From assembly GCA_021741245.1 (NCBI GenBank), contig JAIOYF010000002.1, forward strand, positions 248,001 to 312,000: 64,000 nucleotides of DNA, written 5' to 3'. Shown piece after piece: positions 1 to 64,000 of this stretch (position 1 is its first letter; each line of letters begins with the position of its first letter). The stretch is from Paracoccaceae bacterium. GTDB lineage: Bacteria; Pseudomonadota; Alphaproteobacteria; Rhodobacterales; Rhodobacteraceae. Made by a program: the position numbers and the translations under genes. The notes below the pieces were generated by a model that saw only the letters and a program-made list of their open reading frames with translations, was not told where the DNA came from and did not search any database.

Positions 1-383
1 CGAAAGCCAATCGAGGCATCGCCCGTCTTGAAGCTGGCATCGTGGAAACTGGTCATCCGACGCATGATGGCGCGTTGATACTCGGGGTTTCGATGGAAGA
101 TATCGATGTTCTGGCCGACCATGGTGCCAACCGAAAAATGGGGCAGTTCCTTTTGCACTTCTTGCTCGGCCGCCCCGAAGATCGCGATGGCTGCAGGGTT
201 GGCATAGCGGATGACCCTATCCGTGTCTGTCACAAGAATGGCCGTCATCAAAAGATCATAGGCATCTGTCGCCACCAGATTTTCCAACGGCTTTGGCGCA
301 GATGACGATGTGTCATCAACCCACTCAAGCGGGTCTTTTTTCAAACGCGATTTGGCGCGAACGGTGGTGTCTTGCTGGGTCAT
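1..383 (-). CDS. PAS-domain methyl-accepting chemotaxis protein, N-terminal part (partial)
   Basis: The gene runs leftwards and is cut by the window edge; about 127 codons are visible. The first ~35 residues are polar and basic (AKSRLKKDPLEW), followed by a PAS domain with the MCP-typical stretch GQNIDIFHRNP near residue 95. No membrane segment appears before the PAS domain, so the receptor is probably cytoplasmic, like TlpT/TlpC of Rhodobacter sphaeroides. The signalling and methylation helices would lie outside the window, so the MCP call rests on the PAS subtype and on the operon. ATG at 383 overlaps the stop of the upstream ParA gene (ATGA). The position right after a parA-like gene matches tlpT in R. 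sphaeroides cheOp3. A PAS sensor kinase is the alternative, less likely in this operon. Confidence 0.75.
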   Translation of the reverse strand, partial: MTQQDTTVRAKSRLKKDPLEWVDDTSSSAPKPLENLVATDAYDLLMTAILVTDTDRVIRYANPAAIAIFGAAEQEVQKELPHFSVGTMVGQNIDIFHRNPEYQRAIMRRMTSFHDASFKTGDASIGF

Positions 384-1114
384 GTGCGGGGCCTTCCCTG
401 GGAACGGGCCAGCGAACGCTGGGAGATGAGGGTTCGCGCCAACTGTGCATAGTCGCTGGCGCCGGTGCTTTTGGGGGCGTATTCGAAGATGGTCTGACCA
501 AGGCCGGGGGCTTCGGCCAAGCGAACAGACGAACGAATGACAACGGGCAGAACGGTGTCTGACCCGAACCTGTCGATCAGCTTGCCGCGCACCTCGCGGT
601 GGACAGCGAGGCGGTTCGAATAGCGGGCAATCAAGACCCGCAAACGATCACGGTCAAAGCCAACCTCGGACATGCGCCGCAACAACTGGTTCAAGCCGTT
701 CAGGCCCAGGAAATCCGGCTCCAGCGGGCAGATGACCAGATCGCTCAGGCTCGCAATCTGGCCCAAGGCCTCTGACCAGCCGGGCGGGGCATCGACAATC
801 GTCCACCCCCCGTTGGGATGTTGAAACTGTGCCTCGCCAACCTTGCCAGCAAGTGCATCTGCACTTCCCGGAACCAAGGAAAGACCGGGGCTTCCCGTTA
901 CCTTTCGCGGCTGAACGGGCTTGCCTGAGATCCAATCAGCAGCAGTCCCGGTCCCAGCCTGATCTGAGCCGCCAATTGCCGCCGTCAGGTGCATCTGGGG
1001 ATCCAGATCAACGACGGTCGTTTCATGCCCTTCGACAGCAAGGGCCGCAGAGAGGTTGATTGCCGTGGTGGTTTTGCCAACACCACCTTTTTGGTTATAG
1101 ATCAACACGCGCAT
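380..1114 (-). CDS. ppfA: ParA/MinD-family ATPase of the chemotaxis operon (PpfA/Slp-like)
   Basis: A 244-residue ParA-type ATPase. The deviant Walker A motif KGGVGKTT is at residues 9-16, switch I/Walker A' is VDLDPQ, and switch II/Walker B is TIVDAPP. Family proteins dimerise with ATP on the nucleoid and are displaced by a partner. In R. sphaeroides the equivalent protein (PpfA, earlier Slp) sits between cheW and a cytoplasmic receptor gene and segregates cytoplasmic chemoreceptor clusters. The same gene order is seen here. The start is ATG 1114, sharing one base with the cheW stop (TAATG); the longer in-frame start has no merit because it lies inside cheW. The gene symbol is assigned by synteny. 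Confidence 0.85.
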   Translation of the reverse strand: MRVLIYNQKGGVGKTTTAINLSAALAVEGHETTVVDLDPQMHLTAAIGGSDQAGTGTAADWISGKPVQPRKVTGSPGLSLVPGSADALAGKVGEAQFQHPNGGWTIVDAPPGWSEALGQIASLSDLVICPLEPDFLGLNGLNQLLRRMSEVGFDRDRLRVLIARYSNRLAVHREVRGKLIDRFGSDTVLPVVIRSSVRLAEAPGLGQTIFEYAPKSTGASDYAQLARTLISQRSLARSQGRPRT

Positions 1115-1662
1115 TATGCTGGCACCTCTGACGCGGTTGCCACATCTGCCATGACGATCTCGCAATCGGAGGTCAGGACGGATGCATCAAGAATGACAAT
1201 GATCCGCTCACCGATCCGCCCAAGCCCGAAAATTGCGCTTTTGGCACCGCGTTGTGACAAGCCTTTGCTGCGGCCCATTTGCGCTGCGGGAATTTCGCCC
1301 ACCTCGGTCACGCCATCGACGATCAGACCGATCGGTGCACCATCAACATCCATGACGATCACCACGGTCCGTTCATCATAGGCGCGCTCAGCCATGCGAA
1401 ACCGCAGTCGCACATCCAGCAAAGGGATCACCTTGCCGCGCAGGTTGATCACGCCGCGGATATAGTCGGGCAGATCGGGAACGGCCATGATGCGGGGCAG
1501 TCCCACGATCTCAGCGACCTGCCGGATGCCAACGGCATATTCCTCGTCTCCCAAGGAAAAACACAGGTACATGTCATCCAGATTCTCCGTGGCAAGCAGG
1601 TCGCCGACGGAATCGTTGGGGCCAAAGGTTGGTTCGGATAGTGATTGCATCGGTTTCTCCAT
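1114..1662 (-). CDS. cheW: Chemotaxis coupling protein CheW
   Basis: A 182-residue CheW-domain protein that links receptors to CheA. The core runs from YLCFSLGDEEYAV through VGLPRI, PDYIRGVINLRGKVIPLLDVR to the C-terminal valine-rich strands. The start is set at ATG 1662, directly after the cheB stop (TGA, one base, ATG); ATG 1650 is possible. An N-terminal tail of about 30 residues precedes the CheW fold, longer than the E. coli protein. It lies within the cheA-cheR-cheB-cheW-parA-mcp operon, so it should be co-transcribed and work with the local receptor cluster. Confidence 0.93.
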   Translation of the reverse strand: MEKPMQSLSEPTFGPNDSVGDLLATENLDDMYLCFSLGDEEYAVGIRQVAEIVGLPRIMAVPDLPDYIRGVINLRGKVIPLLDVRLRFRMAERAYDERTVVIVMDVDGAPIGLIVDGVTEVGEIPAAQMGRSKGLSQRGAKSAIFGLGRIGERIIVILDASVLTSDCEIVMADVATASEVPA

Positions 1663-1663
1663 G

Positions 1664-2815
1664 TCAGCCCCGGTCGAACTGCCGCGCGGCGATCGCCACA
1701 AGATTTCGGTCTAGGGAGTCGTCGGTTTGGCGCGCCATGTGTGGCGAAGTTTCATCCGTCGTCGGGTTGAGCAAACGTGCCGGGATATCATCCAAGGTCA
1801 CACTGTCCCATGCGGCACCGGCCTGCACGGCAGCGGCGGGCATTCCATAAACCACGGAACTTTGCGCATCTTGTGCGACGGTAAAGCCGCCAGCCTTTCG
1901 GATCGCAAGCAAACCCGCAGCGCCATCGCGGCCCATCCCGGTCAAGAGTGCAGCCGACGCGTTGGCACCCACCGTATCCGCAACGGTATGAAACAAGACG
2001 TCCACCGAGGGGCGTGAAAAGCAAACCGGATCGCCCGCCGTCAAAGCAATTCGGTACAAAAAGCCAGAGCGGCGCAACTGCATGTGACGCTGTCCGCCGG
2101 GGGCCAGCAAAACCAGCCCGTCCTGGACCAGATCACCATCACAGGCTTCACGCACCTCCATGGTGCAAAGAGTGTTAAGGCGCTTTGCAAAGGCGCTGGT
2201 GAAGCCATCAGGCATATGTTGCACAACCAAGACACCGGGAGAGTCGGCCGGGAACAATGGCAAAATCCGGGCCAAAGCCTGCACCCCACCGGTCGACGCA
2301 CCGATGGCCATGATCTTTTGACCCGGTCTTTTTGGCCAGGCCGGGCGCACCATGGCCGGGCGCCGCCGTATTGACGGCAAAAGCGCAGGGATTCGTCTGG
2401 CAAGGCGCGCTTGCGACGCGGCCGCAACCCGCGTGCGGATCCCTTCCATGATCGGATTTAGGCCCCGATCAACCCCGGCAGTGGGCTTGGCGATCACATC
2501 CACCGCGCCCAATTCCATGGCCCGCATCGTGACTTCGGTCCCTTCCAGTGCAAGGGATGAAATGATGACGATTGGCATCGGGCTGCGCGCCATGACCTCG
2601 GCCAAAAAGGTCAGGCCGTCAACATGCGGCATCTCAATATCCAGCGTCATGACATCGGGGCGCAGCTCTTCGATCAGCTTGCGGGCCTGATCCGCACTAT
2701 GGGCTGTTCCGGCAACCTTGAATCGGGGATCGTTTTCGAAACCCATCGAAAGCACTTTTCGGATCATGGCGGAATCGTCCACGATCAGGACGGAGATGAC
2801 CTTATCCTCGCTCAT
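1664..2815 (-). CDS. cheB: Chemotaxis protein-glutamate methylesterase CheB
   Basis: A 383-residue protein with an N-terminal receiver domain (acidic pair at VDDSAM, phospho-acceptor Asp59 in LDIEMP) and a C-terminal methylesterase domain. The catalytic Ser is in GASTGG, His in VQHMPDGF and Asp in GMGRDGA. It removes methyl groups from, and deamidates, chemoreceptors after phosphorylation by CheA. Start ATG 2815 overlaps the cheR stop (ATGA), so it is translationally coupled; an upstream in-frame start would lie inside cheR. All catalytic residues are visible, so it should be active. Confidence 0.95.
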   Translation of the reverse strand: MSEDKVISVLIVDDSAMIRKVLSMGFENDPRFKVAGTAHSADQARKLIEELRPDVMTLDIEMPHVDGLTFLAEVMARSPMPIVIISSLALEGTEVTMRAMELGAVDVIAKPTAGVDRGLNPIMEGIRTRVAAASQARLARRIPALLPSIRRRPAMVRPAWPKRPGQKIMAIGASTGGVQALARILPLFPADSPGVLVVQHMPDGFTSAFAKRLNTLCTMEVREACDGDLVQDGLVLLAPGGQRHMQLRRSGFLYRIALTAGDPVCFSRPSVDVLFHTVADTVGANASAALLTGMGRDGAAGLLAIRKAGGFTVAQDAQSSVVYGMPAAAVQAGAAWDSVTLDDIPARLLNPTTDETSPHMARQTDDSLDRNLVAIAARQFDRG

Positions 2816-3621
2816 GGGTTGGCCTTTTGGTGCACGCCATTGACAACAAACTGCCATGGCGACGGCAGGTCACGGATGCTTTCCGTGACACTGGTGATCA
2901 ACCATCCACCGGGTTCTGTGACACCATGGAGGGCAGAGAGGGTTGCAATTTGATCTGCGGGTTCAAAGTAATACAGAACGTTGCGGCAAAAGACGATTTG
3001 AAAGGTGTTCTTGAACGGGTAGGGCACCGTCTTTAGGTTCATCCGACGAAAGGTGCAGCATTTGCGGATCGTGTCGGACAGCGCATATTGACCAAGGCCC
3101 ACAGGCGACAGATAGCGTCGCCGCAGGTCTTGGGGAACCTGAGCGATCTGTCGCTCCAGAAAAATTCCGGCCTCGGCACGCTCGATGACAGGGGCACTGA
3201 TATCCGTGCCCAAAATGGTCGTCCGCTTCAGCGCACTTTCACCCAAAGCCTCGGAAATCAACATGGCGATGGTAAAGACCTCATCGCCCGTGGAGCAAGC
3301 TGCACTCCAGATCCGAATTTCATCGCGCTGGGCAAGACCGGGCAGGATGTGATCCCGAAAGCGGGTAAGGATATCCGTTTCACGGAAAAAATAGGTGTGG
3401 TTGGTCGATGAGGCCGAGATGACGGCAATCTCGACCTCGCTGACCGGATCGACGATCAGGTGATGCGCCAGTTGTTCAAGCCCCGCATAGGCGAAGCTGC
3501 GCTGGACGCGGCGAAGGCGCTGCACCAATAGTTCACGCTTATGATCGGCATAGTGGATTCCGCAACGCGCGCTTAGCCAATCGCGGATGCGCTCAACGGC
3601 GCGAAGGTCCTGCACGGTCAT
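2812..3621 (-). CDS. cheR: Chemotaxis protein methyltransferase CheR
   Basis: A 269-residue SAM-dependent glutamate O-methyltransferase acting on chemoreceptors. The N-terminal helical CheR_N domain covers about residues 1-75. The catalytic domain has NHTYFFRE, the SAM-binding loop WSAACSTGDE (usual form STGEE) and CRNVLYYF. ATG 3621 overlaps the cheA stop. Length and motif order are normal for the family. Together with CheB it provides adaptation for the receptor encoded at the operon's end. Confidence 0.95.
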   Translation of the reverse strand: MTVQDLRAVERIRDWLSARCGIHYADHKRELLVQRLRRVQRSFAYAGLEQLAHHLIVDPVSEVEIAVISASSTNHTYFFRETDILTRFRDHILPGLAQRDEIRIWSAACSTGDEVFTIAMLISEALGESALKRTTILGTDISAPVIERAEAGIFLERQIAQVPQDLRRRYLSPVGLGQYALSDTIRKCCTFRRMNLKTVPYPFKNTFQIVFCRNVLYYFEPADQIATLSALHGVTEPGGWLITSVTESIRDLPSPWQFVVNGVHQKANP

Positions 3622-4802
3622 GCGGCCCCCTTTCCGGCAAGCCGCTCGCTGTTGAGGACCGTCGCCACCTCACCCGAGTTCAAAAGCGCCAGTCCCCAGC
3701 TGGAGGTCAGCGCCTCCAGACGCCCCTGAAGCGGTTTCATCACCACTTGCTGGCGATCCATCACCTCGTCCACCAAGATGGCCAAAGGTCCGGCGCTTGT
3801 CGTGACAATCACCAAGATAAAGGTCGCCGGTTCCGTCACGGTTTCGGGGCGGGGCAACCTGATGATCGGGATGGTTCTGCCACCCTGCCGCAAGACCTCG
3901 GATTTGCCTGTCGCACTGATGCGAACGATCTGATCCAAGTTCGGTCGAAGTATTTCTTCGATGGTGTCGATGGGCAGGGCAAACAAGCGCGGCCCGTGAC
4001 GCAAGATGATGCAATCCAAGAACGCAAGTGTCAGCGGAATGTGCAGGGCGACGCGACTGCCCTTTCCTGCCAAGCTGCTGATCGTGATCCGGCCCCGCAG
4101 CGCTGTCAGCGTGGTGTTCAACACATCCATGCCAACGCCACGCCCTGAAAGGTTCGTCACAGCCTCGGCCGTTGAAAAGCCGGGTTGGAAGATGACGGGC
4201 CAAAGCTTGTCAGGTTCGGGCTGTTCAATCGGCCCGAAAAGTCCACGTTCCTTGGCTTTGGCAAGAATTTTTGCGTAGTTCAGTCCCCGGCTATCATCCG
4301 AAACGGTGATCAAGACCTCATTGCCGCGCTGCGCTGCGGACAGGGTTATGACCCCTGTCGCGGATTTTCCTGCCGCCTCTCGCTGGGCCGTCGTTTCGAG
4401 CCCATGGTCGGCTGCATTCCGCAGCACATGCAAAAGCGGTTCATACAACCGATCCGCTACCAATTTGTCCACGCGCGTATCCGCGCCGTGTGTGATCAGT
4501 TCGATGGTCTTTCCCGTCTCGCGTTCCATCTCGCGGACCATGCGGCGCAGGCGTTTGAACACCTCTTCCACATCCACAAGGCGAAGTTCGGAAGCCGCGT
4601 CTTGCACATCGCGCATGATGGTCGACAGATGATGCGAGGCCGCTTCGAAATCGGGCAGATCCAGCCCGGCAAGGTCTGACGAGTGAACAGCCGCTGAAAC
4701 GCTCAGCGACAGCTCTCCGATAAGATCCATCAACCGCCCAATCTTGTCGGCTGGAATCCGAAGCAGCCCCCCCTCGATCCCCTTTTCAGTGGCTGGAAGC
4801 AC
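3618..4802 (-). CDS. cheA: Short CheA histidine kinase lacking P1/P2 (CheA4-like)
   Basis: A 394-residue CheA containing only P3 (dimerisation, ~1-75), P4 (HATPase, ~75-255) and P5 (CheW-like, ~258-390). The N box LLHVLRNAADHGLE is at 123-136, the G1 box reads DDSRGLN at 169-175 (usual DDGxGLD) and the G2 box GRGVGMD at 220-226. There is no phospho-accepting Hpt domain. In R. sphaeroides cheOp3, CheA4 has the same P3-P4-P5 layout and phosphorylates CheA3, which carries P1 and P5. A CheA3 partner is therefore expected, perhaps left of the window. The start is GTG 4802, with AGGAAG six bases upstream; an in-frame TAG directly precedes it, so the N-terminus is genuine and not an annotation truncation. 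Confidence 0.92.
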   Translation of the reverse strand: MLPATEKGIEGGLLRIPADKIGRLMDLIGELSLSVSAAVHSSDLAGLDLPDFEAASHHLSTIMRDVQDAASELRLVDVEEVFKRLRRMVREMERETGKTIELITHGADTRVDKLVADRLYEPLLHVLRNAADHGLETTAQREAAGKSATGVITLSAAQRGNEVLITVSDDSRGLNYAKILAKAKERGLFGPIEQPEPDKLWPVIFQPGFSTAEAVTNLSGRGVGMDVLNTTLTALRGRITISSLAGKGSRVALHIPLTLAFLDCIILRHGPRLFALPIDTIEEILRPNLDQIVRISATGKSEVLRQGGRTIPIIRLPRPETVTEPATFILVIVTTSAGPLAILVDEVMDRQQVVMKPLQGRLEALTSSWGLALLNSGEVATVLNSERLAGKGAA

Positions 4803-4910
4803 CTATTGCTTCCTTTTTCCTGGAAAGCCGCAAGGCAGGATCATTCGATACACCCTCATGTCCGCATCTGTTTCATCAACATTTTCACGCAAGAACCGCA
4901 CTGCCAGCCC

Positions 4911-5219
4911 TTAGGCCGCATCGTTCTCATCGCCGTCAAAATTGAAGATGCAGACCCCGTCAAAGCCAGTTGATCTGAACAGGAAGGTCTTTTTCATGGT
5001 GTCCAAAAAGCCGCCATGCTTCTTCTCGAACGTCTTCAGGTCGCTGATCGAACTGAAGAACACATTGATCGAAATATCGCCCTCTTTGCTGATGAGGACG
5101 TTCAGACCCGAAATGCGGCAAGACGGGATCGCATTGCCCAATGCCTCCACAACAAAGGGTGCAGCTATCTGGGCAGCATCCAGGTTCGGAAACTTTAGAT
5201 GATATGTTTTAGACAGCAT
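4911..5219 (-). CDS. Small unknown protein, first gene after the sigma-28 promoter
   Basis: A 102-residue soluble protein that I do not recognise. It begins MLSKTYHLKFPNL, has alternating beta/alpha character (NVLISKEG, ISINVFF, FLDTMKKTFLF) and an acidic C-terminus. A small ferredoxin-like fold is possible but unproven. No signal peptide or membrane segment is seen. A GGAG lies 11 bases before ATG 5219. It precedes cheA by 108 bases on the same strand and follows a strong sigma-28-type promoter, so it is probably the first gene of the chemotaxis transcription unit. Its base composition is more AT-rich than its neighbours. Confidence 0.6.
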   Translation of the reverse strand: MLSKTYHLKFPNLDAAQIAAPFVVEALGNAIPSCRISGLNVLISKEGDISINVFFSSISDLKTFEKKHGGFLDTMKKTFLFRSTGFDGVCIFNFDGDENDAA

Positions 5220-5488
5220 GAAATGAAGCGACTCCGTAACTACACATATCCACTAACGGCTTGGGGAAGGATTATGTGACATCACCTTTGGGGTAGTGCT
5301 GGCATATCCTTTTGTCATACAGACATACCAATTCCACTTTAATACCGAATGGACCAATTCCTTTGGGTGTATAAACCTACAAAATCTGAAAGTCATAATC
5401 CAAGCGGGGTGTCCGATTTTTGACTGAAATCAGAAAGTTATGCAGGCTTGCGCCAGTTTTTCCGACACCTTGAGGCGCGATATCTGTA

Positions 5489-5515
5489 ATATCGGCTTAT
5501 TTTACGCTTATTTTA
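5489..5515 (-). promoter_or_regulatory. Sigma-28 (FliA) type promoter
   Basis: On the minus strand the sequence reads TAAA-N15-GCCGATAT, against the flagellar sigma-28 consensus TAAA-N15-GCCGATAA: seven of eight -10 bases, exact spacing. It points to the 102-residue gene and the chemotaxis operon, giving a leader of roughly 260 bases. Confidence 0.75.
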
Positions 5516-5551
5516 GTAAAAATAGAAATTTTCTTCGTTCTCTAAAATGAA

Positions 5552-5567
5552 TGGCACGACTCCTGCT
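5552..5567 (+). promoter_or_regulatory. Sigma-54 promoter of fleT
   Basis: TGGCAC-GACTC-CTGCT: the invariant GG and GC are ten bases apart and the -24 element is perfect; the -12 element has C for the first T. It lies about 35 bases before fleT, in line with sigma-54/FleQ control of the fleT operon in R. sphaeroides. Confidence 0.8.
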
Positions 5568-5601
5568 CTTATCAATTTGAAATCAAGATGCAGGAGGCCA
5601 C

Positions 5602-6744
5602 ATGGCACAAGTTCTTATCCTTGAGACAACATTGAGCCTCGCACCAGCGCTTCACCAACTCTTGGCTCGTCGTCGGGTGGCAGTAGAACGGAGCGCAGTT
5701 TTGTCTGGTGAGTGCCGCACGCTTGTCGTCTCGTCGCAAGATGAAGGACAGGCAGGCGGCATGCGGGGTTTGGCCGAAAAGGCACGGACACTTGGCGCCA
5801 AATCCTTGGTTGTGGTTACAGAGAATGCCGAACACTTCGCCATCACCGAAGATATGGGCGGGCGCGTGCTGCGGATTTCGGTACCCCCTTTGGCAGGATC
5901 GGGCCCAGCGCTGCGCGACTCTGCGTTGCTGTATCTGTGCGATACCATCGCATCCGCACTTCAGCCGATGGTGGCGGCAGATCCAGCTACGGGGCAGTTG
6001 ATTGACTTGGCCGCCCGTGTGGCACGCACCGATGTGACCGTGTTCATCAATGGGCCCACCGGCAGCGGCAAAGAGGTCTTGGCGCGCAAGGTGCACGCCG
6101 CCTCGCGCCGGGCTGACGCGCCCTTTATCGCCATCAACTGTGCCGCCATTCCCGAGAACATGCTGGAGGCCATTTTGTTTGGCCACGAAAAGGGCGCGTT
6201 CACCGGGGCGCAGGTCGCCAACAAGGGCATCATTCGCGCCGCCGAGGGTGGAACGCTGTTGCTGGACGAGGTGTCGGAAATGCCGATGGGTCTGCAGGCA
6301 AAACTGCTGCGGGTTCTGCAAGAACGCACGGTGACGCCCATCGGATCGCAGACCGAAGTTGCTGTGGATATCCGCATCATTGCAACATCGAACCGCGACA
6401 TGGCGCAAGAGGTTGCCGCCCGTCGATTCCGCGAGGACCTGTACTATCGTCTGAACGTTTTCCCCTTGGCGACCCGCACCTTGACCGCCCGCCCGGATGA
6501 CATCCCGGTTCTGGCCGCAAGCCTTGTGCGCCGGCACAATCTGGCAGGGCAGACTTTGCCCGTGATCTCGGCCGAGGCGATCAGCATGCTTTGTGCACAT
6601 TCCTGGCCAGGCAATGTGCGCGAGTTGGAGAATGTGATGCAACGGGCGCTCGTGCTGCATGCAGATGGCGTGATCACTGCGGACGATATTGTCATCGATG
6701 CGGGATCTTGCCTGCCCATGATGCCGATGGCCGAGGCCGTGTGA
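5602..6744 (+). CDS. fleT: Sigma-54 activator FleT (AAA+ without HTH)
   Basis: A 380-residue enhancer-binding-protein homologue. Residues 1-125 form a weakly conserved N-terminal region with no receiver signature. The AAA+ domain has Walker A GPTGSGKE (151-158), the sigma-54 contact loop GAFTGA (198-203), Walker B LLLDEVSEM (219-227) and the arginine-finger region FREDLYYRL (276-284). The protein ends about 35 residues after the AAA+ lid with no Fis-type helix-turn-helix. In R. sphaeroides FleT likewise lacks a DNA-binding domain and acts with FleQ to activate RpoN2-dependent flagellar genes. It heads the fliEFGHIJ operon. The start has AGGAGG four bases upstream. Confidence 0.88.
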   Translation: MAQVLILETTLSLAPALHQLLARRRVAVERSAVLSGECRTLVVSSQDEGQAGGMRGLAEKARTLGAKSLVVVTENAEHFAITEDMGGRVLRISVPPLAGSGPALRDSALLYLCDTIASALQPMVAADPATGQLIDLAARVARTDVTVFINGPTGSGKEVLARKVHAASRRADAPFIAINCAAIPENMLEAILFGHEKGAFTGAQVANKGIIRAAEGGTLLLDEVSEMPMGLQAKLLRVLQERTVTPIGSQTEVAVDIRIIATSNRDMAQEVAARRFREDLYYRLNVFPLATRTLTARPDDIPVLAASLVRRHNLAGQTLPVISAEAISMLCAHSWPGNVRELENVMQRALVLHADGVITADDIVIDAGSCLPMMPMAEAV

Positions 6745-6754
6745 TCGTATCCCC

Positions 6755-7069
6755 ATGAGTATCACTGGAATATCGGGCACCCTTCCGCCCTTTGTCACGA
6801 CCCAAGCCCCGTCGGCCCAACGGATTGATACGGCACAAAAAGCCGAAGGCACTGGATTTGCAGACCGTATCAATGGGGCGGTCAAGGATCTTGCCGATGC
6901 CCAGAACGAGGCGTCGCAGTCAGCCAAAGCCTACGAAATGGGGGCCGAGACAGACTTGGCCTCGGTGATGGTGGATCAACAGGTCGCATCCTTGGGCTTT
7001 CAGATGGCCCTCAACGTACGCAACAAGGCCCTCGGCGCCTATCGGGACATAATGAATATGCCGGTCTGA
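6755..7069 (+). CDS. fliE: Flagellar hook-basal body protein FliE
   Basis: A 104-residue FliE, the adaptor joining the MS ring to the proximal rod. The C-terminal half carries the family pattern: DLASVMVDQQVASLGFQMAL, then VRNKALGAYRDIMNMPV at the end. It follows fleT by ten bases and precedes fliF, the usual order. No clear Shine-Dalgarno is seen, so translation may be coupled to fleT. Confidence 0.93.
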   Translation: MSITGISGTLPPFVTTQAPSAQRIDTAQKAEGTGFADRINGAVKDLADAQNEASQSAKAYEMGAETDLASVMVDQQVASLGFQMALNVRNKALGAYRDIMNMPV

Positions 7070-7103
7070 AACCGGCAACCAACAGCAAGGTTGAGTAGAG
7101 TAA

Positions 7104-8804
7104 ATGGTAATGACTCCGAACACACCGGTAGGCACCCGGTCTGGAACTGCGCTTGTCAGCCGTGCACAGGGCGTTTTGGCGCAGTTGGGTGGCGTGACAC
7201 ATCAGCCATCCGTCCGCCGCGCAATGCCCGCAATCGTGATCGTGGCAGTCACGGGATTGGCCTTGGCACTGTGGCTTTTGGCGTCAGAGGCCCCAAAACG
7301 CCCTCTCTTCCCCGGACTGGCAGAATCCGAGAAATCTCGGGTCATTGAGGCCCTGAGCACGGCAGGCATCCCGGCAGAGATTGATACCATCACCGGCGAG
7401 GTCGTCGTGGCGCGGGGTGATTACTACCGCTCTCGCATGGCGCTGGCGACGGCTGGCCTGCCGCAAGCCACGCCCGGCGGCGACGCAGTGCTGTCGGACA
7501 TGCCCATGGGCACCAGCAGATCAGTCGAGGCCGCAAAGTTGCGTCAGGCGATGGAGGTCGATCTTGCCCGATCCATCATGGAAATTGCCGACGTCACCGG
7601 CGCGCGCATCCATCTGGCGCTGCCAGAAAAGTCAGCTTTCCTTCGCGAAACGGCCCCTCCCCGCGCGTCGGTCTTTTTGCAAGTTGCCCGTGGCCGGGTC
7701 ATTGCCCCCGGTCAGGTTGAAGCCATCGTGAACCTTGTGGCCTCGGCCATCCCTGGCATGGCACGTCAAGACGTGACGGTGATTGATCAGACCGGCAGAC
7801 TTTTGTCTCGTGGCGGGGATGATCCGGGATCGCTGATCAATGACCGACAGATGCAACAGCGGATCGAGGTTGAGAACCTGTATCGTCAAAGGATCGAGTC
7901 GCTGCTGACCCCTATTGCCGGGCCGGGAAACCTTTCGGTGCAGGTGACGGTCGACATGGATTTCACCCGATCCGAAATAAAGGCAGAGCGGGTAGACCCC
8001 AACGGCACCGCCCTGCGCAGCGAGCAAGAACAGTCGCAAGAAACCTCGGAAGGGATTGCGCGGGGCATTCCCGGGGCCGTCAGCAACACGCCACCCGCAG
8101 AAAGCGCGTTGACCGATCAGGGCCCTGCCGCAGCAGCAGATCGCGGATCGCGAAATCGTTCGTCGGGGTCGACAAAGAACTATGAGATCAGCCGCACGGT
8201 CGAGACGACCGTTCCGGGTTCGGCCAAGGTCATGCGGATCAACGCCGCCGTTGTGCTGCGCGACACGATGATCCCACCCGTTGAAGAGGGCGGTGCCCCC
8301 ACCACGTCGATTGCGCCCGAACTGCTGGCCGATATGGAGCGCCTTGCCCAGACGGCGATCGGATTTGACGCAGCACGGGGTGACAGTGTCACGGTTCTGG
8401 CCCGCCCATTTCTTGACGATCTTGGCCTGCCCGAGGAAAGCATCTTCGCCGCCCCGTGGTTGCCCGATGCCATGCGCCAGCTTGGCATGATCGTGGCCTT
8501 GGGCATCATCGCCTTTGGCATCGTGCGACCCATTTTGCTGAAGGTGCTGTTCCCGGGCGAAGGCCGGATCGGTGTCGGGGGCGAGATTGAAGACGAGGTC
8601 GAGGTTCAAGACGGTGAATCGCTGGATCAGGTCCGCGCGCGTTTGAAGGAACGTCAGGGCGCGTTGCAAAAGAACATGCTTGATGCCGCAAAATCGCATG
8701 AAGAACAGATCTTGGTGATCCGAAAGCTTGTCGATGAGGACTCTGGCCGTATTGCCACGACCTTCCGCCAGATGATCGCGGCAGAACTCGACACCATTAG
8801 CTGA
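7104..8804 (+). CDS. fliF: Flagellar MS-ring protein FliF
   Basis: A 566-residue MS-ring protein. Transmembrane segment 1 is at ~residues 45-65, followed by the YscJ/FliF domain (FPGLAESEKSRVIEAL). A low-complexity, Gly/Ser/Ala-rich periplasmic section lies near 310-370, and transmembrane segment 2 is near residues 463-478 (MIVALGIIAFGIVRPIL). The C-terminal cytoplasmic tail, which binds FliG, is acidic then helical. Length is normal. The start could also be ATG 7110. It sits in the fleT-fliEFGHIJ operon. Confidence 0.95.
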   Translation: MVMTPNTPVGTRSGTALVSRAQGVLAQLGGVTHQPSVRRAMPAIVIVAVTGLALALWLLASEAPKRPLFPGLAESEKSRVIEALSTAGIPAEIDTITGEVVVARGDYYRSRMALATAGLPQATPGGDAVLSDMPMGTSRSVEAAKLRQAMEVDLARSIMEIADVTGARIHLALPEKSAFLRETAPPRASVFLQVARGRVIAPGQVEAIVNLVASAIPGMARQDVTVIDQTGRLLSRGGDDPGSLINDRQMQQRIEVENLYRQRIESLLTPIAGPGNLSVQVTVDMDFTRSEIKAERVDPNGTALRSEQEQSQETSEGIARGIPGAVSNTPPAESALTDQGPAAAADRGSRNRSSGSTKNYEISRTVETTVPGSAKVMRINAAVVLRDTMIPPVEEGGAPTTSIAPELLADMERLAQTAIGFDAARGDSVTVLARPFLDDLGLPEESIFAAPWLPDAMRQLGMIVALGIIAFGIVRPILLKVLFPGEGRIGVGGEIEDEVEVQDGESLDQVRARLKERQGALQKNMLDAAKSHEEQILVIRKLVDEDSGRIATTFRQMIAAELDTIS

Positions 8805-8813
8805 GGTCACGCA

Positions 8814-9836
8814 ATGGCACCCAAAGGGAATACCCAGTTCAAATCGCTGTCGGGCACGCAAAAGGCCGCGATCCTGATGATGCTGTTTGGTGAAGAAACG
8901 GCGGCAAAGATCATGCGCAACCTGACCCCGCGCGAGGTGCAGCATATGGGCGCTGCGATGTATTCGGTGCGCGGCGTCGATCAAGATACCGTGGCACTGG
9001 TGCTGGAAGACTTTTTTGAGACCCTGCGGCTTCAGACCGGGCTTGGGTTCGGGGCGGCCGGATATGTCCGTTCGGTGCTGTCCTTTGCCTTTGGGGACGA
9101 CAAGGCCCAAACGGTGCTTTCGCGGATCGGGCAGGCCAACACCGAGCGACCGCTTGAAATCCTTGACTGGATGGATGCGCCATCCATCGCCGAGCTTTTG
9201 GCAGACGAACACCCACAGATCATGGCCCTGACGATTGCCTGTCTGGATTATGCCTTGGCCGCTCAGGTCTTGCAGCTTTTGCCAGACACCGCCCAGGCCG
9301 AGGTTGTTCGCCGCATCGCCACCCTGAACACCGTGCAGCCCGAAGCCCTGCGCGATCTGGAAATGGTGATGCAGCGCAAGTTCAAGGACAGCACCACCTC
9401 ACGCGCAAGTCAGATCGGCGGTGTGAAAGCCTCGGCGCGGATCATGAACTTTGCCAAACAGGATATGGAACAGCGCGTGCTCAAGGACATCCGCAAGGAT
9501 GACAAGGATCTGATGCAGGCCATTCAGGACAACATGTTTGTCTTTGACAACCTGATCAAATCCGACGACCGCTCGATCCAGACGCTTTTGCGCAGCGTGG
9601 AGCCCGAGGTTCTTGTCATTGCCCTCAAGGGTGCAGATGAGATGCTGCGTGAAAAGCTGCTGCGCTGCATGTCCACGCGCGCGGCGGCCAATACCCGCGA
9701 CGAGATGGAGGCCCTTGGCCCCGTGCGCCTGACCGATGTGCAAGAGGCGCAGAAAGCCATCATCGCGATTGCCCGCCGCCTTTCAGAAGAGGGCACGATT
9801 GTGCTGGCGGGTCGTGGTGGCGAGCAAATGGTGTAA
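8814..9836 (+). CDS. fliG: Flagellar motor switch protein FliG
   Basis: A 340-residue FliG, the rotor protein that generates torque with MotA. The N-terminal domain begins LSGTQKAAILMMLFGEE, the middle domain follows, and the C-terminal domain holds the charged helix around ALKGADEMLREKLLRCMS. The EHPQ motif (ADEHPQIMALTIACL) is present. Start ATG 8814 has GAGG overlapping the fliF stop. Standard size and position. Confidence 0.96.
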   Translation: MAPKGNTQFKSLSGTQKAAILMMLFGEETAAKIMRNLTPREVQHMGAAMYSVRGVDQDTVALVLEDFFETLRLQTGLGFGAAGYVRSVLSFAFGDDKAQTVLSRIGQANTERPLEILDWMDAPSIAELLADEHPQIMALTIACLDYALAAQVLQLLPDTAQAEVVRRIATLNTVQPEALRDLEMVMQRKFKDSTTSRASQIGGVKASARIMNFAKQDMEQRVLKDIRKDDKDLMQAIQDNMFVFDNLIKSDDRSIQTLLRSVEPEVLVIALKGADEMLREKLLRCMSTRAAANTRDEMEALGPVRLTDVQEAQKAIIAIARRLSEEGTIVLAGRGGEQMV

Positions 9837-9839
9837 CCC

Positions 9840-10622
9840 ATGGCCCAGGAAAACGCCCCCGTCATCAACCCCGCCGATCTGGCGGCGATCATCGCAAAAT
9901 CCCAAACTTCCGGCTTTTCGCCAACGGGTCCCCTGCGTGGGCCGACCGGAATTGTTCCGGGCGCCAACTTTATGCCTGCCAATTTTGAGAGCCTCGCCCG
10001 GCAGGCCGAACCATCATCGACCGAAGCCCCCCCGCAAGCCCCCGATCCTGCCACAAAGGTCAAGGCACCGGCCTTTGCCGATATTGCCCCCCCGCCCCCA
10101 AAACCAGCACGCGACTTTGAGGCCGAACTTGCATCGGCCTTTGAAAAGGGGCGGGTGAGCGGTCTGAACGAGGGGAAAGAGATTGGAAGGGCAGAGGCGC
10201 AGGCGCAGGCGCAACACCAAAGCGGGTCTGAACTTTCTTTGGCCCGTGATGCTTTCCTTGCAGCCGCCGCTGCGTTCAGCGCGCCACAAGACGTGCTAGC
10301 GGCAAGCCTTGGCACTGGGATAGAGGCGGCGATCCTGCGGTTGGCCTCTGAACGGGCCGGGATGGCGATCAAGGAAAACCCGGCCGCATTCCAAAGACGG
10401 ATCGAAGCTTTGGCCGACCGCGTGGCACAGGGCGTGCGGGCGGTAACGGTGTCGCTTCACCCCGATGACTTGGCGCATATCCAATCACATCTGGATGGGC
10501 ACAAGATCGACTCGATCGAGTTTTTGCCCAAGGCTGGCATGGGGCACGGCGATGTCCTCATCAATGCGCGGGGGATTTGCTTGTCGGATCTTTTGCATGA
10601 TCCACAGGATGCGATTGCATGA
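9840..10622 (+). CDS. fliH: Flagellar export ATPase regulator FliH
   Basis: A 260-residue FliH-type protein identified by position between fliG and fliI and by its layout. A proline-rich N-terminal half (~1-90) is followed by an Ala/Glu/Gln-rich helical stretch (EIGRAEAQAQAQHQ) and a C-terminal FliH/V-ATPase-E-like domain (VTVSLHPDDLAHIQSHL). It would dimerise and hold FliI at the export gate. The stop overlaps the fliI start (ATGA). Sequence conservation in this family is low, hence the slightly lower confidence. Confidence 0.85.
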   Translation: MAQENAPVINPADLAAIIAKSQTSGFSPTGPLRGPTGIVPGANFMPANFESLARQAEPSSTEAPPQAPDPATKVKAPAFADIAPPPPKPARDFEAELASAFEKGRVSGLNEGKEIGRAEAQAQAQHQSGSELSLARDAFLAAAAAFSAPQDVLAASLGTGIEAAILRLASERAGMAIKENPAAFQRRIEALADRVAQGVRAVTVSLHPDDLAHIQSHLDGHKIDSIEFLPKAGMGHGDVLINARGICLSDLLHDPQDAIA

Positions 10623-11962
10623 GCATCCTTGCCCAAGCCATTCAGCGCAGGATTGGCGCGATCCTTGCGACAAAGCCGCAGATCAGTGGCCGCATCTTGC
10701 GGTTTGACGGGCTGTTGCTGGAAAGCACCGGCTTTCCTGCCAGCCCCGGCACCCTGACCCTTGTGACCAGCCAGACAGGTCATGCAGTCAAGGCCGAGGT
10801 GATCGGTTTTGCCAATGGCAATAACCTGCTCTTTTGCAACGAACCCGCCGCTATGATCGAGGCCGGTGCCGTCGTGCGCGTCGTGCCCGGCGGTCAGTTT
10901 GTGGAAGTGGGTGAAAACTTGCTTGGCCGGGTGATTGATGCCGAAGGCCTTCCCTTGGATGGGCTTCCCCCGCCCAGAACAACGGATACATGGCCACTTG
11001 CCGGGCGATTGATGAACCCGCTGGAACGCGACGGCGTGGACGAACCCTTGGATGTGGGTGTGCGCATCATCAACGCCGCCCTGACCGTGGGCAAGGGCCA
11101 GCGCGTCGGGATCATTGCCGGATCAGGCGTTGGCAAATCCGTGCTGATCGAAATGATGGCCCGGTTTACTGCCGCAGATGTGGTCGTGGTGGGCCTGATC
11201 GGCGAGCGTGCCCGCGAAGTTGGTGCCTTTTGTCAGCGCGTGATGACGGGTGACGCCGCCGCAAGACTCTGCATGGTTGCTGTGCCCGCTGACAGATCGC
11301 CCCTGATGCGTATCCGCGCAGCCAAGCGCGCCACGGCGATATCCGAGTATTTCCGCGATCAGGGCAAGCAGGTTTTGCTGATCATGGATAGCCTGACCCG
11401 TGTTGCCCATGCGCAGCGCGAGGTGGGTCTGGCCTTGGGCGAAAAGCCGACAGCCAAGGGTTATCCGCCCTCTGTGGTGTCGATGATCCCATCCTTGATC
11501 GAACGCACAGGTCCGGGGTTAAAGGGCAAGGGGGCCATCACCGCCATTTATACCGTCCTTGCTGATGGCGATGACACGACAAATGACCCTGTGGTCGACA
11601 CAGCCCGCGCGATCCTTGACGGGCACATTGTGTTGTCACGGCGTCAGACCCAGATGGGGATCTATCCCGCCATCGACCTGCCGCAATCCGTCAGTCGGGT
11701 GATGAACGACATCGTCTCGGAAGATCACGCCAAAGCGGCGCGAAAGTTGCGGCGCATGGTGTCGCTGTATCTTGAAAACCGCGATCTGATGTTGATGGGC
11801 GGCTATACCTCCGGTCAGGACAGCGAACTGGATGAAGCCATCCAATCCTGGCCCGCCATTCAGGACCTGATCCGTCAGGGCGCACATGATCCCGCCAATC
11901 TGGACGAAAGCGCCAAGCAGATGATGGCGCTTGATCCGTCCATTGCCAGAGGCACCGCATGA
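10619..11962 (+). CDS. fliI: Flagellar type III export ATPase FliI
   Basis: A 447-residue F1-beta-like ATPase. The P-loop GSGVGKS is near residue 168, followed by VVVGLIGERAREV, Walker B LLIMDSLTRVAHAQREV and the catalytic PTAKGYPPSV segment. It powers or assists export of rod, hook and filament proteins together with FliH and FliJ. ATGA couplings occur on both sides (with fliH and fliJ). Confidence 0.96.
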   Translation: MSILAQAIQRRIGAILATKPQISGRILRFDGLLLESTGFPASPGTLTLVTSQTGHAVKAEVIGFANGNNLLFCNEPAAMIEAGAVVRVVPGGQFVEVGENLLGRVIDAEGLPLDGLPPPRTTDTWPLAGRLMNPLERDGVDEPLDVGVRIINAALTVGKGQRVGIIAGSGVGKSVLIEMMARFTAADVVVVGLIGERAREVGAFCQRVMTGDAAARLCMVAVPADRSPLMRIRAAKRATAISEYFRDQGKQVLLIMDSLTRVAHAQREVGLALGEKPTAKGYPPSVVSMIPSLIERTGPGLKGKGAITAIYTVLADGDDTTNDPVVDTARAILDGHIVLSRRQTQMGIYPAIDLPQSVSRVMNDIVSEDHAKAARKLRRMVSLYLENRDLMLMGGYTSGQDSELDEAIQSWPAIQDLIRQGAHDPANLDESAKQMMALDPSIARGTA

Positions 11963-12348
11963 CCGACCGCAGCAAACTCTTATCCCTGATGACAAAGCGT
12001 CAATCGGTAAGCCTGATGGGCGCTAGGCGTGCGTTGGCGGCCATGATTGCGCAACAAAGATCAGCAGAAACCCTGTCCCAACGACTTGACGCTTTGCTTG
12101 AGGCCCGCCGCCAACAGGCCGGGGCCTCGATGAATGTGGCCCAACTGCGAGAGCATCGCCGCCTGAACGACCAATTGGCCGCCGAAGCAGAGCGCAATCG
12201 TCTGCATGCCCAAAAATTGGCCGCCGATGTGGCGAAGTCCGTCGACGAATTGGCTAAAGCGGACCACAAAAAGCTAACCCTCGAAGAAGCCACCCTTGCG
12301 GCCCGCATCACCGAACAATCCGAACGTGATCGCAAGGCAGAGGCCTGA
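11959..12348 (+). CDS. fliJ: Flagellar export chaperone FliJ
   Basis: A 129-residue, highly charged, almost wholly coiled-coil protein with a basic N-terminal segment and long Ala/Glu/Arg/Gln helices. Size, coiled-coil character and position directly after fliI (ATGA overlap) fit FliJ, the stalk-like export component. Identification rests on context and architecture because FliJ sequences diverge strongly. It is the last gene of the fleT operon. Confidence 0.82.
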   Translation: MTDRSKLLSLMTKRQSVSLMGARRALAAMIAQQRSAETLSQRLDALLEARRQQAGASMNVAQLREHRRLNDQLAAEAERNRLHAQKLAADVAKSVDELAKADHKKLTLEEATLAARITEQSERDRKAEA

Positions 12349-12372
12349 TTACCTTGTCAAAAAAAACGCTCA

Positions 12373-12388
12373 TGGCACCCTTCTTGCA
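12373..12388 (+). promoter_or_regulatory. Sigma-54 promoter of fliK operon
   Basis: TGGCAC-CCTTC-TTGCA matches the -24/-12 consensus TGGCAC-N5-TTGCA at every defined base. It lies 27 bases before fliK ATG 12415, in the short gap after fliJ, so fliKLMN start a new sigma-54-dependent unit. Confidence 0.9.
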
Positions 12389-12414
12389 CCGGGCACGGGG
12401 ATGAGGACCCTTCG

Positions 12415-13770
12415 ATGACACCCACGACAGATCACCCAATTTTACGCCTGTTCGCCCCAATGAACGCTGTTGGGCCCGAAGGGCAAAAACGATCCGCGCC
12501 GTCGCGAGTGGACGGGGGTCTAAACGTATTTGCCGGACTGATTGCCGCATTTGGCGAGGGCGACATCGACGCTGGTGGAAAGATGACAGGCTTGGGCGAC
12601 GCGCTTGCGATCGTGCCAGACCGTGCAGACATCGAACCACGATTGAAGGTTCCCTCGACGCTGGACCAGTTGCGTTTGGGCGCGGATGTGGCGCCACAGC
12701 CTGCGCCGCGCGGCGTGCCGAAAGATGTGGTGGCGGAAATCACGACGCCCGATCCTTTGTCAGATGAGGAAACCACGTTGGACCAAGCGGGCATGGTGAC
12801 GCCAAGCCAGATCCAACCCCAGATCACCTTGCCAACTGTCGCATTGTCAGACCTTCACGTTCAGATTGCTTCGCAGACGGCAGCACCACCTGCCGAGCCC
12901 GAGACGGGGGTCGCAACCGACACGCCACCCAAACAATCAGCCCCGCCCGCCACAACGGATGTCATCGTTGCAGGTGCGGTGGCCGCGCGCGCGCAAGTCA
13001 CCTCGACACCCGTCTTGCCGTACACCAGTGATCGCCGGGGCAAAGCCCAAAAGAATGGGGTAGAGCAGGCGGCGGCCGATGCGACCGTCGCCGCTTCCCC
13101 CAAAGCCCCCTTGGAAATTCCCGTCCAGATCAGCAGCGTTGCAGATAGCCGCACCTCGCCCACGATCAACATGGCCACGCCCACCGTTGAAATCATCGTC
13201 CAAAGCAATCCGCAGCCCACGACCATTGCCGACAACTTGGCCGCGCCGAAGACTCTGGTGGAAAGCGCGGATCCAAACAACCTTGGTCAAGGCTTTGATA
13301 CGTTTATACAAAATGCATCCAACCCGGTTGCAAACAGCCTTGCCACGACAAGAGATGGCCCGCAACAGCTCGGTGAGCCAGCTGTCATTTCGACCGACAC
13401 GCCGAATTGGGAAGTCGAATTTGTGGACAGCATCGTAGCGCAGGTGTCTGGCGCGGACGCTGTGATAGAGATTGCGCTATCCCCTGACAACCTTGGCCAA
13501 ATCGACGTCAGAGTCGAAATGCGAGACGGCCGTGCCGATGTCACCTTTGTGACCGAAACCCGCGACGCCGCCCGGCTGTTTGCCCAAGCCGAAGGGCGAT
13601 TGTCCGACCTGATGCAACGCCATGGCCTCAATCTTGGCGGTCAGGACAGCTCGCACCGGCAAGGTGACCAAAGACCCTTCGCCAGTGGCCGGGCAAAGGA
13701 GCCAAAAGCCCACGAGACGACCATCAACATCAGAACGGCGCCCGAAGGGCGTGTGAACCTTGTCGCATAA
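12415..13770 (+). CDS. fliK: Flagellar hook-length control protein FliK
   Basis: A 451-residue protein with a long Pro/Ala/Thr-rich, low-complexity N-terminal part (~1-330) and a conserved C-terminal substrate-switch domain: EIALSPDNLGQIDVRVEMRD near 360-380 and LMQRHGLNLGG near 410. It would be secreted to measure hook length and switch FlhB specificity. GAGGAC provides the ribosome site. The variable N-terminus is normal for the family. Confidence 0.9.
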   Translation: MTPTTDHPILRLFAPMNAVGPEGQKRSAPSRVDGGLNVFAGLIAAFGEGDIDAGGKMTGLGDALAIVPDRADIEPRLKVPSTLDQLRLGADVAPQPAPRGVPKDVVAEITTPDPLSDEETTLDQAGMVTPSQIQPQITLPTVALSDLHVQIASQTAAPPAEPETGVATDTPPKQSAPPATTDVIVAGAVAARAQVTSTPVLPYTSDRRGKAQKNGVEQAAADATVAASPKAPLEIPVQISSVADSRTSPTINMATPTVEIIVQSNPQPTTIADNLAAPKTLVESADPNNLGQGFDTFIQNASNPVANSLATTRDGPQQLGEPAVISTDTPNWEVEFVDSIVAQVSGADAVIEIALSPDNLGQIDVRVEMRDGRADVTFVTETRDAARLFAQAEGRLSDLMQRHGLNLGGQDSSHRQGDQRPFASGRAKEPKAHETTINIRTAPEGRVNLVA

Positions 13771-13797
13771 GTTTGCTGACCATTTCCTGAGGACACC

Positions 13798-14385
13798 ATG
13801 ACCGCAGAAGCCACAAATCCCCCAGCCCCAGCCTCGGGCAAAGGTCGTAAGATCCTAAAGGTTCTTGGACTTGTGATGGCAGGCACAGGCTTTGCCGCTG
13901 CAGGCTTTGGGGCGGGCTTTTTCTATTTTGCCAACCCGCTCTCACCGAACCAAGACGTCCTTGCGCTGATCCAAAAGCCCACGGAAACCAAGGCTGAGAC
14001 AGAAGTTGCCCTTGGCGAAGACGGGTTGCCCCGGAAAAAGGTCAAACCTGTGCCGGAAAAGGAACTTTTCGTCACCAGCTACTATACCTTTCCCGAAGCA
14101 TTGACGACCAATCTGGCGGAATCGCGGCGGTTTTTGCAGCTGTCTGTCGGCCTTTCGACCCAATATGATGAAACTGTCATCAAGAATGTCGAAACGCATA
14201 AACTGGCGCTGACGTCGGATATTCTGGCCGTATTGGCAAGCTTTACCGAGGCGCAAGCCAGCACCAAAGAGGGTCGGGATCAACTGGCCCTCGCCCTCAA
14301 GGAGGTCATCAACGCCCGCCTTGTGCTGCTGGAAGGCTTTGGCGGCGTCGAGGACGTGTTTTTCCCAAGCTTTGTGTTGCAATAG
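13798..14385 (+). CDS. fliL: Flagellar basal body-associated protein FliL
   Basis: A 195-residue inner-membrane protein with one transmembrane segment (~residues 20-42, LGLVMAGTGFAAAGFGAGFFYF) and a periplasmic stomatin-like domain (YYTFPEALTTNLAESRRFLQLSVGLSTQYDE). FliL surrounds the stator and is needed for swimming in R. sphaeroides. It is co-transcribed with fliK and fliM; GAGGAC stands five bases before the ATG. Confidence 0.92.
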   Translation: MTAEATNPPAPASGKGRKILKVLGLVMAGTGFAAAGFGAGFFYFANPLSPNQDVLALIQKPTETKAETEVALGEDGLPRKKVKPVPEKELFVTSYYTFPEALTTNLAESRRFLQLSVGLSTQYDETVIKNVETHKLALTSDILAVLASFTEAQASTKEGRDQLALALKEVINARLVLLEGFGGVEDVFFPSFVLQ

Positions 14386-14397
14386 GATCGTAGTTCC

Positions 14398-15375
14398 ATG
14401 GCGTCCCCCAAAAAGCTGTCAGCCACCGAAGTTGCCGCGCTTGTCGGTGACCTCATGGACATGGACCGGGGCGAGATGGTCGATGGCAACATCGAAGTCA
14501 GGCCCTTTGTCTTTGGCCAAAGCGATACCACGCTTCTCAGTGACTACTACGCACTTCAGATGGTCAATGAGCGGTTTTGCAGGCTCGCGCGGAATGTGTT
14601 TTTGCCAATGTTGCGGATGCAGCCACGCGTGTCATCCTTTCCACCCGAATTGCGCAGCTTTGAGGATTATCGCAGCGGGCAGGACAACTTTGTCTCGATC
14701 ACCAACAGCCGGATCGAAGAGCTTAGGGGCAACAAATTGGTGGTGTTGCCGCCACCCTTTATCTCATTGCTGACCGATGCCTATTACGGCGGCACCATCA
14801 AGAACATGCGCCAGACGCGAACGGAATTCACGGCAAGCGAAGGCCGCGTGATCGAAATCATCTGTACGCGGATCAATGATGCGCTGCAATTGGCGTGGCG
14901 GGATCTCGTCGCCTTGTCTTTCACGATCACCTCGCATGAAGAGAACATGCAATTCGCCCAGTTCGTGGATGCCGAAGATATGGTGGTTGTCTGTTCCTTT
15001 GTGGTCCAGCTGCCCGGTGCGGACCCCGCCACGTTTGATGTGATCTACCCCCTTCAAACGCTAAAGCCGATTGCCACACAACTTCGGTCGCGCATGCAGT
15101 CTGACTTTGTGGATGACGACCATTCGTGGCGTGATCGGCTGGAACGCGCGATTCTGGAGGTGCCTTTGGGCATCACGGCGCGTTTGTGCGAACCCGAAAT
15201 TCCCTTGCGCCAGTTGATGCAACTGCGTGCCGGTGACGTGGTGCCCGTCACGCTTTCTGAAACGGTCGACGTGCTGGTCGAGGGGCAAAAACTTTATACC
15301 GGCCAAGCTGGAAATCTGAACGGGCAGTCTGCCCTGCGGATCCTGACCACCGCCAACAATCCAAGACATGACTGA
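14398..15375 (+). CDS. fliM: Flagellar motor switch protein FliM
   Basis: A 325-residue FliM. The middle CheC-like domain includes YYALQMVNERFCRLARNVF and DDDHSWRDRLERAILEVPLG, and the C-terminal SpoA domain binds FliN. The N-terminal CheY-binding peptide is not the classical LSQxEID; instead an EVAALVGDLMDM segment is at residues 9-20. It forms the C ring and receives CheY-P. Confidence 0.95.
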   Translation: MASPKKLSATEVAALVGDLMDMDRGEMVDGNIEVRPFVFGQSDTTLLSDYYALQMVNERFCRLARNVFLPMLRMQPRVSSFPPELRSFEDYRSGQDNFVSITNSRIEELRGNKLVVLPPPFISLLTDAYYGGTIKNMRQTRTEFTASEGRVIEIICTRINDALQLAWRDLVALSFTITSHEENMQFAQFVDAEDMVVVCSFVVQLPGADPATFDVIYPLQTLKPIATQLRSRMQSDFVDDDHSWRDRLERAILEVPLGITARLCEPEIPLRQLMQLRAGDVVPVTLSETVDVLVEGQKLYTGQAGNLNGQSALRILTTANNPRHD

Positions 15376-15390
15376 TCCATGGAGCGCACT

Positions 15391-15681
15391 ATGAACGAAA
15401 CTATACCGGGCGAACGGCCAACATCGGAAAACCTTCGCCTGTTGGAAAACATCGGGGTCCGCCTTTCGGTAGAGGTTGGCCGCACCGAACTGACGATCCG
15501 CGATCTGCTGCGGCTTTCCGAAGGGTCGGTCATTGAGCTTGATCGTCTTGCAGGTGATCCGTTGGATGTCTTGGTCAACGGAACCCCGATTGCCAAAGGC
15601 GAGGTGGTGATGGTCGGAGAGCGGTTTGGCATTCGCTTTGGCCAGATCATTGATCCCGAAAAACGTGCGGAAAGTATTTGA
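15391..15681 (+). CDS. fliN: Flagellar motor switch protein FliN
   Basis: A 96-residue SpoA-domain protein: VRLSVEVGRTELTIRDLLRL, then GSVIELDRLAGDPLDVLVNG and the C-terminal ERFGIRFGQI. FliN packs below FliM in the C ring. I choose ATG 15391 because GGAG lies six bases upstream; the in-frame ATG 15379 has no ribosome site. It is the last gene of the fliK unit. Confidence 0.95.
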   Translation: MNETIPGERPTSENLRLLENIGVRLSVEVGRTELTIRDLLRLSEGSVIELDRLAGDPLDVLVNGTPIAKGEVVMVGERFGIRFGQIIDPEKRAESI

Positions 15682-15706
15682 AAATCAAGCCTGTGCAGGG
15701 GGGCTG

Positions 15707-15722
15707 TGGCACAAGGATTGCA
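15707..15722 (+). promoter_or_regulatory. Sigma-54 promoter of fliO operon
   Basis: TGGCAC-AAGGA-TTGCA matches the -24/-12 consensus fully. It is 36 bases upstream of fliO, in the gap after fliN. A sigma-54-dependent fliO promoter is known from R. sphaeroides. Confidence 0.9.
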
Positions 15723-15757
15723 CCGGATGACCAAACAAGACGTAAGGAATTCCAAAC

Positions 15758-16030
15758 TTGGCCACTCCAGACCTGTTGAACCCATGGCAAATCCTTACCC
15801 TTTTTGCCTTTCTTTTGGGGCTGGGTCTACTTTGGTATTATGTGCAGCGCAATAAATCGGGTCTTGCCCGTCGCATGGGTCAGCATCGGCGGATCAAGGT
15901 GACAGAGGTTGCAGCTTTGTCACCCACGGACCGCGCCATGATCCTGACCGTGGACTCGCGTGAGTTCCTTGTTCTGCGCGCAAAGGGATCAGCGCCGGTT
16001 GTGACCGAACTCACGCAGGGGGCTGCGTGA
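15758..16030 (+). CDS. fliO: Flagellar export protein FliO
   Basis: A 90-residue single-span membrane protein (LLNPWQILTLFAFLLGLGLLW at ~6-27) with a short cytoplasmic domain (RIKVTEVAALSPTDRAMIL, then EFLVLRAKGSAPVV), the pattern of FliO, the assembly scaffold for FliP. The start appears to be TTG 15758 with AAGGAA about nine bases before it. It is short but within the family's range. The stop overlaps the fliP start (TGATG). Confidence 0.85.
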   Translation: MATPDLLNPWQILTLFAFLLGLGLLWYYVQRNKSGLARRMGQHRRIKVTEVAALSPTDRAMILTVDSREFLVLRAKGSAPVVTELTQGAA

Positions 16031-16764
16031 TGCGGTTTTTCGTTTTGATCTTGTTGGTGCTGCTTGCGGCGACAACTGCCGACGCGCAGGGCTTGCCGGC
16101 ACTGTCGCTCACCAGTTCCGAGGGTGGCACCACATATTCGCTGACCTTTCAGATCTTGATCCTGATGACGGCGCTGACGGTATTGCCGTCAATCGTTCTG
16201 GGCATGACGGCGTTTACCCGCATCATCATTGTGCTGTCGATCTTGCGGCAAGCGCTTGGCACCCAGCAAACTCCGCCAAACCAAGTCCTGATCGCCATGG
16301 CGTTGTTCTTGACGTTCTTCGTCATGCAACCGACGCTGACCGAAATCTATGACACAGCCGCAAACCCATATCTTTCGGGCCAGATGACGCCCGAAGTGGC
16401 CATTGAAAAGGGAAGCGTCGTGATCAAGCGCTGGCTGGTGGAAAACACACGTCAGAATGATCTGCTGATGTTTTCGGAAATGGCCGCCAGCGGACCCTAT
16501 GCAGCACCAGAAGAGGTGCCCTTTCCCGTCCTGTTGCCGGCCTTTATGACATCGGAACTCAAGACCGCGTTTCAGATCGGTTTTCTGCTGTTCTTGCCCT
16601 TTCTGGTGATCGATATGGTGATCGCCTCCATCTTGATGGCGCTTGGCATGATGATGCTGTCCCCGATGCTTGTGTCGCTTCCCTTCAAGCTTTTGCTGTT
16701 CGTGCTGGTTGATGGCTGGGCCCTGACGGTTGGCTCTTTGGCCGCAACCTACGCGGGGGGATAA
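16030..16764 (+). CDS. fliP: Flagellar export gate protein FliP
   Basis: A 244-residue membrane protein with a cleavable signal peptide (MRFFVLILLVLLAATTADAQ), then the conserved FliP block: LTVLPSIVLGMTAFTRIIIV, LRQALGTQQTPPNQVLIAMA, the periplasmic loop, and FQIGFLLFLPFLVIDMVIAS with GMMMLSP. It forms the export-gate core with FliQ and FliR. ATG 16030 overlaps the fliO stop; a GTG one codon earlier is less likely. Confidence 0.96.
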   Translation: MRFFVLILLVLLAATTADAQGLPALSLTSSEGGTTYSLTFQILILMTALTVLPSIVLGMTAFTRIIIVLSILRQALGTQQTPPNQVLIAMALFLTFFVMQPTLTEIYDTAANPYLSGQMTPEVAIEKGSVVIKRWLVENTRQNDLLMFSEMAASGPYAAPEEVPFPVLLPAFMTSELKTAFQIGFLLFLPFLVIDMVIASILMALGMMMLSPMLVSLPFKLLLFVLVDGWALTVGSLAATYAGG

Positions 16765-16768
16765 ACGC

Positions 16769-17035
16769 ATGGATTTTGATTCAAACATCGAACATCTGCG
16801 GCTGGCGTTTTGGAACATTGTGCTGGTCGCGGGGCCGGTCCTTGGGGTGGCGTTGGTCATCGGTCTGGTGATCGGGGTTTTGCAGGCGGCGACGTCGATC
16901 AACGAGGCAACCCTGTCCTTTGTGCCCAAACTTGGGGTGGTCATGCTGACGATGGCCCTGTCTGCTGGCTATATGCTGTCCACCATGTCTGACTATTTCA
17001 CCTTCGTCTTTCAGACGATTGCAACGCTGAAGTAG
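16769..17035 (+). CDS. fliQ: Flagellar export gate protein FliQ
   Basis: An 88-residue, two-span membrane protein: first hairpin AFWNIVLVAGPVLGVALVIG, the typical QAATSINEATLSFVPKL loop, then the second span. It assembles with FliP and FliR. The start ATG 16769 lies four bases after the fliP stop; an upstream in-frame start would overlap fliP and lacks support. Confidence 0.95.
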   Translation: MDFDSNIEHLRLAFWNIVLVAGPVLGVALVIGLVIGVLQAATSINEATLSFVPKLGVVMLTMALSAGYMLSTMSDYFTFVFQTIATLK

Positions 17036-17041
17036 CGCCAA

Positions 17042-17833
17042 ATGATCCCCGCCATGGGCTTGACCGAGGTTTTCGATCTTTTGGCGCAATACATGGTGGC
17101 CATGCTGCGGCTTGGCGCGTTTCTGATCGCCTCGCCCGTCTTTGGCGGGCGCTTCATTCCGCTGCCCATCCGCATTCTGGCAACCGCCGTGATCGCTTTG
17201 CCGGTTGTGATGCAGGCCCCCCTTCCCGATCCTGCAACCATTGCGGATTTGCGCTTTGTGGCCGTGGTGATGTCCGAACTGATCATCGGCATTTCTGCCG
17301 GGCTTGTTTTGTCGATCCTGTTTGGCGCAGCCTCGGTCGCGGGGGACAGGATCGCGTCAACGGCAGGTTTGGGATTTGCGGCACAATTTGACCCCGCCGC
17401 GGGTGGGCAGACGCCTGTGGTCAGCCAGATCTTTGGCCTGTTCCTTTTGTCGGTTTTCATCGGGATGGAGGGGCACCTGACCGCCATCCGCATGATCCTT
17501 GACAGCTATACCTCCTTGCCGATTGGCAGCAGCCTGAACTTGGGCGTTCTGGTCAGTGCGGGTTTGCAAACGGGGGCCGACATGTTCACCATCGCCTCAA
17601 CCATGATGCTGCCTGTCGTTGCGGTTCTGCTGATCCTGAACATCGTCATCGGTGTGCTGACCCGTTCCGCGCCGCAACTGAACGTCTTTTCATTCGGATT
17701 TCCGGTGACGATGACGGCAACCATGCTTTTGATCTATCTTTTCGCGCCGGGGTTGATCGGGTCGTTTGGCGATCTGGTGGATGCGGCCCTGCACACCTTG
17801 TCTGACCTGCTGGAGGCGCTGAGCGATGGCTGA
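17042..17833 (+). CDS. fliR: Flagellar export gate protein FliR
   Basis: A 263-residue polytopic protein with about six hydrophobic segments. The conserved parts are MLRLGAFLIASPVFGGRFIPLPIRI, ELIIGISAGLVLSILFGAASVAGD and LNVFSFGFPVTM. It completes the FliPQR gate and contacts FlhB. It overlaps flhB by eight bases, showing coupling. Confidence 0.95.
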   Translation: MIPAMGLTEVFDLLAQYMVAMLRLGAFLIASPVFGGRFIPLPIRILATAVIALPVVMQAPLPDPATIADLRFVAVVMSELIIGISAGLVLSILFGAASVAGDRIASTAGLGFAAQFDPAAGGQTPVVSQIFGLFLLSVFIGMEGHLTAIRMILDSYTSLPIGSSLNLGVLVSAGLQTGADMFTIASTMMLPVVAVLLILNIVIGVLTRSAPQLNVFSFGFPVTMTATMLLIYLFAPGLIGSFGDLVDAALHTLSDLLEALSDG

Positions 17834-18989
17834 GGGCGACGACAGCGAAGAAAAGTCTCAGGAACCAACGGAAAAGCGCAAGGACGATGCGCGCAAGGAT
17901 GGTCAGGTCCTGACCTCGAAAGAGGCGTTTGTCTTTGCCTCCATGGCCGCCGGAACCGGGCTTTTGGCCCTGTCGGCAGCCTTTGGCCCGCAAGTGCTGG
18001 AACGGTGGACGACCTATTTCACGATGGGGTCCCGCGCATCCCTTGATGACCTGATGATCAGCCGCCTTTCTGAGTTCTGGGTGGAGTTTCTGGTGGGTGG
18101 GCTGGCCTTTGCAACGCCACTGGCCTTGGTCGCCATTGGGCTGCAAATGGCCATGGGGGGGATCAACTTTGCACCAAAGGCGGCCAGCTTCAACTTTGGG
18201 AAACTGAATCCGTTGACCGGGCTGGGCCGCATGGCCTCGGTCCAATCCTTGGTCGAACTTGGGAAAGGTATCTTGAAGGTCGTGGCCCTTGGTGGATTGG
18301 CGATCTTTGCCCTGAAGGGCGAGATCGTGGGCTTTGACCGTCTTTCGGGCGTGGATACTGCAATCGGCCTTTCCATTCTGTGGGGGGCCATTCTGACAAC
18401 ATTGGCATGGCTTTGCCTTGGGCTTGCCGGGATTGGAGCCTTGGACTTTGCATGGGCCATGGTGTCGATGCGCAAAAAGCTGATGATGTCCTTTCAGGAG
18501 GTCAAACAAGAAAGCAAGGAATCCAACGGATCGCCCGAGTTGAAAGGGCGCATTCGCCGCATGCAGATGGAGGCAAGCCAACGTGGGGCCGAACAGCGTG
18601 CCGCCTTGGGAAATGTTGTCAACGCAACCGCCATTGTGACCAACCCGATCCACTTTGCCGTGGCCCTGCGCTACGTTCCGGGTGAGACGGCGGCGCCGAT
18701 GATCCTTGCCATGGGCAAAGGGCCGATGGCGCAAGAGATCATCGCAAGGGGCAAAGGCGCGGGCGTTCACGTCTTGCAAAGCCCACCCTTGGCCCGTGCG
18801 CTTTACTTCACGGGCACGATCGGTACCGAGATCAGCGATCGCCTCTTTGGTGCCGTCGCGGCCATTTTGGCGCATGTCTATCGGCTTGACCGGGGTGAGT
18901 ATTCAGATCCGCCAGATGTCACCCTGCCCCGCGAACTTTTGTTCACTGAACATGGTCGCCCGATAAACGAGGCCCAGAATGGCGCGTAA
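17826..18989 (+). CDS. flhB: Flagellar export switch protein FlhB with NPIH site
   Basis: A 387-residue FlhB. The charged N-terminus (EKSQEPTEKRKDDARKDGQ) is followed by four membrane segments and the cytoplasmic domain. The autocleavage motif, normally NPTH, reads N273-P274-I275-H276. Cleavage occurs between Asn and Pro through Asn cyclisation, and both residues and the His are kept, so self-cleavage may persist, perhaps with altered rate. FlhB switches export from rod/hook to filament substrates with FliK. The C-terminal end overlaps the following small ORF. Confidence 0.95.
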   Translation: MAEGDDSEEKSQEPTEKRKDDARKDGQVLTSKEAFVFASMAAGTGLLALSAAFGPQVLERWTTYFTMGSRASLDDLMISRLSEFWVEFLVGGLAFATPLALVAIGLQMAMGGINFAPKAASFNFGKLNPLTGLGRMASVQSLVELGKGILKVVALGGLAIFALKGEIVGFDRLSGVDTAIGLSILWGAILTTLAWLCLGLAGIGALDFAWAMVSMRKKLMMSFQEVKQESKESNGSPELKGRIRRMQMEASQRGAEQRAALGNVVNATAIVTNPIHFAVALRYVPGETAAPMILAMGKGPMAQEIIARGKGAGVHVLQSPPLARALYFTGTIGTEISDRLFGAVAAILAHVYRLDRGEYSDPPDVTLPRELLFTEHGRPINEAQNGA

Positions 18990-19191
18990 CACCCCCCCCT
19001 CCATGGGTCAGATGATTTCGACCTTTTCGTTCCTTCTCTTTGGCCTGCTTTTGGCGCTTGAATCCCTTGCAGAGGTTGACCCGCTGAAATCCGCGATGAT
19101 GGGGGGATGTTCCATCCTAAGTTTGGCGGGGGCTGCCCGGTTCAAAATTCAGACCGCAATTCAACGACTTCAAACACGCCGCAAACCGTGA
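18979..19191 (+). CDS. Small membrane protein after flhB, unknown
   Basis: A 70-residue protein with one or two hydrophobic stretches (MISTFSFLLFGLLLALESLA and a weaker GGCSILSLAGAARF) and a basic tail. The start ATG overlaps the end of flhB by 11 bases, the tight packing used throughout the operon, which supports a real gene. I do not recognise the family. The following sigma-54 promoter begins one base after its stop, so it closes the fliO-flhB unit. Confidence 0.55.
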   Translation: MARNTPPSMGQMISTFSFLLFGLLLALESLAEVDPLKSAMMGGCSILSLAGAARFKIQTAIQRLQTRRKP

Positions 19192-19207
19192 TGGCACGCA
19201 GCTTGCA
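19192..19207 (+). promoter_or_regulatory. Sigma-54 promoter of an unknown two-gene motility unit
   Basis: TGGCAC-GCAGC-TTGCA matches the -24/-12 consensus fully and lies 31 bases before ATG 19239. It places the next two unknown genes in the same regulon as the flagellar structural genes. Confidence 0.9.
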
Positions 19208-19238
19208 ACTTGCGACGGGGCGATAGAGGACGGTGAAG

Positions 19239-19970
19239 ATGGCGCAAGAGACAGAGAATTTGGGTGATGATCTGGCGGACAGCGTCAAGCGTGCGCTAGA
19301 GGCAGCGTCTGTCGCCAATGACGCCGCGGAAGAGGTCGCTGGTTTGGCTGAGCAAAGCCGCAAGGCCATTCAGGACGCGATGGCATCACAAAAGCGCCTG
19401 AGCGCGATTGCCATCGGGGCGTTTGTCGGATGCGTCATTTCGCTGTGCCTGGGCGCGTTGCTGTATCTGCGATCTGTTGCCGACCTCCGAGAGGCTGCCG
19501 AACTTCAGGCGCTCGCCAACAAGGCGGCTGTGGAACAAATCCAGTCATTGGCCAGCGCAGTGGACTCAGCACAAGGGACGCTGAGCGACCTTGGCGCCCT
19601 GAACGATCAGATCGCCGCCCGGATCGACGGGCTTGGAGATCGGTTCGCGGGCGATCTGCGCAACTTTGCCGCCGAAGCCTCGGCCATACAGCCCCAATTT
19701 GCCACGGCCATTCAAAAGCACATCGACGACGGCCTGCTACTGACGCGCGGCGAAATCCTGACCGCGCTTGCCGAGATCGAGGTGCCATCGGGACAAAGTC
19801 GCGCTGGCGATCAGGAATTGATGCGTTTGCTGGCAGATGTGCGGGACCGTTTGAAAAGCCCTCCTGCCCCCAAACCGCAAACCAAGCCGACCCCTGCTCA
19901 GAAACCCAAGGCAAAGCCAAAGCCGGCTGCGACCCAAGTGCCTGAGACCCCGCCATTCAGCTTTCCCTAA
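19239..19970 (+). CDS. Bitopic membrane coiled-coil protein, possible MotF-like motility factor
   Basis: A 243-residue protein: an Ala/Glu-rich helical cytoplasmic part (~1-52), one transmembrane segment (~53-76, AIGAFVGCVISLCLGALLYL), a helical periplasmic part (~80-200) and a Pro/Lys-rich tail (KPQTKPTPAQKPKAKPKP). R. sphaeroides MotF is a bitopic membrane protein from the fla1 region needed for flagellar rotation. Location, topology and sigma-54 control fit, but I cannot confirm homology from sequence alone. ATG 19239 is chosen because AGAGGA is eight bases upstream; GTG 19233 is too close to it. Confidence 0.7.
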   Translation: MAQETENLGDDLADSVKRALEAASVANDAAEEVAGLAEQSRKAIQDAMASQKRLSAIAIGAFVGCVISLCLGALLYLRSVADLREAAELQALANKAAVEQIQSLASAVDSAQGTLSDLGALNDQIAARIDGLGDRFAGDLRNFAAEASAIQPQFATAIQKHIDDGLLLTRGEILTALAEIEVPSGQSRAGDQELMRLLADVRDRLKSPPAPKPQTKPTPAQKPKAKPKPAATQVPETPPFSFP

Positions 19971-19978
19971 GGCCTTTC

Positions 19979-20671
19979 ATGACAAGCGCAGAGTCCCCTC
20001 GACCCACAATGCTGCGACTGACCGCGCCTTCCAGCACGACGTTGGGCCGGGCCTTGCGCCTGCAAGACGGGGATATCTTGCATGCAATCAATGGCGTTGC
20101 CTATCACGGCGATGAATTCGAACTGCGCCGCCGGATTTCCGCTAGCAAGAACCCGGTGGCCCTTGGCTTTCTGCGCGGCAAGCAAACCTTTGTCGTCCTA
20201 TCCACGACGGGACGTCTTGGCACGTGGGAGGCGGTTCCTGCGGTCGACATGATCGAAATGGCACGGATAAATCCCGATTTTCTTGTGAATTGGGAAGTCT
20301 TGCGTGGGGCGGACGGAACCTATGATTTGCATTCCTTGTCGGGAACGCTGCTTGCCCTTTTGGCGGCACCGCTATGGCTGTTGCAAATGCGGCTCTGGAT
20401 TCCTGCGGCGGCGTTTCTGGCCGGTATGATGGTTTCCACCGTTGTTTCGCCGCTGATGGCGGGGTCCGTCTATCTGGCAGCTGGTCTGCATATCTGGAAT
20501 GGTGGCCACAAGTATTTTCGCAAAGACCGACAAAGCCGGGGTCTGCAACCCTATATCGTCATTGCGGCCCCATCTGAACGGGCTGCGCACGCGATCTATA
20601 AGAAGCTGGAGCCGCAATCGCGGTTCTTGTTTGAGAGAAGCGAATCTGACCCCGCGACGGCCGAAAGCTGA
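19979..20671 (+). CDS. Unknown membrane protein in the sigma-54 motility unit
   Basis: A 230-residue protein. The N-terminal ~60 residues look like a degenerate PDZ-type fold (LGRALRLQDGDILHAINGVAYHG). Two hydrophobic segments follow at ~120-165 (LLALLAAPLWLLQM, AAFLAGMMVSTVVSPLM), then a basic cytoplasmic tail (GGHKYFRKDRQSRG). I do not recognise a named family. It starts eight bases after the previous gene and ends flush against the rpoN stop on the other strand (TGA|TCA), so it belongs to the sigma-54-driven pair. Function unknown, presumably motility-related by regulation. Confidence 0.7.
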   Translation: MTSAESPRPTMLRLTAPSSTTLGRALRLQDGDILHAINGVAYHGDEFELRRRISASKNPVALGFLRGKQTFVVLSTTGRLGTWEAVPAVDMIEMARINPDFLVNWEVLRGADGTYDLHSLSGTLLALLAAPLWLLQMRLWIPAAAFLAGMMVSTVVSPLMAGSVYLAAGLHIWNGGHKYFRKDRQSRGLQPYIVIAAPSERAAHAIYKKLEPQSRFLFERSESDPATAES

Positions 20672-22015
20672 TCAGATCTGACCATTCACAACAGCCCTGC
20701 GGCGACGCTCGGACGAGGAGGGAATGCTCAGCATGTCGCGATATTTTGCAACTGTGCGACGGGCAAGAACCACACCTTCTGTCGAGACGATCTTTGCAAT
20801 CGCTTCATCCGAAAGCGGATCATCGGCGGCTTCTGCTTGGACCAATTGCTTTATGCGATGGCGCACAGCGGCGGCCGAACCCGGCCCTTCACCGGCTGAA
20901 CCGCTTAGGGCTGCGCTGAAAAAGCTTTTCAGTGGAAATGTGCCCTGTGGCGTTGCAACCAGCATACCCGAGGTGACGCGGCTGACCGTGCTTTCATGCA
21001 CGCCGATTGCATCCGCCACTTCGCGCAAGATCATGGGCCGCAGATGCGCAGCCCCACCCTCAAGAAATGCCGTTTGGCGACGGACGACTTCTGCGCCAAC
21101 TTTCAAGATGGTCTGATTGCGATGCTCAACCGCACGGGCAAGCCAGCGTGCGACAGACAAACGTTCTCCGACATAGGCGGACGTTGTTTCGGCGCAGCGT
21201 TCCGCAACGGCTTGCGCCTCAGCCGCACGCACCAAAACGCGTGGCAGGGTGGAACGGTTCAGGTCAACATGCCAGCCATCCTCAGCTTGGTTTACGATCA
21301 GGTCTGGTGGACGCTGCGGCATAATATAGGTTTCAAACATCGCGCCCGGCTTTGGGTTCAATGCGCGCAGGGCCCGCAAGTCTGTTTTAAGATCGTCCAG
21401 CTTGCAGCCGCAGGCACGCGCCAACCCCTTGAGGTCTGCCTGAGCCAGAAGTTTCAGGTTGTCGAGGATCGCGCCAAACCTTGCCGTCAGGATGCCACGC
21501 TCCGCCGCTTGCAGCCGCAAACACTCGGCCAGCGTCCGGGCAAACAGTCCCGCAGGCTCGATGGATTGCAATTTCGATAGCAATACAAGGGCGGCATCCT
21601 CGCTCAAACCTGCCCGCAGGGCGATACTTGCAATCGGCTGGCCGAGCCAACCCGATGGCTCCAACGCATCCAAAAAGACTGATGCCGCAGCAAGTTCATC
21701 TGCCGAAAGGTCAAGGCGTGAAATCGCAGCCGTCACATGTGCATAGAGGGAGGGTCCGGGATCTTCAGCCAAAGCGCCGATCCGATCCCAATCATCCCCG
21801 CCCGAAGCGCGGACGCTGGACGAAGAAGGAACCCGATCCGCCACAGCACGCGGCAATGGCGCCAATTCGACAAAGGGGTTCTCTTCAGACTGCTTTTCGA
21901 TGAAACTTGTCAGATCCGCATTGCCCAAGGCAAGCAAATGGATCGCCTGCTGAAGCTGGGCATTGACCACCATTGACTGGCGATGACCGAGTGTCTGGGA
22001 ATTGAATAGCTGCAT
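20672..22015 (-). CDS. rpoN2: RNA polymerase sigma-54 factor, flagellar paralogue (RpoN2-like)
   Basis: A 447-residue sigma-54. Region I is Gln-rich (QSMVVNAQLQQAIHLLALGNADL), followed by an acidic linker and the core-binding domain. The HTH part contains GVHESTVSRVTSG and FPLKSFFSAAL, and the RpoN box ARRTVAKYRDML reads -24 promoters. Its position inside the flagellar cluster and the many local -24/-12 promoters suggest the flagellum-dedicated RpoN2 rather than the nitrogen-fixation RpoN1. Start ATG 22015 has AGGGGA six bases upstream; an earlier TTG is unsupported. Confidence 0.95.
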   Translation of the reverse strand: MQLFNSQTLGHRQSMVVNAQLQQAIHLLALGNADLTSFIEKQSEENPFVELAPLPRAVADRVPSSSSVRASGGDDWDRIGALAEDPGPSLYAHVTAAISRLDLSADELAAASVFLDALEPSGWLGQPIASIALRAGLSEDAALVLLSKLQSIEPAGLFARTLAECLRLQAAERGILTARFGAILDNLKLLAQADLKGLARACGCKLDDLKTDLRALRALNPKPGAMFETYIMPQRPPDLIVNQAEDGWHVDLNRSTLPRVLVRAAEAQAVAERCAETTSAYVGERLSVARWLARAVEHRNQTILKVGAEVVRRQTAFLEGGAAHLRPMILREVADAIGVHESTVSRVTSGMLVATPQGTFPLKSFFSAALSGSAGEGPGSAAAVRHRIKQLVQAEAADDPLSDEAIAKIVSTEGVVLARRTVAKYRDMLSIPSSSERRRRAVVNGQI

Positions 22016-22129
22016 GGTTGGTCCCCTTTGTGCCAACCTGACTCAGAGAAGCATTTTTCGCAAAATAACCGTTTGACAGGGGTAAAATGACGGAAAACCG
22101 ACGAAATTACCGCATCAAAACTCGCTTAA

Positions 22130-22170
22130 GTAATTGAAAATAAAAGCCTCGGCGAAATCTTCGCCGAGGC
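22130..22170 (-). terminator. Rho-independent terminator of fliC
   Basis: A perfect 11-base-pair stem (GCCTCGGCGAA, three-base loop, TTCGCCGAGGC at 22146-22170) is followed on the minus strand by TTTTATTTTC. It stands just downstream of the fliC stop and isolates fliC from rpoN. Confidence 0.9.
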
Positions 22171-22196
22171 CAAGTTTTTGGAGTGTCAAACTAACG

Positions 22197-24617
22197 TCAG
22201 CCGCGCAAGAGACTCAGCACCCCTTGTTTGGAGGCATTTGCCTGCGCCAGCATTGCCGTGGCCGCCTGGCTCAGGATTTGCGACTTGGCAAGATCGGTCG
22301 AGACGGCGGCAAAGTCAGCATCTTCAACCTTCGACTGTGCGGTCTCGGTGTTCATGATGATGCTGCTCAGGTTGTTGACCGTATGCTCCAGTCGGTTGGA
22401 TACGGCACCCAAGTTTGAGCGTTCCGTACTGATGTCCTCCAACGCGCGGTCAATCACATCGATTGCCTTGGACGCATCATCCGCCGTCAGCATCGAGATG
22501 CCCGACAGGGTCTCTTGCACACCACCATCACCATCATCCAGGAACTTGGTAAAGCCGGTGTTGTTGGTGCCGGTTGCCTCAGCTTTCACCACCCCGGTGC
22601 TTTCCGAGTTGAAGTTCGAGATCTTGATTTCCTTGCCATTGGTATGGGTCAGGATCACCTCACCAGCAGCAGCACCGGTGGCGGCAGTCATCACGCCATC
22701 AAGGCCAGCCTTTTTCAGGGCCGAATTGATTTCAGCCGCGATGTCATCGGTCGTGGCTGTATTTGTGATATCGGCGGCAAAGTTCCCAACCACCGCTGTC
22801 GAAGTGCCGTCCGACACTGTGAAGCTGTAGCGATCATTGTCAGAGAAGGTCAGGGTCATCTCGGTTTCATCCGGGGTACCTGCACCGATGGTTGTCGCGG
22901 TGGTGTTGAACGATGTGTCATCAAGCAACACGCCGTCACCATCGGTACCGCCCTGCCCCTGATCGGTGGAAGCCATCACCTTGCCCGAACCCACTGACGC
23001 AAAGTCCTTCACATTGAAGGCCTGACCGTTTGCATCCGTGATCTTGATACGGCCATTTTCAGTGGTGACTGACACGTCGTGCTGAGAATCGAAGCTACCG
23101 TTGATCTTGGTCCCGATCACCGTTGCGATCGCGGTCAACGAGGCCTCTGTGCCGTCATAGGTTACACTGAAGGTACCGGTTTCGTTCGGCGTGCCTGCAC
23201 TGTCTTGAAAATTGAAGGTGTAGGTATCAGCCCCCGTGAAGTCCAAGTACATATTGGATTCGGCATCCCCTACGGCTTCGACGCCAACGGTCGTGGTCAC
23301 GGCGGTCGTGGTCAGTACAGCGGTGTTGACGCTTTCATTCAGAGTGCCAGTATTGCCCGAAGCGGCCGATCCAAGCGCCAGAGAAAAGTCGACGCCGTCC
23401 GCCCGCGAGATGGACAGCGTGCCCGCGTTCACCGCCATCGAGAAGCCTTTTTTATCGGCCAAGCTATTGAAAGCGTTCAAAACGGTCGTAAGGCCATCAC
23501 CTGCGTCCGTGGTCGTTACGGCAGCTGGGGTAACGGTCAGCGTATTTCCAGCGCCATCATCCAGATTCAGTTGGAACACATCGCCTGCGGCCAGCGCCCC
23601 ACTTTCACTGACATTAACAGTGGCTGGAGTGGCTGCAACATAGGCGTTTGTGTTTTCAAAAGTCACCGCAGAAAAGCTGTTTGCAGTGCCAAGGATCAGG
23701 TTGTCACTGCTTGACCCGCCAACCACTGAAGAGAAACCGACGCTCGAACCGGATGCAGAATAGGGGTTGGTTGCGGTTTGCTTGATCGTAATATCACCGC
23801 CGAAATCGTTGGTGATCGTCATGACGTTGCCGCTGTAGCTGGCGTTGATCGTGGAGGACCCATCGGCAACATAGCCGGCACCCGTCTTGTCACGGATGGC
23901 CGCATTCAGCTTTTGCACGACATCCGATGCCGAGTTGTTGGTGACATCACCTTCGATGACGTAGCTGCCGGTGCCTTCTGCGGTTTCGATCTCGATCGTG
24001 AACTTATAGGTGTCGTTGCCGTTGAACGTCAGTTGCGTTTTGGTCGGTGTCGCCTCAACGCCAGAAGCCGAGACCGAGGTCACCCCGGTCGTTGCCGAAG
24101 CTCCGGAAATCGACCCCAATGAGGAAGTCGACATGTTATTGATCGCAACGTTCAGAACTTCACCCGAATTCGCACCGATCTGCAGGTTTCCCTTGAACGA
24201 ACCATCCAACAGCGCCTTGCCGTTGAACTTTGTCGTATCAACAACACGGTCCATCTCGGATTTCAGCTGTTCGACTTCGACATTCAGGTTTGCGCGGTCG
24301 GTGTCGGAATAGGTTGCCGTCGAAGACTGCACGGCAAGTTCGCGCATCCGCAACAGCATGTTCTGCATCTCGCCCATGGAACCTTCGGCGGTGTCAACAA
24401 GCGTCATGCCTTCGTTGGCATTGCGGACCGCTTGATTCAGACCCACGATTTGGGCCTCCATGCGGGTCACCTGTGAAATGCCCGCAGCGTCGTCCTTTGC
24501 CGCATTGATACGTTTACCCGACGATAGCTGAGACATGGCTGTCTCAAGGGCCGCGTTTGACTTCGACAAATTGTACTGTGCCGTGATCGAGGCACTGTTG
24601 GTATTGATGACCGTCAT
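22197..24617 (-). CDS. fliC: Flagellin FliC, unusually long with internal repeats
   Basis: An 806-residue flagellin, far longer than the typical 270-550. The N-terminal D0/D1 (1-~165: SSGKRINAAKDDAAGIS, NEGMTLVDTAEGSM, MRELAVQSST) and C-terminal D1/D0 (~700-806: DRALEDISTERSNLGAVSNRL, ATAMLAQANASKQGVLSLL) are intact. The central ~530 residues are Thr/Ser/Gly/Asp-rich with about four diverged beta-rich repeats starting near 196, 345, 458 and 589. Three share a pattern like LTFxxxDxYxFxxxxxxG followed by a helix with IxxxIN. It should form the filament with a large outer D2/D3 domain. AGGAGGATCAG precedes the ATG. No Cys is visible. Confidence 0.96.
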   Translation of the reverse strand: MTVINTNSASITAQYNLSKSNAALETAMSQLSSGKRINAAKDDAAGISQVTRMEAQIVGLNQAVRNANEGMTLVDTAEGSMGEMQNMLLRMRELAVQSSTATYSDTDRANLNVEVEQLKSEMDRVVDTTKFNGKALLDGSFKGNLQIGANSGEVLNVAINNMSTSSLGSISGASATTGVTSVSASGVEATPTKTQLTFNGNDTYKFTIEIETAEGTGSYVIEGDVTNNSASDVVQKLNAAIRDKTGAGYVADGSSTINASYSGNVMTITNDFGGDITIKQTATNPYSASGSSVGFSSVVGGSSSDNLILGTANSFSAVTFENTNAYVAATPATVNVSESGALAAGDVFQLNLDDGAGNTLTVTPAAVTTTDAGDGLTTVLNAFNSLADKKGFSMAVNAGTLSISRADGVDFSLALGSAASGNTGTLNESVNTAVLTTTAVTTTVGVEAVGDAESNMYLDFTGADTYTFNFQDSAGTPNETGTFSVTYDGTEASLTAIATVIGTKINGSFDSQHDVSVTTENGRIKITDANGQAFNVKDFASVGSGKVMASTDQGQGGTDGDGVLLDDTSFNTTATTIGAGTPDETEMTLTFSDNDRYSFTVSDGTSTAVVGNFAADITNTATTDDIAAEINSALKKAGLDGVMTAATGAAAGEVILTHTNGKEIKISNFNSESTGVVKAEATGTNNTGFTKFLDDGDGGVQETLSGISMLTADDASKAIDVIDRALEDISTERSNLGAVSNRLEHTVNNLSSIIMNTETAQSKVEDADFAAVSTDLAKSQILSQAATAMLAQANASKQGVLSLLRG

Positions 24618-24662
24618 CTGATCCTCCTGAGTTTCAGCGCAGTTCAGCGCTCGGCCTTAGCA

Positions 24663-24695
24663 AACGACAGGTCTGGAGGATGTTTAGAGGCCTCT
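24663..24695 (-). promoter_or_regulatory. Possible sigma-28 promoter of fliC
   Basis: On the minus strand a TAAA element is followed after about 14 bases by GTCGTTTG, a poor match to GCCGATAA with one base less than the ideal spacing. Position before a flagellin gene makes sigma-28 control likely, but this assignment is weak. Confidence 0.35.
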
Positions 24696-24756
24696 CCCTT
24701 TTTTTCCGATTCTCGAAAAAGAAGGGCAATCAACGAAGGTTTTTCGCCCGAGCCTT

Positions 24757-24783
24757 TAAAGGCGCGCCAAATTTTGCCGTAAG
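24757..24783 (+). promoter_or_regulatory. Sigma-28 type promoter of motAB
   Basis: TAAA at 24757-24760, exactly 15 bases, then GCCGTAAG at 24776-24783 (consensus GCCGATAA). It is about 60 bases before motA and points into motA-motB. Confidence 0.7.
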
Positions 24784-24842
24784 TTCAATGGCTGGCATGC
24801 GTTTGCCGAGCCTTCGAAACATTCTCTGGGGCGCTTCACAAA

Positions 24843-25607
24843 ATGGATATCGCTACGCTCATCGGCCTGCTGGGAACTATGGCAATGATCGTCGGTTCGA
24901 TGATCTTCGCAGGCGGTGTTGGCCCGTTCATCGACGTCCCGTCGGTCTTGATCGTCTTTGGCGGCACGGCTTTTGCCGTCATGTATACAGCCCCCATGGG
25001 CGTCTATGTTGCCAGCTTCAAAGCAATGGGCAAGGTGTTCAAGCCCTTTAACGCCCAGCCTGATGAACTGATCGAAAAGATGGTCGAACTGTCGAACGTG
25101 GCGCGCAAGGACGGGATGATGGCCTTGGAGGGCCAGCAGGTTCCGGACAAATTCTTTGAAAAGGGTCTGCAAATGCTGGTCGACGGCGCAGATGAGGCAA
25201 AGTTGGTGAAGCAACTGAAGGCGGAAATCAAATCCATGAAAGGCCGTCACGAGGCCATGCAGGGCTGCGTCAAGGCTTGGGTGGATATCGGTCCTGCAAT
25301 GGGCATGATCGGCACGCTGATCGGTCTTGTGCTTATGTTGGGCAATATGTCTGACCCAAAGGCGATTGGCCCTGCGATGGCCGTGGCCCTTTTGACCACG
25401 CTTTACGGTGCCTTGGTGGCCAACGTGCTGTTTGGTCCGATGCTGACCAAGCTGCAGGGCTACACCGGGGCCGAAGTTGAGTATCGCGAACTGGTCATCG
25501 AGGGTCTGCGCGCCATCGCAAAGGGCGACAGTGGGCGCAACATTCAAGATCAAATGCTGGCAGCCCTTGATCCAAAGTCACAAGAAAAGCTGAAGGCCGC
25601 CGCCTAA
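24843..25607 (+). CDS. motA: Flagellar stator protein MotA/PomA
   Basis: A 254-residue stator subunit with four membrane segments: two N-terminal (LIGLLGTMAMIVGSMIF, IDVPSVLIVFGGTAFAVMY) and two after the cytoplasmic loop (DIGPAMGMIGTLIGLVLML, MAVALLTTLYGALVANVLF). The cytoplasmic loop contains the charged residues that contact FliG. The short form (~254) is nearer to PomA than to E. coli MotA (295). Next to motB, the stator partner. Confidence 0.94.
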   Translation: MDIATLIGLLGTMAMIVGSMIFAGGVGPFIDVPSVLIVFGGTAFAVMYTAPMGVYVASFKAMGKVFKPFNAQPDELIEKMVELSNVARKDGMMALEGQQVPDKFFEKGLQMLVDGADEAKLVKQLKAEIKSMKGRHEAMQGCVKAWVDIGPAMGMIGTLIGLVLMLGNMSDPKAIGPAMAVALLTTLYGALVANVLFGPMLTKLQGYTGAEVEYRELVIEGLRAIAKGDSGRNIQDQMLAALDPKSQEKLKAAA

Positions 25608-25622
25608 GGCAAAGGAAAACAG

Positions 25623-26732
25623 ATGGCCGCAAAACTGAAGGCAGTGTCGAAAACTGCGCTGCCCCCAGACATCGAAGAGGAAGAAGAGCCTGATTGCCCG
25701 GCTTGCCCCCCTGTCGGGGCACCGGCATGGATGGCGACATTCGCGGATATGGCCACATTGTTGATGGCCTTTTTCGTGCTCATTCTGGCCTTTGCAAACT
25801 TTGACGATGTGTCGTTCAAAAAGCTGGCTGGCACCATGCGGAACGCGTTTGGCACGCAATTCATCGTGCCCATTGAAAACCCACCCGGTGCGACGGTGAT
25901 TGAAATGGATTTTCGCCCAAGCACAACCCCGCCTCAGGACGAGAACAGCACCGAACCACCAAGCGGCGACCCCAATGACGGCAAAGCCCAATCCAGCATG
26001 GAAAGTCCCGTTGATGCGGCGGGAAAAGCTTTGGCGCGCGCAATCCGTCAGGCCCTTGCCGATGGGGAAATGACAGTCGAGAGCGATACGGGGACAGTGA
26101 CGGTAAAATTGCCCGCCGGCGCAGGACAGGCCGAGGCGGACGCGATCGCCGATGCCATTGCAAAAGCCGCAGGAACGCAGGCCCAATTGGCTGGCGAAAA
26201 ACCGCAACCCGCCGACGCCGAAGGTGCACCGGGCGGCGAGTCTGCAGGCGGTGGGGCGGATGGGAAATCGCAATCCTATCAGGCCGGCATTGCCGAGGCG
26301 CGGCTGCAAGTGGCGCTGCGTCAGGAAATCGCGCAGGGACTGGTGGCTGTCGAACGGCGGGATGACAAGGTTTTCGTCACTGTCGGCGCTGGCGGGGCCT
26401 TTCCGTCCGGCTCTTCCGATCTGACATCCAGCGCGCTTGAGATCATGGCCCGACTGGGTGCCGCGGCCGATGGCAAGAATGCCGAAATCACAGTGACGGG
26501 TCATACGGATGATATTCCCATCAGCAGTGGCCGGTTCCGCGACAACTGGGATCTTGCCGCCGCCCGTGCCGCAGCTGTGGTGCGCGCGATCTCTGAAACC
26601 GGAACCGTCGATCCAACCCGGATGACCGCCATAAGTCGGGGGGAAAGTGCTCCGGTCGCGGCCAATGACACAGCAGAGGGCCGTGAACTCAATCGTCGGA
26701 TCGAGATCGAAATGACCTTTGGCACCCCGTAA
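25623..26732 (+). CDS. motB: Flagellar stator protein MotB/PomB
   Basis: A 369-residue protein. The single membrane span at ~38-60 has the ion-binding Asp42 (MATFADMATLLMAF), preceded by a CPACPP motif. A long acidic Pro/Gly/Ala-rich linker (~100-240) follows, then an OmpA-like peptidoglycan-binding domain (TGHTDDIPISSGRFRDNWDL). It anchors the stator and conducts ions. The coupling ion cannot be decided from this view. AAAGGAA precedes the ATG. Confidence 0.94.
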   Translation: MAAKLKAVSKTALPPDIEEEEEPDCPACPPVGAPAWMATFADMATLLMAFFVLILAFANFDDVSFKKLAGTMRNAFGTQFIVPIENPPGATVIEMDFRPSTTPPQDENSTEPPSGDPNDGKAQSSMESPVDAAGKALARAIRQALADGEMTVESDTGTVTVKLPAGAGQAEADAIADAIAKAAGTQAQLAGEKPQPADAEGAPGGESAGGGADGKSQSYQAGIAEARLQVALRQEIAQGLVAVERRDDKVFVTVGAGGAFPSGSSDLTSSALEIMARLGAAADGKNAEITVTGHTDDIPISSGRFRDNWDLAAARAAAVVRAISETGTVDPTRMTAISRGESAPVAANDTAEGRELNRRIEIEMTFGTP

Positions 26733-26775
26733 GACAAATCCCCGAGCTCGGCTTTAAGTAGGAAGACAACTTGCC

Positions 26776-28410
26776 ATGGATATCCTCAGCACATTGAACA
26801 AGAACGGGTCGGGACTCAACTTGCGGGACCTCACGGCCAGCCTTGTTGCTGCCGAAATCGAACCGATCCGCTCTTCTGTCAATGCAAGGCTTACGGCGAC
26901 AGAAACCTCGATCTCTGCGCTTGGGCAAGTTCGGGCGGGCCTCGACAGGCTTGGAAGCGCGACCGCAGCGCTTAAAGCAAGTCCGGTCCTTACGGCACAA
27001 ACCTCGGGGGTCGGCGCTTCGGTTACGTTCACCGAAAAGGCAAAATTGACCGAAGGGACGACCGAACTGAATGTCCTGAGCCTGGCCACACGCCAAGTGC
27101 TGGAGTTCAGCGGCTTTGCAGGCAAGGATGCTGTGGTCGGGGGCGGGACTTTCACCGTCGATATCGGCGTCTGGATCGACCCCGCCAACGGCACCTTTTT
27201 CGCCGATCCAGACAAAACTGCGCAATCCTTGACGGTTCCGGCGGATGCGACCCTTTCTGAAATTGCTGACGCTTTGAATGCGCTGGATGGTATTTCGGCG
27301 CGGGTGCTAAGCAAGGGCGACGGCACCTTTTCCCTTGGTGTTGCAAGTGAAACGGGGGCTGGTAGCGCCGTTCGGTTCAGCGTTTCGCCAGACTCTGCAC
27401 CCTCGGGCCTCAGTATATTCGATACGACCGCAGGGGTGAGTGGGGTTCAGATTCAGCCCGCCGGGGACGCCCTTTTGGAGGTGGACGGCATTGCCATTTT
27501 GCGGTCCAGCAACGCCGTTGATGATATCTTGCCGGGGGCAAGGATCGATCTGACCCGCGTGGGACTAAGCACGATCACCATCGCCCGCGACCGCGAAACC
27601 GCCAGCACCAATATGGAATTTCTGGTTGCATCCCTGAACGAAACCCTGACCCTTTTGGGCGGTCTGACATCCCGCGGTGGCAGCAATCGCTCACGGGGGG
27701 CTTTGGCGGGTGACATTGCGGCACAAAGCCTGCACGAGGCAATCCGAAGCCTCGTCACCAGCCCCTTGGCAGGCCATGGGGATGCCGCGATCTTTCTGAC
27801 TGATCTTGGCATTGCCACCCAACGCGATGGCACCTTCCGTTTTGACCGGACTGTTTTTGACCGCACATTCGATGCAAACCCAACCCGCTTTGACGCGGTG
27901 TTCGAGGACACCCTGCAAAGCAAAACCGATGGTATCGCCATATCGGGGACACCCGGTGGCGATAAGGACTCGGGCGTGTTTGCCTTTGCCCGGCCAGCAG
28001 GGTCGCTGTTTGCCACCGTCGATGGCTCGGCCGCGATTGGCGAAAGCCTTGGCGACGGCACCACCCGCTATGTGCCTTTGCGTGGCGCATTGGCGGGGAC
28101 TGAGATTATTGCACAAGATGGTCTGACAAATGGCAGCATTCAGTTTGGCAAAAGCTTCCTGACGCTATTGCAAGATCTGTTGGACGAATCCTTGTCAGGG
28201 ACAGGTCAGATTGCTGCCCGCGAAACAATGCTGAACAACAAGATATCCGAGGACACTGACGCGCTTTCTGCCCTTGAAACCAGAAGCACGGCCTTGGAAG
28301 ATCGATTCATGAGCCGGTTCACGGTGATGGAAGTCGCGATCTCACAGCTCAAAAGCACGGGGACTTATCTGACAAACCTTGTCGATGCATGGAACAACGC
28401 GAACCAATAG
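26776..28410 (+). CDS. fliD: Flagellar hook-associated protein 2 (filament cap) FliD
   Basis: A 544-residue FliD. The N-terminal FliD_N segment (GLNLRDLTASLVAAEIEPIRSS with coiled-coil ETSISALGQV) and C-terminal FliD_C coiled coils (ALSALETRSTALEDRFMSRFTVMEVAISQLKSTGTYLTNLVDAWN) are recognisable. The first ~10 residues are polar. It caps the filament and folds flagellin. It follows motB by 43 bases and is probably in the same unit. A short 6-bp inverted repeat (GCAAGG/CCTTGC) follows its stop without a T-run. Confidence 0.88.
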   Translation: MDILSTLNKNGSGLNLRDLTASLVAAEIEPIRSSVNARLTATETSISALGQVRAGLDRLGSATAALKASPVLTAQTSGVGASVTFTEKAKLTEGTTELNVLSLATRQVLEFSGFAGKDAVVGGGTFTVDIGVWIDPANGTFFADPDKTAQSLTVPADATLSEIADALNALDGISARVLSKGDGTFSLGVASETGAGSAVRFSVSPDSAPSGLSIFDTTAGVSGVQIQPAGDALLEVDGIAILRSSNAVDDILPGARIDLTRVGLSTITIARDRETASTNMEFLVASLNETLTLLGGLTSRGGSNRSRGALAGDIAAQSLHEAIRSLVTSPLAGHGDAAIFLTDLGIATQRDGTFRFDRTVFDRTFDANPTRFDAVFEDTLQSKTDGIAISGTPGGDKDSGVFAFARPAGSLFATVDGSAAIGESLGDGTTRYVPLRGALAGTEIIAQDGLTNGSIQFGKSFLTLLQDLLDESLSGTGQIAARETMLNNKISEDTDALSALETRSTALEDRFMSRFTVMEVAISQLKSTGTYLTNLVDAWNNANQ

Positions 28411-28437
28411 CAAGGCGAATCCTTGCCAAGCGGGTGA

Positions 28438-29535
28438 TCAGACCAATGCGCCACGGCGAATGCCGTATTTCTTCATTTTCTCGATCAAGGTGGTCCGGCG
28501 CAACCGAAGTGCCTCTGCCGCTTGCGTCACGCAGCCGTCCCGCAGATCAAGCGCGGCTTCGATCAACGCCACTTCGATATCCCGCAGGTAGCCACGCATA
28601 TCCAGATCGCCAGTTTTGCCAAAGGCGTCGTGAAACTGTGATGCGTCTGGCAGCCCAAGTTCAGCCGGTTTTGGCGCCTCTGGAACATTGGTATCATCAT
28701 CATCCGGCATGCTCATCGACAGAAGATTGTCGCGAACATGACGGGCGGTGACCATGCGACCGGGGAAGAGAACAAAGGCGCGGGACAACACGTTCCGAAG
28801 CTCTCTGACATTTCCGGGCCAGCTGTGCGCCGATAGCGCCCGCAGCGCCGAGGCATCAAAATGTGGCGCATCCAATGCCGGGCTTTGGATCATACGGTCC
28901 GTGATCATACGCCCGATGATGGCAGGAATATCCACCGAACGGTCCGCAAGGGACGGAAGAACCAATGGGAACACCGCGATCCGGAAATAGAGGTCGGCAC
29001 GGAAAGATCCGTCTGCAACGCGCGTCTCAAGGTCACGATGCGTCGCCGTCACAAGGCGAAAGTCGACCTTTTGCGCGATGGAACTGCCAACCCTTTGAAC
29101 CCTTTGGGTTTCCAGAACCCGAAGCAATTTGCTTTGCAGGGCCAAAGGCATATCCCCGATTTCATCCAAGAACAGCGTGCCCTCACTGGCCTGTTCGATC
29201 AGGCCGATGCGTTGCCGATCCGCTCCGGTGAAAGCCCCTTTTTCATGGCCAAAAAGCTCTGATTCCAACAGTTCTGTCGGGATGGCCGCGCAGTTCACGG
29301 CAATCAGCGCCCCGTTGCGACCCGACGCACGGTGGACGGCCTCGGCAACCAATTCCTTGCCAGTTCCGGTTTCCCCCAAAACCATCACAGGCGCGTCGCT
29401 GACAGCCACTGTCGCAATCAGTCGTTTCACATTTTGCATCGCAGTCGACGAACCGACGATCAGCTGATCAATCATCGCCCTTGAAACAGGCAAAGGTCTG
29501 GCCGTGGATTGATGGCTCTGCCAATGTGATGTCAT
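28438..29535 (-). CDS. fleQ: Sigma-54 activator FleQ-like (AAA+ plus HTH, no receiver)
   Basis: A 365-residue enhancer-binding protein. The AAA+ domain starts almost at the N-terminus: Walker A GETGTGKE (54-61), GAFTGA (100-105), Walker [10 protein letters not shown]. The C-terminal Fis-type HTH is at ~318-362 ([24 protein letters not shown]). No N-terminal receiver or FleQ REC-like domain is present. In R. sphaeroides FleQ starts the flagellar cascade, activates fleT, then acts with FleT. Clustering with fleT and rpoN supports the name. It lies alone on the minus strand. Confidence 0.88.
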
Positions 29536-29641
29536 TCTGACCCCCGGATGCTCAGCATCTCAACTTATGAAGGTTTGCCAGAATCTTATGATTAATCCTA
29601 CTCATCATAGGACGCGCTTTGGGTTCTAAAGGTATCTGCTT

Positions 29642-29659
29642 TACATCCTTTAGGATGTA
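29642..29659. repeat. Perfect palindrome, likely operator
   Basis: TACATCC-TTTA-GGATGTA: seven-base arms with a four-base spacer, in the 179-base gap between sltF and fleQ. Related half-sites (CTAAAGGTAT, TCTTAGGTAT) flank it, and TCCTA-N7-TAGGA occurs at about 29594-29610. No T-run follows on either strand, so a terminator is unlikely; an operator for a dimeric regulator is more plausible. Confidence 0.55.
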
Positions 29660-29714
29660 TGCCCGCCCGATAGAATAATCTTAGGTATAGCCAATGCACA
29701 AGCTTCAGAAGGAA

Positions 29715-30503
29715 TCATGGCGATGGATTGAGCAGGGCGCGGGCCTCTAGCACGGCATCCCAACGACGCCGTAACTTGGGCGAGACATCGTCGCGCGCAA
29801 GAAGTTCCGCCTCGGGCGCTGCCATCATGGCATCTGCAGCGCCGTTCGCAGCGACCTCCAGCAGCGCAAGGTAATCTGATTCAGGTGCCTGCCCGATGGA
29901 GATCAGCGCACGACCAGAGGCCAGCAGCAGGCTGCCCTTCGGGCCACCATTCCCCGGGCGCGGCACCACATCTTCTTCTGCCACCCTTTGTATGGGCGCC
30001 TGACCAGAGGCCGACACCACCTTTTCCACATAGCGGGCCCCTCTGTCGGCGTCTGTGGAGTGATAATGTGCCGTTGCCAGTTCCCACGTTCCCAGACGCT
30101 TTTGCAACTCCAGCAAGAACAGGGCGGCATAGGTGGTATTGCGAACCGGATCCAACATCTCTTCAAGGGTCTTGAAGCCTTTGGAATGCCAGCGATAGTT
30201 CAGCTGCATACAGCCCACGTCTAAGTTTGTGACCCCCCGCGCAATCGCAGCTTCAAGATAGGCCAAGGCCTCGGCGCGTGTTTTGAAGTGCATGCCATTG
30301 CCGCCTTCGTTCACGGTCCAAGGCCAAGCCGCGCCACCTGTGCCCGTCTCCACCAGCGAGATGGCCGAAAGCAACCCCTTGGGAATCCCCAGCGGCGCAC
30401 CCGCAGCCTCGGCCAAGTCAGAACACGATGGTTCATTGGCCACGGCGTGTCCCAACGGAACACAAAGGAACAGCAAAAGGATAACGAGTCGGCCCAGTGT
30501 CAT
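29715..30503 (-). CDS. sltF: Flagellar soluble lytic transglycosylase SltF
   Basis: A 262-residue exported SLT-domain enzyme. The signal peptide (LGRLVILLLFLCVPLGHAVA) leads to the catalytic core: AISLVETGTGG with the catalytic Glu, NVDVGCMQLNY-like stretch LDVGCMQLNYRWH, and the AHYHS region. It would open peptidoglycan for rod passage. In R. sphaeroides FlgJ lacks the muramidase domain and SltF supplies the activity; FlgJ here is also the short form. ATG 30503 lies 31 bases after the flgL stop; the ribosome site is weak. The C-terminal ~100 residues are family-variable. Confidence 0.88.
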   Translation of the reverse strand: MTLGRLVILLLFLCVPLGHAVANEPSCSDLAEAAGAPLGIPKGLLSAISLVETGTGGAAWPWTVNEGGNGMHFKTRAEALAYLEAAIARGVTNLDVGCMQLNYRWHSKGFKTLEEMLDPVRNTTYAALFLLELQKRLGTWELATAHYHSTDADRGARYVEKVVSASGQAPIQRVAEEDVVPRPGNGGPKGSLLLASGRALISIGQAPESDYLALLEVAANGAADAMMAAPEAELLARDDVSPKLRRRWDAVLEARALLNPSP

Positions 30504-30534
30504 GAAACCATTAGTGCAAGACACGCGCCAATCC

Positions 30535-31788
30535 TCAGCGCAGATAGTCAAACAATCCCTTGCTTTGAATGCGGATGAAGCTTTGTTGCGCGGCTTCTTG
30601 CGTCATCAGCAGGGTCTGCAGGCGCGTCACTGTCGCGGCGATATCCAAATCTTCCAGATTGGCGACGGCCATCTCGATCCGTGTTCTGCGCAACGAAAGG
30701 GCATCTGCCTGACGATCCGCAAGCGTTGACAAAGAGCCCGCTTCGGCACGCTGTGCCGCGATATTGGCAACCATGCCATCGACTCCCGACAACAGCGCTT
30801 GGGGCGACAGGCTGTCCGGGCGCAACGACAGCGCAGCGCCACGCGGGGTGAATGTGGCGCCTAGGGGCTGCAAACTGGCGACAGGCGCATGTGCACCATC
30901 GCTTCTGGCCCCTTCGGACAGATCGAACGGACCATCGGAGTTGAGCACGATTGACACACCATCAGGGCCAAAGGCCGCCGTGACGCCGGTCTGTGCAGAC
31001 TTATCGTTGATTGCGTCAATCATCGGGCCGGGTGTGCCTTGGGTCAGCTTGGCCGCAACAATCGCCTCCCCCCCCGGACCAGCCAGACGAAAGGAAAACT
31101 CGGTCGGCGTGCGGCCTGCGGGCAGCGAAAGCATTGCACGACTTTCAGCCTCGATCTTGGGAGACGTCTGCCACATCTCACCGTCTAGCGAAGCCAAGAG
31201 ATTATCAATCAGATCAAAGGCACTATGGCCGGACTCGCCCGTCGCAAAGACCTCTGCCCCGTTCAAGGAGGTGCGAACGGTCAGACTTTCCGAAACCCGA
31301 AGTGAGGTTCGCCCCCCGTCGCCGATGAACTTGATCCCGTCTGGACCATCGGCAAAGGCATCCCCGCCACCATAACCAGCAAACAGAGGCTGGCCGAAAC
31401 TGTCGCGGCTGTTGGCGGTCTCAAGCATGGATGACCGCAGGCGGGACACTTCGATTCTAAGATCCTCGGCTGTGCCAGATCCCGTGGCACCGTTTGCCGC
31501 ATGCAAAGCAATCTCGCGCAATTGCTGGGTCATCGTGGCAATATCGGACAGGGCCGTATCTGTCATCGACAACCGATCACTCGCCGCCTGCGCATTGTCT
31601 GAAAACCGCTCAAGCCGGGCGCGCTGATCATTGGCAGCCGAGAGCCGCAGCGCCCGCACCGGATCTGATGATGCGGCAGGATCGTTGACACCTGACGAAA
31701 CACGCTCTTGTAAACCGGTGATCTCGGTCTGAAGGCGGGCAAACCCATCGGTGGCGATGCGCGCAAAAAGGGCGTTTCCTATGGTCAT
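30535..31788 (-). CDS. flgL: Flagellar hook-filament junction protein FlgL
   Basis: A 417-residue HAP3. The N-terminal flagellin-like helix contains RLQTEITGLQERVSSGVNDPAASSDP and the C-terminal helix RRTRIEMAVANLEDLDIAATVTRLQTLLMTQEAAQQSF. It joins FlgK to the filament. Start ATG 31788 is seven bases after the flgK stop, with GAGG as ribosome site. Confidence 0.92.
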   Translation of the reverse strand: MTIGNALFARIATDGFARLQTEITGLQERVSSGVNDPAASSDPVRALRLSAANDQRARLERFSDNAQAASDRLSMTDTALSDIATMTQQLREIALHAANGATGSGTAEDLRIEVSRLRSSMLETANSRDSFGQPLFAGYGGGDAFADGPDGIKFIGDGGRTSLRVSESLTVRTSLNGAEVFATGESGHSAFDLIDNLLASLDGEMWQTSPKIEAESRAMLSLPAGRTPTEFSFRLAGPGGEAIVAAKLTQGTPGPMIDAINDKSAQTGVTAAFGPDGVSIVLNSDGPFDLSEGARSDGAHAPVASLQPLGATFTPRGAALSLRPDSLSPQALLSGVDGMVANIAAQRAEAGSLSTLADRQADALSLRRTRIEMAVANLEDLDIAATVTRLQTLLMTQEAAQQSFIRIQSKGLFDYLR

Positions 31789-31795
31789 ATCAGCC

Positions 31796-34700
31796 TCACA
31801 TGGAACTCAGGATGGTGTCAAAAAGCTGGCGTGCGATGCTCAGCACCTGCGCCGAGGCTTGATAGGCCTGCTGCAACTCGATCATGCGGGCCGCTTCGGT
31901 ATCCAGATTGACCGCGCTTGCTTCGGCCACCTTGCGCGACAGGGCCTCATGCCCGGCCTGCATCGTGGCTTCCTTTTGCTGTGCCGCCCGCACCTGTGAC
32001 CCGATTGCCCCAGTCATTTCCGACAGGATTTTGGCGAATCCACCCCGGCCCTTTTCCGGATCCGCCTCGGCCAGCCCGATCAGACGATCAAGGCTGCGGG
32101 TATCCAAGGCGGGCGAGGTGTTGGACCGAATAGCAAAGCCATCACCCGCCACCGCCCGCCCGGTCAAGGTAATGCGGTAGCCACCAAGAGTGGCTTGCCC
32201 GGCAGCATCCAAAAAGCCCGACGCAATAGATTGCCCGGTTGCCCGATCAACCAGATCAATCAGCCCCGTGGCGGGGTCCGTCACCAGAACCTCGCTGTCG
32301 CGCGGGGCCGGGGGTTGCACAGGCCCGATACTGCCCGCCAATCGCAGGGGACCAGACCCCGTCATCACCACGATCAACTCTTCGGGGGGCAAATTGGCCA
32401 GATGCAACCGTTCGGCCGCGAGTGCCGAAACCGACAGTTTGCTGTCCACTGGATTTCCACCCAAAGAGGTCAGCCTTAGCCCCCCGCCCTGAGCGGAAAC
32501 CGCTGTGCCATTGGTGGCAAACCCGGCAAGATCAGCCCCCGGCAAGACCCGCATCGGCCCCTGTCCCGCACCAAGATCCAAAGTGATGGAATTGTCGGCC
32601 TGCACCAATGCCGAGCCGGGAAAGCCGGGGGGGATATCAATCACGACCGCACCGGTGTCATTGCGCACCGTCAGATCATGGCGTTGTCCCGCAACCTCTA
32701 TCGAAAGGCTTTGCCCGCCGGGAGGCAGGCTGGCGGGATCGACCGCCGTCCCCGCAATCTGCACCGTCACAGGTTGGGCGGCGGCCAAACCAAAGGCAGC
32801 AGCCCCAACCGAGGCCGGGTCAACCGACAGGCTTTGCCCATCTGATACCCCGCCCGGCACGCGCAGTGTCAGGCGATTGTCGGCGCCAAAGCTGGCGGTC
32901 AGGCGCCCAAGCTCTGGCCCCTCAACGATCACCGCCCCGGATTGCATCCGCAAACGATAGCTGACGCCATCCAGTTTGATATCAGCGCTGGTCCCCTCAG
33001 ACGGCAAGGCCCCAAGGGCGGCGCCAGTCAGGCTGGCCACAGGCGAACCTTCACGCAGCGCGGCTGCAAGGCCCAAAGCCACCTCTTGTGGCGTTGTGCT
33101 GCCAGTGACCGTTGCCACCCGCCCACCCACGTTCAGCGTATGGGTCAGTGATGCTGCGGTGGCCGATAACCCATCGGCGGCAATGCCCCCTGCATCTGCC
33201 AAGGGATCAGTTGCAAACACCAGATCCTGCACCGCACCACCCGCCAGAACGGCGCGCTGTGCCATGCCACCAGCAAAGGCATCCGCCACTGAGGTTGCCG
33301 TTGCCCCGGCCACAGTCACCGAAAAGGCGCTGGCCCCGATCAGTCGAACCTGACCTGCTATCGAAAGCGCGGTCTGGCCAGCGCCAAGGGTTTGCTCTGC
33401 ACCCCGCGCCAATCCTTCGGGATCAACCGCAACCGCCCTAAACGTGCCTCCATCGGAATGCACCACATCGGACAGGCGAATATCCTCGCCATCCATTTGT
33501 GTCAGCATCAGCCGCTGGCCATCCGGCGTTGTTGTGGCGGAAATCCCGGTTGCGTCGGACACTGCCGAAATCGCCCGAGCCAAGGCAGCCAGATCACCGC
33601 CGGCAACCGTGGCGAACAGGGCAATCGGCTGGGAATTCTTTCCCGCCAAGCGCAGACTGATCTGCCCATCAGACACATCTCTGATGGAAAGCGAGGTCTG
33701 GGCCGTCGCCGCCAGACCGGGAACTGCCCCTTGCAGCAGGTCAGCCGCCATCGCCGCAGTTGCGCCCTCTGGCAAGGCAAGGTTGATCGTGCGTTCGCCC
33801 GAGCGAAGTGTCAGCGACTGTGCCACCCCTGCGTCGGGCAGCGTAAGCATTGCCGTCTCGGCCCCCGGAACAAGCAGACGGCTGACCGAGGTTTCCAGAT
33901 AGGCCGTTCCTGTTGCGGCATTCAGCCAATCAGGCTGATAGCTTGCGCCGGGCAGAAAACCGTTTGCTTCGGTCAGCAAACGTGCTGCGTCTGCGGCTGT
34001 CATCGGCGTGCCCGCGATCTGGCGACCGCTTCTGGTAAACACCTGAATGGACCCGGCATTGGGCTGCGCTGACGACTGAAGGGGATCATGCGCGGCACCG
34101 GCCAAGGTCAGGCTTGCCCCGGCTGCAAAATCACCCTGCGCCAAGGAAAGGGTCACTTGCCCCGGCACCCCGCCCGCCTGCACACCCAATTGTGCAAGGC
34201 TGGCCCCGTCAGCTGACAGGATGTCACCAGCATTCAACGCCTCGGCCAATCCCTGTGCCGTCAGGCCCGCAGGAAGGGCAAACCGGTGCGCCTGCCCCGC
34301 CGCCGTAAAAGAAAGCTCTCCACCTGCGGCAATCGTGGCATCGGGCATCATCCAATCCAGCGAGGATTGCTGGCCAAGGCTGATCAGGTCAAGCGAAGTG
34401 CTGCCCGCAGGCACCATCCCCACAACGCCAGAGCGCATCAAGGATATCGCCCCGGCCGCCGCCGGGGAAAGCATTGACCCCAGATCGCCAAGCCCCGATG
34501 CAGGCACCGAGGCAGGCTCAACGGTAATGGATGCGGCCCCTGCATTGCCGGCAAGGGGCGAGACCACCGAACTGCCCGCCGCCGCGATCCCCCTTGGGTC
34601 GGCCAAGACAAAGCGCATATCCTGCGCCTGACCAGATCGTGGGGTCAGGGTAAAGCGGTCGCCATCCTTTGCCGCCCCCGTAAAGCGGATCGAAAGGCCA

Positions 34701-35851
34701 GCCAGATCAATCGTGTCTGCGCCCGCAGCAATCTGGCCTGCTGGCCCGGTTGCGCGCCACAGACCTGCTGCCGCGTCAAAGGTCAATTCCACCGGTTCAG
34801 ACAGGGCCGTCCCGGTCAATGTCACAGCGGTTGCGCCACGATTCAGCGGGCCCGGACCAACCTCAACCCCCTGCAGCGCAAAAAGACCGCCCCCCGGCTT
34901 GCCGATCAGATCAATGCCCTGCGCATGTGCCGCATTCAGATCATCGGCCAAGCGCCCTGCAAGTGCGTTCAGATCAGAGATCGATGCATCTATCGCCGCA
35001 AGGGATGCCGATTGCCCGACAAGTCGCCCCCCAGACAGGGGGGCAAGCAGCGTTTTTGCGGCCCCTTGGGTCACATCAAGTGCCAGGGGCACGCCAGTGT
35101 TAAGCGTCACTTTCGCAGCACCCTCTGGCCCCAAAAGGGATACGCCTCCCGGACCGGCGCCAAGCCGCACAGCAGCGCGGCCAAGTGAATCCAAAGTGAC
35201 GTTGACCTCAAGCTCTTGCCCAAGCTGGGTCAAAAATGCGTCGCGCAAGTCAAGAACGGGATTGACCGCGCCCGACGGCAGGGTCATGCCCATCATGCGC
35301 GCATTCAGATCGCCCAGATCAGCCAGCAAAGACTGCACCTTTTTGACAGCCAGTCCTGCAAGGCCAACAACATCCTCACGCAGGGCAGAAAGCCCTATCG
35401 CGGCATCGGCAATACTGGAGGCGACGCCCGCCCCTTCTTGCATCACAACCCGGCGCAGGCCCAGATCCGAAGGTTGGGTGGACAGCGAACTTAGCGTGCC
35501 AAAGAAACTTTCCATCGCGTCCGATATGGACCCGGCAGACGGCAGAAAGGCTTGCTCCAACCCTTCGCTGATCTCCACTTGCGCAGTGGCAGCGGAAAGG
35601 GTGCTTTCACTGGACCGCAGGCGATCGCTGGCAATCGCATCAAAGGCCCGGCGCACATCGGTAACCAAAACCCCTTGGCCATTTGTTGATGCACCCGTGG
35701 GTGTCATGGATGCGCCGGACTGGGGCTGCAGGATCGCTTCGCGGCGCACATACCCTGCGGTATTGACGTTGGCCACGTTGTCAGCCGTGACCGACAAGGC
35801 AGTGCGATAGGCCAAGACCCCACTGCGCGCGATGTCGATCATGCCGGACAT
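31796..35851 (-). CDS. flgK: Giant hook-filament junction protein FlgK
   Basis: A 1351-residue HAP1, more than twice the usual 450-650. The ends are typical: N-terminus GVLAYRTALSVTADNVANVNTAGYVRR and C-terminus NLDTEAARMIELQQAYQASAQVLSIARQLFDTIL. The middle (~250-1200) is a Gly/Ala/Leu-rich series of diverged beta repeats of the kind GxxxxFTVTVAG/ LPxGxTAxxxAxAL. The frame is open throughout, so this is a real long protein and not a fusion artefact. It would give the hook-filament junction a large outer domain. AAAGGAA precedes the ATG. Confidence 0.93.
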   Translation of the reverse strand: MSGMIDIARSGVLAYRTALSVTADNVANVNTAGYVRREAILQPQSGASMTPTGASTNGQGVLVTDVRRAFDAIASDRLRSSESTLSAATAQVEISEGLEQAFLPSAGSISDAMESFFGTLSSLSTQPSDLGLRRVVMQEGAGVASSIADAAIGLSALREDVVGLAGLAVKKVQSLLADLGDLNARMMGMTLPSGAVNPVLDLRDAFLTQLGQELEVNVTLDSLGRAAVRLGAGPGGVSLLGPEGAAKVTLNTGVPLALDVTQGAAKTLLAPLSGGRLVGQSASLAAIDASISDLNALAGRLADDLNAAHAQGIDLIGKPGGGLFALQGVEVGPGPLNRGATAVTLTGTALSEPVELTFDAAAGLWRATGPAGQIAAGADTIDLAGLSIRFTGAAKDGDRFTLTPRSGQAQDMRFVLADPRGIAAAGSSVVSPLAGNAGAASITVEPASVPASGLGDLGSMLSPAAAGAISLMRSGVVGMVPAGSTSLDLISLGQQSSLDWMMPDATIAAGGELSFTAAGQAHRFALPAGLTAQGLAEALNAGDILSADGASLAQLGVQAGGVPGQVTLSLAQGDFAAGASLTLAGAAHDPLQSSAQPNAGSIQVFTRSGRQIAGTPMTAADAARLLTEANGFLPGASYQPDWLNAATGTAYLETSVSRLLVPGAETAMLTLPDAGVAQSLTLRSGERTINLALPEGATAAMAADLLQGAVPGLAATAQTSLSIRDVSDGQISLRLAGKNSQPIALFATVAGGDLAALARAISAVSDATGISATTTPDGQRLMLTQMDGEDIRLSDVVHSDGGTFRAVAVDPEGLARGAEQTLGAGQTALSIAGQVRLIGASAFSVTVAGATATSVADAFAGGMAQRAVLAGGAVQDLVFATDPLADAGGIAADGLSATAASLTHTLNVGGRVATVTGSTTPQEVALGLAAALREGSPVASLTGAALGALPSEGTSADIKLDGVSYRLRMQSGAVIVEGPELGRLTASFGADNRLTLRVPGGVSDGQSLSVDPASVGAAAFGLAAAQPVTVQIAGTAVDPASLPPGGQSLSIEVAGQRHDLTVRNDTGAVVIDIPPGFPGSALVQADNSITLDLGAGQGPMRVLPGADLAGFATNGTAVSAQGGGLRLTSLGGNPVDSKLSVSALAAERLHLANLPPEELIVVMTGSGPLRLAGSIGPVQPPAPRDSEVLVTDPATGLIDLVDRATGQSIASGFLDAAGQATLGGYRITLTGRAVAGDGFAIRSNTSPALDTRSLDRLIGLAEADPEKGRGGFAKILSEMTGAIGSQVRAAQQKEATMQAGHEALSRKVAEASAVNLDTEAARMIELQQAYQASAQVLSIARQLFDTILSSM

Positions 35852-35857
35852 TCTGGC

Positions 35858-36148
35858 TTATTCCTTTGGGGCAACATAGCCGCGGAACTGTCGTTCCACA
35901 GCGTCGGCAATTCCCAGCCCTGCACGGCCAGCCGCGAGGCGCGTCACCTCGGTCTCATACATATCGCGGGCGGAATTTACCCCCTGCCCCCCCATGATAT
36001 CTTCGCCCAACGAGGCCTCTCGGGCGGCCTTGAGGAAGGTGTTCAGAAAGATCGCCTCAAAACCCTCGGCGGCTTTGCGCAGATCGGCGGCGGCGCGGTT
36101 TGGATCCGTCACCGGGGTCAGGGGCATAGGGGGTTTGTCGATGCGCAT
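35858..36148 (-). CDS. flgJ: Rod-cap protein FlgJ, short form without muramidase
   Basis: A 96-residue protein corresponding only to the N-terminal rod-binding domain of FlgJ (LRKAAEGFEAIFLNTFLKAARE, MYETEVTRLAAGRAGLGIADAV). E. coli FlgJ (~313) has a C-terminal glucosaminidase domain, absent here and replaced by SltF nearby. One base separates it from the flgI stop. Confidence 0.92.
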   Translation of the reverse strand: MRIDKPPMPLTPVTDPNRAAADLRKAAEGFEAIFLNTFLKAAREASLGEDIMGGQGVNSARDMYETEVTRLAAGRAGLGIADAVERQFRGYVAPKE

Positions 36149-36149
36149 G

Positions 36150-37277
36150 TCAGATCACCACCAATTCGGCGCGCAAAGCGCCCGCTTCACGAAGAGCCTC
36201 AAGAATAGCCACCAGATCCGATGGCGTGGCACCAACCGCGTTGATCGCATCCACCAGCGACGACAGGCTGACGCCGGGATCAAAGACAAACGCCCGCGCC
36301 GGGTCTTGGCTGGCCTCAATCTGGGTGTCAGGCGTGACGACCGGCGCGCCCGGCGCAACGACCGTCGCGCCATTGCCGGCGACGACCGTCGCCCCTTGGC
36401 TGACATTCTGATCCTCGGTCACCTGCACCGTCAAAGACCCGTGCGTCACGGCCGCGGGTGTCACCCGGACATTGCCACCGATCACGATGGTCCCGGTGCG
36501 GGAGTTGATCACCACCTTGGCCGCCGGGGCATCGGGGGTCACATCCACATTTTCCAACAGCCCCATGAAACTGACGCGCTGACCCGGATCAACGGGCGCA
36601 CGAACGCGGATCGAGGTGGCATCCAAGGGCAGGGCAACGCCCCCGCCAAAGGTTTTGTTGATCTCTTCCGCCACCAGCGACGCGGTGGAAAAGTCACCGC
36701 GATGCAGGTTCAGCACCAGAAATTCCGTGTCAAGGAACGGGGTTTCAACCATCCGTTCCACCATCGCACCGCGCGGCACGCGCCCCACTGTGGGAATGTT
36801 CACGGTCAGCGATGATCCATCCGCACCTTCCACCCCAAGGCCACCGACAACGAGGTTGCCTTGGGCGATGGCATAAACCTCGCCATCGGCACCCATAAGG
36901 GGCGTCATCAACAGCGTTCCGCCTTTCAGCGACTTTGACTGCCCGACGGTGGACACGGTCACATCCAAAGTTTGGCCCGTCTTCAGAAACGGGGTCAACT
37001 CTGCCGTGACCATGACCGCCGCCGCATTCTTTGCGTTCAGGTCCGCAGCATCGACCGAGAGGCCAAGGCGCGAGATCATGCTTTCCAGGGATTGCAGCGT
37101 CAGCCCGGAATTGCCATCGCCCGTCCCCGACAGCCCCACAACAATGCCGTAACCCACCAATGGGTTCGACCTTACCCCTGCAACGGATGCCAAATCCTTT
37201 AGCCGGTCGGCGAGGGCACTTTGCGGCAGCACGGCATTGATCATCAGCAGGCTGCACAAGACGGAAATGCGGATCAT
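36150..37277 (-). CDS. flgI: Flagellar P-ring protein FlgI
   Basis: A 375-residue periplasmic P-ring protein with a signal peptide ([23 protein letters not shown]) and the strongly conserved [30 protein letters not shown]. The C-terminal part has the family's [26 protein letters not shown] ending. ATG 37277 follows AGGGG; a GTG one codon earlier also exists. The accessory gene flgA was not seen in this window. Confidence 0.96.
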
Positions 37278-37286
37278 CACGCGCCC

Positions 37287-37949
37287 CTAGAGTGGTGAAA
37301 TGACAGACATGCCGCGCCGCAACCAGCCCGGCCTCGCCGTGTCATGCGTATCACCTGCGCCCACATACTGGATGTCGGCATGGGCAATCCGGTCAGAGCG
37401 CACCACATTGTCGGGGCCGATATCCTCGGGGCGCACCACCCCTGTCAGGCGGATGTATTCGCGCCCGTTGTTCAGCGTCAGCCGCTTTTGCCCCATGATC
37501 TCCAGCATCCCGCCGGGCATTTCACGCACCACCGAAACCGACATCCGCCCCGTCAAGGAATTTGACTGCTGGGCGGCCCCCCGGCCGTCAAAGGATTGGT
37601 CTGTTCCGCTGGTCAACGCGTCATCATCAAAACCACCCGTCAGAACATTCGGCAGGTCAATCTGATATGAGTTTGTGCGCCCGCCACTGGCCGATTGGGA
37701 TTTGCTGGCCGCAAACTTCTCACTGAATTCAACGGTCAGAATATCCCCAACGCGGGCGGCACGCCGGTCAGAGGCGAACAGGCCAGCCGAAGACGCGGTG
37801 TAAATCCCACCCGTCGGAGTTGTGGCCGTCAAATCAGGTCCCTCGACCGGATAGACCGGGTCATAACCTTCGGAGGCCTTTTCCTCGATCTGGGTGGCGC
37901 AGGCCGACAAAACCGTAAAAACTGTCACACACAAAAATGGTCGGAACAT
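37287..37949 (-). CDS. flgH: Flagellar L-ring lipoprotein FlgH
   Basis: A 220-residue lipoprotein. The signal peptide ends in the lipobox LSAC (MFRPFLCVTVFTVLSAC). The family signature includes LFASDRRAARVGDILTVEFSEKFAASKSQS and GMLEIMGQKRLTLNNGREYIRLTGVVRPEDI. It forms the outer-membrane bushing with FlgI below. Confidence 0.95.
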   Translation of the reverse strand: MFRPFLCVTVFTVLSACATQIEEKASEGYDPVYPVEGPDLTATTPTGGIYTASSAGLFASDRRAARVGDILTVEFSEKFAASKSQSASGGRTNSYQIDLPNVLTGGFDDDALTSGTDQSFDGRGAAQQSNSLTGRMSVSVVREMPGGMLEIMGQKRLTLNNGREYIRLTGVVRPEDIGPDNVVRSDRIAHADIQYVGAGDTHDTARPGWLRRGMSVISPL

Positions 37950-37961
37950 GAAACTGGCCTA

Positions 37962-38750
37962 TCAAAGCTTGTTGGAAAGGAAGCGCATCATCTCGTCCGA
38001 GGCCGAGATGGATTTGGAGTTCACCTCATAGGCGCGCTGGGTTTCGATCATATCGACCAGTTCTTGCACGACATTGACGTTAGACGCCTCAAGCGCGCCC
38101 TGCACCAGACGCCCGGCGCCATCTGCCACGGGCGGGCCAATCACCGGCGGGCCGCTGGCAGGGGTTTCGACAAGGAAGTTTTCACCCACCGGATCAAGAC
38201 CGCGCGGGTTGACGAAATTGGCCAGCGTGATCTGACCCACCTCTTGCATCTCGATCTGTCCGGGCATCTTTACCGAAACGATACCATCCGCGGACACGCT
38301 GATTTCCATGGCTCCCTGCGGAATGGCCATTTCAGGTTGCATGATGTAACCGCTGTCCGTGCTGAGCGTGCCATCTGACGTCAGGGCGAATGATCCGTCA
38401 CGCGTGTAACCGATCTGCCCGTCGGGCATCAGAACCTGAAAGAACCCTTGCCCGTCGATGGCGACATCAAGGGCGTTGTCGGTGTTGACCATATTGCCTT
38501 GGGTAAAGGATTTCTCGGTGCTCAGCACCCGGACCCCGGTGCCAACCGCAAAGGCGGACCCGGATTGCGTGCCATCCGACGTGGGCGAGCCCGCAGCGCG
38601 CACTGATTGGTAAAGCAGCGTTTCAAAATTTGCCCGGTCCCGCTTGAACCCCGTCGTGTTCACGTTGGCCAAGTTGTTGGCGATGACCTGCATGCGGGTC
38701 TGCTGGGCGTTCAGGCCCGTTTTGGCAACATGCATTGCATTGGTTGACAT
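37962..38750 (-). CDS. flgG: Flagellar distal rod protein FlgG
   Basis: A 262-residue distal rod protein of normal length. N-terminal rod/hook motif GLNAQQTRMQVIANNLANVNTTGFKRDRANFE and C-terminal LEASNVNVVQELVDMIETQRAYEVNSKSI are diagnostic. It has its own sigma-54 promoter in the 127-base gap upstream; AGGAGG lies 11 bases before ATG 38750. It is the first gene of a flgGHIJKL unit. Confidence 0.96.
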   Translation of the reverse strand: MSTNAMHVAKTGLNAQQTRMQVIANNLANVNTTGFKRDRANFETLLYQSVRAAGSPTSDGTQSGSAFAVGTGVRVLSTEKSFTQGNMVNTDNALDVAIDGQGFFQVLMPDGQIGYTRDGSFALTSDGTLSTDSGYIMQPEMAIPQGAMEISVSADGIVSVKMPGQIEMQEVGQITLANFVNPRGLDPVGENFLVETPASGPPVIGPPVADGAGRLVQGALEASNVNVVQELVDMIETQRAYEVNSKSISASDEMMRFLSNKL

Positions 38751-38792
38751 TTCTGTCGGGCCTCCTTGCCGCGTTCGCTTTGGTTAAGCTCT

Positions 38793-38808
38793 TGCAAAGG
38801 CTGTGCCA
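38793..38808 (-). promoter_or_regulatory. Sigma-54 promoter of flgG operon
   Basis: On the minus strand TGGCAC-AGCCT-TTGCA matches the -24/-12 consensus fully, about 43 bases before flgG ATG, in the gap after flgF. Confidence 0.9.
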
Positions 38809-38877
38809 TTTGGAAGGAAGTCGAAGGGATCAGGCAGAAAAGATGTCAAAAGCTGTGGGCAGATGGATCGCAAGCGA

Positions 38878-39639
38878 TCAGGATTCCGGCATCCGCATCA
38901 GGCGGGTTCCGGCCTCATCCACCTCTTGGGCGGTCGTGATCATGCGCAGGTTGATCTCGAAGGTGCGTTGCAAATCGATGGACGCCACCAATTCTTCGGT
39001 GACATTCACATTCGCCCCCTCCAACACCCCCTGCAGGACCCGCGCGCCCTGGTTCGGCGCAGGAACCGTCCCATCGGTCACGCGAACTTGCCCGTCCCCG
39101 CCTTTTTCAAGGGTCTGATCGTCAACAACGACGGTTGCCAAGGTGGCGACCTGAACCTGTTCGCCGGGCGCGCCACCCAGAGGTTCGATCCAGATCGTGC
39201 CCGACTGATCCACCACGATGGCGCGCGAAGGCGGCAAGGTGATGGGTTGCAGTCCGGTATCCAGCATCAGGTCACCCGCCCCGTTCAGCAGCCTTCCATC
39301 GGGACCGATGCGCATGTCACCCCGTCTGGACAGCGCCGTATCGCCCCCGGTCTGGGGTTTGATGAACAAGTAGCCCTCATCCGCGATGGCAATATCCATC
39401 GGCTCGCCAGTGCGGCTGGCCATCCCCATTTCCGATGAAAAGGTATGCGGGCCTTTTTCAAGTTGCATGGCCCGAGAGGTCAGGCTGTCGGGACTGTCGA
39501 TGTAAAAGGCGCGCCCTTCATTCGGCAGATCGCGCCGGTAGCCCGGCACGTTCATGTTCGCCAAGTTGTTCGCAGACGCCACGCGCTGATCGGCAAGGTT
39601 CTTTATCGAATTCAGTGCCGTGTGAACAAGCCTATCCAT
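38878..39639 (-). CDS. flgF: Flagellar proximal rod protein FlgF
   Basis: A 253-residue rod protein. The N-terminus LVHTALNSIKNLADQRVASANNLANMNVPGYRRDL and C-terminal LEGANVNVTEELVASIDLQRTFEINLRMI show the rod/hook family; position between flgE and flgG gives FlgF. It is the last gene of the flgBCDEF unit. Confidence 0.93.
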   Translation of the reverse strand: MDRLVHTALNSIKNLADQRVASANNLANMNVPGYRRDLPNEGRAFYIDSPDSLTSRAMQLEKGPHTFSSEMGMASRTGEPMDIAIADEGYLFIKPQTGGDTALSRRGDMRIGPDGRLLNGAGDLMLDTGLQPITLPPSRAIVVDQSGTIWIEPLGGAPGEQVQVATLATVVVDDQTLEKGGDGQVRVTDGTVPAPNQGARVLQGVLEGANVNVTEELVASIDLQRTFEINLRMITTAQEVDEAGTRLMRMPES

Positions 39640-39651
39640 TTTAGCCCCCTA

Positions 39652-40908
39652 TCAGCCGCGCATGTTGAGAATCGTCTGCGACAGTGAGGACGAGGTTTCC
39701 ATCGCCTTGGCTGACGCCTGATAATTCCGCTGGGCGGTGATCAGATTGACCAACTCTTCCGTCAGATCCACGTTTGACCGCTCAAGTGAGCCAGATCGCA
39801 AAAGCCCAAAGCCTGATTCACCGGGAACACCAAGCACCGGCACCCCAGAATCCGGCGTTTGTGAAAGGGCTGTCGCCCCCATTTGGCGCATGCCTTGCGG
39901 GTTGGTGAAATTGGCAAGGACGATCTTTCCCATGGCAATCGATTCCCCACTGGAATACCCGGCCCAGAGCGTTCCGTTGGAATCAACCTCAACCGCATAG
40001 AGGGTTGATTTGCGCAGACCATTGTGGTCGAGCGTCGCCACCTCAAAATCGCTGTCCATCAAGGTGCTGCCTGACAGATCAACGGACATATCCCGATCAC
40101 CAAGACCAAAGGTGATCTGGCCTCCAGTGAGGATCTTGCCATTCGCATCAAAGGTTGTGGACTGGGCCGTTGTGGCCGCCTTTTCGGATCCTTCGACGAC
40201 CAGATAGGTTTCCCAAGTTGTCGAAGGGTCAGCGGCGTCAGATGCATCTGACTTTGCAAGGTAAAGCCAAGCGTTCATGGCGGCGCCATTTTCATCGTTT
40301 GCGACAACAGCGGTCTTGAACGCATAGGTCGTTGGATCATCTTGCGAAAACGGCGCTGGGGGAACGGACGCCTGCTGACCGATCTTGGTTTCGTCCGACG
40401 GGAAGTGAAGCTCGGCGTTGATCGTGGTTGTCGCCTTTATGTCGCCCCGTGCCGGTGGGATGGTCAGGGGGAGAGTGCCCTCCAAAGTGCCGCTCAGGGG
40501 TGTTCCATCCGTTGCGGTCGGCCAGCCCATCAATTGTGCGCCCATCGAATTGACGATGCGCCCTTCATTATCCAAGCTAAATGCCCCCGCGCGGGTATAA
40601 AGCGTCTCACTGGTTTGGCCAGACGAGGCACGAACGGGAAAAAATCCCGCGCCTTCGATCGCAATGTCCAGCACGTTCCCAGTCGCGGTGACGTTGCCTT
40701 GCGTGAAAATTTGGGTAACTCGCCCCGTCTGAACACCCGAACCTGTGGACGTGCGGCCCACTTCGAGTGGTGACGAGGAAAAGATATCGGCAAATTCGAC
40801 CCGGCTTCCCTTGAAGCCATAGGTGCCGACGTTGGCGATGTTATGTGAGATTGCACTAATTTCCGCCTGTGAGGCCGAAACACCAGTAAGGGCCGTATAC
40901 ATAGACAT
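39652..40908 (-). CDS. flgE: Flagellar hook protein FlgE
   Basis: A 418-residue hook subunit. It starts MSMYTALTGVSASQAEISAI with HNIANVGTYGFKGSRVEFADI and ends RSNVDLTEELVNLITAQRNYQASAKAMETSSSLSQTILNMRG. ATG 40908 is chosen because AGGAGA lies ten bases upstream and because the family starts here; the longer in-frame extension is unsupported. Confidence 0.95.
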   Translation of the reverse strand: MSMYTALTGVSASQAEISAISHNIANVGTYGFKGSRVEFADIFSSSPLEVGRTSTGSGVQTGRVTQIFTQGNVTATGNVLDIAIEGAGFFPVRASSGQTSETLYTRAGAFSLDNEGRIVNSMGAQLMGWPTATDGTPLSGTLEGTLPLTIPPARGDIKATTTINAELHFPSDETKIGQQASVPPAPFSQDDPTTYAFKTAVVANDENGAAMNAWLYLAKSDASDAADPSTTWETYLVVEGSEKAATTAQSTTFDANGKILTGGQITFGLGDRDMSVDLSGSTLMDSDFEVATLDHNGLRKSTLYAVEVDSNGTLWAGYSSGESIAMGKIVLANFTNPQGMRQMGATALSQTPDSGVPVLGVPGESGFGLLRSGSLERSNVDLTEELVNLITAQRNYQASAKAMETSSSLSQTILNMRG

Positions 40909-40936
40909 TCTTGGTTCTCTCCTGTCGGTAAACTCT

Positions 40937-41617
40937 TTAACGGAAGGCTTCGACTTCCAACGCATTCAAGGCGCCGTAGTCTTCGATCTGCAGGGTGATA
41001 TCGTCTGATCCATATCCGGCAGCGCGGGCCGAAACGACGCGGGCATAGACGGAAGGGCCGACCTCTTGCGTGCCATCGGCATCGACGGTCGCCACGCTGA
41101 CGCGCACGGCGCCATGGCTTTCCCTCAGGCTTTGCGGCAGGTCAGACCAAGTAAACCCGACCAGACCCGCCTGCTGTGCCCCAAGGCTTTCGCTGTGGAA
41201 GATTTCGCCTGACAGGGGATCGGAATAGCTGATGATGACATTCTCGGCCGACGTGGCCAGATCGACCACACCGTGGACGGCACCTTCTGCATCTGGGCGG
41301 GCAAGATTGCCGGGAACCAGCACCTGATGACCCAACAGGTTTGTCGCGGTTGCCATCCGGGCATCGCGGGTGCTGCTTGCCATGCCCGTTAGGGTATCGT
41401 TGACTTTTTCAATGCCCGAAACCGTTGAGAATTGCGCCATCTGCGCCAGAAACTCGCCGTTATCCATTGGCTTCAAAGGATCCTGATTCTTCAACTGCGC
41501 TGTCAAAAGCGTCAGGAAATCCTTTTGGTTCAACGCGGCGCTGGTGGCATCGCTGTTGCTGCTGATGGCGCGATCTTGGGTCAATGGCAAGCCGCTGCGA
41601 CCGATGGTTTCAAGCAT
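40937..41617 (-). CDS. flgD: Flagellar hook cap / assembly protein FlgD
   Basis: A 226-residue hook scaffold protein. The N-terminal signature LNQKDFLTLLTAQLKNQDPLKPMDNGEFLAQMAQFSTVSGI is unmistakable; the C-terminal half has the FLN/tudor-like beta domains (DLATSAENVIISYSD). AAAGGG lies six bases before the ATG. Confidence 0.95.
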   Translation of the reverse strand: MLETIGRSGLPLTQDRAISSNSDATSAALNQKDFLTLLTAQLKNQDPLKPMDNGEFLAQMAQFSTVSGIEKVNDTLTGMASSTRDARMATATNLLGHQVLVPGNLARPDAEGAVHGVVDLATSAENVIISYSDPLSGEIFHSESLGAQQAGLVGFTWSDLPQSLRESHGAVRVSVATVDADGTQEVGPSVYARVVSARAAGYGSDDITLQIEDYGALNALEVEAFR

Positions 41618-41632
41618 GACGAACCCTTTCTC

Positions 41633-42052
41633 TTATGATCCCATGCTCAACGTGCGCGCCATGAGCGAGCGCAACGTCGACATGACTTCGAGTGTGTTTT
41701 GGTATTGCCGGGATGCTTCCATCATCTCGACCATTTCCTCTTCGACGCTGACGGTGGAGCGCCAGACAAAGCCGTCGGAATCTGCCGATGGGTGGTCCGG
41801 CTGGTAAACTTTCTCGGCCGCCCGATCCAATTGGACGATTTCACGCACCGTTGCCGTGGCAAGGCTGCTGTTTCCCAACATGTCGCCATATTCGGCCTCA
41901 AAAACCGGGCGCAATGGGCGGAACGCTTCTTCCGGGCTGCTGGCAACCGTGCCTGCGTTTGCAAGGTTTGACGCGGTGGTGTTCATCCGCACCATCTGCG
42001 CAGACATTGCACGCGCGCCCACGTCGAAAATATTCTCGAGCCCGGCCATCAT
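41633..42052 (-). CDS. flgC: Flagellar proximal rod protein FlgC
   Basis: A 139-residue rod protein with [32 protein letters not shown] near the N-terminus and the C-terminal [32 protein letters not shown]. The start ATG 42052 overlaps the flgB stop (ATGA); a second ATG follows directly at 42049. Confidence 0.95.
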
Positions 42053-42441
42053 TCGCCCCGTATCGCGGTCATCAGACCGGAAATGCGGCGATTGAGCAGT
42101 TGCAAGCTGGCCTGATACTGCAGCGTATTCTCGGCAAATTCCATTTGCTCAGTCGCCAGTTCAACGGTGTTGCCATCCAGCGAGGATGCAACAGGCACCC
42201 GGTACGCAAGACCGCCCGGCGCGGAAGATGCGCCTGTGGCGATATGGTCAGCATGGCTCACGTCAAGCGCGCCACCACCAATTGACGCTGCATACAAAGC
42301 CTTGAAATCGATATCGCGCGCTTTGAAATGCGGGGTGCCCGCATTGGCGATGTTCGAAGACAGGATTTCATTGCGCTGGCCACGCAAAAGAAGCGCATTT
42401 GAATGCACGCCAAGCTGATCGCGGAACGCGCCCAGTGTCAT
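42049..42441 (-). CDS. flgB: Flagellar proximal rod protein FlgB
   Basis: A 130-residue rod protein with [31 protein letters not shown] and the C-terminal [27 protein letters not shown]. It is the first gene of flgBCDEF, 60 bases downstream of a sigma-54 promoter. Confidence 0.95.
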
Positions 42442-42500
42442 TTGTCATCCTTTCCCCTGTCCAAGTTTTTTTGCGGGATGCCCCCACTTGGACCGACATT

Positions 42501-42516
42501 TGCAAGGAGGATGCCA
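42501..42516 (-). promoter_or_regulatory. Sigma-54 promoter of flgB operon
   Basis: On the minus strand TGGCAT-CCTCC-TTGCA: consensus except T for C at the last -24 base; GG and GC spacing exact. The -24 element's complement contains an ATG (42511) of the divergent gene. Confidence 0.85.
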
Positions 42517-42540
42517 AGTTGGACATTCAGGGAATTTGTT

Positions 42541-43467
42541 GTGGCGCTTAGATCAAAACCCCAAGGCCAGAATGGCAGCCGCAATCCCGCACTTGCGGGA
42601 TTTGCGTCACGGTTCATCAAGGCATTCGGGCCAATGCAAGACCCACTGGTGGTCTCCGAAGTTCTGGGCAAGCTTGGGCGGCGTGCCGTTGATCCGGCGG
42701 CGCGGCGCAGGGCAATCGCAGCCCGCATCGCGATCCTGTCCCTTGGGGGCCGCGAACCGCTGCGTCAGACCGAAATCATTTCAGAGGCTCCAGAACCAGC
42801 CACAGTGCAGCCGCCCGTCACCGCGCCCGTCGCCCCGCCCAAAGATCGCGAGCCTGCTGTCAAAAAGCCTACCAAAACCAAGATCATGAAAACCATTGTC
42901 GCTCTTGAAGATACGTCTGTCTTGCTTGAGGCGATCTCTCTTTCGGACAAGGTCAAAAAAGTAACTGACCTGCCCAGCCGGGAAGATTCGGCCACTCATC
43001 TTACCGTTGATGATCGCACGAACATCAAAGACGGATTTGCCATGACCGAGTCATCGGCACAACCGACCGGCACAACCGACGCCGTTGAGATGCCCTTTGT
43101 CGATCAGCTCTCAGGCGCTCAGTCCCTGAATTCTGACGATATATCGCACGCTACCAAGCAGAACACGAGCAAAGTGCTCAATCTTGCCCCCGAGTCGGCC
43201 TTGCCGCCCGGTGTGTCTGCACAGCCATCGGACGGCAATTCATCGCAGACCGATGAGGGTCCAGCAGACGCGAAACTGCCAAAGAAGAAAGTCCGCGGCA
43301 AACAAATGATTTCTTTTGATCTTTCTGCGCTTGATGATCTGGGGCAAGACAGCCCGGAAGAAACCCAAGCCCCCCAATCACCTGCAGGTGCGACGGGCGC
43401 GGTTGTGTCGGATGGGACTTCGGATCAACCCTATCCGCTGCGCGATATCACGCCAAAACGGATCTAA
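42541..43467 (+). CDS. Unknown, mostly disordered protein divergent from flgB
   Basis: About 308 residues. A basic N-terminal ~80 residues (ALAGFASRFIKAFGPMQDPLVVSEVLGKLGRRAVDPAARRRAIAARIAILSL) look helical and folded; the rest is Pro/Ser/Thr/Asp-rich and probably disordered, with short basic patches (KKPTKTKIMK, KKKVRGKQM). No membrane or signal segment; I do not recognise a family. GTG 42541 is preferred because AGGGA stands seven bases upstream; ATG 42511 has AGGAGG touching it, too close for use, and overlaps the flgB -24 element. The stop shares CTAA with the convergent kinase gene. Confidence 0.6.
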   Translation: MALRSKPQGQNGSRNPALAGFASRFIKAFGPMQDPLVVSEVLGKLGRRAVDPAARRRAIAARIAILSLGGREPLRQTEIISEAPEPATVQPPVTAPVAPPKDREPAVKKPTKTKIMKTIVALEDTSVLLEAISLSDKVKKVTDLPSREDSATHLTVDDRTNIKDGFAMTESSAQPTGTTDAVEMPFVDQLSGAQSLNSDDISHATKQNTSKVLNLAPESALPPGVSAQPSDGNSSQTDEGPADAKLPKKKVRGKQMISFDLSALDDLGQDSPEETQAPQSPAGATGAVVSDGTSDQPYPLRDITPKRI

Positions 43468-46178
43468 GCTGTCAAACCCCGGTCGCGCAACAGATCAAAT
43501 GACTGATGCTTGATCCGTTCGATCATGGCCTTGGTTAGCTCTGCCGACCCGCCATCCCCGGCTTTGGCCTGATTTTCGTAGACCACAAGAAGCCGATGCA
43601 AGGCCTTCAGACCGAGCGACGCGGCGGCACCGGCGTTCTTATGGGCCAACTGTGCCGCGCCGGAAAGATCGCCCTCTTGCGCGCTGAGTTGCATCGCCAC
43701 CAATGTTTCATTTGTTTCCGCGACAAAGCGGTTTGCCATGCGCGACATATAGGCAGGTCCAAGGGCATCTTCGAGATCGGCCAACATATCCACGTCCAAA
43801 AGGGCAGGCAAATCCGGCGGCAAATCGATGTGTGGCATCTGCACTTCTTGTGTTGGTCGACGATCAACTTCGGCTTCTCGGTCAATGACCAGACGCAATC
43901 TTGCAGGTGCCGTTGCCTTTGGGGCGGTCGCACCAAGATCAGTAATCTTGTCGGTGCTCGATGGCACTATGGTCTGCAAAATCCGATCCAGATCGCCAAT
44001 GTTGACGGGTTTGCTGAGAACTTCGGTCATGCCGGCTTCCAAGAAGCGTGCCTTCTTCTCGGCATCCGCGTTCGCCGTCACCCCGATGATGGGAACATCC
44101 GCCGATGGTCCACCGGCGCGAATGGTTCGTGACGCCTCAAGCCCATCCATCACCGGCATGGAAATATCCATCAAGATGATATCGGGTCGCTCTGCCATGG
44201 CCATTTCGACACCGGCAGCCCCATCAGATGCTTCGCTGACGGTGTGGCCTTTCATCTGCAACAACTCGACCAGCAATTCGCGGTTGACCGGGTTATCTTC
44301 AACAACCAGCACGTTCAGAGGGTTGATTGGTCGCTTGGTTTGCGTGCTCACACCTTCCACTGGTGGCTGCTCTGTGCCAGTGGGAAGGTTGAGGAAAAGG
44401 GCAAAGGTGCTGCCCTGCCCCTCTCGGCTTGTCACAGTGATCCGGCCACCCATCGCCTCTGCGGCCAGTTTCGCAAGACCAAGGCCCAGCCCACTTCCCT
44501 CTTTCAGACGCGCATAGGACGAATCGAGTGTTTCAAAGGCACGAAAGATCCTGTCGCGATCCGCAGGGGCAATCCCGACGCCCGTGTCTGTCACGGAAAT
44601 CCGCAATGCACAGGTATCAGAGGCCCGGCCTGCCTGCGCATCTATGGCGATCGTGATCACGCCACCGTCTGTGAACTTGACCGCGTTGGATACGATGTTG
44701 CGCAAGACCCGCGCCATCAAGGGGCGTTGCCCTCGCAGCCATGGGGCCTCGATGCCGGTGGATTTTATGACAAAGCGATTGTTCCGCTTGCGTGCCTCGG
44801 CCTCGAATTGGGCAACGGTGTTTTCGACCAGTTCTTTCGTGTCGAAATCCGTTTCCGGATAGCTGTGACCCTCGGTTGATTGAAGCCGCGTCAACTCCAG
44901 CACATTGTTGACCTGTTCCAACGTGGTCTGCCCACAGGTCTCGATGATGTTCACAAGCCGGCCTTGCCGAGCATCGAGTTTGGAGTCCGACGTCAGCAGC
45001 TCCACAGCCGAAAGAAGACCGTTCAACGGGGTCCGCATCTCATGGCTCATGACCGCGAGGAACCGCGACTTGGCTTCTTCACCTTGAAGAGCCGCGTTTC
45101 GGGCCTGACGCAGCGTTTCTTCTTGGGCCACACGCTCCGAGATGTCGCGCAAAAATGCGATTGCAATGGGAAGGCCGACCGCACTGCGGGCCTGCGCCAA
45201 GCTCAGTTCCAACGGAAAAGACATGCCGTTTTGATAATAGCCCGTCAGCGTGATGCGTTGTTGATCCTGCCCTTGAACGGTCGCGCAGGCTTCTGCGATT
45301 TCCACAAGCCCTGCGGAACCCCGCTTTGCTTCGCGCACAACATCCGAGAAATATCGAACGACCCTGCCGCCCTCTTCCCAACCGAACATTTCGGCACCGG
45401 CACGATTGCAGCCGATGACACGACCATCGTGATCAAGGATAACCGCAGCCTCCAGCGACGAGTCGATGGTGGTGCGCAAATTGTAAACTGCCTGCGCCAG
45501 TTCCTGACGATTGCGTTCGCGTGTCTTGCCCTGCAGATAGAGCGCGATCATCATCGCCGCCAGCAGACCAAGCAGGCCAAGGGACACCGCTGAAAACACC
45601 TGCAGTGAGGACCGCAGTTCGCCGCGCCGATCCTCTAGCCGACGCAAGGAAATCAGCATGGACTGGACGATTGGCTTGCGGATCCCTGCAGCCACGTCCT
45701 GCGCCTGATCAAACAAGGCTGGCAAGGCCGGGATCAACGCCTCATCCGGCCCGTCAAAGAAAGGAACGGCGGTTTCGATCAGGCCACTCGGTCCAACAAT
45801 GGATACCCAATCGGAGGACTCGGTAAAGGGCAGCCCAAGAAGTTTGTTGTGGCTTGCGACAAGATGTGTGCGTGAGTACAAAAGATCAAAGCGCAACCGC
45901 AGTTCCGCCAAGGCATCTTTGTCAAGCACATCACGCTCAACGTTCGACAGCGCATTGATATAGCGCAGCAACTCCACCTCGACCTGAGACAGGACCCAAG
46001 GCGTGCTATCCGTTTCCGCCGTGTTGCTGCGCATCATCTGTTCATCGATTTGGCGAAACACGATGACATTGGCCACAACAACGATAAGAGCAATTCCGAT
46101 CATGGCGGCATAGCGAAGACCGCGAATAACACCGTTATTCGCGGTCTGAACCGCTTGATCAGTTAAGCCGTTGTCCAT
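43464..46178 (-). CDS. Tripartite hybrid histidine kinase (TM-PAS-HisKA-HATPase-REC-Hpt)
   Basis: A 904-residue sensor kinase. Two membrane segments (~24-42 and ~197-215) flank a ~150-residue periplasmic sensor. A PAS domain spans ~235-350 and HisKA has His380 (SHEMRTPLNG). The HATPase has N box NIVSNAVKFTD, DTGVGI and GSGLGLGLA. The receiver has Asp671 (ILMDISMPVMDG) and the C-terminal Hpt has His846 (LAHKNAGAAASLG). All phospho-acceptors for a His-Asp-His relay are present, so a separate receiver should follow, plausibly the LuxR-type regulator next door. A periplasmic SUOX-like protein is encoded 59 bases upstream. Ligand unknown. Confidence 0.92.
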   Translation of the reverse strand: MDNGLTDQAVQTANNGVIRGLRYAAMIGIALIVVVANVIVFRQIDEQMMRSNTAETDSTPWVLSQVEVELLRYINALSNVERDVLDKDALAELRLRFDLLYSRTHLVASHNKLLGLPFTESSDWVSIVGPSGLIETAVPFFDGPDEALIPALPALFDQAQDVAAGIRKPIVQSMLISLRRLEDRRGELRSSLQVFSAVSLGLLGLLAAMMIALYLQGKTRERNRQELAQAVYNLRTTIDSSLEAAVILDHDGRVIGCNRAGAEMFGWEEGGRVVRYFSDVVREAKRGSAGLVEIAEACATVQGQDQQRITLTGYYQNGMSFPLELSLAQARSAVGLPIAIAFLRDISERVAQEETLRQARNAALQGEEAKSRFLAVMSHEMRTPLNGLLSAVELLTSDSKLDARQGRLVNIIETCGQTTLEQVNNVLELTRLQSTEGHSYPETDFDTKELVENTVAQFEAEARKRNNRFVIKSTGIEAPWLRGQRPLMARVLRNIVSNAVKFTDGGVITIAIDAQAGRASDTCALRISVTDTGVGIAPADRDRIFRAFETLDSSYARLKEGSGLGLGLAKLAAEAMGGRITVTSREGQGSTFALFLNLPTGTEQPPVEGVSTQTKRPINPLNVLVVEDNPVNRELLVELLQMKGHTVSEASDGAAGVEMAMAERPDIILMDISMPVMDGLEASRTIRAGGPSADVPIIGVTANADAEKKARFLEAGMTEVLSKPVNIGDLDRILQTIVPSSTDKITDLGATAPKATAPARLRLVIDREAEVDRRPTQEVQMPHIDLPPDLPALLDVDMLADLEDALGPAYMSRMANRFVAETNETLVAMQLSAQEGDLSGAAQLAHKNAGAAASLGLKALHRLLVVYENQAKAGDGGSAELTKAMIERIKHQSFDLLRDRGLTA

Positions 46179-46237
46179 TCTCTATAATCCGATTCAAAAG
46201 CGCAGGTTGCTCAGACCAGGCCGCGCTTAGCGTGGTT

Positions 46238-46753
46238 TCAGTTGACCGTCAGACGCTGAAGCTGCCAAATGCTGAAGGCAAAAGAGATCTCGGATTTGTA
46301 TTTTTCATCCCTGTCATAGGGATAGACGACCCAAAGTGGGCCCTTGTCACGGCGCGAGAAGGTCTCATCGTTGATGAAATAGGCTATGATCGGGGCCTTA
46401 TCATCCAAGTCGGCGATCGGAATATCTACGGCGTAGCCGTTGAGCGCCTCGGCCGTCACGGTTGTTCCAACCGCCCCAGCGGCCGTCAGCAGATCGCGCA
46501 GGGGGACACCAGTGAATTTCATCGACCCTTCGGTCCAGATCGTTGATGTCGAAAACTCTTCTGGCACAAAGCTCTGCAATCCAACCAAGTCAAGCTCATA
46601 GCCACCGGCCGGAGCATCCGCCCCCAAAGCGCCATCTATGATCAAAATCACTTCTCCGGTGGCCTCTGGCATGCTTCCTGCCATGGCAGAAAAGGATCCA
46701 AGTGCAAGAACCAGAGCGGCAGTGCCGGCGCGAAGATATGCGGTGAGTGTCAA
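46238..46753 (-). CDS. Exported SUOX-fold protein without cysteine, probable kinase partner
   Basis: A 171-residue secreted protein: signal peptide TALVLALGSFSAMA-type at ~1-25, then a small domain resembling the sulfite-oxidase/molybdopterin-binding fold (TSTIWTEGSMKFTGVPLRDLLTAAG, LNGYAVDIPIADL, PLWVVYPYD). The protein has no Cys, so the molybdenum-ligating Cys of YedY/SUOX enzymes is missing. It is likely a non-enzymatic binding protein. It starts at TTG with GGAG nine bases before and is in an operon with the tripartite kinase, so it may feed a periplasmic signal to it. Homology call is from pattern, not search. Confidence 0.7.
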   Translation of the reverse strand: MTLTAYLRAGTAALVLALGSFSAMAGSMPEATGEVILIIDGALGADAPAGGYELDLVGLQSFVPEEFSTSTIWTEGSMKFTGVPLRDLLTAAGAVGTTVTAEALNGYAVDIPIADLDDKAPIIAYFINDETFSRRDKGPLWVVYPYDRDEKYKSEISFAFSIWQLQRLTVN

Positions 46754-46837
46754 GGACGATTACTCCAACTAAACAGGGTTACAGATGTCTATTTTAGCAG
46801 CCATGACATACTAATCTATGGAACTTACGGATGCCGA

Positions 46838-46856
46838 GGCATCCAAAAGGATATAC
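46838..46856. repeat. Imperfect palindrome upstream of the response regulator
   Basis: GGCATCC-AAAA-GGATATAC: core ATCC-N4-GGAT, same family as the perfect palindrome at 29642-29659. It lies about 160 bases before the regulator's start in the 261-base divergent region (46754-47014), which otherwise shows no gene. Confidence 0.45.
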
Positions 46857-47014
46857 TCCCTTCGACGGATGCGTGGATGAATGCTTTGTGGGATCCCTGT
46901 ATCCTCGGGATGTGGCGTACAGATGTTCATATGACAACTTCTGTACATGGGATGAACATTATAGATTGCCAAATGGCCCAACAATGTGCCCGTCGGCGGA
47001 TAGGAATGCAAATT

Positions 47015-47662
47015 ATGGGACTGGTAGATACTTTTCGTGACGAGGGGCTAAACGTTCTTATCGTCGACGATCACGAGATGATTCTTGAGATGTTCGCCAT
47101 GTATCTTGAAGGGTCCGCCGGGATGAGCGTTACGACCGCCAAGAACCTGGATGAAGGTATTGATTGCATCACTGACCACGGCCCCTATGACGTCGTGTTG
47201 CTTGACCTTAACATGCCGGGGATGAACGGCGTGTCAGGCCTGCGCCGGGCGATCAAGGCCAATGAGGGGAAGCCCGTGGCCATCATCACCGGCAGCCCAT
47301 CGCCACGGATGCTGGACGAGATCATGAATACAGGCGCGTCTGGCATTGTGCTGAAGACCACGGCGGTCCGCAGCCTTGCCAATGCCATCCGCTTTATGCA
47401 CTCGGGCGAGCATTACATGCCGCTTGAATTGGTAAGGGAACGCCAGACCGTCAGCCGGGCCGTTCGCCATGGGCAGTTGTCCGAAAAGGAAATGACCGTT
47501 CTGACCTTCCTTGCCGAAGGCAAGCAGAACAAGGAAATCGCAAATGACCTGCAACTGGCCGAACCGACGGTAAAGATGCACGTCACAGCCATTTGCCGCA
47601 AACTTGGTGCACAGAACCGCACGCAGGCCGTGGTGATGGCACGCGACCTCGGCTTGGTCTAA
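47015..47662 (+). CDS. LuxR/NarL-family response regulator
   Basis: A 215-residue regulator. The receiver domain (VLIVDDHEMI, phospho-Asp64 in VLLDLNMPGMNG, Lys in GIVLKTT) is followed by a LuxR-type HTH (LSEKEMTVLTFLAEGKQNKEIANDLQLAEPTVKMHVTAICRKLGAQNRTQAV). ATG 47015 is chosen because AGGA stands nine bases upstream; ATG 47006 abuts AGGA, and an upstream extension of 46 residues is not receiver-like. It lies between two hybrid kinases and is the only DNA-binding output in the block. Similar palindromes occur upstream of it and in flagellar control regions, suggesting targets. Confidence 0.92.
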   Translation: MGLVDTFRDEGLNVLIVDDHEMILEMFAMYLEGSAGMSVTTAKNLDEGIDCITDHGPYDVVLLDLNMPGMNGVSGLRRAIKANEGKPVAIITGSPSPRMLDEIMNTGASGIVLKTTAVRSLANAIRFMHSGEHYMPLELVRERQTVSRAVRHGQLSEKEMTVLTFLAEGKQNKEIANDLQLAEPTVKMHVTAICRKLGAQNRTQAVVMARDLGLV

Positions 47663-47690
47663 GGTCCACAACGTCTTCTTCTGTGAAAAC

Positions 47691-47722
47691 AAAAAACCCG
47701 CTGGAAACAGCGGGCTTTTTGT
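47691..47722. terminator. Bidirectional rho-independent terminator
   Basis: CCCGCTG-GAAA-CAGCGGG (47697-47714) is flanked by AAAAAA on the left and CTTTTTG on the right, so it can end both the regulator (plus) and the convergent kinase (minus). Confidence 0.88.
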
Positions 47723-47753
47723 TATCTGCAAACGCAGCCCATCAGATCTGCGA

Positions 47754-50267
47754 TCATAGCAATCGGGAAAGCGCTTTCTCCAAGGTCTTTACGCTGACCG
47801 GCTTGGTGAAAACATCATTCGCACCGGACGCGCGGAAGCGATCAACGTCTTGACCAAAATCTGTGGCCGTCATTCCGATAATCGGGGCAGCAAAACCCTT
47901 TGCCCGCAGCTTCAAGATCAACTCATCCCCGCTAAGACCCGGCATGAACAGATCGGTCACCACAACATCAGGACTATGCGCCAAAGCCCATGACATACCG
48001 GTGCTTCCGTCGCGCATCCATGTCACCTCGCCAAAGACTCGCTGCAGTCGGGCGACCAAAAGTTCGCCCATCGTCTCGCTGTCTTCGACCACAAGCACAG
48101 AGCGGTCCGTCAAATCAACGGTCCGTTCCAAATCTGCCCCAGCCGTTGCGCTTGCCTCTCGGTCGCGACCGTCTGGCTGCAGTGTCAACGGAATGGCAAT
48201 GTGAAACTCAGCCCCGCTTAGCGGGTTTTCCACATAGTCTATCCGGCCCCCCAACAGCTGAATGGCTTCTTTGGCGATATAGAGCCCCAGACCCGAACCA
48301 TCGGCGCGCGCGCCGCTGTTATCCCCGCGCACAAAGGGGTGAAAGATCGTTTCGCGCCCGACCAAGGGGATGTTGCGACCATTGTCACTGACAGTCCAGT
48401 GGCCGACAAGATCCGATGCCTCTTCGTATCGGATCACGATTTCTGTGGCTTGAGAATGGACAATGGCGTTCTTGACCAGATTGGACAGGGTTTGGTTCAA
48501 CCGGACCCGGTCCGTGCAGCGCAGCGCAGCAGCCCCAGCCCCCATGCGCAATTCAATCGACATTCCACGCGCTTGCGCCATCGAATGGAATGCGGTCCTG
48601 ACACTTTCAGCCAGATCTTGTGCCCGAAACGCCTCGATCCGAACGGGCAAGTTTTGCTCGGGGCGGACCGTTTGGCGCATGTCCGTCAAGATCGCCAAAA
48701 GCTGATCCAGAACGGCCCGCATTTGGGGGCCCTTTTCGGACCAGCTTTTGCCGTCATCCAACTCATCCGCAACCATCGACAGAATCGAGGCGGGCGTGCG
48801 CAGTTCATGTGAAATCATCGAGAAGATCTGGGTCTGCTGACCCTGCTTTTCAGAAAGCTCTGCCAGCACCATTCTCATATGTTCTTCCTGGGCGCGCTCA
48901 CGTGACACATCCACGACGATACCATAGCTTACATGGCTTTTGTGCCTAAGCCTCTCATGACGGGCAAAGCCGGTAAAATGTTGAAAATCACAGCCTTCTG
49001 TCCACGCACCATCCAACGCAAACCGGAATGAAAAAGCTTGCCCCTCGATATCCTTGGTTGTTGCCCCCAATGACACAGAATCCCGATCATCCGGATGAAC
49101 CCGCAATAAGAAATCATCCGAGGCAACAATCGCAGGAATCCCTAGGATCTTTTGGGCCAAGGCATCGAAATAGGCGAAACGTTCGGAAAAATCGAATAGG
49201 AAATAGCCAAATCGCGCCAACTCTTGCGCCTTCGTCATCCGCCCCAAAGTTTGCATCTGCGCCCGCTCAACCCGAGAAGAGCGCATACGCTGAATGGCCA
49301 GCAGGACCATCAGGCCAAACAAGATATTGGTCAAAATATCATTGTGAACCTCTGTGACCGTCATCACCTTTGGCAGGTCAACAAAACACCCGGAAATGGC
49401 GATGAAAAGGCTGAATCCCCCCAGAATTGCGGCAATCGAACTGTGGATCGGGCGCAAGATCAGCAAGGCCAAGGCCAAAATCAGGGGGTCCAACGAAGGC
49501 ATGAGTGTATAGCCTTGGCGACACAGCAGCCCGACAACACCAAAGACGGCCATGAAGAACAGGATCTCTGGCATTGACTTCAGCTTTGGCAACCGGACGA
49601 ACAACAAAATGCTTCCGGCGGCAATTATCCCAAGCTGAAGCTCCCGTTGCGCTTGGACAAACAGCACAGTCTCCATCCGAAACGGGATCTCGGTGCGCAG
49701 CATATGAAGCTCGATCCACGTCGAAAAGCAACCGATCACGATGCCCGATACGCCAAAGGCAATCCCACCGATCAGCGCGGCCACTTCGGGCGCGCGAACG
49801 GTGCGGCCATTGTCACTGGTGCCCAGCGCCCGTCTGGCGGCGCCTCCGCTGATCAGCCCAATGGTCATTGCAACCAAGAGGGCCCGTACCATGCCCAAGG
49901 CGCTCCATGCCGTGGACCCATTCCAAAGCACGGTGATAAGCTCGGCAGAAATAAAGCTGGCCGCGAATGTCCCGAATATCAGCCACAAAAACCGGTACGG
50001 CAGAATTGCCAGTCCCACGGCAAGGACCGGTGCAGAGATATGGGAATAGTTCGCCACCCGGATCGTGATGAAATCGGTCACTTCGCCGTTGAAGGCCAAG
50101 CAAAAGACAAAGAACAGGGACGAAAGGACATAGACTGTCGCAAGGCTGACTGGGTTACTTACGGACTGTCTGCGAAACTGCCCCAAGGGATCGTTGGACC
50201 AAATACCAAGCTGGGCTTCGGCGCGGATCTTTGGAGTCTGCTGCAAAGATGACGACGTCCAAATCAC
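47754..50267 (-). CDS. Hybrid histidine kinase with multi-span N-terminal sensor
   Basis: An 837-residue kinase. The N-terminal ~330 residues hold about eight hydrophobic segments in a MASE1-like arrangement. A PAS-like section (~345-465), HisKA with the His in MISHELRTPAS (~487), HATPase (NLVKNAIVH, GSGLGLYIA) and a C-terminal receiver with Asp in VVTDLFMPGLSG follow. There is no Hpt. The G1 box is odd (VSDNGRNIP instead of DxGxGI). Start GTG 50267 is proposed because GGAGGG is six bases upstream; TTG 50273 touches that site and no ATG exists nearby. It is convergent with the LuxR-type regulator. Confidence 0.88.
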   Translation of the reverse strand: MIWTSSSLQQTPKIRAEAQLGIWSNDPLGQFRRQSVSNPVSLATVYVLSSLFFVFCLAFNGEVTDFITIRVANYSHISAPVLAVGLAILPYRFLWLIFGTFAASFISAELITVLWNGSTAWSALGMVRALLVAMTIGLISGGAARRALGTSDNGRTVRAPEVAALIGGIAFGVSGIVIGCFSTWIELHMLRTEIPFRMETVLFVQAQRELQLGIIAAGSILLFVRLPKLKSMPEILFFMAVFGVVGLLCRQGYTLMPSLDPLILALALLILRPIHSSIAAILGGFSLFIAISGCFVDLPKVMTVTEVHNDILTNILFGLMVLLAIQRMRSSRVERAQMQTLGRMTKAQELARFGYFLFDFSERFAYFDALAQKILGIPAIVASDDFLLRVHPDDRDSVSLGATTKDIEGQAFSFRFALDGAWTEGCDFQHFTGFARHERLRHKSHVSYGIVVDVSRERAQEEHMRMVLAELSEKQGQQTQIFSMISHELRTPASILSMVADELDDGKSWSEKGPQMRAVLDQLLAILTDMRQTVRPEQNLPVRIEAFRAQDLAESVRTAFHSMAQARGMSIELRMGAGAAALRCTDRVRLNQTLSNLVKNAIVHSQATEIVIRYEEASDLVGHWTVSDNGRNIPLVGRETIFHPFVRGDNSGARADGSGLGLYIAKEAIQLLGGRIDYVENPLSGAEFHIAIPLTLQPDGRDREASATAGADLERTVDLTDRSVLVVEDSETMGELLVARLQRVFGEVTWMRDGSTGMSWALAHSPDVVVTDLFMPGLSGDELILKLRAKGFAAPIIGMTATDFGQDVDRFRASGANDVFTKPVSVKTLEKALSRLL

Positions 50268-50489
50268 GAGCAACCCTCCATCCGCATGCCTATCCGCCCT
50301 AAGGCAGTGATGGAACAGTCTGATTTCTCTGCCCTATCCTAATGTACACAGTAATCAAAACAGGCACGGGTGCTAAGATCACTGATCGGATCAAGGATCG
50401 CTCTATGGGATAGGATATTTGTTTATTTATCGAAAATTACATACCTTAGGATTGCAAACCCAACCTAGTGCAGGACGCAAATGGGCTGA

Positions 50490-52499
50490 TCAAAGCCGGG
50501 AAGCGAGGCGTGCGCCCTGATCAATTGCCCGTTTCGCATCCAGTTCGGATGCCAGATCTGCGCCGCCAATCACATGAACATTTGAGCCGTTTGCCATCAC
50601 GTCGTCAGCCAGAACCCGCAAAGGTGTTTGGCCCGCACAAAGGATCACGTCGTCAACAGGCAAAAGCTCTTGCACCCCATCGCGTTCGATCAACAGACCT
50701 TGCTCAGTGATGGCGGTATAGTTGATACCCCCCAGCATCTTGACACCCTTCATCTGCAAAGCGGCGCGGTGGATCCAACCCGTCGTCTTGCCCAAACGGC
50801 GCCCCGGCTTTTCTGCCTTTCGCTGCAAAAGCCAAACCTCCCGTGCGGGGGCTTCGGGCTGTGGTCCCGCTGCGGCCAAACCGCCCGGCACATCCTTAGG
50901 ATCGCCAACACCCCATTCCAGACGCCAACGGCCAAAGTCCTCGGTAGTGGATTGGCCCGAATGGACAAGGAACTCTGCCACGTCAAAGCCAATGCCACCG
51001 GCCCCGATAATGGCCACTCGTCGACCCACAGGCGCACCGTTCAACACATCGATATAGCTCAGCGCCCGATCTTGGCCCGTAATCCCCGGATCCCGTGGCA
51101 AAACCCCCGTGGCGATCACCACCTCATCAAAATCCACAAGATCAGTGGGTGTCGCAGGCGCGCCAAGCCGCCGCGTCACACCAGCCTTGCCCAACATCGT
51201 GTCAAACCATTGGATCAGGCCAACGAACTCTTCCTTCCCCGGAACGTTTGCCGCCAAATGCAACTGCCCCCCAACGCGTGCGGCCTGATCGAACAGCGTC
51301 ACGGCATGGCCACGTTCTGCCGCCACAATCGCTGTCATCATCCCAGCAGGCCCCGCGCCGACAACAGCGATCTTCTTGGCGACTTGGGCCGGGGCATAGG
51401 TCAATTCGGTTTCATGACAGGCGCGCGGGTTCACAAGGCAACTGGTCAGTTTTCCGCCAAAGGTATGATCCAGACAGGCCTGATTGCACGCGATGCACGG
51501 GGCGATTTCTGCCGCACGCCCCTCAGCGGCCTTGGCGACAAAGTCGGCATCCGCCAAAAACGGCCGCGCCATGCTGACCATATCGGCCTGACCAGAGGCA
51601 AGAATGCCTTCTGCCACCTCTGGCGTGTTGATGCGGTTTGAGGTGATGACGGGAATCCCGACCTCGGGCCGCAGACGGGCGGTCAGCCAAGTGAACGCCG
51701 CGCGTGGCACCGAGGTGGCAATCGTGGGCACACGCGCCTCGTGCCAGCCGATACCTGTGTTCAGAACACTGGCACCCGCTGCCTCGATGGCGCGCGCCAA
51801 GGTGACAACCTCATCCCAGCTTGACCCATCCGGCACCAGATCAATCAGACTGATCCGATAGATCAAGATGGCATCCGGCCCCATTGCCGCCCGCACGCGC
51901 CGCACCACCTCTACCGGCAGGCGCATCCGGTTTTCATAGCTGCCCCCCCAACCATCCGTCCGCCGGTTGGTATGGCGCACCAGAAACTGGTTCAGAAAAT
52001 AACCTTCGCTGCCCATGATCTCGACCCCGTCATAGCCAGCCTCACGGGCACGCGCGGCAGCCATGGCGATGTCATTGATCTGTTTTTCGATGCCGTCTTC
52101 ATCCAGCGCGGTCGGAACAAAGGGCGAGATGGGCGATTTCACCGCACTGGGGGCGACGCATTCCTTGCCATAGGCATAGCGGCCCGCATGCAGCACCTGC
52201 ATGACAATGCGGCCACCGTTTTCGTGAACCCGGTCCGTGACCTTGCGGTGATTGGCGATGTCTTTGTCAGAAAACAGCCCTGCCGCGCCGGGAAACACCC
52301 CGCCTTCGCGGTTGGGGGCCATACCGCCGGTGACAATCAAGCCCACGCCGCCAGCCGCCCGCGCGGCATAAAAGCTGGCAACCCGTTCCCAATCGCCGGT
52401 TTCTTCCAAACCGGTGTGCATGGACCCCATGACCACCCGATTGCGCAACGCCACATCCCCCAAGCGGATGGGGGCAAGCAAATGGGGAAAGGGTGTCAT
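50490..52499 (-). CDS. fadH: 2,4-dienoyl-CoA reductase (FadH-type flavoenzyme)
   Basis: A 669-residue protein, close to E. coli FadH (~670). The N-terminal Old-Yellow-Enzyme barrel (FMN; GYDGVEIMGSEGYFLNQFL, HTNRRTDGWGGSYENR) is joined to a 4Fe-4S cluster motif C-x2-C-x3-C with a later Cys (CIACNQACLDHTFGG... C). The C-terminal FAD/NADPH domains carry VVGAGPAGMM and IIGAGGIGFDVAEFL. It reduces 2,4-dienoyl-CoA during oxidation of unsaturated fatty acids. GGAGG lies five bases before ATG. Other family members (enoate reductases) are alternatives but share less of the length and active-site pattern. Confidence 0.9.
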   Translation of the reverse strand: MTPFPHLLAPIRLGDVALRNRVVMGSMHTGLEETGDWERVASFYAARAAGGVGLIVTGGMAPNREGGVFPGAAGLFSDKDIANHRKVTDRVHENGGRIVMQVLHAGRYAYGKECVAPSAVKSPISPFVPTALDEDGIEKQINDIAMAAARAREAGYDGVEIMGSEGYFLNQFLVRHTNRRTDGWGGSYENRMRLPVEVVRRVRAAMGPDAILIYRISLIDLVPDGSSWDEVVTLARAIEAAGASVLNTGIGWHEARVPTIATSVPRAAFTWLTARLRPEVGIPVITSNRINTPEVAEGILASGQADMVSMARPFLADADFVAKAAEGRAAEIAPCIACNQACLDHTFGGKLTSCLVNPRACHETELTYAPAQVAKKIAVVGAGPAGMMTAIVAAERGHAVTLFDQAARVGGQLHLAANVPGKEEFVGLIQWFDTMLGKAGVTRRLGAPATPTDLVDFDEVVIATGVLPRDPGITGQDRALSYIDVLNGAPVGRRVAIIGAGGIGFDVAEFLVHSGQSTTEDFGRWRLEWGVGDPKDVPGGLAAAGPQPEAPAREVWLLQRKAEKPGRRLGKTTGWIHRAALQMKGVKMLGGINYTAITEQGLLIERDGVQELLPVDDVILCAGQTPLRVLADDVMANGSNVHVIGGADLASELDAKRAIDQGARLASRL

Positions 52500-52592
52500 G
52501 GGAACCTCCGGCGTTTGCCAGCACCATGGGCGCGCGACGGGGGCTTGTCACCCCCGACGCGGCGTCACTCGGCCTATGTCACTGAATACGCG

Positions 52593-53426
52593 CTACTGAG
52601 CAGCGGGATTTGTGAATCCGTTCAACAATTGCGTGGCCTTTCGGATCATGCCATCCAACCAGAGCCGCCCCTGATCAACCGTCTGCACATAACTGGCCAT
52701 CGCGTCAGAAGCTCCGGGGATCTGCTGAGAGATCTGCGGGGCCATCACGTAAAGCGCCACCAAGACAGCCGCCAGTAACAACATCAGGGCGAACCCCGAT
52801 TTGAACCCCGATGATTGCGACGTGAGGTCCGGCAAGGCATCGACCGACCCCTGATTTGAACCCTCATTCGGGCGCAGCGAAGAGTTGATCTCTTCGATAT
52901 CGGGCAAAAGATCGCGCCGTGCCGCTGGTTTTTCCGGCGGCAGTTTTTGCCCCTTCATCGCGGCTATACGTCGGTTGATCTGGGGCTTTTCTTCTTCTGG
53001 CTCGTCTTTTGGCGGTTCGGCATAGGAACCGACCGTGGCCCTGACGGGCGGCGGCAGACCCAGATCCCCCTGCACTTCGACCACCGTCTTCTCGGCGCGC
53101 CGTGCGGCCACTTCGCGCTCTGCTTCCTCACGCAAGACAGCCAGCACGCTGTCGTCAAGCGTCCGCTTGACTGGTGGTTCGGTCACGTTTGGGGGCAGGG
53201 CCTCGTCTTCGTCCTCATCCCTTTGGGCCACGGATTCGGGAACAACGGTGGCTTCAGGCTCTTCGGGCTCCTGATACAACTCTGCAGTCGCATCTTCGGG
53301 GCGTCTTTCGCGCTCTTGGAACCAAGCATTCCCGCAATTGGAACATTGCACATCACGACCCGTCTCTGGGATCGCGGCGTCATCGACCTCGTACTGAGCG
53401 TCACAATTCGGACATATCAACCGCAT
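52593..53426 (-). CDS. Zinc-ribbon membrane protein (MJ0042-type), unknown role
   Basis: A 277-residue protein. The N-terminal zinc ribbon C-x2-C-x(~19)-C-x2-C (ICPNCDAQYEV, VQCSNCGNAW) is of the MJ0042 family. A long acidic Glu/Pro/Val-rich linker (~40-200) follows, then one membrane span at ~212-232 (GFALMLLLAAVLVALYVMAP) and a short C-terminal part. Such proteins are common upstream of ftsEX in Rhodobacteraceae by my recollection, but no function is established to my knowledge. GAGGGGA precedes the ATG; divergent from ftsE. Confidence 0.8.
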   Translation of the reverse strand: MRLICPNCDAQYEVDDAAIPETGRDVQCSNCGNAWFQERERRPEDATAELYQEPEEPEATVVPESVAQRDEDEDEALPPNVTEPPVKRTLDDSVLAVLREEAEREVAARRAEKTVVEVQGDLGLPPPVRATVGSYAEPPKDEPEEEKPQINRRIAAMKGQKLPPEKPAARRDLLPDIEEINSSLRPNEGSNQGSVDALPDLTSQSSGFKSGFALMLLLAAVLVALYVMAPQISQQIPGASDAMASYVQTVDQGRLWLDGMIRKATQLLNGFTNPAAQ

Positions 53427-53581
53427 TTCACACGTCCCCTCCCCGTTGCAGACGGGGTTTGGTTAACGTTGTAGCAACGAAGAAGGCTCTGGCCAAGACT
53501 TTGTCGCCTCTATTGCGACGCAATCAATTGAATCCGGTCCCGAATTCGGCAATTCTGCCAGTGTTCCAAAGGGGGCACCGG

Positions 53582-54253
53582 GTGATTGCTTTTGAAAACG
53601 TGGCCTACAACTATGGCGGGGGGGAACTTCTGTCAGAGGTCAACCTGCGGCTTGCGCCGGGATCGTTCCACTTTTTGACCGGCCCTTCTGGTTCGGGCAA
53701 GTCAACTTTCCTCAAACTTTCCTATGCCGAGTTGCAGCCGACTGCGGGCCGGGTCACCATTTTTGACCGCGAAGTGCGCAGCCTGACACGCGATGATGTG
53801 GCCATGACCCGTCGCCGGGTCGGTGTGGTGCATCAAGATTGTCAGTTCCTTGACCACCTGCCCTTGGCCGCAAATGTCACCTTGCCGTTGACCGTGGCCG
53901 GGCGCAACAGTGACCCGCGTGATCTGAGCGATCTGTTGGGATGGGTTGGGCTTGGCCATCTTGGGGACGCAAAGCCGCCATCCCTGTCAGGGGGCGAGCG
54001 TCAGCGGGCTGCCTTGGCACGGGCAATCATCATGGGGCCGGATGTGATCTTGGCGGATGAGCCGACGGGAAACGTGGATTGGGAAATGTCATTGCGGCTG
54101 CTGACCCTGTTGGTCGAGTTGAACAAGATGGGCAAAACCATCCTTGTCGCAACGCATGATCTGAACCTGATCCGTCAGGCCAAATCACAGGTGGCCGCAC
54201 GGGTGTTGCGGATCAAGAACCGCAGGATACAGCTTGCGGGGGCTGATCTGTGA
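53582..54253 (+). CDS. ftsE: Cell division ABC transporter ATPase FtsE
   Basis: A 223-residue ABC ATPase: Walker A GPSGSGKST, Q-loop HQDCQFLDHLP, signature LSGGERQRAALARAI, Walker B VILADEPTGNVD, H-loop ATHDL. With FtsX it controls septal peptidoglycan hydrolases. The start is GTG 53582 (VIAFENVAYNYGG), with AAAGGGGG six bases upstream; an in-frame extension of 136 codons upstream overlaps the divergent gene and is not FtsE-like. Confidence 0.93.
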   Translation: MIAFENVAYNYGGGELLSEVNLRLAPGSFHFLTGPSGSGKSTFLKLSYAELQPTAGRVTIFDREVRSLTRDDVAMTRRRVGVVHQDCQFLDHLPLAANVTLPLTVAGRNSDPRDLSDLLGWVGLGHLGDAKPPSLSGGERQRAALARAIIMGPDVILADEPTGNVDWEMSLRLLTLLVELNKMGKTILVATHDLNLIRQAKSQVAARVLRIKNRRIQLAGADL

Positions 54254-55146
54254 TGAATGCCCTCAAGTCCCTGCTGACCCCGGATCGTCAGGCCGCCCGC
54301 GTGGTGCCGCCAACCGGCTTTACGGCGCAACTGACATTGTTCACCTCGGCGGCCATGGCTTTTCTTGCCGTTTTTGCCCTTGCGCTGTCACTGGCCTCGG
54401 GTCGGTTGGCGGATCGGTGGTCAAGCGCGCTTGCGGGGACGGCCACCATCCGCATCTCGGCCCCGGCGGAGCAGATGGATACCCAAGTGGCAGCCGTTCT
54501 TGCCCTTTTGGGCACAACCCCCGGCGTTGCATCCGCACGCGCCCTTGATCAGGCCGAGCAGCGGGCCCTGCTGGAACCGTGGTTCGGCCCCGATCTTCCG
54601 GTGGATGCCCTGCCCTTGCCAAGATTGATTGAACTGACCGAAGGCAATCCCGGCTATGATGGCGAAGGACTGCGCCAACGGCTTTTGGCCGAGGCCCCGG
54701 GCGCCGTGCTGGATGATCACACACGCTGGCGTCGCCCCTTGGCCGTTGCGGCCAGCCGCCTGCGCCTGCTTGGCCTTGTCTCAATCATCCTGATCGCAGG
54801 TGCGACGGGCGCCATGATCACGCTCGCGGCCAACGCGGCCCTTTCGGCCAACTTGCCCGTAATCAAGGTGCTGCGTCTTGTCGGGGCGAAAGACAGCTAC
54901 ATTGTGCGTGCCTTTGTCCGGCGTTTTACCCTGCGCGCGCTTTCCGGCGCGGCCATCGGCACCGTCTTGGCGATGATCGGCGTCGCGATCTTGCCGCGCG
55001 CCGATGATGCAGGGGGCTTTCTGACCGGCTTGGGTTTTCAGGGCTTTGGTTGGCTTTTGCCCTTGCTGTTGCCGCCCCTTGCCGGTGTCGTGGCCTTTGC
55101 CGCCACCCGCATTGCGGCGTTTAGAACCTTGAAAGGTCTCACCTGA
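54250..55146 (+). CDS. ftsX: Cell division protein FtsX
   Basis: A 298-residue four-span membrane protein: span 1 at ~35-57, extracytoplasmic domain to ~165, then three C-terminal spans with the FtsX/MacB pattern (NAALSANLPVIKVLRLVGAKDSYIVRAFVRRF). It overlaps ftsE (ATGA-type) and partners with it. Confidence 0.92.
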   Translation: MMNALKSLLTPDRQAARVVPPTGFTAQLTLFTSAAMAFLAVFALALSLASGRLADRWSSALAGTATIRISAPAEQMDTQVAAVLALLGTTPGVASARALDQAEQRALLEPWFGPDLPVDALPLPRLIELTEGNPGYDGEGLRQRLLAEAPGAVLDDHTRWRRPLAVAASRLRLLGLVSIILIAGATGAMITLAANAALSANLPVIKVLRLVGAKDSYIVRAFVRRFTLRALSGAAIGTVLAMIGVAILPRADDAGGFLTGLGFQGFGWLLPLLLPPLAGVVAFAATRIAAFRTLKGLT

Positions 55147-55874
55147 TGCTTGCCGTTCGCTGGATACTGTCGCTGATCTTCATCATCCAGATGTATATCG
55201 CCATGGTGGTCGTCGCCGTTGGCTTTGCGCCATGGGCCTTGTTTTCCCGAGACGGGGCCTTTGCGGCCTGCCACGCCTATTGCCGCTGGGTGATCTTTAC
55301 AGCCCGCGTCTTGTGCAATTTGCGGACCGAGGTGCGGGGCACCCCCCCCACTGGCAACGTCGTCGTGGCCGCCAAGCACCAAAGCTTTTTCGACATCATC
55401 GTAATCTTCAACGCCGTGCCACGCGGCAAGTTCATCATGAAGCGAGAGTTGCTCTGGGCCCCCTTTCTTGGCCAGTATGCCATGCGGATCGGCTGTGTTT
55501 TCGTTGATCGGGGCAAGCGCGGCGCGGCCATCACCAAGATGAAGGCCGATGTCGCGAAAAGCGCGGCTGATCCGGGGCAGTTGATCATCTATCCTCAGGG
55601 CACCCGCGTCGCCCCCGGCGTCTCGCGGCCCTACAAGGTGGGCACGGGGCTGATCTACCAGCAACTTGAACAGGCCTGTGTGCCCGTTGCCACCAACGTT
55701 GGGGTGTTCTGGCCAAAGCGCAGCATCTTGCGCAAGCCCGGCCTTGCGGTGGTTGACTTCCTACCGCCGATCCCGCCCGGCCTGCCCGTGCCCGAGTTCA
55801 TGAAGCGGCTGGAGGCAGATATTGAAACCAAGTCGGACGCTTTGTTGGTCGAGGCAGGATTCAAGCGCCCCTGA
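55146..55874 (+). CDS. plsC: 1-acyl-sn-glycerol-3-phosphate acyltransferase (PlsC-like)
   Basis: A 242-residue membrane acyltransferase. N-terminal hydrophobic segment, the H-x4-D motif in KHQSFFDIIVI, GCVFVDRGKRG, and the YPQGTR block (IIYPQGTRVAPG) are present. It transfers an acyl chain to lysophosphatidate in phospholipid synthesis. ATG shares a base with the ftsX stop. Alphaproteobacteria often carry several PlsC/OlsA paralogues, so the exact substrate is inferred. Confidence 0.88.
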   Translation: MLAVRWILSLIFIIQMYIAMVVVAVGFAPWALFSRDGAFAACHAYCRWVIFTARVLCNLRTEVRGTPPTGNVVVAAKHQSFFDIIVIFNAVPRGKFIMKRELLWAPFLGQYAMRIGCVFVDRGKRGAAITKMKADVAKSAADPGQLIIYPQGTRVAPGVSRPYKVGTGLIYQQLEQACVPVATNVGVFWPKRSILRKPGLAVVDFLPPIPPGLPVPEFMKRLEADIETKSDALLVEAGFKRP

Positions 55875-55930
55875 CACGTTATCTAGCTGTCACAATGACA
55901 CCGTAGATCTCGACGGAAAGGACAGGCCAG

Positions 55931-56536
55931 ATGACCCCGATCCGCGATCTTGACGCCCTTCACAGCCTGTATGGCACACCGGGCCCGGCCGCGACCTGCA
56001 AGGTCACAGCCCATCTTACGCCCGCCTATCGCGCCTATCTGGAACGCGCGCGGTTTTGCATCCTGACGACCGTTGGACCCGAAGGCACGGATGGCAGCCC
56101 CCGGGGGGATGAGGGGCCGGTTGTCACCATCCTTGACGACCGCACCCTTGCGATGCCCGATTGGCGCGGCAATGACAGGATCGACAGCCTTCGCAACATC
56201 GTGCGCGACGGCAGGGTCAGCCTGATCTTTCTGATTGCAGGCTCCAACACGGCAATCCGGGTCAATGGCACTGCAATCCTGACCGCCGATCAAGCTGCGA
56301 CGGCCCGCTTTTCGCGCGATGGCAAAGAACCCCGCTCGGTCATCATCATCACCCTTGCTGAGGTTTACAGCCAATGTGCCCGCGCGCTCATCCGGGCCGG
56401 TTTTTGGACATCGGGCGATCAATCCGCTGGTCTGCCGAGCGTGGGTGATATGCTGCGCGAGATTACCCAAGGCGGGATAGACGGTGCCGCGTATGATGCC
56501 CAATGGCCCGAACGCGCTGCGAAAACAATGTGGTAA
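55931..56536 (+). CDS. Pyridoxamine 5'-phosphate oxidase family protein (MSMEG_1061-like)
   Basis: A 201-residue split-barrel flavin-binding protein: ERARFCILTTVGPEGTDGSPRGDEGP, LAMPDWRGNDRIDSLRNIV, RVNGTAIL and CARALIRAGFW. These features suit the PPOX subfamily of ~200 residues that probably binds FMN/F420-like cofactors; substrate unknown. AAAGGACAGG precedes the ATG. It is not the canonical PdxH, which has other substrate residues. Confidence 0.8.
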   Translation: MTPIRDLDALHSLYGTPGPAATCKVTAHLTPAYRAYLERARFCILTTVGPEGTDGSPRGDEGPVVTILDDRTLAMPDWRGNDRIDSLRNIVRDGRVSLIFLIAGSNTAIRVNGTAILTADQAATARFSRDGKEPRSVIIITLAEVYSQCARALIRAGFWTSGDQSAGLPSVGDMLREITQGGIDGAAYDAQWPERAAKTMW

Positions 56537-56611
56537 TGGCCCAAAACGCGCCGCTGTGGTGACACATTGGCCGGGCAAACAGCGCACGACCGCAATGATC
56601 TTGGCCACCAG

Positions 56612-57550
56612 ATGCCCGCAACAGCCATCTTTGACCCCGCCTATCGCTTTTGGCACCTACGCAGGTTCTGGCAACTTTGCCTGATCCCGCCCATGCTTGG
56701 GATTTTGTTTGCCACGCTCTATCCGGCCAATAGCACTGGCATTGCGACGCCCTTTGGCGCGGGCATTCTCATGGCGATTTGGGCCTGTGGTGCGGCGATT
56801 TACCTTGTCTTGTGGCCGCGCCTGCCGCTGGAGGTTCTGGCCCTTGCGCTGACCCTGGGACTTTGTGTGGCCGTGGCACCCGCCATTGCGCTGATCCATC
56901 CCAGCCTCTTGGCGCTGATGTTTCTGGCCCTGCCCGCCATCGCTTTTGCCCTCGTCACATGGATCAACAGGATGCTCTGCGGGTTGCTTTTCGTTGGGCC
57001 GGGGGTGGGACGGCATTTATCGGCCAGTGGCGTGAGCGACCTTTGCCCCGAACGGGTGATCAGGGAACTTCGCATTGAGGCCAACCTTGATGGCCCTATG
57101 CTGCGCACCGGGCCGATGGCCAGTGACGGCACTTTTCGGCTTTGCTTTCCGCTGCCCCCTGAAATTCAGCTGATCCCCCACAGCCCCGATAACCCCTCTG
57201 ATCCCCAACACGGCGATTGGGAATGTGTGGCGCGGATCGTCGACGAAAGCCCGTATCACCAGTTGCAATCGCTGATCCCCCTGTCAGAACCGCACAAGGA
57301 AACCCGTGTCTTGCTGCGGGCAGAACCCAATGGCCAAGGGTCGCTGGTCTGGATGGATGAGTTTGAGACCGGCCTGCCGCTTGGTTGTGCGCTTATGTTT
57401 GGCCTGATTGGCCTGCAAGAGGACTATTTGCGCGCAAGGATCGACCACGCACAGGGGCGCCCTTCGCCTGCTATTCGATGGGCCGCGCCGACATCGCCGC
57501 TAAAGCTGTTTGCCCGCTGGATGGCACGGGAAAAAGCCGCCACCCGCTAA
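56612..57550 (+). CDS. Unknown membrane protein
   Basis: About 312 residues. The first ~130 residues contain four or five hydrophobic segments (LIPPMLGILFATLY, AGILMAIWACGAAIYLVLW, LALALTLGLCVAVAPAIALI, FLALPAIAFALVTWI); the rest is a soluble domain with Cys residues (DLCPERVI, FRLCFPLP, WECVARI). I recognise no family. ATG 56612 fits the hydrophobic start; an earlier in-frame start at 56567 adds 15 polar residues. It is convergent with the next gene, sharing the tetranucleotide CTAA. Confidence 0.6.
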   Translation: MPATAIFDPAYRFWHLRRFWQLCLIPPMLGILFATLYPANSTGIATPFGAGILMAIWACGAAIYLVLWPRLPLEVLALALTLGLCVAVAPAIALIHPSLLALMFLALPAIAFALVTWINRMLCGLLFVGPGVGRHLSASGVSDLCPERVIRELRIEANLDGPMLRTGPMASDGTFRLCFPLPPEIQLIPHSPDNPSDPQHGDWECVARIVDESPYHQLQSLIPLSEPHKETRVLLRAEPNGQGSLVWMDEFETGLPLGCALMFGLIGLQEDYLRARIDHAQGRPSPAIRWAAPTSPLKLFARWMAREKAATR

Positions 57551-58047
57551 CCCAAAAGACAATCGCTGACCATCACGTCAATGGCCAATCGGGCCTCGGG
57601 TCCATAATCACGCCCGGCGACGTTAATGTAGAAGGCCCCGCCATCTTGGCGAATATCCGACTCACTCACAGCCATGGTCGTAAAGGCGTGATCTATGCTG
57701 AACCCTTCGATCAAGGCGCATTCCGCGACGAATCGTAGAACATAGCCGTTGAACTTGGCATCCCAAAAGGTGCCACGGCCATCGCCATAGCTGAACTCGA
57801 TCCGCTGGGGCTTGATCTCAACCTGCACCGGAACCACATCGAACCCCGGCGTGCGAAATTCCGGACCCATGCCGAATTCCACGCCCGACCCGACCTTGAC
57901 CGTGCGACCAACGCTTTGAAACTTCATGTCATCCGGGGTGTCCCAGGTTTCGACGTTCAGGGTCACGATCCGGCCCTCCAGCGTCCCGCCGCTTCCCGCG
58001 AGCACGGGAAGGGCAGACAGCATCAGAATGGCAAATACCCGTCCCAC
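57547..58047 (-). CDS. Unknown exported protein
   Basis: A 166-residue protein with a signal peptide (RVFAILMLSALPVLAGSG) and a beta-rich mature domain (GRIVTLNVETWDTP, EFSYGDGRGTFWDAKFNGYVLRF, a Cys pair CALIEG...SDCLLG that could form a disulfide). The start appears to be GTG 58047 with GGGGGTG about six bases upstream. Family not recognised. Confidence 0.65.
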   Translation of the reverse strand: MGRVFAILMLSALPVLAGSGGTLEGRIVTLNVETWDTPDDMKFQSVGRTVKVGSGVEFGMGPEFRTPGFDVVPVQVEIKPQRIEFSYGDGRGTFWDAKFNGYVLRFVAECALIEGFSIDHAFTTMAVSESDIRQDGGAFYINVAGRDYGPEARLAIDVMVSDCLLG

Positions 58048-58140
58048 TGTGGCACCCCCGCTGGATCACAAGGGCTTATAGTGCCTTGGTCAAGGCCAAT
58101 GGCCTAGTGACAAATTCCGTCAGGTCAGCAAGCAGCCGAA

Positions 58141-58174
58141 AACAGGTCTGGGGCTAGAACAGGTCTGGGGCTAG
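58141..58174. repeat. Perfect tandem duplication of 17 bases
   Basis: The 17-mer AACAGGTCTGGGGCTAG occurs twice head to tail (58141-58157, 58158-58174). The second copy contains the accA stop codon (minus strand TAG at 58173-58171). It looks like a recent small duplication. Confidence 0.95.
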
Positions 58175-59130
58175 GCCGCCAAACCCTTGGATCCCATTTC
58201 AAGGAACTTCGCCCGACGGTCTTTGACAAGCGCATCGGGTTTCTTGCTTGAAAGCTCCTTCAGCATCGCCTCGATGCCCTTGCCAACGGCTTCGATCGTT
58301 TCTTTCGGTGCCCGCTGCGCGCCACCGACGGGTTCTTTGATGATCCGGTCGATCACACCCAGCTTTTGCAGATCCTGCGCCGTCAGACGCAGGGCCTCGG
58401 CGGCCTCACGCATCTTTTCGGCATCCTTCCACAAGATGGAGGCACAGCCCTCGGGGCTGATCACCGAATAAACGGAATGTTCCAGCATCGCGACGCGATT
58501 TGCCGTGGCAAAGGCCACTGCGCCGCCCGAACCGCCCTCACCAATGATGACCGAAATCAGCGGCACACCAATCTCAAGGCACTTTTGGGTGCTGCGGGCA
58601 ATCGCCTCGGCCTGACCACGCTCTTCAGCGCCTTTGCCCGGATAGGCGCCGGGCGTATCCACAAGGGTGATCACTGGCAAACGAAACCGATCGGCCATCT
58701 CCATCAGGCGGATGGCTTTGCGATAACCTTCGGGCCGGGCCATGCCAAAGTTGCGCTCGATCCGGCTTTTGGTGTCATTGCCCTTTTCATGGCCGATCAC
58801 CATCACTGGCTGGTCGTTAAAGCGGGCAAGCCCCCCCATGACAGCGTGATCCTCGGCAAAGTTCCGGTCCCCCGCCAGCGGGGTGTACTCCGAAAACAGC
58901 GCGTCGATGTAATCCTTGCAATGCGGGCGATCCTGATGGCGCGCCACTTGGCATTTCCGCCAAGGCGTCAAATCCTTGTAAAGATCCTTGAGCATGACAT
59001 CGGCCTTGCGATCCAAGGCTTCGGCCTCTTTCGCGATGTCCATACCCGGATTGGCACGCGCCATGGCACGCAACTCTTCTGCCTTGCCCTCAATTTCGGC
59101 CAAGGGCTTTTCGAATTCCAGGTAGTTCAT
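58171..59130 (-). CDS. accA: Acetyl-CoA carboxylase carboxyltransferase subunit alpha
   Basis: A 319-residue AccA of standard length. It begins [20 protein letters not shown]; the crotonase-fold core has [11 protein letters not shown]-like [44 protein letters not shown] and [17 protein letters not shown]. It transfers carboxyl from biotin to acetyl-CoA in fatty acid synthesis with AccD. ATG 59130 has CGGAG seven bases upstream; 41 upstream in-frame residues are non-homologous. Confidence 0.96.
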
Positions 59131-59251
59131 GGCATACTCCGGTCCTGCGACCTGCCCTATATGGCCTCGCCCGTCGCGCGATGCAACTGAGCAAGACATG
59201 CAAAGGCGCGCCATGGCAAAGCTATCGGGCGAAACCAAAGGACCGTTGCCC

Positions 59252-60088
59252 ATGTCGAACCCCTATGAGGCCCGTATTCTGCGCGTTCTGGATTACATCC
59301 ACGACAACCCGGCGGGTGATCTGTCCCTTGATGCTTTGGCAGATGTCGCGGCGATGAGCAGGTTTCACTGGCATCGCGTCTTTCGGTCCCTGACAGGCGA
59401 GACGTTGTCCCAAACGGTGCGCCGCATGCGGATGCACCGCGCAGCCGTCGAACTGTCCGCAGGGGCCACCGACATTGCCGCCCTCGCCCGGAAGATGGGC
59501 TATGCGGATGCGGCCAGTTTCACGCGTGCCTTTGGCGAAACCTATGGTCAATCCCCCGGCAGTTTCCGGGCAAGACAAGATTTCCGCCCCTTCCCTCCAA
59601 CATTTGTGAAAGGACTTCCCCTGATGCATTCCGTTGAAATTATGGACTTTCCGAACCGGGCTCTGTTGGCAATGGCGCATCAGGGACCCTACCCCGAGAT
59701 CGGTCGCACCTTTGAAAAGCTGTCCGCCATCATGGCCACGCGTGATCTGTTTGGGCAGGTGGTGCAGATGGTGGCGGTCTACTATGATGATCCATCGGTC
59801 ACAGAACCCCAGTCCCTGCGCAGCCATGCCGCGTTTGAGATGCGCACCCAAGTGACAGCTGCTGCCCCACTCGAATCTTTGTCATTGCCCGCCGGGCGAC
59901 ATGCGGTTTTGCATTTCAAAGGCCCCTACGCCGGTCTGCCCGCAGCCTATGATCAGCTTTATGGGACATGGTTGCCCGCCTCGGGCGAAATACCCGCTGA
60001 CAGCCCGTCGTTTGAGATCTATCTCAACTCACCGATGGACACGGCACCCGAGGATTTGTTGACCGAACTCTGTGTGCCATTGAAATAG
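59252..60088 (+). CDS. AraC-family regulator with GyrI-like effector domain
   Basis: A 278-residue protein. The N-terminal AraC HTH pair ([27 protein letters not shown] and [33 protein letters not shown]) is followed by a GyrI-like small-molecule domain (~120-278: [58 protein letters not shown]). This HTH-first layout is that of SoxS/Rob/TetD-related regulators; the ligand is unknown. AAAGGA is ten bases before ATG 59252. It is divergent from accA. Confidence 0.88.
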
Positions 60089-60139
60089 CCTCGCAAATGG
60101 CATGGACTGCCGGAATGCGATGCCACTTTCAGGTCGTTC

Positions 60140-60826
60140 ATGCTCCGCTTGGTTCCCCTTGTTGCCTATCTGGCGTTGATCTGTGCGGTCCTGTTTTGGC
60201 GGTTCGGCGAGGGGCCAAGCGCGGAACAGCTGGCCGAACGGGCGCGATTGGCCCCCTGCACCTTTTCGCCATTGCTGGAGGTGACGATCGGGCAATTGCA
60301 CCTTCGCCTGCCGGCTGTGGAGGCGGTTTCGGCAGTCTCCGCAACTGGTCAGACCTATGAGATTGCCTCAAACCCCGCCCCTTCGGCCACGAATTTCGGC
60401 TTTTGCCCCAATGCCCCTTCCACGCCCTTTCCGGTGGCAAGTGCTTCGATTGCGTTTCAGGCCAAGCTCGAGCTGCTTACCGGAACGGGCCTGCCCGAGA
60501 TCATGTGGGGGCAGCTTCTGATCTCTGCCTATGAAGCCCCGTCGCCCGGACCGGTCCAAGATTGGGCGCGGCTTGTCCCGATGCCTGATGGCAAGGGTGG
60601 ACTGATCACCCAAGGGGAGTCGCCCGACGGGTTGCGCATCGCCGCCCTGTGCAGTGCAACGGACTGTCTGATCACTGCCTTTGACCGAACGTTGGGCCTG
60701 CGTGTCAGCCTTGAAGATGTTCCCTTTGGTGCCGCACTTTCGGCGGATGAGACGTTGCCCGACGCCCTGCAAAGTGCCGCCAAGCGTTTGCATGCGGCGA
60801 TTCTGACGTGGCAGGTCAAAACGTGA
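60140..60826 (+). CDS. Unknown membrane-anchored protein
   Basis: A 228-residue protein with an N-terminal membrane anchor or signal (LVPLVAYLALICAVLFW) and a soluble, probably periplasmic, domain with four scattered Cys (APCTFSP, FGFCPNAP, ALCSATDCL). Family not recognised. It follows the AraC-type gene by 51 bases, possibly co-transcribed. Confidence 0.6.
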   Translation: MLRLVPLVAYLALICAVLFWRFGEGPSAEQLAERARLAPCTFSPLLEVTIGQLHLRLPAVEAVSAVSATGQTYEIASNPAPSATNFGFCPNAPSTPFPVASASIAFQAKLELLTGTGLPEIMWGQLLISAYEAPSPGPVQDWARLVPMPDGKGGLITQGESPDGLRIAALCSATDCLITAFDRTLGLRVSLEDVPFGAALSADETLPDALQSAAKRLHAAILTWQVKT

Positions 60827-60863
60827 CCACATCAATCTGACGGGCTGTCGGCCAAAACAGCAG

Positions 60864-60887
60864 CGCCCCGTGGATAACCACGGGGCG
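60864..60887. repeat. Perfect 10-bp inverted repeat in a convergent gap
   Basis: CGCCCCGTGG-ATAA-CCACGGGGCG in the 200-base gap (60827-61026) between the convergent unknown gene and mcl. The stem is very stable but no T-run follows on either side; it may end transcription in a factor-dependent way. No gene was seen in this gap. Confidence 0.6.
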
Positions 60888-61026
60888 TGCATCCTCCCCT
60901 TTATGCCACGCGGGGGCCTCCTCTCCCCTGATGCGTGGCGCGGGTATCTGTTCGTCAAACGCGTAAAAACCAAATTTCTCGGGCGAAACATGCCCGCTAT
61001 TCAGGCAACCTGTCAACGAGTCTTTG

Positions 61027-61986
61027 TCATATTCCGTTGATCATTTCGGCCTGACGCACGATGACTTCGGCCTGTTTGATGCTGGCGATATCCACCAACC
61101 GGCCCTTGTAGACCGTCGCCCCTTCGCCGCGCGCCTTGGCAGCATCCATCGCACTCAGAATTTCGCGCGCCTCTGAAACGGCGGCTTCTGTCGGAGTGAA
61201 GACCTCATTTGCCAGCGCGACCTGTTTAGGATGGATCGCCCATTTGCCGACCATACCCAACGTGGCCGAGCGTAAAGCCTGCGCCCGAAACCCTTCATCA
61301 TCGCTGAAATCGCCAAAGGGGCCATCAACCGGCAGCACCCCATGCGTGCGGCAGGCGGCAACAATCGCGGCCTGCGCCCAGTGCCACGGATCGGACCAAT
61401 GTTTTACACCGCCCTGAAGCATGTAGTAATTCTCTTGCGTCCCACCGATTCCGGTCGTCTGCATCCCCATGCTGGCGGCAAAATCCGCGGCACCCAAGCT
61501 CATCGCCTGCAAACGCGGGCTGCTGGCGGCAATTTCTTCGACATGGGCAATGCCTGCCGCACTTTCGATGATCACCTCAAAACTGATGGGTTTGCGGCGT
61601 CCCTTGGCGCGCTCAATCGCCGTGACCAGCGCATCCACCGCGTAGACATCTGCCGCGCATCCCACCTTGGGGATCATGATCTGGTCAAGCCGGTCGCCGC
61701 CCAGTTCCAGCAGATCAACCACGTCGCGATACCAAAAAGGGGTGTCCAATCCGTTGATCCGAACGGACAGGGTCTTTTTGCCCCAATCCACATCACGGAT
61801 CGCCTCGATCGTGTTGGCCCGCGCGTGATCCTTGTCGGACAGCGCGACCGAGTCTTCCAGATCAATGTTGATCACATCTGCCGCCGAGGCCGCCATCTTT
61901 TCAAAAATCGCCGGGCGCGATCCGGGGCCAAACAATTGGCAGCGGTTTGGGCGGGCGGGGGCGGGGGGCTGGCTGCGGAAGCTCAT
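61027..61986 (-). CDS. mcl1: L-malyl-CoA / beta-methylmalyl-CoA lyase
   Basis: A 319-residue CitE-like aldolase matching Mcl1 of R. sphaeroides in length and pattern: QLFGPGSRPAIFEKMAASAADVINIDLEDSVA, IMIPKVGCAADVYAVDALV, SFEVIIESAAGIAHVEEIA, SLGAADFAASMGMQTTGIGG and GKWAIHPKQVALANEVFTPT. It cleaves malyl-CoA and beta-methylmalyl-CoA in the ethylmalonyl-CoA pathway of acetate assimilation. AAAGG is about eight bases before ATG 61986. A citrate-lyase beta paralogue is the alternative but less fitting. Confidence 0.9.
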   Translation of the reverse strand: MSFRSQPPAPARPNRCQLFGPGSRPAIFEKMAASAADVINIDLEDSVALSDKDHARANTIEAIRDVDWGKKTLSVRINGLDTPFWYRDVVDLLELGGDRLDQIMIPKVGCAADVYAVDALVTAIERAKGRRKPISFEVIIESAAGIAHVEEIAASSPRLQAMSLGAADFAASMGMQTTGIGGTQENYYMLQGGVKHWSDPWHWAQAAIVAACRTHGVLPVDGPFGDFSDDEGFRAQALRSATLGMVGKWAIHPKQVALANEVFTPTEAAVSEAREILSAMDAAKARGEGATVYKGRLVDIASIKQAEVIVRQAEMINGI

Positions 61987-62190
61987 CTGCGACCTTTCGG
62001 TAAGTAAATTTCGCTATTCTGGTTTGCAGCGATATATTGTTACGCCGCACCGCGCAAGAACTCCTTCGCAGGTGCAGCAATTTGATTGGTCTGCCAACAC
62101 CATTGGCCATGCGATAAGAAAACCCGATTCCATTCTTGCACCCATTCCTTGCGCACGCGACAAACGGCTATCTGTTCAAGGTGTGCTTCC

Positions 62191-63153
62191 ATGATCTCTG
62201 TTTCCGCCGAAACCTTCCCTCTTGCCCGCACCTTTACCATCAGCCGCGGCTCAAAGACCGAGGCGCGGGTTGTCACGGCACGGATCACCCGCGATGGCCT
62301 CACTGGCCGGGGCGAGGCGGTTCCCTATGGCCGGTACGGCGAAACGGTTGAAGGTGTGATGGCCCAGATCGCGGCGCAGGCACCATGGATTACGCGCGAC
62401 GAATTGGCCCGTGACATGCCCCCCGGTGCCGCCCGCAATGCGCTCGATTGTGCGCTGTGGGATCTGGAGGCCAAAGCCGCCAGCCGCCGGGTCTGGGAGA
62501 TCGCAGGCCTCTCTGCCCCGCGTCCGGTGCAAACCGCCTTTACCCTTTCTCTCGACACACCAGAGGCCATGCGCCAGCAGGCAGCGCTGAACGCAGATCG
62601 CCCGATCCTGAAAATCAAACTCGGCACGCCCGACGATATGCCAAGGCTAGAGGCGGTCCGGGCAGGTGCGCCCAAGGCCCGCCTGATCATTGATGCCAAT
62701 GAAGGGTGGAGCGCCGAAATCTATGCCGACCTTGCCCCGCGTCTGGTCGCCCTTGGCGTGGCGCTGGTCGAACAGCCGCTGCCCGCCGGGGCCGATGACA
62801 TGCTGGCCGAAATCGCCCGTCCCTTGCCGGTCTGTGCTGACGAATCCTGTCATGACCGCGCCAGCCTGCCTGCCTTGCGCGGAAAATATGATGTGGTGAA
62901 TATCAAGCTCGACAAGACCGGCGGGCTGACCGAGGCGCTTGCCCTAAGGGCTGAAGCACAGAAATTTGGCTTTGGCATCATGGTGGGATGCATGGTCGGT
63001 ACCTCGCTTGCCATGGCCCCGGCCACGCTTTTGGCGCAAGGGGCGCTGCACACAGACCTTGACGGCCCGCTTTTGCTGGCCCAAGACCGCGACAATCCGC
63101 TTGTTTATGACAAAGCAGGCATCCACCCGCCGACCTCGGCTCTTTGGGGATAA
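62191..63153 (+). CDS. L-Ala-D/L-Glu (dipeptide) epimerase, enolase superfamily
   Basis: A 320-residue muconate-lactonising-subgroup enzyme. The catalytic lysine motif KIKLG, metal ligands in IIDANEGWS, LVEQPLP and VCADES, and the second lysine in NIKLDKTGG are all visible. It epimerises murein-derived dipeptides such as L-Ala-D-Glu. ATG 62191 has AAGGTG seven bases upstream. It lies four bases before a D-amino-acid aminotransferase, supporting peptidoglycan-peptide recycling. Confidence 0.88.
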   Translation: MISVSAETFPLARTFTISRGSKTEARVVTARITRDGLTGRGEAVPYGRYGETVEGVMAQIAAQAPWITRDELARDMPPGAARNALDCALWDLEAKAASRRVWEIAGLSAPRPVQTAFTLSLDTPEAMRQQAALNADRPILKIKLGTPDDMPRLEAVRAGAPKARLIIDANEGWSAEIYADLAPRLVALGVALVEQPLPAGADDMLAEIARPLPVCADESCHDRASLPALRGKYDVVNIKLDKTGGLTEALALRAEAQKFGFGIMVGCMVGTSLAMAPATLLAQGALHTDLDGPLLLAQDRDNPLVYDKAGIHPPTSALWG

Positions 63154-63157
63154 CAGC

Positions 63158-64000
63158 ATGACCCGTACCGTCTATGTGAACGGCCAATACCTGCCAGAAC
63201 ACGAAGCCACCGTTTCGATCTTTGACCGCGGTTTTCTGATGTCAGATGGCGTCTATGAGGTCACCTCTGTGCTGGATGGAAAGCTTATCGATTTTGACGG
63301 CCATTGCGTCCGGCTGTCGCGCAGCCTGTCCGAGCTTGAGATGGCCGCGCCGTGCAGCAATGAAACCCTGTTGGAAATTCACCGGGAGTTGGTTCGGCTG
63401 AACGACATCACCGATGGCATGATCTATTTGCAGGTCACGCGCGGCAACCCCGGCGATCGTGATTTCGCCTATCCGGCCGAGGATACGCCACCAACGCTGG
63501 TGCTGTTTACCCAGTCAAAGCCGGGGCTGGCCGATGCGCCAGTGGCCAAGGTGGGCTGGAAGGTGATCTCGGTGCCCGACGTGCGTTGGGGCCGTCGCGA
63601 CATCAAGACAACGCAGCTTTTGTACCCGTCGATGGCCAAGATGATGGCCAAAAAGGTTGGGGCTGACGATGCTTGGCTGGTTGAAGATGGCATGGTCACC
63701 GAAGGCACCTCGAACAACGCCTATATCGTCAAGGGCAAGCGCATCATCACCCGCGCGCTGTCCACCGACATCTTGCACGGCATCACCCGCGCCGCGGTTC
63801 TGCGCTTTGCCGCCGAGGCCCAGTTCGAAGTCGAAGAGCGCAATTTCACCATTGCCGAGGCGCAAGACGCGGATGAGGCGTTCATCACATCGGCCACAGC
63901 CTTTGTGATGCCTGTGGTCGAAATTGATGGCACAGCCCTTGGCACCGGAAAACCCGGCAGCGTGACCGCACGGATGCGCGAACTTTACCTTGACGAAATG
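63158..64000 (+). CDS. D-amino-acid aminotransferase, class IV PLP enzyme (partial)
   Basis: The first 281 codons are visible; the right end is cut. Class IV fold features: VSIFDRGFLMSDGVYEV near residue 20-36, the PLP lysine in RRDIKTTQLL (~residue 148), and the Glu that protonates the cofactor ring in MVTEGTSNNAYIV (~180). It would interconvert D-alanine and D-glutamate with their keto acids. A branched-chain or 4-amino-4-deoxychorismate lyase is possible, but the RDIKTxxLL pattern and pairing with the dipeptide epimerase favour the D-amino-acid enzyme. Confidence 0.85.
   Translation, partial: MTRTVYVNGQYLPEHEATVSIFDRGFLMSDGVYEVTSVLDGKLIDFDGHCVRLSRSLSELEMAAPCSNETLLEIHRELVRLNDITDGMIYLQVTRGNPGDRDFAYPAEDTPPTLVLFTQSKPGLADAPVAKVGWKVISVPDVRWGRRDIKTTQLLYPSMAKMMAKKVGADDAWLVEDGMVTEGTSNNAYIVKGKRIITRALSTDILHGITRAAVLRFAAEAQFEVEERNFTIAEAQDADEAFITSATAFVMPVVEIDGTALGTGKPGSVTARMRELYLDEM

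Follow-up and report, generated by a model that had tools for sequence, protein, structure and literature searches.

A conserved palindrome upstream of fleQ as candidate operator of a NarL-type response regulator in Rhodobacteraceae

The palindrome TACATCC-TTTA-GGATGTA, which an earlier note on this DNA had singled out as perfect, is present exactly as claimed at positions 29642-29659 of the window (the whole stretch of 64,000 nucleotides analyzed here). It lies in the 179-nt intergenic gap between an SLT-domain gene and fleQ, both on the minus strand, and 106 nt ahead of the fleQ start at 29535. By comparison with related genomes, it is a conserved DNA site, and the same comparison establishes the element, its places and its tie to orthologues of the response regulator encoded at 47015-47662 (hereafter RR). 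RR is a well-supported candidate regulator of fleQ and most likely binds to this palindrome. We estimate a probability of roughly 0.8 that the palindrome is an operator for RR as part of the whole mechanism proposed below. In the genome from which the window originates, the 18-mer was found with up to three mismatches at three places, namely at fleQ, at C7:187730 (intergenic, two mismatches) and at C17:182459 (three mismatches). The features of the window are collected in Table 1.

Table 1. Genes and putative regulatory sites in the window; scores were obtained with the matrix derived from RR promoters of relatives.
Feature	Position	Strand	Description
Small gene heading the che operon	4911..5219	-	Followed by cheA-like (3618-4802) and cheR-like (2812-3621) genes; Pfam
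Degenerate site	5279..5298	.	-4.5 bits; centre 69 nt before gene 4911-5219
Degenerate site 2	5353..5372	.	-1.5 bits; centre 143 nt before gene 4911-5219
Sigma-54-type promoter before fleT, TGGCACGACTCCTGCT	5552..5567	+	Conserved in the alignment of fleT upstreams
fleT	5602..6744	+	Sigma-54 activator domain, no HTH match (Pfam); orthologues found
fleQ	28438..29535	-	Sigma-54 activator, AAA+ and Fis-type HTH (Pfam); orthologues align from residue 1
Palindromic site before fleQ	29641..29660	.	Exact part 29642-29659; 23.7 bits, top score of the window
SLT-domain gene	29715..30551	-	Upstream of fleQ on the same strand; Pfam
Hybrid kinase 1	43464..46178	-	Two predicted TM segments, PAS, HisKA, HATPase, receiver, Hpt; Pfam and hydropathy
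Small protein	46238..46753	-	Signal-peptide-like start, partial Oxidored_molyb domain (Pfam); divergent from RR
RR-promoter site 1, TGACATACTAATCTATGGAA	46804..46823	.	15.3 bits; at -211, where most relatives have their strong site
RR-promoter site 2, AGGCATCCAAAAGGATATAC	46837..46856	.	11.8 bits; site seen in the earlier note
RR, NarL/LuxR-type response regulator, proposed binder	47015..47662	+	Receiver (PF00072) and GerE HTH (PF00196), Pfam; orthologues found
Hybrid kinase 2	47754..50273	-	Multi-TM N-terminus, HisKA (below Pfam cut-off), HATPase, receiver
Site before hybrid kinase 2, TTACATACCTTAGGATTGCA	50437..50456	.	14.0 bits

RR orthologues were obtained as 60 loci from genome contigs, of which 41 (L062-L102) were taken further together with those in the family of the window. 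The RR upstreams of L088, L093, L097 and L099 were dropped before counting (L097 later scored 25.2 bits and L093 11.5 bits), as were the loci L150 (partial), L151 and L152 out of 28 fleQ loci. Upstream regions were then subjected to an unseeded enumeration of 1,024 5-base half-sites with gaps of 0-10, allowing one mismatch and using three dinucleotide shuffles per set. In these sets, which contain the window and consist of related sequences so that the counts are not independent, CATAC-N4-GTATG ranked first in the RR upstreams (21 of 40 against a shuffled mean of 0.3; CATCC-N4-GGATG 15 of 40), CATCC-N4-GGATG ranked first and CATAC-N4-GTATG second in the fleQ upstreams (10 and 8 of 29, 0 in shuffles for either), and CATCC-N4-GGATG was present in 12 of 28 fleT/che upstreams against 1.7 after shuffling, behind sigma-54 promoter patterns that took the first ranks. 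A symmetric matrix of 20 columns was derived from 37 RR upstreams, 29 of which gave sites; the window and L062 and L089, the two relatives nearest to it, were excluded, and the training used no fleQ or fleT upstreams. At the sequence level, an inverted repeat of at least 12 bits was detected in RR's own promoter in 31 of 40 upstreams, mostly the training set, and sites of this strength were present in 15 of 29 fleQ and 12 of 28 fleT upstreams. At a threshold of 10 bits, the numbers rose to 17 of 29 for fleQ and 15 of 28 for fleT, compared to means of 0.18 and 0.28 in 200 shuffles (maxima 2 and 3) and of 0.36 and 0.35 with 300 column-permuted matrices (maxima 8 and 5). In 39 stretches from which RR promoters were excluded, scores above 10 bits occurred at 0 of 680,765 coding and 17 of 61,527 noncoding positions and scores above 8 bits at 2 coding and 20 noncoding positions, as divided by a purpose-made codon-based gene caller. 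This answers in the negative the question raised in the earlier note whether the motif is equally common inside genes.

In the window, only the sites starting at 29641, 46804, 50437 and 46837 reached 11 bits or more with this matrix, followed by a next score of 7.9 bits. All four are located in the 4,314 of 64,000 bases that are noncoding, and 4 of 500 column-permuted matrices likewise yielded at least four noncoding window sites of at least 11 bits. The core ATCC-N4-GGAT was rejected as evidence by itself, with 4 matches in the window versus 1.38 expected and 4 of 100 shuffles reaching the same number. The assumption of a single motif family shared by fleQ and the RR/kinase block, with all sites in noncoding control regions, is upheld for the matrix from relatives, which joins the fleQ, RR and kinase 2 sites, but not for the bare core, which is not significant and has two of its four matches (9489 and 33412) within called genes. 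In the RR promoter, where a site had been claimed at 46838-46856, ATCCAAAAGGAT is exact at 46841-46852, and the better-scoring RR-promoter site 1 was absent from the earlier list. The degenerate site suspected near 50449 is indeed situated before the second kinase, spans 50437-50456 and scores 14.0 bits. TATCC near the -10 region of RR promoters was considered as a second site and discarded, its conservation being limited to a -10-like TATCCT in most sequences.

Of the 25 fleQ upstreams whose gene starts align, 19 have their best site starting between -125 and -146, an interval that was picked after the data had been seen, so that its binomial value is descriptive only. This count leaves out G416, G422, G423 and G425 (4 of 29), where the match sets in only at residue 20 or 22, and the best site is outside the interval in G420, G402, G426, G428, G429 and G039. 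Some of the 19 sites at the matching position are weak, e.g. in G394 (-0.6 bits) and G408 (1.8 bits), and the upstreams below 10 bits include those of the closest relative G394, with an RR 96% identical to that of the window, and of G420 (1.3 bits). Conservation of the palindrome next to fleQ, proposed earlier as a check, was found in the sense that the same palindrome tops the unseeded enumeration at RR and fleQ and has a near-fixed position at fleQ, with 12 of 29 upstreams scoring below 10 bits. An alignment read by eye revealed a TTGAAT-N15/16-TATCAT-like promoter between the site and fleQ in the upstreams of seven relatives; the promoter-like match at 29563-29534 in the window's fleQ upstream runs into the start codon and is at chance level. 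Since the site is well upstream of an apparent sigma-70-type promoter at both fleQ and RR in relatives, activation is favoured as the mode of action. Separately, a conserved block resembling a half-site, CATMC-NTTTC, was observed approximately 30 nt downstream of the palindrome in the fleQ upstreams of G104, G396, G399, G397, G406, G414 and G427.

The residues DD, D64, T92 and K114, which are the canonical residues in phosphorylation of receiver domains, are present in P0006 and P0004, as read from sequence comparisons, one of which contained the window protein twice. None of the NCBIfam equivalogs (NarL, ErdR, MctR and others) reached its cut-off for RR, the best being ErdR with 101.3 bits versus 390, and the nearest solved relatives are VraR and NarL. 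FlaC-type roseobacter regulators were considered as a known name for RR, and no supporting paper was found. FleQ was detected in 28 and FleT in 27 of 37 RR genomes (37 of the 60 RR loci were searched). In the sample from the window's family, FleQ is present in 11 of 198 genomes, comprising 5 of 9 genomes with RR (E <= 1e-60) versus 6 of 189 others (Fisher 2e-5), and RR and fleQ are 18-19 kb apart in G000, G104 and G051. All six fleQ genomes without RR at this threshold (G027, G045, G090, G097, G161 and G174) are devoid of the site, with best scores of -8.7 to 3.7 bits, and the fleQ site is likewise absent from G176, G039, G428 and G429, the genomes with distant RRs (51-55% identity). The scores at RR correlate modestly with those at fleQ (Spearman 0.43, n = 29, p = 0.02) and with those at fleT (0.55, n = 25). 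The nearby LuxR-type regulator had been named before as the obvious candidate binder, and at the level of sequence this choice is supported by the absence of the site from the fleQ genomes lacking RR and by the RR-type half-site at fleQ.

This half-site also bears on the question whether the main binder could be a NarL-type paralogue encoded in the same genome instead of RR, which we consider unlikely. Two other matches at E <= 1e-40 in the window's genome (C15 and C1) provide candidates, and 9 of 19 paralogous RR promoters score at least 12 bits with the RR matrix, so that sites could be shared. However, the base preceding ATMC is C in 58 of 66 RR, 33 of 38 fleQ and 37 of 40 fleT halves, but only in 2 of 18 paralogue halves, of which 16 have T. 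Similarly, the recognition helix reads KMHV in RR and 18 orthologues and KLHV in 13 paralogues, a position that contacts DNA in NarL. In addition, the promoters of the paralogues at C15 and C1 lack the site (-10.7 and -4.8 bits), and the fleQ site is absent where the RR orthologue is absent. Two or four sets of Donghicola-type relatives with a more distant RR (51-55%) have no site at RR and fleQ, yet their RR HTH reads KMHV. Among the paralogue promoters, taken from L018-L038 after dropping L021 and L031 at contig edges, the nine mentioned above carry the palindrome in a T-type form, CTATMC-N4-GKATAG, suggestive of a larger family of autoregulated regulators in Rhodobacteraceae.

An assignment of the site to FleQ itself, by autoregulation, or to another flagellar regulator would be in line with its location within the fleQ promoter and close to fleT. 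We regard this as very improbable because the RR-promoter site reaches at least 12 bits in 6 of 9 RR genomes without FleQ at E <= 1e-90 (some of these genomes are incomplete), because fleQ without RR occurs without the site in 6 of 6 genomes, and because the matrix scan returned no site of at least 8 bits at the other flagellar operons in the window. Even less credible is a function as RNA hairpin or terminator of the SLT gene: the palindrome is located approximately 56 nt past the stop codon of this gene and folds at -16.1 kcal/mol, but the fold is no better than those of 19 of 200 shuffles, 29480-29760 contains no terminator-like site, the window gave no Rfam match, and the motif also precedes RR and che genes without a fixed strand. 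A chance match, in line with the 9 perfect 7-N4-7 palindromes of the window (4 of them noncoding; a count not significant as evidence by itself), is just as implausible in view of the 23.7 bits obtained with an out-of-sample matrix, the best score in 64 kb, and the nearly conserved position.

On the chemotaxis side, relatives carry a site of at least 9.9 bits, its centre 69-96 nt ahead of the small gene that heads the che operon, in 14 of the 15 loci in which this gene was found (the survey covered 16 of 27 fleT loci and L180), the exception being locus L153 of the closest relative with 2.1 bits. In several relatives, the area corresponding to 5353-5372 contains a further site, weak or strong. 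Since fleT has a conserved sigma-54 promoter near its start, the sites were assigned by position to the che operon, and those at 5279-5372 would accordingly belong to this operon rather than to fleT. Three sites had been claimed at 5280-5373. Two of them are located where relatives have good sites but are degenerate in the window, where the motif search detected the ATCC-N4-GGAT core in none, and the middle one is unsupported. Of the postulated control over fleQ, fleT/chemotaxis and RR itself, the sites at fleQ and RR stand, and those on the chemotaxis side are in relatives positioned for the che operon rather than for fleT.

The divergent order of the small protein, kinase 1 and RR is kept in 26 of 44 loci, and kinase 2 was called only in the window, L062 and L089. 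In the closest relative L062, a perfect 14-mer scoring 24.7 bits (L062:7295) precedes the same kinase 2. The small protein is a possible sensory partner of hybrid kinase 1, an interaction guessed from gene order. In the mechanism that we propose, phosphorylation of RR would be set by hybrid kinase 1, whose probable sensory partner is the exported Oxidored_molyb-like protein, and in the window's lineage also by kinase 2. A dimer of RR would bind to CATMC-N4-GKATG, and its site in the divergent promoter of RR and the operon of the small protein and kinase 1 would confer autoregulation. Further targets would be fleQ, the che operon next to fleT and kinase 2, and elsewhere RR may also act at adhesin, pilin and polysaccharide genes. 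Binding, the phosphorelay partners, activation, the signal and the attachment side are parts of this scheme that we infer.

A genome-wide pattern scan with CATMCNWWNGKATG (forward columns) returned 122 sites in 22 genomes versus 2 matches of the mirror control, and 60 of 84 inspected sites were intergenic according to the codon-based caller. Recurrent neighbours of these sites were genes for an AFG1-like ATPase (6 loci; Pfam on L230), RTX-repeat proteins (3 loci; Pfam on L226), cadherin/Ig-like proteins (3 loci; Pfam on L255), a protein that we take to be MscL-like (3 loci) and a dCache protein beside a photolyase-like gene (2 loci); a sugar transferase gene is the neighbour at L200. A LapG-like reading of L220, L232 and L183 was discarded, L220 having no Pfam match. 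Of the five exact sites in the window's genome, one is that of fleQ, two are associated with a Hint_2 protein and with an uncharacterized small membrane protein, and a fourth has a cadherin-like protein as its neighbour at a distance of 375 nt. The fifth, L198 (G000:C1:59165), is an exact copy of the motif within a predicted TRAP-type transporter gene and possibly due to chance. Another site was observed between an SLT gene and a presumably Flp-like pilin gene at L243 and, with one mismatch, at L005 (G000:C20:8718) in the window's genome. We give about even odds to the view that an exported Oxidored_molyb-like protein, a membrane hybrid kinase and a NarL-type RR form an undescribed module, encoded as a divergent unit in Rhodobacteraceae, that acts as a switch between motile and sessile life by addressing, via one palindrome, fleQ, chemotaxis and its own level as well as adhesin-like, Flp-like pilin, polysaccharide and envelope genes. 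The regulon is new, the kind of regulator is known.

RR would be the first candidate for a regulator above the Rhodobacter-type Fla1 flagellum, where FleQ tops the known cascade. With a conserved operator and a named candidate regulator, this putative input to FleQ can be tested directly, while the remaining sites suggest a single system linking swimming with attachment. NarL/FixJ-type response regulators typically recognize palindromic targets with an A/T centre and are often autoregulated. RR resembles NarL, VraR, DevR and ErdR in combining a receiver with a GerE HTH, and its site is like those of the family in being palindromic with an A/T centre and present in its own promoter. In contrast to the named members, the half-site differs and the putative target is a flagellar master gene of Rhodobacteraceae. 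At the level of sequence, the window also matches the Fla1 system of Rhodobacter (Cereibacter) sphaeroides with its FleQ/FleT hierarchy, sharing FleQ with AAA+ and HTH domains, FleT with AAA+ but without HTH, a sigma-54 promoter before fleT and che genes in the locus. In the available parts of the accounts of R. sphaeroides Fla1, FleQ stands on top, FleT without DNA-binding domain is encoded behind a sigma-54 promoter, che genes are part of the locus, and no regulator above fleQ is named (PMC7277832, PMC11999139); FleQ is described there as activating fleT and che genes (PMC7277832). Here, in contrast, a two-component regulator is encoded approximately 18 kb from fleQ and has its putative site upstream of fleQ. 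In the accessible portions of the openly licensed literature, to which subscription journals largely do not belong, no NarL-type or RR-type input above fleQ in Rhodobacteraceae was found. Two-component control of a flagellar system is described for the CckA/ChpT/CtrA phosphorelay of Rhodobacterales in the parts of the literature at hand (PMC7277832, PMC12363192). That phosphorelay differs from the one proposed here in the regulator family and in the flagellar cluster concerned, as CtrA drives Fla2 in R. sphaeroides and not the FleQ-type Fla1.
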